Below, piece by piece: positions 1 through 38,583 of a DNA stretch of 38,583 bases (positions are counted from its first letter, which is position 1; each line of letters opens with the position of its first letter). This DNA comes from an uncultured Gammaproteobacteria bacterium (GTDB lineage Bacteria; Pseudomonadota; Gammaproteobacteria; JAADHQ01), in contig CAMYJO010000022.1 in NCBI GenBank assembly GCA_947258755.1, forward strand, positions 1 through 38,583, given 5' to 3'. The notes under the pieces are model-generated. The model saw nothing but the letters and a program-made list of their open reading frames with translations. It did not search any database and was not told where the DNA came from. The position numbers and the translations under genes are program-made.

Positions 1-104
1 TTCCAGTTATGACCATGCATGCGGCTGCAATCCCCCGGGTAATCACGTAGGGTATGCGCCGAGGCAAAATCAGTCACAATTTTTAATGTATATAGTGCAG
101 CCAT
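1..104 (-). CDS. queD: 6-carboxytetrahydropterin synthase QueD (N-terminal fragment, cut by window edge)
   Basis: The first 34 codons are visible, read leftward from an ATG at 104. They give MAALYTLKIVTDFASAHTLR, then DYPGDCSRMHGHNW. The F-A-S-A-H segment and the C-x3-HGHNW segment match the zinc-binding histidines and the cysteine region of the 6-pyruvoyltetrahydropterin synthase/QueD fold. QueD converts dihydroneopterin triphosphate to 6-carboxytetrahydropterin in the queuosine/preQ0 pathway. The remainder lies outside the window, so length and catalytic completeness cannot be judged. A TATAAT lies about 40 bases upstream on this strand. A eukaryote-like PTPS is the alternative, but is less likely in this setting. 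Confidence 0.8.
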   Translation of the reverse strand, partial: MAALYTLKIVTDFASAHTLRDYPGDCSRMHGHNW

Positions 105-142
105 AGTCAATAGGGTGATGGTTTTATCACATAGTAGTATGG

Positions 143-148
143 ATTATA
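143..148 (-). promoter_or_regulatory. possible -10 element for queD
   Basis: The minus strand reads TATAAT here, a perfect -10 hexamer about 40 bases before the queD start. No convincing -35 sits 16-18 bases further upstream (the best position reads CGCCAC), so this is only a tentative promoter. Confidence 0.3.
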
Positions 149-152
149 AATG

Positions 153-176
153 ATTTTCGCTGCCGGTGGCGAAAAT
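153..176. other. inverted repeat between queD and dxs
   Basis: ATTTTCGC (153-160) and GCGAAAAT (169-176) form a perfect 8-bp stem with an 8-base loop. A second stem, AGGTTTT/AAAACCT (186-192 with 198-204), lies just beside it. Both follow dxs on the minus strand. Neither has a clean T-run on that strand, so a terminator role is only possible. Confidence 0.4.
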
Positions 177-254
177 ATCCAAGCCAGGTTTTCCGTAAAA
201 ACCTTTTGAATTCAAGTAATAAGAGGGTTTTTCGTATTGCTGATGAATATCGGG

Positions 255-2150
255 CTACGATACTACTTGAGTCTGCCTTATTTTGCAATCCTGATAGGCG
301 GGGTGGGCCATAATGGACTGGATGATATGTTCCGGATCCAGGCCTGATAATGATAACAATTGTTCGCGGCTACCTTGTTCGAGGAAGGTATCGGCCAGGC
401 CCAGTTGCAGTACCGGTACCATTATATTTTGGCTATTCAAAAACTCACAAATACCACTGCCGGCGCCACCGGCCACGGCATTATCTTCCAGCGTTACCAG
501 GAGTTTGTTCTGTGAGCTGATTTGCTCTAACAGTGCTTCATCCAGTGGCTTGATAAAACGCATATTGATGACGCTGGCATTTAACTGGTCACCGACTTCG
601 ATGGCCGGACTCAACATGCAACCAAAAGCCAACAGCACAATGTCTACGCCTTCGCGGCAGGTCCTGGCCTTGCCGATGGGCAGAGTGTCTAACTCGGTTG
701 CGGGTTTGATTCCCGGGCCGCTGCCGCGCGGGTAACGTACTGCACTAGGGCCATCATGTTGAAACCCGGTGCTGAGCATCTGTCGACATTCGTTCTCGTC
801 GGCAGGGGCCATAATCACCATATTTGGAATGGCGCGTAAATAACTGAGATCAAAGCTACCCGCATGCGTGGCGCCATCCGGCCCAACCAGTCCGGCGCGG
901 TCAATCGCAAACATAACAGGTAGGTTTTGTAAGGCCACGTCATGAATGAGTTGGTCATAGGCACGTTGCAGGAACGTAGAATAGATAGCAACGACCGGTC
1001 GCAAGCCTTCGCAGGCAAGGCCGGCGGCCAAGGTTACCGCATGCTGTTCGGCAATGCCGACATCAAAATAGCGATCGGGGAATTGCTCGGAAAAATCCAC
1101 CAGTCCGGAACCTTCGCGCATCGCCGGTGTGATGCCCACCAGTCGGTCATCAGCGCTGGCCATATCGCACAGCCATTGCGAAAAAATCGATGTATAGCTG
1201 GGCAAGGTGTCGGCACAAGCACTGGTCTTACCGGTGTCGCGGTCAAATTTGGAAATGCCGTGAAAGGCACAGGGGTTTTCTTCCGCGGGGGAATAGCCTT
1301 TGCCTTTCTGGGTGACGATATGCAGAAATTGCGGACCCTTCAGGTGTTTGAGATTGCTCAGGGTATCAATCAATGAATCCATGTCGTGACCATCGACAGG
1401 GCCGATATAATTAAAGCCAAGCTCTTCAAACAAGGTGCCTGGAATGATCATCCCTTTCATGTGTTCTTCGGCACGTCGGGCCAGTTCGAGCATACTGGGC
1501 ATGTGACTGAGTACCTTTTTACCACCCTCGCGCACACCGGAATAGAGGCGTCCGGACAGTATGCGGGCCAGGTAGTTGGACAGGCCGCCGACATTTTTTG
1601 AGATTGACATTTTATTATCGTTGAGCACGACCAGCAGATTGGTATCCAGAGAGCCTGCATGGTTCAAGGCCTCGAAGGCCATGCCCGCGGTCATAGCGCC
1701 ATCACCAATAATGGCGACGGCCTTACGTTCATTCTCGAGGCTGCGATTGGCGAGGGCCATGCCGAGTGCGGCACTGATCGAGGTGCTCGAATGACCAACG
1801 CCAAAGGTGTCATATTCGCTCTCTTCACGGCGCGGAAACCCGGACAGGCCATGTAATTTGCGCATGGTTTGCATACGATCTCGACGACCGGTCAGCATTT
1901 TATGCGGATAGGTCTGATGGCCAACATCCCAGATCAGACGGTCTTCCGGGGTGTTGAAAATGTAGTGCAGGGCGATGGTTAACTCGACCGTGCCGAGGCT
2001 CGCGGCCAGATGCCCGCCATGTTGTGAGACGTGTTCAATCAGGTGATGGCGTAATTGCCCGGCCAGGTCTTTCAAGTCGTTGCGAGAAAGATTGCGTACA
2101 TCCTCTGGAGATGAGATGTCTTGCAGAAGTGATAGGTCGGGTTTGTTCAT
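255..2150 (-). CDS. dxs: 1-deoxy-D-xylulose-5-phosphate synthase
   Basis: The 631-residue product has the usual DXS length (about 620). It condenses pyruvate with glyceraldehyde 3-phosphate, using thiamine diphosphate, to start the MEP isoprenoid pathway in the cytosol. Visible signatures are [10 protein letters not shown] near residue 44, the thiamine-diphosphate motif GDGAMTAG at 149-156 ending in LNDN about 25 residues later, and the transketolase pyrimidine domain with [18 protein letters not shown] near the middle. It is the last gene of an apparent xseB-ispA-dxs operon, but a 155-base gap separates it from ispA. No strong ribosome-binding site precedes the ATG. The identification is secure. 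Confidence 0.98.
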
Positions 2151-2305
2151 TATTAGTTTACGGCTGTAAATCCTTTATTAGAATATAATTATGAGAGTTT
2201 ACACGATTGGATGCAAGTTGATGTTAACGCGCTCACATCACCAGATGTAGACAAGCTCACAATGAGCAGGGTGATAGTCAACATGATGTTTTATATGGCT
2301 ATTAT

Positions 2306-3196
2306 TCAAGAAACCCGGTCAATTATGTAACGCGAGATCATGCGTAGCGGTTCCGCGCGCTGGTCAAGATGAGACAGTGACTGCATGGCCTCCTCATGTA
2401 ATTCCAACGCACGCGCCTTGGCGCCGGCCATACCCAGCAGGGTAGGGTAGGTAGGTTTATTGAGGGCGTCGTCGGCGCCCTGCTGTTTACCAATCACGGC
2501 CGTTTCGCCTTCAACATCAAGAATATCATCGCGAATCTGGAAAGCCAGGCCGACGCATTTACTATAGTGGTCGAGATGCTCGAGGATGGATGCTGGCTGA
2601 TCACTAGCGGCATAGGCGCTGAGCATGACGCTGGCGCGGATCAGAGCCCCGGTTTTGTGGATGTGCATATCCTCAAGCTGGGCGATATCAAGTGTTTTAC
2701 CCACACTTTGTAGATCGATGGCCTGTCCTCCTGCCATGCCACGAGAACCACATGACAGCGACAGCACATCGATCATTTTAAGTCGCGTTTTGGCATCAAC
2801 CGTGAGTTTGTCGTCATGCGCAATCACATAGAATGCCAATGCCTGCAAGGCATCGCCAGCCAAAATAGCCATGGCCTCGCCAAATTTAACATGGCAGGTA
2901 GGTTTACCGCGACGTAATGCATCATCGTCCATGGCTGGCAGATCGTCATGAATAAGCGAATAGGCATGAATAATTTCTGTTGCACAGGCAATGCCGTCCA
3001 GGCTTTCGCGGGCTATGCCGAGCGAGTCACCGGTAGCATAAATCAGCAAAGGACGCATATATTTACCATTACTGATGGCTGAATAGCGCATGGCTTCGTG
3101 TAGTGTCTGAGGGTGTGTATCTGCATTCGGTAGCCAGAAATCGAGTGCGTTTTCCACGCGAGACTGGTAGGTTTTTATCAGTGCATCAAATTCCAA
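2306..3196 (-). CDS. ispA: (2E,6E)-farnesyl diphosphate synthase / geranyltranstransferase
   Basis: The 296-residue protein is a trans-prenyltransferase that extends dimethylallyl diphosphate with isopentenyl diphosphate to farnesyl diphosphate, feeding quinone and undecaprenyl synthesis. The first Asp-rich motif is HDDLPAMDDD at 83-92, followed by RRGKPT. The second is FQIRDDILD in the C-terminal half. The residues before the first Asp motif and the overall length fit bacterial IspA rather than the longer octaprenyl enzymes. It lies 32 bases after xseB and upstream of dxs, the classical gammaproteobacterial order. Confidence 0.96.
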   Translation of the reverse strand: MEFDALIKTYQSRVENALDFWLPNADTHPQTLHEAMRYSAISNGKYMRPLLIYATGDSLGIARESLDGIACATEIIHAYSLIHDDLPAMDDDALRRGKPTCHVKFGEAMAILAGDALQALAFYVIAHDDKLTVDAKTRLKMIDVLSLSCGSRGMAGGQAIDLQSVGKTLDIAQLEDMHIHKTGALIRASVMLSAYAASDQPASILEHLDHYSKCVGLAFQIRDDILDVEGETAVIGKQQGADDALNKPTYPTLLGMAGAKARALELHEEAMQSLSHLDQRAEPLRMISRYIIDRVS

Positions 3197-3228
3197 CGTG
3201 ATGTTCCTTGTTCAGGGTAATAGTTAAA

Positions 3229-3471
3229 TCAGTCGTCGCTAAAATCGCTAAGGTTAGCGTTTTTATCTTTTTTCAGCAGGATGGCGACTTTCTGTTCAGC
3301 TTTTTTCAGGGACTGCTGGCAAAGCCTGGTCAACTTCACACCCTGTTCGAAAGATTTCAGTGAGTCCTCAAGACTAAGGTCGCCACTTTCCATATTTTCA
3401 ACCAGTGATTCCAGCTCTTGCATGGCCTTCTCAAAATCCATGTTTTCATCGGTTTTGGCTTTTCTGGGCAT
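3229..3471 (-). CDS. xseB: exodeoxyribonuclease VII small subunit
   Basis: This 80-residue acidic helical protein has the core FEKAMQELESLVENMESGDL, then SLEDSLKSFEQGVKLTRLCQ, which is the XseB signature. It binds the large subunit XseA (not in this window) to make the nuclease that trims single-stranded DNA. A short basic start (MPRKAKTDENM) precedes the core. An AGAGGA ribosome-binding site lies 6-10 bases before the ATG. It is the first gene of the xseB-ispA-dxs operon; the start of that transcript falls in the same intergenic region as the divergent rubrerythrin promoter. Confidence 0.95.
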   Translation of the reverse strand: MPRKAKTDENMDFEKAMQELESLVENMESGDLSLEDSLKSFEQGVKLTRLCQQSLKKAEQKVAILLKKDKNANLSDFSDD

Positions 3472-3549
3472 AAAAATTCCTCTTAATATAACCGGGAACG
3501 TTACCGCTTGACGCAGATCAGGTCAAATATAGGTAGCTATCAGATACAG

Positions 3550-3578
3550 TTGACAGTCCCTGGCGCGTGAGATACATT
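3550..3578 (+). promoter_or_regulatory. sigma-70 promoter of the rubrerythrin operon
   Basis: TTGACA (3550-3555) is a perfect -35. After a 17-base spacer, TACATT (3573-3578) matches the -10 consensus at five of six positions. The predicted start of transcription is near 3585, about 105 bases before the rubrerythrin ATG. Confidence 0.7.
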
Positions 3579-3587
3579 CTTAGCACG

Positions 3588-3606
3588 ATTTAGACTCATT
3601 CTAAAT
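3588..3606. promoter_or_regulatory. palindromic operator, Fur-family-like, just after the predicted transcription start
   Basis: ATTTAGA (3588-3594) and TCTAAAT (3600-3606) are perfect inverted repeats around CTCAT. Read as 8-1-8 half-sites, TTTAGACT and ATTCTAAA differ by a single mismatch. The layout resembles operators of the Fur superfamily (PerR-type TTATAATNATTATAA, Irr-type TTTAGAANNNTTCTAAA). It begins 3 bases after the predicted start point, where a bound repressor would block transcription. The regulator is not in the window, so the family assignment is inference. Confidence 0.55.
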
Positions 3607-3690
3607 TTACAGGAGTGGCCTGGCAGCGCTCTCTATGACGCCGTCAAACAGCCAAAATCCGTTGTAAACAATGATTTCGGAGGAAATATT

Positions 3691-4107
3691 ATGGAACTTA
3701 AAGGTAGTAAAACCGAACAGAACCTGAAAGATGCATTTGCCGGTGAATCTCAGGCCAATCGTCGTTACCTGTATTTTGCAGCCAAGGCCGATGTTGAAGG
3801 CTACAATGACGTATCAACGGTATTTCGTTCTACCGCTGAAGGTGAAACCGGTCATGCCCATGGTCATCTTGAATACCTCGAAGCCAGTGGTGACCCAGCA
3901 ACCGGTCTGCCCATCGGTGGCACTTCGGATAACCTGAAAGCGGCTATCGCTGGCGAAACTCATGAGTATACCGATATGTATCCCGGTATGGCCAAGTCTG
4001 CTCGTGAAGAAGGTTTCGACGAGATAGCTGATTGGTTTGAAACGCTGGCCAAGGCCGAGCGTTCTCATGCAAACCGTTTCCAGAAAGCCCTGGATACACT
4101 GGACTAG
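3691..4107 (+). CDS. rubrerythrin, diiron domain only
   Basis: This 138-residue ferritin-like four-helix protein has all the diiron ligands of the family: E19 (AGES), E52 and H55 (EGETGH), E89 and E92 (GETHEY), E123 and H126 (AERSH). Rubrerythrins reduce hydrogen peroxide to water at this site in the cytosol. Full-length members (about 190 residues) carry a C-terminal rubredoxin domain with two CxxC pairs. Here the protein stops right after the last helix, so electrons must come from a separate donor. A strong GGAGGA ribosome-binding site precedes the ATG. It is the first gene of an operon with an Fe-S protein and a DUF3501 protein. Confidence 0.93.
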
Positions 4108-4125
4108 GTTTCCAGTCTGTTATAG

Positions 4126-4149
4126 CTCTGCCAGGATATCCTGGCAGAG
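4126..4149 (+). other. perfect hairpin between rubrerythrin and the Fe-S gene
   Basis: CTCTGCCAGG (4126-4135) and CCTGGCAGAG (4140-4149) form a perfect 10-bp stem with the loop ATAT. No T-run follows. A full terminator is therefore unlikely; a processing or 3'-end-protecting hairpin that favours the rubrerythrin message is more plausible. Confidence 0.65.
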
Positions 4150-4184
4150 TAATGGCTTAAAAGTTTGTTGAGAGGAGAACCTGT

Positions 4185-5516
4185 ATGGCGACACAGCGAG
4201 AAGGCAGCCTTGAGGCGCCCACCCGGCATCCCCTGAACTGGAAAGAGGCTGAATTCTGGGACCAGGATGCGTTGTTAGCAGAAATGGAGCGCGTTTTTGA
4301 TATCTGCCATGGCTGTCGTCGGTGTGTCAGTCTGTGTAATTCCTTTCCTACACTATTTGATCTTGTTGATGAATCAGACACCATGGAGGTGGATGGAGTC
4401 GACAAGGCGGATTATCACAAGGTTGTCGAACATTGTTACTTGTGCGACCTGTGTTATCTCACTAAATGTCCTTATGTTCCACCGCATGAGTGGAACCTGG
4501 ATTTCCCGCATGTAATGTTAAGGGCCAAGGCGGTCCATTTTAAACAGCAGGGCGCGAGTAAACGCGACCGCATGCTGACTTCCACTGATGCGATCGGCAA
4601 ATTGGCCAGCATCCCGGTAGTTGTGCAAACCGTGAACACTGTCAATAGTGTCAAGCCTATGCGGAAACTACTGGACAAGGCCCTGGGTGTGCATGCAGAT
4701 GCGGTGTTACCGAAGTACCATAGTAATACCTTACAAAAACGACTGCGTTCGCACCAATCAACACAAACGGCAAAACCGGTCGGTCCAACGAGAGGTAAAG
4801 TGGCCTTGTTTGCGACTTGTTATGGTAACTATAATGAGCCCGAACTGGGCGAGGACCTGCTCAGTATCTTTGAGCATAATGGCATCCCGGTGACGACCGT
4901 GGACAAAGAGCAATGTTGTGGTATGCCGAAGATGGAGTTGGGTGATCTTGAAGCCGTTGAACGTGCCAAGGAAGCCAATATTCCGCTACTGGCTAAAATG
5001 ATCGATGACGGTTGGGACATCGTTGGCCCGATCCCTTCCTGCGTATTGATGTTCAAGCAGGAACTACCACTCATGTTTCCCGATGACCCGGACGTGATCA
5101 AAGTCAGGGACAATATATATGACCCATTTGAATACCTGATGCTGCGTCATAAGGGCGGGGCCTTGAATACGGATTTCAAGACCAGCCTTGGCAAGGTGGT
5201 TTATCATGTCGCCTGTCACCAGCGTGTGCAAAAAATCGGTATGAAAACGCGCGAATTATTGCAACTGATTCCGGATACCGACGTGATTACCATTGAACGT
5301 TGTTCCGGTCATGACGGCACTTATGCGGTCAAGCGCGAATACCATGATATTTCCATGAAGATATGCCGGCCGGTGGTCAACAAGGTCAAACAGGAAAAGC
5401 CGGACTTTTATACCAGTGATTGCCCCATGGCCGGCCACCAGATTGAAAACGGGCTTGATGATGATTCCGAGCCACACCACCCATTGAGTCTGGTGCGTCG
5501 TGCCTACGGCTTATAG
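4185..5516 (+). CDS. two-[4Fe-4S] ferredoxin / CCG-domain oxidoreductase (GlpC/HdrD-like)
   Basis: The 443-residue protein has two ferredoxin-type cluster motifs, C41-x2-C44-x2-C47-x3-C51 and C84-x2-C87-x2-C90-x4-C95. Two cysteine-rich CCG-type halves follow: C212, CC244-245 with C286, and C344, C373, C394, C413. The second half has CSG in place of CCG. This is the architecture of GlpC and heterodisulfide-reductase subunit D, which pass electrons between a flavoprotein and quinone or thiols. No flavin subunit is adjacent. It lies 77 bases after rubrerythrin and 15 before the DUF3501 gene, with a GGAG ribosome-binding site. I infer that it supplies or relays electrons for the rubrerythrin. The substrate is unknown. 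Confidence 0.88.
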   Translation: MATQREGSLEAPTRHPLNWKEAEFWDQDALLAEMERVFDICHGCRRCVSLCNSFPTLFDLVDESDTMEVDGVDKADYHKVVEHCYLCDLCYLTKCPYVPPHEWNLDFPHVMLRAKAVHFKQQGASKRDRMLTSTDAIGKLASIPVVVQTVNTVNSVKPMRKLLDKALGVHADAVLPKYHSNTLQKRLRSHQSTQTAKPVGPTRGKVALFATCYGNYNEPELGEDLLSIFEHNGIPVTTVDKEQCCGMPKMELGDLEAVERAKEANIPLLAKMIDDGWDIVGPIPSCVLMFKQELPLMFPDDPDVIKVRDNIYDPFEYLMLRHKGGALNTDFKTSLGKVVYHVACHQRVQKIGMKTRELLQLIPDTDVITIERCSGHDGTYAVKREYHDISMKICRPVVNKVKQEKPDFYTSDCPMAGHQIENGLDDDSEPHHPLSLVRRAYGL

Positions 5517-5531
5517 AAAACGGAAGCTAAT

Positions 5532-6116
5532 ATGAATAAATTAACACGCGAAGACCTGATGGGGTTGGAGCAATATTCGGCCAGCCGCGATGATTTTCGC
5601 GCGCGGGTCATGCAACATAAGAAAGATCGCATTATCGAACTGGGTCCGAACATGACGCTGCATTTTGAAGATGTACTGATCATGCAATACCAGATACAGG
5701 AAATGCTGCGTGCCGAGCGTATTTTTGAAGCGGAAGGTATTCAGGAAGAGCTGGACACCTATAATGCGTTGATCCCGGATGGCAGCAACTGGAAAGCGAC
5801 GTTGATGATTGAATACAGCGATCCGGACGAAAGGGCAGAGGCATTGAAGCAGTTGTTGGATGTCGAGCATAAAATATGGATGCAGGTTGACAGTTGTGAC
5901 AAGGTCTATCCGGTCGCCGACGAGGACCTGGAGCGGGCAACGGAAGAAAAAACCTCGTCTGTGCATTTCCTGCGGTTTGAATTGAGCGAAGACATGATCA
6001 AGGCGGCCAAGGACAACAAAGCTATCTCCCTGGGTGTGGAACACCCTTTCTATTCGCATGTACTGGATCCCTTGCCCGCTAACTATCGGGACTCACTGGC
6101 CGCTGACCTGGCCTAA
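5532..6116 (+). CDS. DUF3501 family protein
   Basis: This 194-residue soluble acidic protein starts LTREDLMGLEQYSASRDDFR and contains FEDVLIMQYQIQEMLRAERI, typical of DUF3501. No catalytic motif, cysteine cluster or membrane segment is visible. The family has no established function that I know of. Its members are known mainly from this neighbourhood, next to a rubrerythrin and a GlpC-like Fe-S protein, which suggests a shared oxidative-stress or iron role. Only 15 bases separate it from the Fe-S gene, so they are almost certainly co-transcribed. Confidence 0.87.
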   Translation: MNKLTREDLMGLEQYSASRDDFRARVMQHKKDRIIELGPNMTLHFEDVLIMQYQIQEMLRAERIFEAEGIQEELDTYNALIPDGSNWKATLMIEYSDPDERAEALKQLLDVEHKIWMQVDSCDKVYPVADEDLERATEEKTSSVHFLRFELSEDMIKAAKDNKAISLGVEHPFYSHVLDPLPANYRDSLAADLA

Positions 6117-6121
6117 TTCAG

Positions 6122-6210
6122 CACGGAAAGGCTATCAGATCCCTGATTAGCTCCGTGAGCAGCTTTCCGCCGCTATCATTTCATGATGAACTGCTCAGGA
6201 TAGAGCGGAA
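6122..6210 (+). other. structured region after the rubrerythrin operon with competing pairings
   Basis: CACGGA (6122-6127) pairs with TCCGTG (6152-6157), enclosing a second stem GCTATCAG/CTGATTAGC. The overlapping CGGAAAG (6124-6130) can instead pair with CTTTCCG (6163-6169). TGAGCAG (6156-6162) pairs with CTGCTCA (6191-6197), and TTCCGC (6165-6170) with GCGGAA (6205-6210). These pairings exclude one another in part. No T-run follows, so this may be an mRNA-end structure, a rho-type terminator or a leader of the next gene. Confidence 0.4.
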
Positions 6211-6312
6211 CCGGGACATACCTGCGTTCATGTGTTGATTGCCGACATATTTAGCTGTATGTTCCCTGTTAGCGTAAACTGCATTTGGCGGATCCCGGTG
6301 TTGCATGGTGAT

Positions 6313-6924
6313 ATGAAATTAAATAAAGATAATAAGTTGCTGTCGTCGGCCAGACGATTCCTTGTTGCAACACTGTCAGCCGCGCTGTTGCCGTCATTAA
6401 TCGTAATCCAGCCTGCCCATGCCGATAACAGTAATGACGATGTGATGGGTGACGGCATGGGGCAATCTTTCGGGCATACCTATAAGCGTGGTTGGGAGGA
6501 ACAGGAGTTGGCATTGCCGTCAGCACCACAGAATGACAATCTGATTTCACTGAAGGTCTTTCAGATGCCGCGTTATAAATATTTTATCGACGCCAGCTCT
6601 GTCAACGTTACCGCCGGCGATAATGTCGTCCGCTATACGGTCGTGATCGAGCCACCTTCTGGCCTTAGAAGTGTACTCTTTGAAGGTATTCGATGTGACA
6701 ACAATGAATACAAAATGTATGCTTCCGCACTATGGGGTCAGCCCCTGAATCCATTAACTTCACCGCAATGGAAAACAATAGAAGAAAGTGGTACGGGTGC
6801 GTATCGGCATGACCTGTTCACGTATTTCCTTTGCGAGAACAGTATTATTAAAGGTAAAAAAGAGGATATCCTGCAATTGCTTGAATATCCACTTGATAAT
6901 TTTATTTCTGAAGAGCTGGAGTAG
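6313..6924 (+). CDS. CNP1-like exported protein
   Basis: The likely start is the ATG at 6313, giving 203 residues with a classical signal peptide (MKLNKDNK, a hydrophobic stretch ATLSAALLPSLIVI, then QPAHA-D). An upstream GTG at 6232 would bury the signal peptide inside the protein and is rejected. The mature part carries VVRYTVVIEPPSGLRSVLFE and GIRCDNNEYKMYAS, the core of the CNP1-like family, named from a neisserial/beta-proteobacterial protein of unknown function. It should be periplasmic. It sits 26 bases before parE, probably without a functional link. Confidence 0.82.
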   Translation: MKLNKDNKLLSSARRFLVATLSAALLPSLIVIQPAHADNSNDDVMGDGMGQSFGHTYKRGWEEQELALPSAPQNDNLISLKVFQMPRYKYFIDASSVNVTAGDNVVRYTVVIEPPSGLRSVLFEGIRCDNNEYKMYASALWGQPLNPLTSPQWKTIEESGTGAYRHDLFTYFLCENSIIKGKKEDILQLLEYPLDNFISEELE

Positions 6925-6950
6925 ACGGTTAGTGAGAAAGGTTGTTTGCA

Positions 6951-8837
6951 ATGGGTAAGGACTATAATGCTTCTTCAATCGAGGTATTGAGTGGACTGGA
7001 GCCGGTACGTAAGCGACCGGGTATGTATACCGATACCACGCGCCCCAATCATCTCGCGCAGGAAGTCATTGACAATAGTGTCGATGAAGTCATTGCCGGA
7101 CACGCCAAAAAAATTGATGTCACCTTATATAAGGACGGTTCAGTAGAAGTCAGTGATGACGGACGCGGCATGCCGGTTGATATACATCCGAAAGAGAAAA
7201 TGCCTGGCGTCGAACTGATTTTGACCAAGCTGCACGCGGGCGGTAAATTTTCCAGTGATAATTATACCTTCTCCGGTGGCCTGCATGGTGTCGGCGTCTC
7301 GGTCGTCAATGCCTTATCCAAGCACCTGGAAGTATGGATACGTCGCGGCGGCAAGGAATATAATATCTCTTTTGCCGACGGCAAGCGTGCCTCCAAGCTG
7401 GAAGTGGTCGATAAAGTCGGTAAGAACAACACCGGTACCACTGTGCGTTTTTGGCCGGATCCGAAGTATTTCGATTCAGCGAAGATATCAGTTGCACGAC
7501 TGAAGCATGTACTGCGGGCGAAGGCGGTGCTTTGTCCTGGGCTGCGTATCCGTTTCCATGACGAAAAGAGCAAGGAAAAGGAAGAGTGGTTATACGAGCA
7601 AGGACTTGGTTTTTATCTGCAGAGTGAATTACAGGGAGCCGAGATCTTGCCGGAAGAGGCCTTTACCGGTGCCGTACAGGGTAATCAGGAGGCCGCCGAA
7701 TGGGCCGTGGTCTGGTTGCCCTCCGGTGGCGACAGTGTTGCCGAGAGTTATGTCAATCTGATCCCGACGATTCAGGGTGGCACCCATGTTAACGGTATGC
7801 GTACCGGCTTGACCGAAGCCATTCGTGAATTTTGCGAATTTCGTAGTTTGCTGCCACGTGGCGTCAAGCTAACGCCGGAAGATGTGTGGGATAAAGTCAG
7901 CTATGTGTTGTCAGTCAAGCTGGTTGATCCGCAATTTTCCGGGCAGACAAAAGAAAGACTGTCATCACGTGAATGTGCCGCCTTTGTTTCCGGGGTCGTT
8001 AAGGATTCTTTCAGCTTGTGGTTGAACCAGCATACCGATGCCGGTGAAAAAATTGCCGAACTGGCCATTGCCAGTGCGCAATCACGCTTACGTGCCGGCA
8101 AGAAAGTGGTGCGTAAAAAAGTCACCCAGGGCCCGGCCTTGCCAGGCAAATTGTCAGATTGCTCCTCGTCGGATGTTGATCGAACCGAATTGTTTCTGGT
8201 GGAAGGGGATTCAGCCGGCGGTTCTGCGAAACAGGCAAGAGACCGTACCTTTCAGGCCATCATGCCGTTACGCGGCAAGATCCTGAATACCTGGGAAGTA
8301 GACCCACAGGTAGTGCTAGGATCGCAGGAGGTACATGATATCTCGGTCGCGATCGGCGTTGACCCGGGATCCGATAATCTGAAGGGCCTGCGTTATGGCA
8401 AAATATGCGTGTTGGCAGATGCCGACTCCGACGGCGCGCATATCGCGACCTTGTTATGCGCCCTGTTTTTGCGTCACTTCAGACCGCTAGTATCGGCAGG
8501 CCATGTGTATATCGCCATGCCGCCACTGTATCGAATCGATATTGGTAAGGAAGTTTACTATGCGCTGGATGATGCCGAGCGCCATGGGGTACTGGACCGA
8601 ATTGCCGCAGAAAAGAAAAAAGGTAAGGTCAATGTGCAGCGCTTCAAAGGTCTGGGTGAAATGAATCCGTTGCAATTACGCGAGACGACATTATCTCCGG
8701 ATACACGCAGGTTGGTGCAGCTGACTATCGAGGCAGGTGATAATACCAACCAGATCATGGATATGCTGCTATCCAAGAAACGGAGTTCAGACAGAAAGTC
8801 CTGGCTTGAGAAGAAAGGCGATATGGCCGAGGTCTAG
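6951..8837 (+). CDS. parE: DNA topoisomerase IV subunit B
   Basis: This is the ATPase/TOPRIM half of topoisomerase IV, which decatenates daughter chromosomes. From the ATG at 6951 it has 628 residues, close to E. coli ParE. Visible are the GHKL ATPase motifs EVIDNSVDE, DDGRGMPVD and SGGLHGVGVSVVNALS, and the TOPRIM motifs EGDSAGGSAKQARDR and DADSDGAHI. An upstream in-frame TTG at 6942 is too close to the GAGAAAGG ribosome-binding site, so the ATG at 6951 is preferred. parC follows 94 bases later, and the two are probably one operon. Confidence 0.98.
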   Translation: MGKDYNASSIEVLSGLEPVRKRPGMYTDTTRPNHLAQEVIDNSVDEVIAGHAKKIDVTLYKDGSVEVSDDGRGMPVDIHPKEKMPGVELILTKLHAGGKFSSDNYTFSGGLHGVGVSVVNALSKHLEVWIRRGGKEYNISFADGKRASKLEVVDKVGKNNTGTTVRFWPDPKYFDSAKISVARLKHVLRAKAVLCPGLRIRFHDEKSKEKEEWLYEQGLGFYLQSELQGAEILPEEAFTGAVQGNQEAAEWAVVWLPSGGDSVAESYVNLIPTIQGGTHVNGMRTGLTEAIREFCEFRSLLPRGVKLTPEDVWDKVSYVLSVKLVDPQFSGQTKERLSSRECAAFVSGVVKDSFSLWLNQHTDAGEKIAELAIASAQSRLRAGKKVVRKKVTQGPALPGKLSDCSSSDVDRTELFLVEGDSAGGSAKQARDRTFQAIMPLRGKILNTWEVDPQVVLGSQEVHDISVAIGVDPGSDNLKGLRYGKICVLADADSDGAHIATLLCALFLRHFRPLVSAGHVYIAMPPLYRIDIGKEVYYALDDAERHGVLDRIAAEKKKGKVNVQRFKGLGEMNPLQLRETTLSPDTRRLVQLTIEAGDNTNQIMDMLLSKKRSSDRKSWLEKKGDMAEV

Positions 8838-8931
8838 GTAAAAATACTCTGCTCGTGAGGGCTGTTTCAACAGAAAAATCTGAAAAGCATGGCTGGTTAT
8901 GAATTCAAGAAGATCCTGGAAGTAAATTATT

Positions 8932-11199
8932 ATGGGTGACAATATAGAATTTGACTATGAGGGCGTAGAGAAACTTCCCCTCAAGGAATTTACCGAGAAA
9001 GCATACCTGGATTACTCCATGTATGTCATCATGGACCGGGCCTTGCCGAACATTGGTGACGGCCTCAAGCCGGTGCAACGTCGAATCATCTATGCCATGT
9101 CGGATCTCGGTCTGAAGGCCGGATCCAAGTACAAGAAATCAGCACGTACCATTGGTGATGTGCTGGGTAAATTCCACCCGCACGGCGACAGCGCCTGTTA
9201 TGAGGCGATGGTGTTGATGGCGCAAGCCTTTACCTATCGTTACCCGCTGGTGGATGGTCAGGGCAACTGGGGTTCACCAGATGATCCCAAGTCTTTTGCT
9301 GCTATGCGTTATACCGAAGCACGCCTGTCCAGATTTTCCGAACTACTACTGAAGGAAGTGGGTCAGGGGACCGTTGACTGGACGCCAAACTTCGATGGTA
9401 CCTTGCGAGAACCCGCGGTCTTACCTGCACGTGTCCCACATATCTTATTAAATGGTATTTCCGGTATTGCCGTCGGTATGGCCACCGATATCCCGCCGCA
9501 TAACCTGCGTGAATTGGTCGCGGCCTGTATTCATTTGCTTGAGAAGCCGAAGGCAAGCGTGGCTGATTTGTGTCAGCATGTGAAGGGGCCGGATTATCCT
9601 ACCGATGCCGAAATCATCACGCCACTTGCCGATATTAAAGCCATGTATGAAAGCGGCAACGGTTCGATGCGCATGCGTGCGCGTTTCGAAAAAGAGGGTA
9701 GTGATATTATAGTTACGGCCCTGCCGCATCAAGTCTCCGGCGCCAAAGTGATCGAACAGATTGCACAACAGATGATCGCTAAAAAATTACCGATGGTCGA
9801 GGACCTCAGAGACGAATCCGATCATGAAAATCCGACCCGGCTGGTGATATGTCCGCGCTCCAATCGTGTCAACGTGGAAGAATTAATGGCGCATTTATTT
9901 GCCACCACTGACCTGGAAAGAACCTATAGGGTCAATATGAACGTGATCGGCCTCGATGGCCGACCACGGGTCAAGAATCTGCTCACCATGCTGAAGGAAT
10001 GGCTGGTATTCAGGACCGAGACGGTCAGGAAAAGGCTGCAGTACCGACTGGACAAGGTCAATGAGCGCCTGCATTTGCTCGATGGCTTATTGATCGCCTT
10101 TCTGAACCTGGATGAAGTGATACGCATCATCCGCAGCGAAGATGAGCCCAAGCCGGTCCTGATCAAGCGTTTCAAACTGACTGAAGCACAGGCCGATTAT
10201 ATTCTCGATACGCGATTACGCCAGTTGGCGCGTCTTGAGGAAATGAAAATTCGTGATGAGCAGACCGAGCTGAGTAAGGAAAAGGCAAGCCTGGAGCAAA
10301 CCCTGGGTTCCAAGCAACGCATGAAATCATTGCTGAAAAAAGAATTGAAGTCTGACGCCGAGGAGTATGGCGATGACCGCCGTTCACAGGTCGTCGAGCG
10401 CGCTACTGCCCAAGCCATGGATGAAACGGCACTTATCAGTATTGAGCCGGTTACAGTCATCTTGTCACAAATGGGCTGGGTACGTTCGGCCAAGGGCCAT
10501 GAGGTGGACGCGACAACACTGACTTACAAGTCGGGTGACCAGTTCCAGGACAGTGCCTGCGGTCGTAGTAATCAACTGGCCATCTTTATGGACTCTACCG
10601 GCAGGGCCTATGCCGTACCGGCGCATGGATTGCCATCGGCCAGAGGATATGGTGAGCCACTCAGTGGCAGGTTGAAGCTGCCAGATGGTGCCAGTGTCGT
10701 CGGCGTTATTATGGGTAAACCGGAAGATCTGGTGCTGTTGTCATCGGATGCCGGTTATGGATTTGTGATGAAGCTGGAAGATATGATCTCGCGTAACAAA
10801 GCGGGTAAAAAGGTGTTGTCTGTTCCGAAAGGCGCACGCGCTTTACCGCCCCTGATCATTCGCAGTTACGAAGATGATTGGGTGGTGGCCGTTACCACGG
10901 AAGGAAATATGCTGGTGATTCCGTTGCATGAACTGCCTCAGTTACCCAAGGGCAAGGGCAACAAGATCCTTGCCATACCGTCAGCCCGTGTTGTTGCCCG
11001 TGAAGAATATATGGTGGCGATTACCTGCGTTCAGGATGGCGAAAAATTAACGATTTATTCCGGACAGCGACATAAAACCATGAAGGGTGATGAGGTCGAT
11101 GAATACGTTGCCGAGCGTGGTCGCCGCGGTAAAAAGCTGCCGCAGGGTTATCGATCTGTACACAGGTTGGTCGTGGATATAAAAAATACGGAAGAATAG
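8932..11199 (+). CDS. parC: DNA topoisomerase IV subunit A
   Basis: The 755-residue protein is the DNA breakage and reunion subunit that partners ParE. The winged-helix region has [15 protein letters not shown] and the quinolone-resistance region [18 protein letters not shown]87 and E91 are the residues seen in quinolone-susceptible ParC (E. coli S80 and E84). The catalytic tyrosine is Y127 in [11 protein letters not shown]. The C-terminal third carries the shortened beta-pinwheel typical of ParC rather than GyrA. The stop codon is 6 bases from the stop of the convergent lipoprotein gene. Confidence 0.98.
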
Positions 11200-11223
11200 C
11201 GGGTGCTATTGACCGCCCTTTTT
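11199..11223 (+). terminator. weak candidate terminator of parC
   Basis: GCGG-GT and ACCGC form a short stem (one bulged G) around TGCTATTG, followed by CCTTTTT. It overlaps the parC stop codon and the 3' end of the opposite gene. The stem is only 5 bp, so confidence is low. Confidence 0.3.
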
Positions 11224-12336
11224 CTTTAATTCGTCCAGGCGCCCAAGAACACGATCGGCACGTTCAATGTTCTTGTTGATCTCTTCATTTTTTGGGTCCA
11301 GCTTCCTGGCCTTGATCCAGATGTTGCGGGCTTGTTCGATCTTGCCATTGATGTAAAGTTGCCGTCCCCTGTTGAGCAGGGCCTCCACGTGACCTGGTAA
11401 TTTTTTATTAAATTCCTTATTAAGCTGCTTAACCTTTTCGTTGTCGGGCATGCTTTTATTCAGCTTGTCTAGATTGGTTTTGGCCGAGGAAAGTTGGTTA
11501 TCCTTGAGCATGGTCATCGTGTTGTAGTGCAGGGTATCGAATTCCAGTTGTTTCATCTGCCGCTGTTTTTTCGGTTTTTGTTCTTCTCTCGGCTCGGTTT
11601 TCTCTATAATCTCGATCATCTGTTGCTGTTTTGCAGCTTCTTGTTGCAACGCAAGTTCACGCTGGCGTTGTTCCTGGCGCAGCACTTCCAGTCGGGCTAT
11701 GGCCGAGACAGTAAAAGGTAAGGAATGCAGTTTGTTCGACATCGTCAGGCAGCTGTCGGCCAGTTCAAGGTCATTTTTCTGCAGCGCTTTCAGACCCAGG
11801 TGGTAGAGCTCAGCTGCAGTTTCCTCAATGTCCGCAGACGGGTCGGTAAAGGTACCGTTGTTTTCAGGCTTTATTGTATCGAGTGAGCCCTGGATTTCTT
11901 TCGCCCTTAATAGCCATTCTGACTTTGCAAGTAATTGTTGTGCTTGTAGGCGACTGATTTGCGTAGACTCTGAGCTCCTAAGGTAACTGTTTATTTTGTT
12001 CAGTCGCTTACCTTTGGGATGGTTTGCAAGTGCTTGTGATAATGTCTGTTTTGCCTCAGCGGTTTTCTGCTTGTGTATCAGTGAGTAAATGGCCTTGCTG
12101 GTATCTTCATCGTAGCGTTGTGCTTGTGATTTGATAGCATTAATTCTGTTGTTGATTTCAGGCGAAGGTTTTTTAGCCTTGCGCGCTTGTGCGGCGTGCA
12201 GGGCTTTATCGTATTGCTGATTGCTTAGTAAGGTATCTATTTCATCGAGACTCGCGACTTTAGTCTGACTGAATTGAATGCAGCCCGAAAGTATTAGAAT
12301 GGATGATAGAAGTAGAGCGTTTAAAATACGTATCAT
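11206..12336 (-). CDS. TPR/coiled-coil lipoprotein, coupled to the cyclase gene
   Basis: The 376-residue product starts with a lipoprotein signal peptide, ending in the lipobox LSGC with C19 as the lipidated residue. The rest is helical and repetitive, with TPR-like pairs (LLSNQQYDKALHAAQARKAK; ALLNRGRQLYINGKIEQARN) and a charged coiled coil at about 215-255. It should be anchored in the periplasm or outer membrane. Its ATG overlaps the end of the cyclase gene by 4 bases (ATGA), so translation is probably coupled and the two proteins may work together. No specific family is recognised; an adapter role for the cyclase sensor domain is inference. Confidence 0.8.
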   Translation of the reverse strand: MIRILNALLLSSILILSGCIQFSQTKVASLDEIDTLLSNQQYDKALHAAQARKAKKPSPEINNRINAIKSQAQRYDEDTSKAIYSLIHKQKTAEAKQTLSQALANHPKGKRLNKINSYLRSSESTQISRLQAQQLLAKSEWLLRAKEIQGSLDTIKPENNGTFTDPSADIEETAAELYHLGLKALQKNDLELADSCLTMSNKLHSLPFTVSAIARLEVLRQEQRQRELALQQEAAKQQQMIEIIEKTEPREEQKPKKQRQMKQLEFDTLHYNTMTMLKDNQLSSAKTNLDKLNKSMPDNEKVKQLNKEFNKKLPGHVEALLNRGRQLYINGKIEQARNIWIKARKLDPKNEEINKNIERADRVLGRLDELKKKGGQ

Positions 12337-13895
12337 AGTAAATCTTTTTCCATCGAAAGCAGTAAGCGATCGATATTTTTTTCCATCTCTATTTGTTGTG
12401 CTTCGCGTACATCATGGACCAAATAGGTACTGATGGCTTTGGCTTTCCCTCGTACATGCAAGGATTGATATTTTTGCGCAATAATGCGCCTCTTGACGTT
12501 CGGGATTTCATAGGTTTCTTCTGTAATCATGATTTGGTCAGTGTTGGCGATCGATGCCAGTCTTGATGCCAGGTTAACGCTGTCGCCAACGACGGTATAT
12601 TGCATGCGCGCCGATGAGCCCATGTTGCCGGCCAGCATCTCTCCGCAGTTGATACCGATACGGTAATGCACCGGCAGTTTTCCTTTCGAGATACGGATAT
12701 TGTTGATACGTTCGGCCATACGCTGAATGAAGACTGCGTAGGAAATGGCGTGATAGACATGGTCTTCATCCGGGTCTGGCACTCCAAACACAATCATTGC
12801 GCAGTCGCCGATATATTTATCTATCGTACCCTTGTACAGATGCACGCTATGGGTAATATATGAATAAAATTCGTTCAGCAGTTCGGCCACGGCCTGCGGT
12901 GTCATGGTTTCTGATTTTGATGTGAAGCCGACAATATCCACAAACATGACTGTCGAAAAGACATGCGTGCCACCCAGTTTTACCTGATCCAGATCGCCCA
13001 GTATCTCTTTGGCGATATTGGGTGATACATGCCGATTGAATGCGGCTTCAACCTGTTCCTTTTCCAATAGTCCCTTGGCCATGCTGTTTAGGGAGTTCAT
13101 CAGGTAGCCGATTTCGTCATTGCGCCTGCCATCCAGTTGTAAATCATACTTGCCTTCGTCGATGGCGCGGCTGGCATCCAGTAAATGCTGAATGGGTTTT
13201 GTCAGTTTTTTACCGAGAAAATAAGAAACGATAATACCGATAATGATCAGGATAATCGTCACCGTGATAATGGAGTAGACGACTTCATTGATCGACTCAT
13301 TAATCGATGTGCGACTGTAACTGATAAGCACATGTCCGGCGGTGACATCCTTGAATCGCACCGGCGTGGTAAATGAAATGGCATCGAGATTGCCTTTTGG
13401 TGAATACGGCCACTTCCATTCCAGTGTGCGCGTTTCACTATCCATATAGGTACGCGCCTTGCCTTCAAACGGCGCATACGGGTCAAACGGATTTTGCCCG
13501 GAGTTGGCCAATAGCTTGTAGTCCGGATTGTAGATCGCGGTGCCTAGAATATTTTCGGATGTAGATAGGTTGTAGGTGAGAAAACGTAACTGCAGCATAT
13601 CACTGGCCAACAAGGGTTCCTTGGCCGATTCCGCCATCTGGTGGGCCACTGTCCTGCCGGTCGACTGGATTTGTTGGTTTAATAGCTGCGTCTGGTTGCT
13701 GACAATAATGGCACCGAGCAGAGACATCGCTACGGTCAGCAGTATACCAATGGCGATAGCGAGCTTGGTGCCAATCGGGATATGCTTGGGCAGGATGTGT
13801 TTCCAGCGCATAAGTTTGGGTCCCCAGGATGTCGCCGGGTCAGCTGCTTGTGCGTCCGCTTTCTGTGAGCGCTGGTTTTTTCTCGAAATTAACAT
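12333..13895 (-). CDS. membrane class III adenylate/guanylate cyclase with HAMP domain
   Basis: The 520-residue protein has a basic N-terminus, a membrane helix at about 44-66, a periplasmic sensor at 67-205, a second helix at about 206-227, a HAMP linker at 228-280 and a class III cyclase domain at about 310-480. The catalytic set is complete: metal-binding D320 (FVDIVGFT) and D364 (YIGD), base-selecting K360 and D438 (TVVGD), and transition-state N441 and R445 (VNLASRL). Lysine and aspartate at the base positions point to ATP as substrate. It is the first gene of a two-gene operon with the lipoprotein. No clear ribosome-binding site precedes the ATG. The signal it senses is not evident. Confidence 0.93.
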   Translation of the reverse strand: MLISRKNQRSQKADAQAADPATSWGPKLMRWKHILPKHIPIGTKLAIAIGILLTVAMSLLGAIIVSNQTQLLNQQIQSTGRTVAHQMAESAKEPLLASDMLQLRFLTYNLSTSENILGTAIYNPDYKLLANSGQNPFDPYAPFEGKARTYMDSETRTLEWKWPYSPKGNLDAISFTTPVRFKDVTAGHVLISYSRTSINESINEVVYSIITVTIILIIIGIIVSYFLGKKLTKPIQHLLDASRAIDEGKYDLQLDGRRNDEIGYLMNSLNSMAKGLLEKEQVEAAFNRHVSPNIAKEILGDLDQVKLGGTHVFSTVMFVDIVGFTSKSETMTPQAVAELLNEFYSYITHSVHLYKGTIDKYIGDCAMIVFGVPDPDEDHVYHAISYAVFIQRMAERINNIRISKGKLPVHYRIGINCGEMLAGNMGSSARMQYTVVGDSVNLASRLASIANTDQIMITEETYEIPNVKRRIIAQKYQSLHVRGKAKAISTYLVHDVREAQQIEMEKNIDRLLLSMEKDLL

Positions 13896-14187
13896 GAAAA
13901 ATTTATGATCGCTTAAATGCCTGTACAGCTCAGTTTATCATAATGCCACGCGCGACATCATCCAGATGGAATGTATAAGTAAAACCACGAAGCATTGTTA
14001 ATCTGTATTTAATATTAATGATGTTTTTATCCCCATCAACTGTAACGGCTGTTCGTACGGGGGCTTAATAGAGTGAGTAACATATTGATTTATAAAATAA
14101 ATTCTATTTGATTGGGGCAGTCGTGCAAGTTAATAGTATAGCGGCTACAATGGCCACCCTTTTAAATGAAGTACGAAGGAAATACCT
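13896..14187. other. intergenic region between divergent cyclase and DUF1015 genes
   Basis: This AT-rich gap must hold the promoters of both divergent genes. Candidate -10 elements for the DUF1015 gene are TAATAG (14131-14136, 17 bases after TTGATT at 14108) and TACAAT (14146-14151). Neither pair is strong. I see no small gene or large inverted repeat here. Confidence 0.35.
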
Positions 14188-15432
14188 ATGAGCTTGATTC
14201 GACCTTTTCGGGGACTGCGACCCAAACGAGAACATGCAACGGATGTCGTGGCGCCACCCTATGATGTACTTAATACCGAAGAAGCACGGCTTAGGGCTAA
14301 AGGACGACCCCATAGTTTCCTGCATATTTCCAAACCTGAAATCGACCTGCCTGAGGGTACCGACCCCTATGCGGCCGAAGTTTATCAGCAGGGTGCGGAC
14401 AACCTGAAGAAAATAATGGCCGACAATATCATGATGCAGGATGATGCCCCCTGTTATTACGCCTATCGTTTGATCATGGGAGAACAGCAACAAACCGGAA
14501 TAGTGGCTGTGTCCAATGTTGAGGATTACGACAGCAACCGAATTCGAAAACATGAATTCACCCGCCCGGACAAGGAAGATGATCGCACACGCCAGATCGA
14601 TACCTTGAATGCGCAGACCGGCCCGGTATTCCTGACTTACCGACACGATGCCGAAGTGGATAGCATTATTCAATCGGCAGTGCAGGCCGAACCTGAGTAT
14701 GACCTGACCGCGGATGATGGCGTGCAACACACCCTATGGGTAATCAGCGACCGCAACCAAGTTGAAAAACTGACCGCCTTATTTGATGCCATGGATAACT
14801 TGTACATTGCCGACGGACATCATCGCTCTGCATCGGCATCTCGAATTGCCGCCATGCGTAAAAAGGACAATGCCTCTCATAGCGGTGATGAACCCTACAA
14901 TTATTTTCTGTCGGTCATCTTCCCCGACAATCAAATGAATATTCTTGACTACAATCGAGTCGTCAAAGACCTGAATGGCGAAGACGTCGACAGCTTCATC
15001 CAAAAAGTCGCTACGGCTTTTGATATCGCCGAATCGGATGAGCCGGTGCGTCCCGAGCACCCGGGACAATTTGGCATGTACATGCAAGGCCGTTGGTACC
15101 GTCTGGATATTCATGCTGACAAAATACCCGGTGACGACCCGGTCGCACGCCTGGATGTTAGCCTGCTTGCCAATAACCTGATCGATCCAATACTGGGGAT
15201 CAGTGACCCACGACGCGACAAACGTATCGACTTCGTTGGTGGCATCCGTGGATTAGAAGGCCTGGAAAAACGCGTCGACAGCGGTGAGATGGTCGTTGCG
15301 TTTTCACTCTATCCCACCAGCATGGCTGACCTGATGTCCGTCGCCGATGCCAATGAGGTTATGCCACCGAAGTCGACCTGGTTTGAACCTAAGTTGGCCG
15401 ATGGGCTGGTATCGCATTTGTTGAGCGAGTGA
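14188..15432 (+). CDS. DUF1015 family protein
   Basis: The 414-residue soluble protein begins LIRPFRGLRPKREHATDVVA and has RKHEFTRPDKEDDRTRQ near 120-136 and YIADGHHRSASASR at 206-219, all hallmarks of DUF1015. The DGHHR block recalls the G-x-H-R motif of the ParB/sulfiredoxin nucleotide-binding fold, so a nucleotide-dependent reaction is possible, but no activity is established to my knowledge. An AAGGA ribosome-binding site sits 9 bases before the ATG. It is a single gene, convergent with the FimX-like gene. A long open frame on the opposite strand across its 5' end is a shadow. Confidence 0.9.
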   Translation: MSLIRPFRGLRPKREHATDVVAPPYDVLNTEEARLRAKGRPHSFLHISKPEIDLPEGTDPYAAEVYQQGADNLKKIMADNIMMQDDAPCYYAYRLIMGEQQQTGIVAVSNVEDYDSNRIRKHEFTRPDKEDDRTRQIDTLNAQTGPVFLTYRHDAEVDSIIQSAVQAEPEYDLTADDGVQHTLWVISDRNQVEKLTALFDAMDNLYIADGHHRSASASRIAAMRKKDNASHSGDEPYNYFLSVIFPDNQMNILDYNRVVKDLNGEDVDSFIQKVATAFDIAESDEPVRPEHPGQFGMYMQGRWYRLDIHADKIPGDDPVARLDVSLLANNLIDPILGISDPRRDKRIDFVGGIRGLEGLEKRVDSGEMVVAFSLYPTSMADLMSVADANEVMPPKSTWFEPKLADGLVSHLLSE

Positions 15433-15486
15433 GTGTTGATGTTTGATCAGGAATGATAGTGTCGGTGAATCGTGATAATAGTATAG

Positions 15487-15560
15487 CCTTGCTGAGTTCA
15501 TCGGCAGCAAGGAAAGGACACTAACTATGACTAGAGGCGTACTTGCAGTACGCTAGTCAT
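15487..15560. other. two hairpins between convergent genes (possible bidirectional terminator)
   Basis: CCTTGCTG (15487-15494) pairs with CAGCAAGG (15505-15512). Next, ATGACTA (15527-15533) plus GCGTAC (15537-15542) pair with GTACGC plus TAGTCAT (15548-15560), leaving a 3-base bulge and the loop TTGCA. The second covers the stop codon of the FimX-like gene. Neither has a T-run, so termination is inferred only from position. Confidence 0.45.
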
Positions 15561-17634
15561 CATCCCCTTCAAAATCATAATCCATAATGTCCTGCGGTTG
15601 TTGCAGGAAGTTGCCCTGGATGAAGTTGATGCCACATTGCCAGAGGACGGCGAGGCTGCTGGCGTCTTCGACAAATTCGGCAATCGTTTCAGTTTTGACG
15701 GATTGCGCCAGCTCGGTCATGGATTTGACCATGGCCTGGTTTTCCTGGTTACTGGCCAGGTTGCGCATGAAGGAGCCGTCGATCTTGACGTAATTAACCT
15801 GTAAGTATTTCAGTATCTGGATGGAATTTTCGTTGATACCGAAATGTTCTACGCAGAAGCCGCATTTTAATTTCTTCAGGTCATCAACAAAGCTCTTGGC
15901 AGGGCGCAGTATCTTGTTGATGTCGTTCTCATGTGCTTCAAAGACCAGCTTGGTGGGGTCGATTTTGGCTTTCTTCAGGACTTCGGAAATCCAGATCAGC
16001 ATGTTTTTATCGGAAATGCTGGTCGGCGATACTTTGATAAACATGGTGGTATCCTTGCCAGCGAGGATACGTTCTCGTAATGCCTTTATTGTATTGACGA
16101 TGACCCAACGATCCACCGCGATACTCATGCCATGTTCCTCGGCGGCAGGAACAAACTTGGCAGGCGGTACGGAGTTGCCTTGTTCATCAACCATGCGTAG
16201 CAGGACTTCATATTTTTCTGTGGTTTCACCATGCAGGCTGGCGATAGGTTGATAGACCAATGAGAAGCTGTTGTGGTTTAGCGCATATTCGATTGTTTTC
16301 GACCAATGGATGTCACGTTCACGGCTGGCTTTTTCATCGGCGACCGGGTTATGCAGATGTATGCAGTTGCCACCTTCTTCGTGGGCCAGTTCGCAGGCCA
16401 GGTCGGCCTGTGAAATGATGGCATGCGCGCTTTCGCTATTTGCGCCGAACTGGCAGGCGCCGATGCTACAGGTGAAGGTAATGGATTCACCGTCGACTTC
16501 GGATACATGTGATTCGACCATGCCCCGAATTTTATCGGCCAGTTCCATCAGTTGATTGGTGTCACTGATGTCAGTCAGAATGGTAAAAGCGGTGTCACTG
16601 AATCGGGCGGCGGCAATGTTTTCTCCCAGCTCCGTTCTAATGATATCGCCGGTGTCTCTAAGTATGGTGTCGATGCCGCTGATGCCGGTCGTTTCCTTGA
16701 TGAACTTGATGTTGTCCGGTTCAAGGTATAGCAGGGATCTGCTGTTTCTGTCTTCCTGAGCGAGTCGAATTTTGCTTTCCAGTGTCTCGATAAAATACTG
16801 ACGATTATACAAGTCAGTGAGGATGTCTTTCTTACTAAGGAATTTAAGTTTACTTTCCAGCTCTTTGTTCAATGACTGGTCGCGAATGATGATCTGCGTG
16901 CAGGGTTCACCTTCAATTGTGGCTGGTGAAAACTCCATTTGTGCGCTGAAGGTTTTGCCGCTGGGCCTTAGTCCGGTGACTTCAAGTGCGCGCGTTTTTT
17001 GCTCGCCTTTGCTGTAATTGCGTATAAATTTTTTGAGTTGTTCATGGTCTTTTTCATCAACCATGTCCATGATCGGCGTGCCTTCTATCTCTTCCAGGTT
17101 AGGGAAGCCAAAGGTATCCAGATAGACCTGGTTTGCGTAGATGTGCATGCCTTCATGAACATAGGTAATGGCATCACGTGAGCTGTCGAGCAGAGTGTGG
17201 CAGCGTTTTTCAGATTCGCGCAGCGCGGCTTTGAAGGTTTGCACGTCGCGTTTTAATGCGGCGACTTCCATTTCACGTCGGGTGACGATTTGTAGATGGT
17301 CGGCGTCGTCAGAGCAGATAAGGTCACGCGCCCCGGCTGCCATGACTTCATCACGCAAATCAGGGTCATTTTCACTATGCGTGGCGATGATCAATATCGA
17401 CGGGTCAATCTTGTTGGCCGCAGCGACGGTCTGGTTCAAGGTCGGCTCGATGGAAGTGGCAGTGCAAAAGATCATGTCGGTGGAATCTTGTGACATGAGT
17501 TCGTTGAGTTGCTCAAGATCCTCGGCATAGCGCATGCGTACAGCGATCCCTGCATTTTTCAGGATGCTGACGATGGACTCCGCGTCGTTTAGTGTATCTT
17601 CAATTATTATGAGCTTGAGTGCTTGGCTGCTCAC
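15553..17634 (-). CDS. fimX: FimX-like REC-PAS-GGDEF-EAL protein with degenerate catalytic sites
   Basis: The 693-residue protein matches Pseudomonas FimX (691) in length and domain order: REC 1-125, PAS about 142-255, GGDEF about 265-425 and EAL about 445-680. Every catalytic site looks lost. The REC phospho-acceptor position holds C57 in MIFCT, the GGDEF motif reads SDTAF (346-350), EAL reads EVL (476-478), and DDFG reads EHFG (596-599). FimX also has EVL and acts as a c-di-GMP receptor controlling type IV pili at the cell pole, so a receptor role is likely here. AGGAGG lies 7-8 bases before the GTG start and fixes it. No pilus genes are in the window. Confidence 0.85.
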   Translation of the reverse strand: MSSQALKLIIIEDTLNDAESIVSILKNAGIAVRMRYAEDLEQLNELMSQDSTDMIFCTATSIEPTLNQTVAAANKIDPSILIIATHSENDPDLRDEVMAAGARDLICSDDADHLQIVTRREMEVAALKRDVQTFKAALRESEKRCHTLLDSSRDAITYVHEGMHIYANQVYLDTFGFPNLEEIEGTPIMDMVDEKDHEQLKKFIRNYSKGEQKTRALEVTGLRPSGKTFSAQMEFSPATIEGEPCTQIIIRDQSLNKELESKLKFLSKKDILTDLYNRQYFIETLESKIRLAQEDRNSRSLLYLEPDNIKFIKETTGISGIDTILRDTGDIIRTELGENIAAARFSDTAFTILTDISDTNQLMELADKIRGMVESHVSEVDGESITFTCSIGACQFGANSESAHAIISQADLACELAHEEGGNCIHLHNPVADEKASRERDIHWSKTIEYALNHNSFSLVYQPIASLHGETTEKYEVLLRMVDEQGNSVPPAKFVPAAEEHGMSIAVDRWVIVNTIKALRERILAGKDTTMFIKVSPTSISDKNMLIWISEVLKKAKIDPTKLVFEAHENDINKILRPAKSFVDDLKKLKCGFCVEHFGINENSIQILKYLQVNYVKIDGSFMRNLASNQENQAMVKSMTELAQSVKTETIAEFVEDASSLAVLWQCGINFIQGNFLQQPQDIMDYDFEGDDD

Positions 17635-17944
17635 CCATTATCCTCCTGGATAGTTTTTGTTTCCATAAATCGTAATTAAAGTAAGTTTTACAGTATTTTA
17701 TGATGTTTGACCAGAAAAGTGCAGTATTATTTTTCAAGGCTGCTTGCAGCCGCCCGTTTCTTCCAGCCATGGATATGTATCTGCGAAATGCGACCATGCG
17801 CTGCTTACGCTTTTCTTGTTTTACTGTCAGGGCAAAAATTATCTCCATCAGACTACTTGCACGTACCCTGCAGGCGCTATAATCTATACATCAAGTAGAT
17901 GAATTATAAATAAATGTGCGTTTTTATCCAGTCAGGAGCATTAT
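17635..17944. other. intergenic region between the FimX-like and GNAT genes
   Basis: About 310 bases separate these divergent genes. The region holds the FimX-like ribosome-binding site at one end and the GNAT promoter (17857-17883) at the other. Open frames across the middle lack ribosome-binding sites and plausible products. Nothing else is recognised. Confidence 0.5.
17857..17883 (+). promoter_or_regulatory. candidate promoter of the GNAT gene
   Basis: TTGCAC (17857-17862) and a perfect TATAAT (17878-17883) are separated by 15 bases, shorter than ideal. The predicted start is near 17890, about 55 bases before the ATG. Confidence 0.45.
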
Positions 17945-18466
17945 ATGTCAATAATTGAGGTTCGCCAGGAAAAACCAGAGGATATCAGGGCCATCGATGT
18001 GGTTCATCTGAGTGCATTTGGCGGGGATGATGAGGTTGGCCTCATTGACAAGCTGCGAGCATCCTCCGGGTTTGTTTCAGAGCTATCGCTAGTGGCGGAA
18101 TTCCACGGCCGTATCGTCGGTCATATCCTTCTCACCAAGGTGCGCTTGTTGCAAGGTAAGGAAAGCACGGAGATCCTGGTGCTGGCGCCAATGGCGGTGG
18201 TGCCGTCGCAGTCGCATCGGGGAATCGGTTCGGAGTTGGTGCAGGCATCCATCAAGCAGGCCCGGGAACTGGGTTACAAAGCGATTGTGGCGGCAGGTCA
18301 GCCCGAGTTCTATCAGCGTTTTGGCTTTGTTGCCGCATCACAATTGGGGCTGGATACAAACTTGTCGGTTGCTAACGATCTGGTTACCGCAATTGAACTG
18401 CAGCCAGATGCACTCAAGGGTGGGGGCAATGTTATTTATCCCTCACTGTTTACCTGCGTGTACTAG
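17945..18466 (+). CDS. GNAT family N-acetyltransferase
   Basis: The 173-residue protein has the GNAT acetyl-CoA core: VLAPMAVVPSQSHRGIGSEL, with the Q/R-x-x-G-x-G loop at SHRGIGSEL, and then AGQPEFYQRFGFV. It resembles the YhbS-type predicted acetyltransferases. The acceptor substrate cannot be told from sequence. CAGGAG lies 7-12 bases before the ATG, and a TATAAT promoter lies upstream. Its stop is 22 bases from the end of the convergent PilZ-like gene. It appears to be a single-gene unit. Confidence 0.88.
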   Translation: MSIIEVRQEKPEDIRAIDVVHLSAFGGDDEVGLIDKLRASSGFVSELSLVAEFHGRIVGHILLTKVRLLQGKESTEILVLAPMAVVPSQSHRGIGSELVQASIKQARELGYKAIVAAGQPEFYQRFGFVAASQLGLDTNLSVANDLVTAIELQPDALKGGGNVIYPSLFTCVY

Positions 18467-18488
18467 CCTGCCAGCAAACCGCTTTTAT

Positions 18489-20282
18489 TTATTCATTCGA
18501 TTCCGATTCATCATCGGCTGGCGCTTGCTTGGTGCTGTCAACAGGCGCATACAGAAAGCGTGAGTAGTTACCGGTATTTTCGACCAGGCGCGTCAATTGT
18601 ACGCTAGACATCTTGCCGTGGTCACTCAATATCAACGCATCACCCACCTTGTAATGCAGGGATGGGGTCAGTAACGAGGCCGGTTGCTTTATGGCCTTGA
18701 TCTCGGGAAGGCTCAGGCAACTATACTCCTGCTTATTGTTCTTGCCTTGCAACAGGCTGGATTGGATGGTGGCGGCATTCGGGGCCAGTATCTGGATACC
18801 CAGTTTGAGACCCTGGTTGCGTACATATTGCATCCAGCGTACCACGCCGATACGCCAGCTCTGCTCGAATACATTACCACTCTCTCGAATGCCGACAATT
18901 TCACCGATCTGGGCATTGGAACTTTTATCGTGGTCCCATAACAGGCAGAATCCACCTGCACCGGCATTCAGGGTCTTCCATGGATGGTAGTTATAGGTCG
19001 GTTCTGGGATATGTGATTCCCTGACACTATCGAGTGTTTGGCTGGGGCCTGAATCGCGGCCATGCCCGCTCCAGAAATTGCTACCAGGGTCACTTGTATC
19101 CAGCGGTTCGATGCTGAAGGTCGTGTGACTGATGTCCAACGGATTTTTAGTGTCATCGATAAAGTGGGGCTCGTTGGCGGCGATCTCTTCCTCAATCTCT
19201 TCTTCCACCGGGTTGTTGCTTTGTTCAATAATGAAATGCGTGCTGTTCAGACCGACACTCATATCAATGTCGCTGCTGCTGCTAGAGCGTGAGAAGCGAC
19301 GTTTATCACGGGTATCCCAGGAATGGATCAGTTGTTTGTAGAAAGCCGATTTTTTCGAAGCGGTTTTCGATAAAGGGGCTTCTGCGATGCCAAAATTTTC
19401 CTGCGCCTGGGTCAATAGGTGGCGCAAGTGTTGCCCAAGCTCGGTGGTATCGAGGAAGCGGTAGACATCCTGGTCCAGTGTTTTGATCATATTCAGTACC
19501 ACCGGAGGTCGATCGCTGTTAAGGCAGCTGGCAAAATGCGCCTCTCCCTTGTCTTGTTTGTCGGGATTGATCAGTTGACAGTGATCAGCCCATTGCTGCA
19601 GTTGATCCTCCACTTCGGCGATTTCATTTTTGCCTAAATGGTAAGGGTTGGCCAGTGATAACAATAAGAGCTGTTTGTATTTTTGCTCGATGGTGACATC
19701 GTCAGCCGGTTGATAGGGTAACTCCTTGACAGGCGTTTGCTGCATGTCTTGCAGCTCAGCGAGATTATATAGTGTGTGTATGTCTCGCCATAACAGTGCA
19801 GGTTCCGGTGCATAGATTTGGTAATAAGTGAGTTGCAACTTTCCGAGTGTTTCAAGGGCCATATACAAGGCGCCGGTCAGCGCCTTCTTTTCAAAGAAGC
19901 GATGACGCTCAATAAGTTCGACACTGGCTATTTTGTAAGCGGTGATGAGCTCGGTATACATGGCCAGTGTACGGTCGACATATCTCAGTGCGCCAGCATT
20001 CAGCGGGAAGGATTGTCCAATGAAATTTTTCTTTAAGGCAGCAATGCAAAAGCTGAATGTGGAATAGAGTCCTTCAAGTACTTTCAGACGCGCAGCCGGT
20101 GACATTTCGACGCGATTAGTGTGCGTCAAAACTGAAAAGAGTTGTTTAGTTGTCTCTTCGGTGTCGCCAAGTGGTAAGGCCTCGACCCATGCCGCGACTT
20201 GCTTTGGGCGACTATCAAACCAGCTTTTTTCTTTTTTCCGTTCCGGAAGACGAAGATCAGACAAACCGGGCGTTTTGGCCAC
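18489..20282 (-). CDS. large conserved protein with C-terminal PilZ-like domain
   Basis: The 597-residue soluble protein starts at a GTG with CTGGAG upstream. Residues 1-330 are helical (MYTELITAYKIASVELIERH), with an acidic, low-complexity linker at about 330-425. The C-terminal part from W435 (LNAGAGGFCLLW, GEIVGIRE, WRIGVVRWM, LKLGIQIL) follows the strand pattern of a PilZ barrel. However, the D/N-x-S-x-x-G motif is altered to NAGAGG and no RxxxR precedes it, so c-di-GMP binding is doubtful. It might act as a partner protein. It lies 150 bases after epmB on the same strand. Function unknown. Confidence 0.75.
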   Translation of the reverse strand: MAKTPGLSDLRLPERKKEKSWFDSRPKQVAAWVEALPLGDTEETTKQLFSVLTHTNRVEMSPAARLKVLEGLYSTFSFCIAALKKNFIGQSFPLNAGALRYVDRTLAMYTELITAYKIASVELIERHRFFEKKALTGALYMALETLGKLQLTYYQIYAPEPALLWRDIHTLYNLAELQDMQQTPVKELPYQPADDVTIEQKYKQLLLLSLANPYHLGKNEIAEVEDQLQQWADHCQLINPDKQDKGEAHFASCLNSDRPPVVLNMIKTLDQDVYRFLDTTELGQHLRHLLTQAQENFGIAEAPLSKTASKKSAFYKQLIHSWDTRDKRRFSRSSSSSDIDMSVGLNSTHFIIEQSNNPVEEEIEEEIAANEPHFIDDTKNPLDISHTTFSIEPLDTSDPGSNFWSGHGRDSGPSQTLDSVRESHIPEPTYNYHPWKTLNAGAGGFCLLWDHDKSSNAQIGEIVGIRESGNVFEQSWRIGVVRWMQYVRNQGLKLGIQILAPNAATIQSSLLQGKNNKQEYSCLSLPEIKAIKQPASLLTPSLHYKVGDALILSDHGKMSSVQLTRLVENTGNYSRFLYAPVDSTKQAPADDESESNE

Positions 20283-20431
20283 AGTAATGCTCCAGAGTTA
20301 CTCTAGTGTAAATTCAGTAATAAAATGATTAATTACCCCGCAGGCGTAACAGTACACTGAAACGCTGCGATTCGCTAGTATGAGCAATCGAACTTATCGC
20401 TCTAAAACATCCACTTATCGGGATTTTAGTC

Positions 20432-21451
20432 CTAAATAGGGGTTTTTGACTGGCGCCCGGCGAGTTCCCGTACCAGGCGCGGAACCAGGTAGCCCGGCAG
20501 CTCGGTCTGTAAGTCCTCGACCAGCGCGCGCGCCGATGCCTGTTCGACGTCGAAATGCGCGGCGCCATCGACCGGGTCGAGCATATGCAGGTAATAGGGT
20601 AATACCCCGGCATCAAACAGACCCAGGCTCAGGTCCTTCAATACCGCGACATCATCGTTGATGCCCTTGAGTAAGACGGCCTGGTTCAACAGCGTAATGC
20701 CCGCGGCTTTAAGTAGCGCACATGCCTGCCTGACCTCGGCATCAATCTCTTGCGGGTGGTTGCAATGGAGGACGACAACCGTTTGCAGGCGGCTGGGTCG
20801 TAACCAGGCTAGCAAGTCCGCACAGACCCTCTGTGGCAGCACCACCGGCATGCGCGTGTGTACTCGTAAAGTTTTGATATGACTTATTTTTTCCAGTTTT
20901 TTGACCAGTCTGGACAGGCGCGAGTCGGTGAGTGTCAACGGATCTCCGCCGCTAAGGATGACTTCGTGGATATCGTTATGTGCCTGTAGGTAGGCCAGCG
21001 CCTCGGACCAGTCATCACGTGCGGCATTGGCCTCGGCATAGGGGAAGTGGCGTCTAAAACAGTAGCGACAATGGATAGGGCATGCCCCTGTCGTCAGTAA
21101 TAGGGCGCGGCCGTTATATTTATGTAGCACGCCTTCGGCGACATGCGCTAGATGATCACCAACCGGGTCACTGACAAATTGTTGTACGGGACGGGTCTCG
21201 GCCGCGACCGGCAGGATCTGTTTGAGTAACGGGTCATGCGCGTCACCTGGTCGGATGCGCGCGACATACTCCCTTGTAATCCTTAATGAAAAGTGATTGT
21301 TGGCTTCTTTGCTAAGATCAAGCTGGTCGGCATCGAGCCCGATCAGCTGCAGCAATTCATCGATATCCTGGATGGCATTGGCAAACTGTTGCTGCCAAAT
21401 TGGGGTCTGCCGTATTTTTTCTGTTCGGGTTATCATATGCTGTTTGGGCAT
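20432..21451 (-). CDS. epmB: EF-P beta-lysylation protein (lysine 2,3-aminomutase-like radical SAM)
   Basis: The 339-residue enzyme converts (S)-lysine to (R)-beta-lysine, which EpmA then attaches to EF-P. The radical-SAM cluster motif is C124-x3-C128-x2-C131 (ACPIHCRYCFRRHFPY), followed by EVILSGGDPLTLTD and the lysine 2,3-aminomutase-type PLP region near the C-terminus. Its 5' end is 30 bases from the efp start on the opposite strand, so the two promoters must overlap or lie inside the coding regions. A later in-frame ATG (residue 6) is an alternative start. The link with efp and epmA confirms the assignment over catabolic KamA. Confidence 0.96.
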   Translation of the reverse strand: MPKQHMITRTEKIRQTPIWQQQFANAIQDIDELLQLIGLDADQLDLSKEANNHFSLRITREYVARIRPGDAHDPLLKQILPVAAETRPVQQFVSDPVGDHLAHVAEGVLHKYNGRALLLTTGACPIHCRYCFRRHFPYAEANAARDDWSEALAYLQAHNDIHEVILSGGDPLTLTDSRLSRLVKKLEKISHIKTLRVHTRMPVVLPQRVCADLLAWLRPSRLQTVVVLHCNHPQEIDAEVRQACALLKAAGITLLNQAVLLKGINDDVAVLKDLSLGLFDAGVLPYYLHMLDPVDGAAHFDVEQASARALVEDLQTELPGYLVPRLVRELAGRQSKTPI

Positions 21452-21481
21452 GATCGATAGTTTAGGAATGGGTAGATTAAC

Positions 21482-22051
21482 ATGGCATCATACAGTACAA
21501 ATGAGTTCAGAGGTGGTTTAAAGATAATGTTGGACAATGACCCTTATGTCATTGTTGAAAACGATATCGTCAAACCGGGTAAGGGGCAGGCTTTCAATCG
21601 GGTCAAGGTGCGCAATCTGAAAACCGGACGGGTCATCGACCGTACTTTCAAATCGGGTGAGTCTGTCGAGGCCGCTGATGTGATCGATACCGACATGCAG
21701 TATCTTTATAGCGATGGCGAATTCTGGCATTTCATGGACCCCGACAGTTATGAGCAAATAGCCGCCTCTGAGGCTGCAGTGGCTGATGCCGCTAAATGGC
21801 TGAAGGAACAGGATACCTGTGCCGTGACTTTATGGAACGGTGTGCCGTTGTCGGTAACCCCGCCCAACTTTGTTGAGCTGGAAATTACTGAAACCGATCC
21901 GGGCTTGAAGGGGGATACCTCGGGCGGTGGTGGCAAACCCGCGACCTTGTCTACTGGTGCGGTGGTCAGGGTACCGTTGTTTATCCAGATCGGTGAAATG
22001 ATCAAGGTCGATACCCGCACGGCGGAGTATGTCGGCCGCGTCAAGGACTAG
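21482..22051 (+). CDS. efp: elongation factor P
   Basis: The 189-residue protein binds between the P and E sites and rescues ribosomes stalled at polyproline. The three-domain family is clear: [20 protein letters not shown] at the N-terminus, the modification loop VKPGKGQAF with K34 at the tip, and the C-terminal OB part with [20 protein letters not shown]34 is the residue that receives (R)-beta-lysine. epmB lies upstream on the other strand and epmA 35 bases downstream on the same strand, so the substrate and its modifiers sit together. Confidence 0.99.
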
Positions 22052-22086
22052 TTCAGGCATCGTAATCAACGACAGCCCTTTTAGTA

Positions 22087-23094
22087 ATGGCAAACCCTCA
22101 AACACCGTCGTGGCAGCCGGCGATAGACCTCTCCATGTTGCAGCTGCGGGCGCAGCTGCTGGCGCGGATAAGGACGTTTTTTGCCGACCGCCAGGTGTTG
22201 GAGGTGGAAACGCCGGTGCTGTCGCATGCAGGCAATCCGGATCCGTATATCGACAGTTTTAGCTGTCATGCCGCCGACGGCAATAACAGGCAGAGGCTGT
22301 TCTTGCATACCTCGCCTGAATTCGCCATGAAGCGCCTGTTGGCTGCAGGTAGTGGTTCGATCTATCAGATTTGCAAGGTCTTCAGGCGGGAGGAGCAGGG
22401 CAGTTTGCATAATCCCGAGTTCACGATGCTGGAATGGTACCGCAGTGGTTTTGATCACCAGCAATTGATGGACGAGATACAGGCCTTGCTGGTGGCGCTG
22501 GACTTGCATGAGCAAGGAACAGCGATCCGACGGCTCAGTTACCGTCAGTGGTTTCTGGATTATGCCGGCCTGGATCCATTTGCCGTGGATCAAGCGCAAT
22601 TACTCGATTACGTTAGGATGCAGCAAATCAGTCTGCATGCAGACCCCGATCAAGATCTGGCACAACAGCCATGGCTCAAGGATGACTATCTGGCCTTGAT
22701 ACAGACCCATATCATAGAGCCTAAAATGAGTGATGCGGACCTGTTGTTTGTGTATGACTTTCCCGCCAGCCAGGCCTCACTGGCGCGCATTCGCGATGAT
22801 GACCCAAACGTCGCCGAACGTTTCGAGTTATATGCCGGCGGCATCGAGCTGGCTAATGGTTTTAATGAATTGACCGATGCGCATGAGCAGCACCAGCGCT
22901 TCCTTCAGGAGCAGGCTCAGCGAGAGCGCAAAGGATTGAATAAAGTTCCTTTTGATCAATATGTTATTGATGCATTGACGGCCGGTATGGAGGCCTGTGC
23001 CGGGGTCGCATTGGGTTTCGATCGCCTGCTTATGCTGGCAGCAAAAAAGTCATCAATACAGGAAGTTATGCCATTTCCATTCGAGCGGGTATAG
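22087..23094 (+). CDS. epmA: EF-P--(R)-beta-lysine ligase
   Basis: The 335-residue enzyme is a class II lysyl-tRNA synthetase paralogue without the anticodon-binding domain. It activates beta-lysine and transfers it to K34 of EF-P. Motif 2 is visible as FRREEQGSLHNPEFTMLEWY and motif 3 as GVALGFDRLLMLAAKK, with ELANGFNEL between them. Length agrees with E. coli EpmA (325). It follows efp by 35 bases and should be co-transcribed. The hydroxylase EpmC is not seen in the window. Confidence 0.97.
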   Translation: MANPQTPSWQPAIDLSMLQLRAQLLARIRTFFADRQVLEVETPVLSHAGNPDPYIDSFSCHAADGNNRQRLFLHTSPEFAMKRLLAAGSGSIYQICKVFRREEQGSLHNPEFTMLEWYRSGFDHQQLMDEIQALLVALDLHEQGTAIRRLSYRQWFLDYAGLDPFAVDQAQLLDYVRMQQISLHADPDQDLAQQPWLKDDYLALIQTHIIEPKMSDADLLFVYDFPASQASLARIRDDDPNVAERFELYAGGIELANGFNELTDAHEQHQRFLQEQAQRERKGLNKVPFDQYVIDALTAGMEACAGVALGFDRLLMLAAKKSSIQEVMPFPFERV

Positions 23095-23145
23095 CTTGGT
23101 GATGGGTACTGACAAAAATAGATGAAATATTGCTGCTTACTTGTC

Positions 23146-23151
23146 TATAAT
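23146..23151 (+). promoter_or_regulatory. possible -10 element for the 115-residue PilZ gene
   Basis: A perfect TATAAT lies about 50 bases before the GTG start. No recognisable -35 is at the right distance. The gene also has a good AGGAG ribosome-binding site 9-13 bases upstream of the start. Confidence 0.3.
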
Positions 23152-23201
23152 AAATGAATAGATCACGGTAAATAAGCGCTGCAATTATCAGGAGTAGGGA
23201 A

Positions 23202-23549
23202 GTGTCTGAATCATCGCAAAATGAAAAACGCTGGAGTGACCGTCGCGATATCTGTACCGATGTCAAGGTCATATTAAATCATCGTAGCTATTATGCCCGC
23301 ACCCATGATATCGGCCTGGGGGGTATGTTTGTCGATCTGAACTATGTGCTCCTTCCTATGCACACAACGGTCGAGATTGTGATGTTGAAATATAAAAGCG
23401 CGGGTAAGTATATCAGCTTCAAAACGCGCGTAGCCTATGTGACACCACACGGCTATGGGCTGGAATTCCAGGACTTCAGCATCCGTGACGTGCATCGGTT
23501 GCAGGACGTGCTGTTTGAATCACCCTATGAAGTTGTACGTATGGCCTAG
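23202..23549 (+). CDS. PilZ domain protein
   Basis: The 115-residue single-domain protein starts at a GTG with AGGAG upstream. The c-di-GMP motifs are R10-WSD-R14 and D36-I-G-L-G-G41, in which the usual serine of D/N-x-S-x-x-G is replaced by glycine. The barrel strands continue through YISFKTRVAYVTPHGYGLEF. PilZ proteins of this size act as c-di-GMP effectors that bind a partner, often in pilus, flagellar or polysaccharide control. It stands alone and is convergent with psd, separated by 5 bases. Confidence 0.9.
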   Translation: MSESSQNEKRWSDRRDICTDVKVILNHRSYYARTHDIGLGGMFVDLNYVLLPMHTTVEIVMLKYKSAGKYISFKTRVAYVTPHGYGLEFQDFSIRDVHRLQDVLFESPYEVVRMA

Positions 23550-23566
23550 GCTTTTCAAGCCTGGCC
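23543..23566. terminator. hairpin shared by the ends of the PilZ and psd genes
   Basis: GGCC-AGGCTT and AAGCCTGGCC form a 10-bp stem with one bulged T and the loop TTC. It spans both stop codons of the convergent genes. No T-run follows on either strand, so this is a possible rather than proven terminator. Confidence 0.35.
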
Positions 23567-24442
23567 GACAGTGCCAATTTCTGCACCCATCTTGATCTTG
23601 TCATCGGCAGTTAATGTCTTTGACCATAGAACCGCGTCCTGAGCAAATAGGATAATCACAGTCGATCCCATGTTGAAGCGGCCCATCTCGTCGCCTTTCT
23701 GTAGCGTTAGCGCATCCGTCCCAGTGTAAGTTTTACTACTGACATCAGTGCGGCTGGGTGGTGTAACCTCACCGGCCCATACTGTTTCAATAGAGCCGAC
23801 ATTGATGGCACCGACCAGGACCACCGCCATCGGCCCAATGCTGGTTTCAAACAGGCTCACCACGCGTTCGTTACGGGCAAACAGGTCGGGCACATTATCA
23901 ATCAGAAACGGTGCGACACTAAGAAGTTTTCCAGGAATATGGATCATTTGCTGTAATGTGCCGGCATAGGGCATGTGCACACGATGGTAGTCACTGGGTG
24001 ACAGATAGATAGTGGCAAAGTGGCCATTGCTAAAGGCCTGCGCATGCTCAGCTGAACCACCGAGTAATTCAAGCAGTGAAAATGAGTGCCCCTTGGCCTG
24101 AAATATTTTGCCGTCATTGATCACGCCGATTTGACTGACCGTGCCGTCTGCAGGTGAACAGAGCTTGTCGTCACCGGCAACAATCGGGCGTGCTTCCGGT
24201 TTCAAGGCACGCACAAAGAAGCTGTTGATGGTTGGGTGGATGTTGCGATCAGTGTAATCAGGATACAGTGCTTCTTCCACATTAACCGAGTGTCGGCGAA
24301 TCATAAATGACACTAGACTGTCCCTGAATGGGAAGCGTTTTGCATGCATCAGTAAATGGGTAATCCAGGATAGCAGTCGGTGGGGGACGATGTGCTGGTG
24401 GAAAAATAACTTTAAACGGTTTGGCATAAATATTTTCGTCAA
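23555..24442 (-). CDS. psd: phosphatidylserine decarboxylase proenzyme
   Basis: The 295-residue membrane-associated enzyme makes phosphatidylethanolamine from phosphatidylserine. It is made as a proenzyme that cuts itself between G259 and S260 (FNMGSTVIILF) to create the pyruvoyl group. Other family blocks are FFVRALKPEARPI, CSPADGTVSQIG and YLSPSDYHRVHMPY. Length fits the E. coli enzyme. It lies 24 bases downstream of the PCu(A)C gene on the same strand, making it the third gene of an SCO-PCu(A)C-psd run, an unusual partnership. Confidence 0.97.
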   Translation of the reverse strand: MTKIFMPNRLKLFFHQHIVPHRLLSWITHLLMHAKRFPFRDSLVSFMIRRHSVNVEEALYPDYTDRNIHPTINSFFVRALKPEARPIVAGDDKLCSPADGTVSQIGVINDGKIFQAKGHSFSLLELLGGSAEHAQAFSNGHFATIYLSPSDYHRVHMPYAGTLQQMIHIPGKLLSVAPFLIDNVPDLFARNERVVSLFETSIGPMAVVLVGAINVGSIETVWAGEVTPPSRTDVSSKTYTGTDALTLQKGDEMGRFNMGSTVIILFAQDAVLWSKTLTADDKIKMGAEIGTVGQA

Positions 24443-24466
24443 TCAATGTGGGTGAAGGTGAGGTTG

Positions 24467-24907
24467 CTATTCTTGAGGCTGGCGTACCGGCAACATTATT
24501 GAGATGCAGGCACCTGTCGACAGGCTGAGATTGAGTTCAACGCTGTCACCGCTTTTAAGAGGTGAGTGTGGATTTATCAGCATGAGATGATAGCTGCCGT
24601 GTTCAAGCGTCAACGTGGCCCCAGGTTTGATGGTTAATTCTGGCTGCTCTAGCATGCGTGCCATGCCGTCAGCATGTACGGTACGATGGAACTCGATAGA
24701 TTCAAAAAGATCGCTGTCAGCGGCGGTGATGCTGATGGTCTTCTTGCTAATGTTGGTGATTTGCATAAAGCCTGCCAATACGCGTGCATTAGGTGGGCCT
24801 TCCTGCACCCAGCCTTTATTGAACGTGAGTTCAAACTCGGCGGCGTGCGCCAGGCCAGGCAGGATTGCAACCAATAAAGATATTAATGCGATGCGAATAG
24901 TGTTCAT
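24467..24907 (-). CDS. periplasmic copper chaperone PCu(A)C
   Basis: The 146-residue protein has a signal peptide (residues 1 to about 22, ending LAHAA). It matches the PCu(A)C copper site H-x10-M-x21-H-x-M exactly: H74, M85, H107, M109. The family carries Cu(I) in the periplasm and delivers it to the CuA or CuB site of cytochrome oxidase. Its ATG overlaps the SCO stop codon (ATGA), so the two copper-delivery proteins are translationally coupled. No oxidase genes are in the window. Confidence 0.93.
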   Translation of the reverse strand: MNTIRIALISLLVAILPGLAHAAEFELTFNKGWVQEGPPNARVLAGFMQITNISKKTISITAADSDLFESIEFHRTVHADGMARMLEQPELTIKPGATLTLEHGSYHLMLINPHSPLKSGDSVELNLSLSTGACISIMLPVRQPQE

Positions 24908-25572
24908 GATTCATCTTCCAGGAAACGGTAAATGGCTTGATAATCTTTTGCCAGTGATTCGGCATTATGTGGTGCGGAAAAAACAACCTGTAATTGACCT
25001 TTAGGGTTGGTCATCAGGATAGCCGAGCTGTGGTCGACTATATAATTGTCGCTGTCCTTGTTTTCGGCTTCGCGTCGTTCATAGATCACGCCCATTTGCC
25101 GACTGAAGGTCTTTATGTTTTTTTCCGGTCCGGTGACGCCGATGAAGTCGGGATGATAATAGCTTACGTACTCTGCCAGCTGTTTTGAAGAATCGCGTTG
25201 CGGGTCAATCGACACCAGGATGAAGCGTGTGCGCTTATACAAATCAGGGTTGGCCTGCAGAATTTTCGCAACGCGTTTGAATTGGTACAGCGTAGCAGGG
25301 CAGATATCAGGACAATGGGTGTAACCGAAGAATATGAAACTGTAATGTCCTTCGAGTTGTGGCAGTTCGAATGGCTGGCCTAGATGGTCAACCAAGCCCT
25401 GCGGCGCAACGGCCTTGGGCGGTGTTAACAGCGTCGCCGCCTCAAGTGTTGGGGCTTGACGAGGGCTTTTAGTGAAGCTCGCAAACAGGATACCGGCGAC
25501 TAAAGCGGCCAGTGCCAGCCACCAGTAAAATTGGTTACTCGGGTATTTTTCGTTGGCAGGATTGTCAGGCAT
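24904..25572 (-). CDS. SCO1/SenC/PrrC family copper-delivery protein
   Basis: The 222-residue protein is anchored by one membrane helix (about 17-33). The rest faces the periplasm as a thioredoxin-like domain. The copper ligands C87 and C91 (THCPDICPAT) and H181 (VDHSSAILM) are all present. It matures the CuA centre of cytochrome c oxidase or acts as a thiol reductant. It is the first gene of the copper operon, overlapping PCu(A)C by 4 bases, and is divergent from prmB across 83 bases. Confidence 0.95.
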   Translation of the reverse strand: MPDNPANEKYPSNQFYWWLALAALVAGILFASFTKSPRQAPTLEAATLLTPPKAVAPQGLVDHLGQPFELPQLEGHYSFIFFGYTHCPDICPATLYQFKRVAKILQANPDLYKRTRFILVSIDPQRDSSKQLAEYVSYYHPDFIGVTGPEKNIKTFSRQMGVIYERREAENKDSDNYIVDHSSAILMTNPKGQLQVVFSAPHNAESLAKDYQAIYRFLEDES

Positions 25573-25655
25573 AATATAAATAATTAATGTACAGTGATTG
25601 ACAGGGCGTTATCCTAACGCATTGCCCTGGCGAGGAAAAGCAGGTAGTCATAAAT

Positions 25656-26561
25656 ATGAATAAAAAACAGGCCATAGACGAGCTGCAGACTATCAAAGAC
25701 TTGATCCGCTGGGGTTTTAGCCAGTTGAATCAGTCTGATGTCTATTACGGTCATGGTACCGATAATGCGCTGGACGAGGTGTTTAGTCTGGTCTTGCATG
25801 CCTTGCAGTTGCCGCATGATTTCCCGCAAAGCTATATGGACAGCCGCTTGACCACGGACGAGCGCACTAAAATCGTCGCCTGGATTGAACGCCGTATCAA
25901 GGAACGCATCCCCACTGCCTATCTGACCCACGAGGCCTGGTTTGCCGATTTGCCTTTTTATGTCGATGAGCGCGTGTTGATTCCGCGCTCGCCCCTGGCG
26001 GAGCTGATCGAAGTGGAATTTTCGCCCTGGGTCGAGGCTGACCAGGTACATCATATTCTAGATCTTTGTACCGGCAGTGCTTGCATTGCCATTGCTTGTG
26101 CCTATGCCTTTGCCGATGCGCAGGTTGACGCGGTGGATATCTCTGCCGACGCCCTCGAGGTGGCGAAACTTAATATCAAGCAACATGGCGTGCACGAACA
26201 GGTCGAAGCGATTGAATCAGACTTGTTTCAACAATTGGATGGACGGCGTTATGACGTCATCGTTAGCAATCCGCCCTATGTTTCTATGGACGAGATGAAT
26301 GATTTACCGGCTGAATACGGACATGAGCCGCGTCTGGGTCTGGAGGCAGGAAACGAGGGACTGGATATCGTTCACCAGATTCTGCGAGATGCCGCTGCCC
26401 ATTTGACAGAGCATGGTATTTTGATCTGCGAGGTCGGTAATAGTCAGGCCGCATTAGTTCAGGCCTACCCTAACGTGCCTTTTTTATGGCTGGAGTTTGC
26501 CAGGGGCGGGGAAGGGGTGTTCTTGTTAACGGCTGAACAATTGAGCCACCTATCCCAGTGA
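25656..26561 (+). CDS. prmB: 50S ribosomal protein uL3 N5-glutamine methyltransferase
   Basis: The 301-residue S-adenosylmethionine-dependent enzyme methylates a glutamine of ribosomal protein L3. The SAM loop is DLCTGSACIAIACA at 136-149, and the glutamine-contacting motif is NPPY at 205-208. The N-terminal helical domain and LEAGNEGLDIVHQIL agree with PrmB rather than PrmC, whose usual prfA neighbour is absent. A TTGACA lies at 25598-25603, but no good -10 follows. It is a single gene, convergent with the next PilZ gene. Confidence 0.93.
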   Translation: MNKKQAIDELQTIKDLIRWGFSQLNQSDVYYGHGTDNALDEVFSLVLHALQLPHDFPQSYMDSRLTTDERTKIVAWIERRIKERIPTAYLTHEAWFADLPFYVDERVLIPRSPLAELIEVEFSPWVEADQVHHILDLCTGSACIAIACAYAFADAQVDAVDISADALEVAKLNIKQHGVHEQVEAIESDLFQQLDGRRYDVIVSNPPYVSMDEMNDLPAEYGHEPRLGLEAGNEGLDIVHQILRDAAAHLTEHGILICEVGNSQAALVQAYPNVPFLWLEFARGGEGVFLLTAEQLSHLSQ

Positions 26562-26589
26562 ATGTCCGCTGAACTGTTTGCGTTTGTGC

Positions 26590-26955
26590 TTAATGTCCGC
26601 GCAGAGCGGATAATTCGCGATTAAGGAGTTCCTCATTACCAGTATTCAGCTCAACGATACGACGTAGATGAGTGATGCTGTCCAGGTCTATAAATTCACA
26701 GCGAAAGCCGATATGGCCATTCTCGATATGGGCGACACGGGCCTCCATGCTAATGGTGGTGTCATCTGAAAGTGCGATATTGAGGGTAAATTTTGCTTCC
26801 AGGGCTGCATTCCAATCGGCCGGTTTTTCCACCAGCGCGCCTTTCAGTGATATATCCAGTAGCGAAGTGCTCCATTCCTGTTCAGCGTTTTTGATGACTG
26901 TCTTGGCATCAAAGGTTATACGACTGAAGGCACGGTGTTCTTGTTGATCGCTCAT
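26590..26955 (-). CDS. PilZ domain protein with intact c-di-GMP motifs
   Basis: The 121-residue protein has the full ligand signature: R8-AFS-R12 and D34-I-S-L-K-G39. The strand pattern TTISMEARVAHIENGHIGFRCEF follows. It is therefore the best c-di-GMP binder among the PilZ-type proteins of the window. A GGAAACAGG ribosome-binding site precedes the ATG. No operon partner is adjacent; prmB converges 28 bases away and corB is 196 bases further upstream on the same strand. The target process is unknown. Confidence 0.92.
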   Translation of the reverse strand: MSDQQEHRAFSRITFDAKTVIKNAEQEWSTSLLDISLKGALVEKPADWNAALEAKFTLNIALSDDTTISMEARVAHIENGHIGFRCEFIDLDSITHLRRIVELNTGNEELLNRELSALRGH

Positions 26956-27151
26956 AGCCTGTTTCCTGTAATCATTGTTTATTGGAAAGATGGTATTTTT
27001 GTATCTTCTTACACTTCAGTATAGCTATCCCGCATAGAGTTGATTTACCATCAATGGCAGAATTGTACTAATTGTCTCGGACAAGCCGATAATAGCCATC
27101 CTTTCTGTTGGGAATCAAGGCCGGTCCGGTATTAATTGAAAATTTGCTTAA

Positions 27152-28423
27152 TTATTCTTTAGTCTTGTCCAGCCTTGGATGCAGGCGCGCGGTTTTGACG
27201 ACATTATTCTGTACCTGAATGATTTCTATCGGGTATCCGGCAAGGCGTATGCTGATGCCGGTTTCCGGAATGGACTCGAGATATTCCGAGATCAGTCCAT
27301 TCAGGGTCTTGGGTCCGTCGATGGGTAAATGCCAGTTCAGCATTCTATTTATTGCCCGGATCTGAGTACCGCCGTCAATCAGGTAACTGTCATCATCTTG
27401 CGGATGAATGCCAATCCCTAAACTCGAAGGGTCGGTAGTAAACTCTCCAACGATTTCTTCTAGGATGTCTTCCAGGGTGATCAGCCCCTGGATATCGCCG
27501 TATTCATCCACCACCATACCAATGCGATGGCGCTTGGCCTGGAATTGTAGTAATTGCTTGTTCAGGGAGGTGCCCTCGGGTACGAAATAGGTTTCGCGTA
27601 CGGTTTTCAGGATATCTTCTTCACAGAAGCTTTCCTTCTTCAGTGAACGCGCAATTTTGCGTAAATGCACAAAGCCGATAATGTTGTCGATACTCTGTCG
27701 GAATACGGGCAGTCGCGTATATTGACTATTGATTAACTGGTCGAGAATGTCATTCCAGTCGTCATCAAGATCTAAGCCGGCGATTTCCGTGCGCGGTATC
27801 ATAATGTCTTCAACGGTCGCTTTTTCCAGATCAAGGATATTGAGCAGCATTTTCTGATGCTTTTTCGGAATCATGGCCCCGGCTTCATTGACGACGGTGC
27901 GTAGTTCTTCCCTGCTTAAACTCAACGAAGTGTCCTGATCCAGGTTAATGCGGAACAATTTCAGGACCAGGTTGGAGAGGTAGTTGATGACCAACACGAA
28001 TGGATACAGCAGTCTCAGTAGCGGGATATAAAGCCATGCGGCCGGGAATGCTATTTTCTCCGGGTGCGTGGCCGCCAGGGTTTTTGGCGCCACTTCGGCA
28101 AAGATAAGAATCACCAGAATCAAGATACCGGCGGCGATCGGGATGTAACCTTCACCACCATGACGGATGGCAATAATGGTCGTCAGTGACGAGGCCAGTA
28201 CATTGACTGTATTGTTGCCAATTAAGATCAGCCCGATCAAGCGGTCGGGTTGTTGCAGCAGCTGCGAGGCCTTGACGGCACTCTTATGTCCAATCTTGCT
28301 CAGATGTTTGAGGCGATAACGGTTCAGTGTCATCAAACCTGTTTCCGAGCTGGAAAAAAACGCGGATAGCAGAATCAATATGAACAGGATGCCGTATAAG
28401 ACACTCAGTGGTATATCGTCCAA
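27152..28423 (-). CDS. corB: CNNM/CorB-type membrane protein (DUF21, CBS pair, CorC_HlyC)
   Basis: The 423-residue protein has an N-terminal DUF21 transmembrane domain with about four helices (residues 1-185), opening VLYGILFILILLSAFFSSSE. A CBS pair follows at about 200-320 (IMIPRTEIAGLD; GMVVDEYGDIQGLITLEDIL), then the CorC/HlyC domain at the end. The family is tied to magnesium/cobalt efflux and is equivalent to E. coli YfjD. It follows ypjD by 80 bases on the same strand. ypjD and corB lie divergent to ffh, as in other gammaproteobacteria. Confidence 0.93.
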   Translation of the reverse strand: MDDIPLSVLYGILFILILLSAFFSSSETGLMTLNRYRLKHLSKIGHKSAVKASQLLQQPDRLIGLILIGNNTVNVLASSLTTIIAIRHGGEGYIPIAAGILILVILIFAEVAPKTLAATHPEKIAFPAAWLYIPLLRLLYPFVLVINYLSNLVLKLFRINLDQDTSLSLSREELRTVVNEAGAMIPKKHQKMLLNILDLEKATVEDIMIPRTEIAGLDLDDDWNDILDQLINSQYTRLPVFRQSIDNIIGFVHLRKIARSLKKESFCEEDILKTVRETYFVPEGTSLNKQLLQFQAKRHRIGMVVDEYGDIQGLITLEDILEEIVGEFTTDPSSLGIGIHPQDDDSYLIDGGTQIRAINRMLNWHLPIDGPKTLNGLISEYLESIPETGISIRLAGYPIEIIQVQNNVVKTARLHPRLDKTKE

Positions 28424-28503
28424 GGATTATGTGACCTTTTTGTTAATGAGCAATTGCATGAATGCTTTGTAGCGCGACTGACATGAATACCTACGATGAC
28501 AGT

Positions 28504-29313
28504 TTAACGAGATAACACCAGTTCGAGAACCAATTTGCTGCCAAAATAGGCCAGCATCAAGGTGATAAATCCACCCAGGGTCCAATGGATGGCCTTACGT
28601 CCGCGCCAGCCATAACGAAATCTTCCCCACAACAGCACAGAGAAAATAGCCCAGGCAATAATGGACAGGATGGTTTTGTGGGTCAGGTGCTTGCTGAAAA
28701 TATCTTCCAGATAGAGAACCCCGGTCAAAAGACCAATGGTGAGTAGCAGGTAACCCACGGTGATGATCTGAAACAACAGGTATTCCATGCTCTGCAACGG
28801 TGGTAGGCTACGAATGAAGCCGCCGGGTTGGTGATTGCGAAGATGTTTGTCCTGGATATACAGAATAATCGCCTGCACCATGGCCATCGTAAACAGGCTG
28901 TATGCGAGGAATGAAAACATGATATGTGCGCGTAATTGCCAGGGGCCAGTACTGCTAATAATATGATCTGAGGGCCAGCTAATTTCCAGCAGGATGGCGA
29001 CGGCTGCCAGAGGAAACAGCACGATGCCCAGTGTTTCTATCGGTTTGCGTATGGCTGTCATGACCAGCATCAGTACGATCAACCAACTGACCAGCGAAAA
29101 GGCGTTAAAGATACCCAGGTTGAGCCCTTGAACATTAAATATACCTTGATAGAGCAGATGGCTGTGCACCAGCAGCGCGATGCAGGCGATGCCAATGATC
29201 ATAGGTTTACGAATTTTGACCGCACCTTGTTGGGAAAAAAGCTGGATAGCGACAAACGCCCCGGACAACAGGTACAGAGAGATGGAGAGTAAACTCGGGA
29301 TCAGGTTGTTCAT
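28504..29313 (-). CDS. ypjD: CcsA/YpjD-type inner-membrane protein (cytochrome c assembly family)
   Basis: The 269-residue protein is almost all hydrophobic, with about eight helices. It has the cytochrome-c-assembly pattern around WQLRAHIMFSFLAYSLFTMA, followed by SIIAWAIFSVLLWGRFRYGW, where the conserved histidine and the tryptophan-rich block sit. Its position upstream of corB and opposite ffh matches E. coli ypjD. The function of YpjD is not firmly known; haem transfer is inferred from the family. Confidence 0.88.
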   Translation of the reverse strand: MNNLIPSLLSISLYLLSGAFVAIQLFSQQGAVKIRKPMIIGIACIALLVHSHLLYQGIFNVQGLNLGIFNAFSLVSWLIVLMLVMTAIRKPIETLGIVLFPLAAVAILLEISWPSDHIISSTGPWQLRAHIMFSFLAYSLFTMAMVQAIILYIQDKHLRNHQPGGFIRSLPPLQSMEYLLFQIITVGYLLLTIGLLTGVLYLEDIFSKHLTHKTILSIIAWAIFSVLLWGRFRYGWRGRKAIHWTLGGFITLMLAYFGSKLVLELVLSR

Positions 29314-29773
29314 AGCGGCCAGGTTTTAGTCACAACAGTCGTATCATATCTTTAATGTCAGGTTTCTAGTTTGAATGACAAGTGTTAACCATGCAAGCCC
29401 GGTTTAGGCTTGGCTATTGTGTTTGCGCACGGACGCGATGCAGTGTTGATGGCCCTGTTTGTTGCGAGTATATGAATGTATGTGCTTTCGGTCATAATGC
29501 AGATTGATGTGGATTCTCATCTGAATTAGGATAAAAATGGGCTAAATAGAGGAATAATTGTCATAAAATCGACAAAATTGAGAAAAATGACTTAATATTT
29601 CATTATAAAATGCCGATTATTGCTAAAGATTAGTATAAACTTCTGAAAAATATAAGTAGTTTATGCTCATCCAGAGAATTCCATTCCCCTGCGGGGATGG
29701 TGACTATAAACCTACATAAATCCCCAGGCATGCTGGTTAGCCCAGGGCCGTAAATAACAAAGGCTAGGCATTA
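29314..29773. other. 460-base intergenic region, AT-rich, with a hairpin near the 3' end
   Basis: No gene is supported. The middle (about 29520-29650) is very AT-rich. TTGAGA (29578-29583) with CATTAT (29601-29606), 17 bases apart, is a weak promoter for the MBL gene. Near the 3' end CCAT-CCCC (29681-29689, one bulged T) pairs with GGGGATGG (29693-29700) in a hairpin with the loop TGC. No known riboswitch consensus was recognised. Confidence 0.45.
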
Positions 29774-30541
29774 ATGAAATTCAGGGTACTCGGATGCAGT
29801 GGCGGTATTGGAGGAAGTCTCAGTACGACATCATTTTTGATCAATGATGATATCTTGCTTGATTGCGGCACAGGTATCAGTAACCTGTCGTTGGCGGAGA
29901 TGAAAAAAATCCGCGCTATTTATTTTACCCACAGTCATCTGGATCATATTGCCGGTTTACCGTTATTGGTTGATAGTATCTTTGATAGCTTGCAAGACCA
30001 TGCCTTACAAGTCTATGGCAGCCAGGAAACCATCAGTGCCCTGAGAACACATGTGTTCAATAATATTATCTGGCCGGACTTTACCCTGATCCCGACGGCT
30101 GATAGTGCAGTGCTTAATTTCAACGTGCTGGAACCTGGTAAACAGTACCAAGAAAACGGTTGTCACCTGGAAATGATCCCGGTCAATCACGTCGTACCAA
30201 CCGTTGGTTATCGTATCGAATGTGACAACGGCTCATTGGCATTCTCAGCAGATACCACGACCAATGACAGTTTTTGGGCACGATTGAATGAATACCCGTC
30301 ACTGGATTATTTGCTGGTGGAATGCGCGTTCTCAAACAGCGAGGCGGAGATCTGCCGACTCGCGCACCATTATTGCCCGGAGTTGCTGGCTGCGGATCTG
30401 AATAAGCTCCAACATAAGCCGGTCGTCTATATCAGCCATCTCAAACCTGGCTCGGAAGACAACATCATGTCCGAGTGTGAACGTGCCATCCAGGGCTTTG
30501 ACCTGCACCGACTACAGAGTGACCAGATCATCGACATTTAA
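29774..30541 (+). CDS. metallo-beta-lactamase-fold hydrolase, cyclic-phosphodiesterase-like
   Basis: The 255-residue protein has a complete zinc motif T-H53-S-H55-L-D57-H58, plus later conserved NHVVPTVGYR, FSADTTTNDSFW and ISHLKPGS, giving the remaining histidine and aspartate ligands. The N-terminus FRVLGCSGGIGG and the HSHLDH block resemble class II cyclic-nucleotide phosphodiesterases and RNase Z relatives. The signature of the class II enzymes is not fully met after HLDH. A cAMP phosphodiesterase role is attractive because a cyclase is in the window, but it is inference. A long leader (about 160 bases) precedes it. Confidence 0.82.
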   Translation: MKFRVLGCSGGIGGSLSTTSFLINDDILLDCGTGISNLSLAEMKKIRAIYFTHSHLDHIAGLPLLVDSIFDSLQDHALQVYGSQETISALRTHVFNNIIWPDFTLIPTADSAVLNFNVLEPGKQYQENGCHLEMIPVNHVVPTVGYRIECDNGSLAFSADTTTNDSFWARLNEYPSLDYLLVECAFSNSEAEICRLAHHYCPELLAADLNKLQHKPVVYISHLKPGSEDNIMSECERAIQGFDLHRLQSDQIIDI

Positions 30542-30638
30542 TTCAACCTGGCGAGAATGATCTAACAGCCAGACAAGTACCTTTTCACCCGCATTTTCAG
30601 TTACAATAGTCCCGCTTTAACTATCACAGGTAGACATC

Positions 30639-31997
30639 ATGTTCGAGAATCTCAGTGAACGACTGGGCAGTACGCTGCGAAATCTTCGCGGTCAGGGGCG
30701 TCTGAGCGAGGATAATATAAAAGACACCTTGCGCGAGGTGCGCATGGCCATGCTCGAGGCCGATGTCGCCCTGCCGGTGGTCAAGGACTTTATCGAACAG
30801 GTGCGTCAACGGGCGATCGGTGAAGAAGTACTGAAGAGCCTGACCCCGGGACAGGCGCTGGTCAAGGTGGTCAATGACGAGCTGGTCAAGCTCATGGGCG
30901 AGGCCAATGATAGCCTGGACCTGCAGGCACAGCCGCCAGTCGTTATCCTGATGGCCGGTCTGCAAGGTGCGGGTAAAACCACCACGGTTGCCAAGCTGGC
31001 ACGTTGGTTACAGGAACGTCAGAAAAAATCCTCTTTATTGGTTAGTTGCGATGTCTATCGTCCGGCCGCTATAGCCCAGCTGGAAACTCTGGCGGGACAG
31101 GTAGACGCCGAGTTCTTCCCCAGTAGTGCGGATCAGAGCCCGGTCAAGATAGCTACCGCTGCGCTTGATTACGCCCGTAAACATTTTAAAGATGTCGTTA
31201 TTGTCGATACCGCCGGTCGCCTGCATATCGACGATGACATGATGGATGAGATCAAGAAAATCCATGGCGCCGTCAATCCACATGAGACCCTGTTTGTTGT
31301 TGATAGCATGACCGGGCAGGATGCGGCCAATACCGCCAAGGCCTTCAACGAGGCCCTGCCCTTGACCGGTGTGATCCTGACCAAGACCGATGGCGATGCC
31401 CGCGGTGGTGCAGCCCTGTCGATTCGCCAGATCACCGGCAAGCCGATCAAGTTCTTTGGTGCCGGTGAAAAAACCGATGCGCTGGAGGCCTTTCATCCAG
31501 ATCGAGTTGCCTCTCGTATCCTCGGTATGGGTGATGTGTTGTCACTGGTCGAAGAGGCGCAGCAAAAAGTCGATCAGGACAAGGCGCAGAAGCTGGCGAA
31601 AAAACTGAAGAAGGGTAAGGGCTTCGATCTTGAGGATTTTCGTGAGCAGATGCAGCAAATGAGCAAGATGGGTGGTGTCGCCGGCTTGATGGACAAACTC
31701 CCTGGGGCAGGCAATCTGCCGCAAAACGTCAAGTCCCAGGTCAACGACAAGGAATTTAACCGCCTGATTGCGATCATTAACTCAATGACACCTCAGGAGC
31801 GTCTGCACCCGGCCATCATCAAGGGCTCGCGCAAAAAACGTATCGCTGCCGGTTCCGGCACCCAGGTCCAGGATGTCAATCGTCTGCTCAAGCAGTTCAC
31901 GCAAATGCAGAAGATGATGAAAAAGATGGCTAAGGGTGGCATGGCCAAGATGATGCGTGGCCTGAAAGGCAAGATGCCGCCGGGGATGCCGTTTTGA
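30639..31997 (+). CDS. ffh: signal recognition particle protein Ffh (SRP54)
   Basis: The 452-residue GTPase binds 4.5S RNA and signal sequences on the ribosome and targets membrane proteins to FtsY. It has the N-domain, the GTPase P-loop GLQGAGKTTT at about 107-116, DTAGR, TKTDGDARGGAALS and the methionine-rich M-domain (MQQMSKMGG; QMQKMMKKMAKGGMAKMM). A TACAAT at 30602-30607 could be its -10. It reads away from ypjD and corB in the standard arrangement, except that the MBL gene is inserted before it. Confidence 0.98.
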   Translation: MFENLSERLGSTLRNLRGQGRLSEDNIKDTLREVRMAMLEADVALPVVKDFIEQVRQRAIGEEVLKSLTPGQALVKVVNDELVKLMGEANDSLDLQAQPPVVILMAGLQGAGKTTTVAKLARWLQERQKKSSLLVSCDVYRPAAIAQLETLAGQVDAEFFPSSADQSPVKIATAALDYARKHFKDVVIVDTAGRLHIDDDMMDEIKKIHGAVNPHETLFVVDSMTGQDAANTAKAFNEALPLTGVILTKTDGDARGGAALSIRQITGKPIKFFGAGEKTDALEAFHPDRVASRILGMGDVLSLVEEAQQKVDQDKAQKLAKKLKKGKGFDLEDFREQMQQMSKMGGVAGLMDKLPGAGNLPQNVKSQVNDKEFNRLIAIINSMTPQERLHPAIIKGSRKKRIAAGSGTQVQDVNRLLKQFTQMQKMMKKMAKGGMAKMMRGLKGKMPPGMPF

Positions 31998-32086
31998 TGG
32001 GTCCTATATAGCTGTGAAAGCAGGGTGCCAGGTTTAGGCAGAATTAATGACCTTAACCACCCATCAGCTATGTGGAATGTTGGTGG

Positions 32087-32109
32087 CAGCGGTCAAGGAC
32101 CGCTCCCAT
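32087..32109 (-). repeat. REP element, GT type
   Basis: Reverse-oriented copy with stem GCGGTC-CTT-GACCGC and a GGGAG head. Its tail reads TGC instead of CGA. It lies head-to-head with the next copy. Confidence 0.9.
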
Positions 32110-32130
32110 AAAGCATAAAGGGGTGGGTTG

Positions 32131-32186
32131 GTAGGAGCGACCCTTGGTCGCGATTCAAAGTAATCGCGACCAAGGGTCGCTCCCAC
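32131..32186. repeat. REPIN: two inverted AC-type REPs
   Basis: A forward copy (32131-32153, head GTAGGAG) and a reverse copy (32164-32186, head GTGGGAG) face each other tail-to-tail across 10 bases. Both arms have stem GCGACC-CTT-GGTCGC, so the whole unit can also fold into one long hairpin, the classical REPIN form. Confidence 0.93.
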
Positions 32187-32334
32187 AGCGTATATAAGTT
32201 GGGGCATAATTTGGTTTTCTTTGCACCTTCATGCCTTCGGGGTAAAAAAGTCCTAAATCAGGCCTATATACCTTACTATATATAGTGAATTACGTGTTTT
32301 TAGCATGATTTGACTAATTATCCATCAATTGCCC

Positions 32335-32362
32335 TTCACATTTCGCCAAATTCGCGTAGAAT
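32335..32362 (+). promoter_or_regulatory. promoter of the rpsP-rimM-trmD-rplS operon
   Basis: TTCACA (32335-32340) and TAGAAT (32357-32362) each match consensus at five of six positions and are 16 bases apart. The predicted start near 32369 leaves a leader of about 60 bases before rpsP. Confidence 0.55.
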
Positions 32363-32431
32363 TCCAGCGTTTCACCTGCCGGCTTTTCCGCGCAGTTTTC
32401 AGTAGCTTATTAACAATGAGGAATAAGCGAG

Positions 32432-32674
32432 ATGGTAGTCATTCGTTTGACCCGTGGTGGTTCCAAAAAAAGGCCTTTTTATCACGTTGTGGTAACTGAT
32501 TCACGTAATCGTCGTGATGGCCGGTATATCGAGCGTCTGGGATTTTTTAATCCGGTTGCTAAAGAAAATGAAGAAGGTTTGCGTCTGGATACAGACCGGA
32601 TTGAGCATTGGGTTTCCAAGGGCGCCAAGCCCAGCGAACGCGTTGCTGCATTAATCAAACAGGCAGCTGCTTGA
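32432..32674 (+). CDS. rpsP: 30S ribosomal protein bS16
   Basis: The 80-residue basic protein begins [20 protein letters not shown] and continues [19 protein letters not shown], the complete S16 signature. It binds 16S rRNA early in 30S assembly. GAGGAATAAG precedes the ATG. It is the first gene of the four-gene ribosome operon, with rimM 12 bases later. Confidence 0.99.
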
Positions 32675-32686
32675 TTGTAGACCTGG

Positions 32687-33217
32687 ATGATCCAGGGCCA
32701 GGCCATGCAGGATTTGTCTGAAGACATTGTGTTGCTTGGCCAGGTATCGGGTTTATTTGGAGTGAAAGGTTGGGTCAAGGTTTTTTCCTATACCGAACCG
32801 AGAGAAAACATCGTGCAGTACAGTCCCTGGCTGGTAAAAACAGACAAGGGTTGGAAACAGATAAAGCTCAATCAGGGTAAACGGCAGGGCAAGAGCGTGA
32901 TCGCGAGCCTGCAAGGCTACGATGATCCGGACAGCGCCAGTACCCTGATTGGATGTGACATCGGCATGCGCCGTGAGCAATTACCGGCATTAACGGATGA
33001 TGAATTTTACTGGAATGATCTGGTCGGTTTGACGGTCATCAACCAGGACGGGATTGAGCTGGGCCAGGTGCAGCGTCTTATCGAAACCGGTTCCAATGAT
33101 GTGCTGGTTGTTCAGGGAGATCGCGAACGCCTGGTGCCCTATATCAAGGAACAGGTGATTAAGCACATTGACCTGGAGCAGAAGCTTATCCGGGTGGATT
33201 GGGATCCGGAATTTTAA
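32687..33217 (+). CDS. rimM: ribosome maturation factor RimM
   Basis: The 176-residue protein helps the 30S head mature, through contacts with S19. The N-terminal RimM barrel has [20 protein letters not shown], and the PRC-barrel has [16 protein letters not shown], ending [20 protein letters not shown]. An in-frame ATG at 32705 is an alternative start that removes six residues; neither start has a strong ribosome-binding site. The gene lies between rpsP and trmD, as expected. Confidence 0.97.
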
Positions 33218-33237
33218 CGGCCCGGGATTGTTATCAG

Positions 33238-34011
33238 ATGCGTATTGATGTGGTGACATTATTTCCGCAACTGGTACAGGCGGTTGCGGAGTGCGGTATA
33301 ACCGGTCGCGCCGTTAACGCAGGTATCCTTGAGCTGCAATACTGGAACCCGCGCGAATTTACGCATGACCGGCATCGCACCGTTGATGACAAGCCTTATG
33401 GCGGTGGTCCGGGCATGTTGATGAAGTACCAGCCCTTGCATGATGCCATACAAGCGGCGCGTGCGGCGTCAGTAAAAGTCAGCGATAAGGTGCCCAAGGT
33501 TATTTACCTGTCACCACAGGGTAGGCGGCTTGACCAGCAGGCAGTGAACAGGCTGGCACAGGAAGATTTAATCCTGGTTGCCGGGCGCTACGAAGGCATA
33601 GACGAGCGCCTGATAGAACAGGATATTGATGAGGAGTGGTCGATTGGCGACTATGTCCTCAGCGGCGGTGAACTGGCGGCGATGGTGTTGATCGATGCGA
33701 CCACGCGATTGCAACCGGACGCATTGGGTGATGAAGATTCGGCGCAGCTGGATTCATTCATGGATGGTCTGCTCGACTATCCACATTATACGCGCCCGGA
33801 GCAGATTGACGGTCAAGACGTTCCGGCCGTATTGCTCAGTGGTAACCATCGCGATATAGAGCGCTGGCGTATGAAGCAGTCGCTGGGCAGGACCTGGCAA
33901 CGGCGCCCGGATCTGATACAGGAACAAGCGCTGGATGCGCAACAACGTAGCCTGTTAAATGAATATATTGACGAATTGAACAGTTTAGATAGAAATAAAA
34001 CCAGTAAATAG
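33238..34011 (+). CDS. trmD: tRNA (guanine-N1)-methyltransferase
   Basis: The enzyme methylates G37 of tRNAs to prevent frameshifting. From the ATG at 33238 it has 257 residues, close to E. coli TrmD (255), starting [14 protein letters not shown]. An upstream ATG at 33199 would overlap the end of rimM and is rejected. The knotted SAM site is visible as [24 protein letters not shown] and [20 protein letters not shown]. The C-terminal domain has [20 protein letters not shown]. Confidence 0.98.
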
Positions 34012-34023
34012 AGGTTTGCAAAC

Positions 34024-34374
34024 ATGGGTAATATCATAGAAGAGCTTGAAAAAGAACAAATGAACCGTGAAGTTCCTGACTTTGGTCCGGGTGATACGGT
34101 TGTTGTACAGGTAAAGGTAAAGGAAGGTACTCGTGAACGTTTGCAGGCCTTTGAGGGTGTTGTTATTGCCAAGCGTAACCGCGGTCTGAACTCTGCTTTT
34201 ACGGTACGTAAGATTTCCCACGGTGAAGGCGTTGAACGTGTCTTTCAGACCCATAGCCCGCAAGTGGCCGCTATCGAGGTCAAACGTCGTGGTGATGTAC
34301 GTCGTGCCAAGCTTTATTACCTGCGTGAGCGTACTGGTAAGGCCGCGCGCATCAAGGAAAAACTGGCGAAATGA
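34024..34374 (+). CDS. rplS: 50S ribosomal protein bL19
   Basis: The 116-residue protein has the L19 core: [40 protein letters not shown] and a C-terminal basic part ending [20 protein letters not shown]. It sits at the 30S-50S interface. AGAGG lies before the ATG, 12 bases after trmD. It is the last gene of the operon and is followed by a strong intrinsic terminator. Confidence 0.99.
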
Positions 34375-34429
34375 TTTGACGGCTCCGGTCTGTCACGAAT
34401 ACATGGCAGACTGGATTGATTCGTCACTA

Positions 34430-34463
34430 AAAACGGGTATCCTTAGCGGGATGCCCGTTTTTT
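34430..34463 (+). terminator. rho-independent terminator of the rpsP-rplS operon
   Basis: AAAACGGG-T-ATCC (30 to 42 of this hundred) pairs with GGAT-G-CCCGTTTT (49 to 61) in a 13-pair stem with one T-G wobble and the loop TTAGCG, directly followed by further T residues. It is 55 bases after the rplS stop and the best terminator in the window. Confidence 0.9.
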
Positions 34464-34491
34464 ATTGTCCGCAAAAATTAAGGGAGAAGGC

Positions 34492-36309
34492 ATGTTAAGC
34501 GCCCGCATGTTAGGCCGGTTTGTGTTGTTAATGACGATTGCGTTGACGCAGGCGCCTGCTCAAGCCAGTGAAATTAGGGAGCTTGAGCTGCTCATTCAAT
34601 CCGGCGCCTCGAACCTGGCTTTGCAGGTGCTCGACCGTGAGCAGCCCGGCCTGGCGGACAATCCCGAGCATTGGCTGCAATGGGAAAATCAACGCATTAA
34701 GCTGTATCAGCATACCAAGAACTGGGACGGACTGATTAAGCGGCTACGGACACTGCCAAGCTGGGTGCCGCACAGCTATCGGGTCAAGGCGCTGGAAACG
34801 ATTGCCCGTGCGCAAATTGAAAAGAAGGACACGCGCGCTGCATTACAGACATTACGGCAATTGATCTGGGATCACTCGACTGGTAAAGAAGATATACATT
34901 ATCAAAAGTTCCTGCCGGTGTGGCGGCAATTGGTGATCCAGGCCTACCTGGTTGCAGAAAACATTACCGATGCGGAGCTGGCGATGTTGCGCTTCCAGCA
35001 GGATTATCCAAACCCGCTAGGGGCCTGGAAGCGTGCCCGCGCTACTGTCCTGATCCGCTCAGGAAAACCCGAAGATGCACAGCTCCTGATGAAAGGCGAA
35101 ACGCACATGCATTCGCGTACTATTTATTATCTGGCGCAGTTGCTGACGCAAAAGACCAAGCCTAAGGCTATTTGGAAGCGCACCCGTAAGCTTGCGCACA
35201 ATAAAAAATTTGCGGATTCAACCCGCCGACAGTTCTGGTTAGTGGCCTCGCGTGCTGCCCGTCAAGTAGGCGATTATGCCTCTGCGATTCGGGCATTGAA
35301 GCAGGCCGTGGTGTTAGTGGATGACAAGGAGGTGCTGACGCAGCGCGAGCGACTGTTGTTTGCCATCAATAGCGATGACCTGTGGACCTTGTATAAAGAG
35401 TACGGCAACAAACTCGGCAACCAATGGCAATTGCTGACAGGCCAAGATGAAGCCTGGTTCACAAAGGCATCTAACCTGGTTGATAAAAAACCCTTGCAGG
35501 CAATGGCCCTGTTTGCTGCGATGACCACGGAGACCAGTCGTGCGCGCACGCGCAAGCTGGCTCATGAATTATTTGCTTCCTTGTTGGCCAAGGAGAAGCA
35601 TGGTTTGTTATTGGTGAAAAAACTCTATCTTGCTACAGCGGACAATAAGCAAAATGACAGGACGGTTTATATTCCCGAGGACCTGCGCCACCGACTGATT
35701 GATGACGCGCTGTCACATTCTGATATCAATACGGCCTCACGTCTGGTGCAAACCGTGACCGAGCCGCCCAAGGGAGCCAATGTGCTGTTCTGGAAAATGC
35801 GCAGGGCACGCATCATGATCCTGGCAGGGCAGGTGGATGACGGTATAAAGGTATTGGAGAAATTGCTGGCGGATGCATCGACCATGCCTGCAGACCAGAT
35901 TGACCGGCTGATACAGGTGCTGTTCGATTTGCAAACAGTCGGGCGACATAAGGAAGCGATTAATCTATTCAGCAGCATTCCCCTGGAAGGGCAGCGCGGT
36001 CAACTGCGCCGCGAGATCCTGTACTGGACCGCCGATTCTTATAAGGAACTGAAGCAGTATCATCAGGCGGGCCGCTATTATCTATTGTCTGCGGGTTTAT
36101 TAGATAGCAAGGCCATGGATCCCTGGGCGCAAACGGCGCGTTATCATGCCGCGGATGCGCTGGTGTCTGCCGGAGACTACGAGGACGCCGGCCGTATCTA
36201 TGAGGGCCTACTCAAAGTCACGCAGGAACCAGGGCGTAAGGTGGTTTTGAAAAACAAGATCCAGCAAATCTGGTTACAATCCAACCAAAGGCGTCAGGAC
36301 AAAATTTAG
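34492..36309 (+). CDS. exported TPR-like repeat protein
   Basis: The ATG at 34492, preceded by GGGAGAAGG, gives 605 residues with a signal peptide (basic start, LLMTIALTQAPAQA-SE). A TTG at 34465 upstream is rejected because the ribosome-binding site lies inside that longer frame. The mature protein is a long array of helix pairs resembling tetratricopeptide repeats (e.g. ALQTLRQLIWD, AVKYL-like units such as ADAEL and YHQAGRYYLLSAGLLDSK; AADALVSAGDYEDAGRIYEG). It is probably a periplasmic scaffold. No family name is recognised, and function is unknown. It follows the ribosomal operon but has its own translation signals. Confidence 0.78.
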   Translation: MLSARMLGRFVLLMTIALTQAPAQASEIRELELLIQSGASNLALQVLDREQPGLADNPEHWLQWENQRIKLYQHTKNWDGLIKRLRTLPSWVPHSYRVKALETIARAQIEKKDTRAALQTLRQLIWDHSTGKEDIHYQKFLPVWRQLVIQAYLVAENITDAELAMLRFQQDYPNPLGAWKRARATVLIRSGKPEDAQLLMKGETHMHSRTIYYLAQLLTQKTKPKAIWKRTRKLAHNKKFADSTRRQFWLVASRAARQVGDYASAIRALKQAVVLVDDKEVLTQRERLLFAINSDDLWTLYKEYGNKLGNQWQLLTGQDEAWFTKASNLVDKKPLQAMALFAAMTTETSRARTRKLAHELFASLLAKEKHGLLLVKKLYLATADNKQNDRTVYIPEDLRHRLIDDALSHSDINTASRLVQTVTEPPKGANVLFWKMRRARIMILAGQVDDGIKVLEKLLADASTMPADQIDRLIQVLFDLQTVGRHKEAINLFSSIPLEGQRGQLRREILYWTADSYKELKQYHQAGRYYLLSAGLLDSKAMDPWAQTARYHAADALVSAGDYEDAGRIYEGLLKVTQEPGRKVVLKNKIQQIWLQSNQRRQDKI

Positions 36310-36402
36310 TGTTGGCTGTTCTTGTTTGGTTAAATAAAGTATATGCAAAAAGATAAATTTGATGGCGATGTTGGCCACCCATTTCACGACAGGGGAGTTG
36401 CG

Positions 36403-36876
36403 ATGAATCAACAGGACTATAGTGCCATTATCCGTTCACCGATCGGCAAGTTGGGTATCCTTGTTAATAAACATTGCCTGCTGCGATTGGATTTTCTACC
36501 CGAGCAGGCCAGGGTCAGACAGCCGCGCAATGAATTGGCTGCCGAGGTGGTGAGTCAGCTACAGCAGTATTTTGAAGATCCGCAGTTTGCATTTTCAATT
36601 GCCTGCGATATGGAGGGGACTGCATACCAGCGCAAGGTCTGGAATCGTTTGCAAGCGATCAGGTCGGGCCGCTGTATGACCTATTCTGATGTAGCGGAAA
36701 AGCTGCATAGTGGCGCACGTGCAGTGGGTGGCGCCTGTCGCTCTAATCCGGTGCCGATTATCGTTCCCTGTCATCGTGTCATCTCGAAGTCGGGAGTAGG
36801 TGGTTATGATGGTGACTGGGGTGCGGGCAAGGTCAATATCAAGAAATGGCTGCTAAACCATGAGGGTGTTATTTGA
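36403..36876 (+). CDS. methylated-DNA--protein-cysteine methyltransferase
   Basis: The ATG at 36403 has an AGGGGAG ribosome-binding site and gives 157 residues. An in-frame ATG at 36343 would add 20 residues without such a site. The protein takes the methyl group from O6-methylguanine onto a cysteine and is then spent. The active site VPCHRV has C123, preceded by the recognition helix segment GARAVGGACRSNPVPII. The family covers both Ogt and the Ada C-terminal domain; this single-domain form fits Ogt. REP elements begin 11 bases after its stop. Confidence 0.93.
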   Translation: MNQQDYSAIIRSPIGKLGILVNKHCLLRLDFLPEQARVRQPRNELAAEVVSQLQQYFEDPQFAFSIACDMEGTAYQRKVWNRLQAIRSGRCMTYSDVAEKLHSGARAVGGACRSNPVPIIVPCHRVISKSGVGGYDGDWGAGKVNIKKWLLNHEGVI

Positions 36877-36887
36877 GCGCCTATCCT

Positions 36888-36944
36888 GTGGGAGCGGTCC
36901 TTGACCGCGATTACTATTTTATCGCGACCAAGGGTCGCTCCCAT
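36888..36944. repeat. REPIN with unlike arms (GT left, AC right)
   Basis: Forward copy 36888-36910 has stem GCGGTC-CTT-GACCGC. Reverse copy 36922-36944 has stem GCGACC-CTT-GGTCGC. An 11-base AT-rich spacer (TTACTATTTTA) separates them. Each arm folds alone, but pairing between the arms would have mismatches at the variable positions. Confidence 0.92.
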
Positions 36945-36960
36945 AGGGTAAGAGGGGTTG

Positions 36961-37053
36961 GTGGGAGCAACTACCGTTACTGGAATTGTCCAAGGCCTGG
37001 TGCTATGTCTTGGCTGTGAAGGGATAGCTTTCGCGGTCAAGGACCGCTCCCAC
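36961..37053. repeat. REP doublet with a decayed left arm
   Basis: A lone GTGGGAGC head at 36961-36968 is followed by unrelated sequence, while an intact reverse GT-type copy sits at 37031-37053. The left member looks degraded or recombined. The intact copy is the firm part of the call. Confidence 0.6.
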
Positions 37054-37070
37054 AGGTGATAGGTTTTTTT

Positions 37071-37093
37071 GTGGGAGCGACCCTTGGTCGCGA
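37071..37093 (+). repeat. REP element, AC type, upstream of the RAYT gene
   Basis: Full forward copy with stem GCGACC-CTT-GGTCGC, head-to-head with the reverse copy at 37031-37053 across 17 bases ending in a T-run. It lies 44 bases before the RAYT start. Confidence 0.9.
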
Positions 37094-37137
37094 AAAATCA
37101 ACGTCTACATAATTTATGAACAAATAAGGAGGGCAGG

Positions 37138-37593
37138 ATGCCAGATACTCCACATAGCAAGGATCTGAGAAAGGGTCGTTTTTCCGAAGCTCACAGAATC
37201 TATCACATCACCACGACAACGATGAATCGACAGGCGTGGTTCAGCAATTACCAGTGTGGACGAATCGTTGTTCACAAGCTCAAACAAGAGGCAGTCAGAG
37301 CGCAAACGCTGGCCTTTGTGGTAATGCCAGATCATTTGCACTGGTTGATGCAACTAAAAGAAGGGGTAGCTGTAAGCCAGGTCGTAAAGAATATTAAATC
37401 TATGAGTGCATTTGAGATTAATAAATTCCTGGGTAGAAACGGCAGTATCTGGCAACCCGGTTTTCATGATCATGCTCTTAGACGGGAAGAGGACATCAAG
37501 GTGCTGGCTAGGTATATTATAGCCAACCCGCTCAGGGCGGGTATTGTCAGAAGTTTGGGGGAGTATCCCTTGTGGGATGCGGTGTGGTTATAA
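37138..37593 (+). CDS. REP-associated tyrosine transposase (RAYT)
   Basis: The 151-residue protein has the Y1 HUH signature V-V-M-P-D-H66-L-H68-W-L, the N-terminal GRFSEAHRIYHITTTT, the WQPGFHDHALR block and the catalytic-tyrosine helix ARYIIANPLRAGIV with Y126. It belongs to the IS200/IS605-related domesticated family that recognises and processes REP hairpins. AAGGAGGGCAGG precedes the ATG, an excellent ribosome-binding site. Length is slightly short but complete. At least six intact REP copies lie within 1 kb on its two sides, and their stems are the probable substrates. Confidence 0.94.
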   Translation: MPDTPHSKDLRKGRFSEAHRIYHITTTTMNRQAWFSNYQCGRIVVHKLKQEAVRAQTLAFVVMPDHLHWLMQLKEGVAVSQVVKNIKSMSAFEINKFLGRNGSIWQPGFHDHALRREEDIKVLARYIIANPLRAGIVRSLGEYPLWDAVWL

Positions 37594-37612
37594 ATCGCGA
37601 CCAAGGGGCCGT
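37594..37612 (-). repeat. truncated AC-type REP touching the RAYT stop codon
   Basis: The plus strand reads TCGCGACCAAGGG right after the stop codon, then GCCG and a run of T in place of the expected TCGCTCCCAC. The copy keeps its tail and inner stem half but has lost its GGGAG head. The T-run could also terminate the RAYT transcript. Confidence 0.7.
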
Positions 37613-37673
37613 TTTTTAATGCTTTCAAGGTATGGCCCTGTTAGCTGCTCCTTCAAAACCTGCCACATAACCT

Positions 37674-37730
37674 GTGGGAGCGGTCCTTGACCGCGATTAT
37701 CATTCTATCGCGACCAAGGGTCGCTCCCAC
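37674..37730. repeat. REPIN with unlike arms (GT left, AC right), second copy
   Basis: Forward GT-type 37674-37696 and reverse AC-type 37708-37730 with an 11-base spacer (TTATCATTCTA). The order, spacing and arm types match the unit at 36888-36944, so both probably derive from one parent copy. Confidence 0.92.
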
Positions 37731-37759
37731 AGAGCATGATGCAAGGAGTTGGGGGTTTA

Positions 37760-37782
37760 GTGGGAGCGGTCCTTGACCGCGA
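37760..37782 (+). repeat. single REP element, GT type
   Basis: Intact forward copy with no reverse partner within the next 100 bases. It is the last REP before htpG. Confidence 0.88.
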
Positions 37783-37845
37783 AAGGCTGCCTTGGGGCTA
37801 AAATTGCTGATACTGCCTGAATTCCCTGTTTTTTTTCAAAATAGT

Positions 37846-37874
37846 CTTGAAATCCAGCAATATGCACTTATATC
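37846..37874 (+). promoter_or_regulatory. candidate heat-shock (sigma-32) or sigma-70 promoter of htpG
   Basis: CTTGAAA (37846-37852) equals the sigma-32 -35 consensus. A CCCAT-like -10 is poor (CACTTAT at 37865-37871). The same region reads TTGAAA with TATATC (37869-37874) 16 bases later as a sigma-70 pair. The start would be near 37880, leaving an 80-base leader. Confidence 0.45.
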
Positions 37875-37896
37875 AACAAAACCAGAATTTTATCCC

Positions 37897-37918
37897 ACCC
37901 CGAAGGCTTATTCGGGGT
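37897..37918 (+). other. hairpin in the htpG leader
   Basis: ACCCCGAA (37897-37904) and TTCGGGGT (37911-37918) form a perfect 8-bp stem with the loop GGCTTA, 41 bases before the htpG start. It does not cover the AGGAG ribosome-binding site at 37945-37949. Confidence 0.55.
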
Positions 37919-37959
37919 ATCCCGGTTAAGACAAATAGATAGGCAGGAGACGTCAACAG

Positions 37960-38583
37960 ATGACCGTAGAAGCACATAAAGAAACCCTCGATTTCCAGGC
38001 CGAGGCCAAACAACTGTTGCAGCTGATGATTCATTCGCTGTACTCCGATAAAGAGATATTCATTCGTGAGCTGATCTCGAATGCCTCGGACGCCTGCGAC
38101 AAGCTACGTTTCGAGGCCTTGTCCGATGACGCACTCTATGAAGATGATGCCGATTTAAAGATTACCGTTGATTATGACAAAGACGCCAGGACCATTACCC
38201 TGACAGATAATGGTATCGGCATGAACCGCCAGGAAGTGACAGATAATATCGGTACCATTGCCAAGTCCGGTACGAAAAAATTCTTTGAAAGCCTGACCGG
38301 TGACCAGGCCAAGGATGCCAATCTGATCGGCCAGTTCGGGGTCGGTTTTTATTCGGCATTTATTGTTGCCGACAAGCTGGTGCTGGAAACACGTCGTGCC
38401 GGGCTGACACAAGAGCATGGTGTGCGTTGGGAGTCCAATGGCGAAGGCAGTTACAGTCTGGAAACTATCGACAAGCCTGTCAGGGGCACTAGCGTAACGC
38501 TGCACCTGAGAGAAGGTGAAGACGAGTTTATCGAGGATTTTCGTCTGCGCAGCATTATCAAGAAATATTCTGACCATATTAAC
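37960..38583 (+). CDS. htpG: chaperone HtpG (Hsp90), N-terminal part, cut by window edge
   Basis: The frame is open from the ATG at 37960 to the window end: 208 codons of about 630 expected. Hsp90 motifs are intact: [20 protein letters not shown], the ATP-binding ELISNASDA with N41, DNGIGM at 83-88 and [11 protein letters not shown] from 124. HtpG is a stress-induced cytosolic ATP-dependent chaperone. AGGAG lies 10 bases before the ATG. The gene has its own likely heat-shock promoter and a leader hairpin, and follows the REP cluster. A 140-residue open frame on the opposite strand is a shadow. Confidence 0.97.

Follow-up and report, generated by a model that had tools for sequence, protein, structure and literature searches.

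The closest described relatives of the locus analyzed here are the REPtrons of Pseudomonas and Stenotrophomonas, each built around a RAYT (tnpA-REP) gene (Nunvar 2010, 2013; Corneloup 2021). In the standard view, a RAYT with an inverted REP on each side is likened to a transposon or to a REPIN that has expanded (Nunvar 2010, PMC2817692; Bertels & Rainey 2011, PMC3116915). REPs in inverted orientation around the gene, REPs starting directly past the stop codon, RAYT immobility and local REP accumulation have likewise been published. Other accounts (Nunvar 2013, PMC3686654; Di Nocera 2013, PMC3733652; Corneloup 2021, PMC8266576) agree with this known REPtron picture.

We find that the present locus is of the REPtron kind. 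It lies in a window of 38,583 nt, the whole stretch of DNA that was analyzed, which lies on contig C22 of G000, a genome of 3.2 Mb assembled into 49 contigs. In common with the Pseudomonas and Stenotrophomonas REPtrons, it encodes a Y1 HUH transposase of the REP_Tyr_transpos equivalog, carries GTGG-headed palindromes on both sides and a REP right at the stop codon, has a same-locus ortholog associated with a different REP class, and belongs to a genus in which REP abundance tracks RAYT presence. Unlike them, it has a 37-nt insert interrupting its stop-codon REP, and the REP class adjacent to the RAYT is local while another class dominates the genome. A REP class concentrated near its RAYT is also known for marine gammaproteobacterial RAYTs (Nunvar 2010; Marinomonas in Corneloup 2021); here, however, the local concentration is limited to the AC subclass, with related classes found throughout the genome, and the gene seems to have been inherited vertically rather than to have arrived recently.

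The RAYT gene (37138-37593, + strand) is a 151-aa open reading frame with intact HUH (MPDHLH) and tyrosine (ARYIIANP) motifs, situated between an ogt-like methyltransferase gene and htpG. Its product scores 140.1 bits against the RAYT-specific NCBIfam profile NF047646 (REP_Tyr_transpos equivalog; cut-off 80) and matches Pfam Y1_Tnp at 1.8e-12, and its best PDB relative is the TnpArep structure 4er8 (6.6e-13). The residues H66, H68 and Y126 are invariant in our alignment (A1). The protein is thus a Y1 transposase with an HUH motif, a catalytic tyrosine and a RAYT-specific profile match, and its gene has REPs on either side (forward at 37071-37093, reverse and split at 37594-37654) and many more nearby. 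It is present in one copy in G000, at a fixed chromosomal position that is also occupied in the related genome G003, in keeping with vertical inheritance. The two other Y1 genes of G000 were considered as RAYTs and rejected: their proteins are 26-28% identical and the flanks that we read contain no such REPs, and they look like other Y1 elements. A Y1 transposase-like gene elsewhere in the same genome (L001, C12:88062-91391) has numerous AAACAATTGTTCTCTGACCCGGGTTT copies in its flanks, which make up a repeat system of another kind.

A sequence-only reading of the window had placed the gene inside a REP pair. Its 5' member was borne out: an intact forward AC-type REP, GTGGGAGCGACCCTTGGTCGCGA, occupies 37071-37093 (+), exactly 44 nt from the ATG at 37138. 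The two nearest REPs are real, but calling them a pair selects two from the eight or more REPs and REP derivatives that crowd positions 36888-37782, and given this crowding the two are not unique arms. Upstream of the gene are a 57-nt REPIN with a GT arm and an AC arm (36888-36944, +; fold -35.3 kcal/mol, z -7.5), a second split REP-like copy (36959-37020, +) and a GT-type REP (37031-37053, -) that lies head-to-head with the REP at 37071. Downstream are another 57-nt REPIN with a GT and an AC arm (37674-37730, +), which matches the first at 89% identity over 72 nt, and a GT-type REP singlet (37760-37782, +). A further REPIN, of AC/AC type, is found downstream of an ffh-like gene (32131-32186, +).

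As inverted 57-nt REP doublets that fold as long hairpins, the REPINs of the window resemble those of Bertels & Rainey (2011). The commonest REP doublet of the genome differs from that description, being about 148 nt long and having a conserved GTAGCTAG-rich spacer of GTAGCTAGTGGCTAG-like repeats; it is spread over many contigs (L131-L179), and 18 of the 39 doublets in G000 are 147-150 nt long. We also observe that the head-to-head GT and AC REPs (37031-37053 and 37071-37093) form a strong hairpin immediately 5' of the RAYT (37029-37095; -40.8 kcal/mol as RNA, z -6.3), which could limit read-through into the gene.

On the 3' side the RAYT stop codon, TAA, is followed by one A and then by a 13-nt AC-type REP tail, TCGCGACCAAGGG (37595-37607). 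With the abutting base this is the tail half of a reverse REP, consisting of the 3' stem arm and the loop (37594-37607, -). The 12-mer core of TCGCGACCAAGGG occurs six times in the window against 0.16 expected, and the tail is not a chance match. The sequence-only reading was therefore right to see a reverse AC-type REP directly after the stop. It had further proposed that this REP lost its GGGAG head, and in this it was mistaken: the part seemingly absent is more than GGGAG, namely the whole 5' half (head and 5' stem arm), which has been displaced by a 37-nt insert (37608-37644, +) and not deleted. Beyond the insert lies a decayed head half, CTGCTCCTTC (37645-37654, -; the minus strand reads GAAGGAGCAG).

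This interpretation rests on the recurrence of the split unit at three other sites in G000, which is why the 3' REP is taken as split and not as headless. A genome-wide search for TCGCGACCAAGGG led to a site at about C1:36850 that is absent from the listed full REPs and that continues as at the RAYT, with ATCGCGACCAAGGG, about 37 nt and then a REP head half; the alignment of the two inserts beats all 500 of 500 shuffles. A profile built without it picked up a third copy, at C34:14347 (E 2.5e-8 in the set searched), and these three units share 85% mean column identity over 64 nt. The fourth, at C17:85078, was recovered at E 4e-13 by the three-copy model, which excludes C17. All four have one junction in common, CCAAGGG followed by the insert and then by a CCGC-like head half, and the head half at the RAYT agrees with the other three in position and junction. 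We accordingly rejected the reading of ATCGCGACCAAGGG after the stop as a headless or plainly truncated REP, as the 61-64-nt unit is found elsewhere and the 5' half stands 37 nt further on. A BLAST search with the 66-nt region after the REP remnant returned no significant second copy. The remnant was also considered as an intrinsic terminator and rejected; its fold is no better than that of shuffles (z 0.54) and a terminator scan reported none there.

Two further split copies, at C12:118470 and at 36959-37020, carry the insert in the opposite orientation. In the latter, upstream of the RAYT, the insert occupies 36973-37007 and is opposite in orientation relative to the REP; its middle, compared with L133, was equalled by 0 of 500 shuffles, and the copy scores 2.4e-16 in nhmmer with a two-sequence model that includes it.

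The insert at the stop codon is a member of a genus-wide family of about 36-nt repeats (match 37609-37641, E 1.4e-5). We identified about 13 matches to a 36-position insert model in G000, 7 in G001, 42 in G002 and 0 in G003, counting matches at E up to 0.1; these copy numbers are approximate, the profile behind the weaker matches having itself been trained on part of the set. The match in the upstream copy (36973-37007) has an E of 0.012 with this model. The family is thus present in three of the four genomes of the genus and is most abundant in G002, which has neither a RAYT nor REPs and in which the unit forms head-to-tail tandem arrays (C5, C22 and C63 of that genome). In G000, sites of this ACCGTTTATTnATTCTTCAAATGAATGGCCTTTTAG-like repeat of about 36-37 nt are found in the window (37608-37644 and 36973-37007) and on C1, C34, C17, C12, C11, C26, C43 and C5, and the insert also occurs inside a second palindromic repeat, for example as GTCATTGCGAGG, insert, ACGAAGCAATCTC at C11. 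An Rfam search of 31900-38583, insert included, gave no match, and a narrow literature search did not find the insert. Insertion sequences that target REPs, as one report describes them (PMC1525189), likewise place DNA inside REPs; relative to that description, the present insert, at about 36 nt, is far too short to encode a transposase and also occurs in a second palindromic repeat and in tandem arrays. What split the REP at the RAYT stop is an insert of this family. We suggest tentatively, at slightly less than even confidence, that a non-coding unit of 36-37 nt inserts at a fixed point in palindromes of two unrelated families (REPs and the GTCATTGCGAGG...CGAAGCAATCTC repeat), in either orientation, and builds tandem arrays, independently of the RAYT.

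Comparison of the locus across the genus bears on how long the gene has been in place. G003 contains an orthologous RAYT at the equivalent locus, where it likewise follows the TPR-protein and ogt-like genes and adjoins an apparent htpG start, at which the G003 contig ends. The two RAYTs are 63% identical, their neighbors 53-64%, and the RAYTs are sisters in the RAYT tree (support 98/76). The G003 gene is bordered on each side by intact REP pairs of a different class, GTAGGAGCGGCATTCAGCCGCGA. The closest REP to its stop is a forward one, 31 nt off, so the reverse REP that abuts the stop in G000 is not a conserved feature of the genus.

The nearest relative of G000 is G002 (ParE 94%, HtpG 96%), whose ogt-htpG gap of about 215 nt lacks a RAYT, and none was found in G001. 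The G002 site is thus an empty locus of the kind that the sequence-only reading had named as one that would show a mobile ancestor. We rejected it as a scar or pre-insertion site, however, since the only REP trace in it is an 8-mer at chance level (reached in 174 of 1000 shuffles) and the tree position favors loss. The presence of the gene in G000 and G003 and its absence from G002 is best read as old residence followed by loss, with the root of the four genomes not firmly set, and the RAYT has most likely been at its present locus since before the genus diversified. The locus does not behave as a mobile whole unit, a REPIN carrying a RAYT: the gene is single-copy, and no clean pre-insertion site came to light. 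REP copy number follows RAYT presence, with 101 matches in G000 and 62 in G003, which have a RAYT, and 3 in G001 and 0 in G002, which do not.

To place these flanks in a broader setting, we surveyed 89 RAYT loci drawn from two sets (9 and 80), which are not phylogenetically independent. Of the 89, 74 have a REP head no more than 70 nt from the RAYT stop, compared with 1.6% of windows inside the gene, and the nearest downstream REP is reverse with an intact stem in 37 loci, 2-44 nt past the stop. REP flanks are conserved across the 89 loci, and the sequence-only reading's comparison of the locus to an expanded REPIN holds in outline. Orientation is less consistent. By strict calls, the forward/reverse combination is more frequent than any other, at 25 of 53 two-sided loci, but the excess stems from the loci of Pseudomonas and Stutzerimonas, 47 in number; among the remaining 42, the orientation combinations all occur at similar rates (forward/reverse in 9 of 31). 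We thus rejected a universal inverted-pair rule, which perfect-stem REP calls do not support outside these two genera, and because orientation is near random there, the forward/reverse layout alone is weak evidence. In a separate observation from the survey, an overlapping REP contributes, through its GTAG head, the TAG stop of the RAYT at L007, L057, L065, L077, L083, L099, L106 and L115.

An ordinary REPtron is, in our view, very probable here: a domesticated RAYT of IS200/IS605 type, present once and residing at one site amid its likely REP substrates. The surrounding REPs would be the substrates for cleavage and strand transfer and would be mobilized by the RAYT, whose action probably extends in trans to distant REPINs and favors REPs close to its own gene. 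Just past the stop, the reverse REP would be a normal RAYT-abutting one, later split in its loop by the 37-nt unit, and decay of its head would have followed the insertion. Against this account stand the poor folding of the split REP as single-stranded DNA, the lack of an abutting reverse REP in G003 and a possible origin of the local AC-type REPs in tandem duplication or gene conversion, given the 89% identity of the flanking REPINs over 72 nt.

These AC-type REPs are confined to the RAYT neighborhood. A genome-wide search placed all five GACCCTTGGTC cores of G000, contributed by the RAYT cluster and the AC/AC REPIN, at 32139-37722 of C22, so that no strict AC-type REP lies more than 5.6 kb from the RAYT (32131-37730), a pattern that comprises five intact copies in about four units. 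Most of the approximately 109 REPs of G000 are, in contrast, of GC type and spread over many contigs. A preference of the RAYT for nearby REPs would account for the confinement, and the clustering fits published REP-class switching at the RAYT together with preferential action nearby. An "orthoswitch", in which the RAYT-flanking REPs mutated to AC and this young class has so far multiplied only locally while the older GC class is found genome-wide, is to our minds evenly poised: it draws on the local AC cores, the genome-wide GC majority and a published model that includes preferential action on nearby REPs, but the copies are few, local duplication could have produced them, and the GT class is common to G003, which leaves the ancestral class at the RAYT unsettled.

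Local duplication or gene conversion among neighboring REPs, with no part played by the RAYT, is a live alternative that we regard as rather doubtful. The similarity of the two flanking REPINs extends beyond the REP arms, as duplication would have it, but the spacer of the AC/AC REPIN (32131-32186) is a different one, and that REPIN stands about 5 kb off, with several genes in between. Least of all do we credit the sequence-only reading's model of a REPIN that expanded to carry its transposase and kept its mobility until the loss of a head from one REP fixed the gene: the two nearest REPs are AC-type in REPIN-like opposite orientation, and forward/reverse is the commonest joint class, but a head displaced by an insert was not deleted, the G003 ortholog kept intact REPs on both sides yet stayed equally in place, orientation is near random outside Pseudomonas and Stutzerimonas, and published RAYTs are immobile whether their REPs are intact or not, which together make it very improbable.

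With the locus taken as an ordinary REPtron, the fixed position of a RAYT needs no broken end, and an apparently decapitated REP beside a transposase can be the effect of a nested repeat. The AC-type REPs near the gene offer a natural test, on a small scale, of whether the RAYT prefers REPs in its vicinity. The 36-37-nt insert provides a handle on how very short repeats enter palindromes and, if it moves by a route of its own, would be a very small element specialized in hairpin loops.
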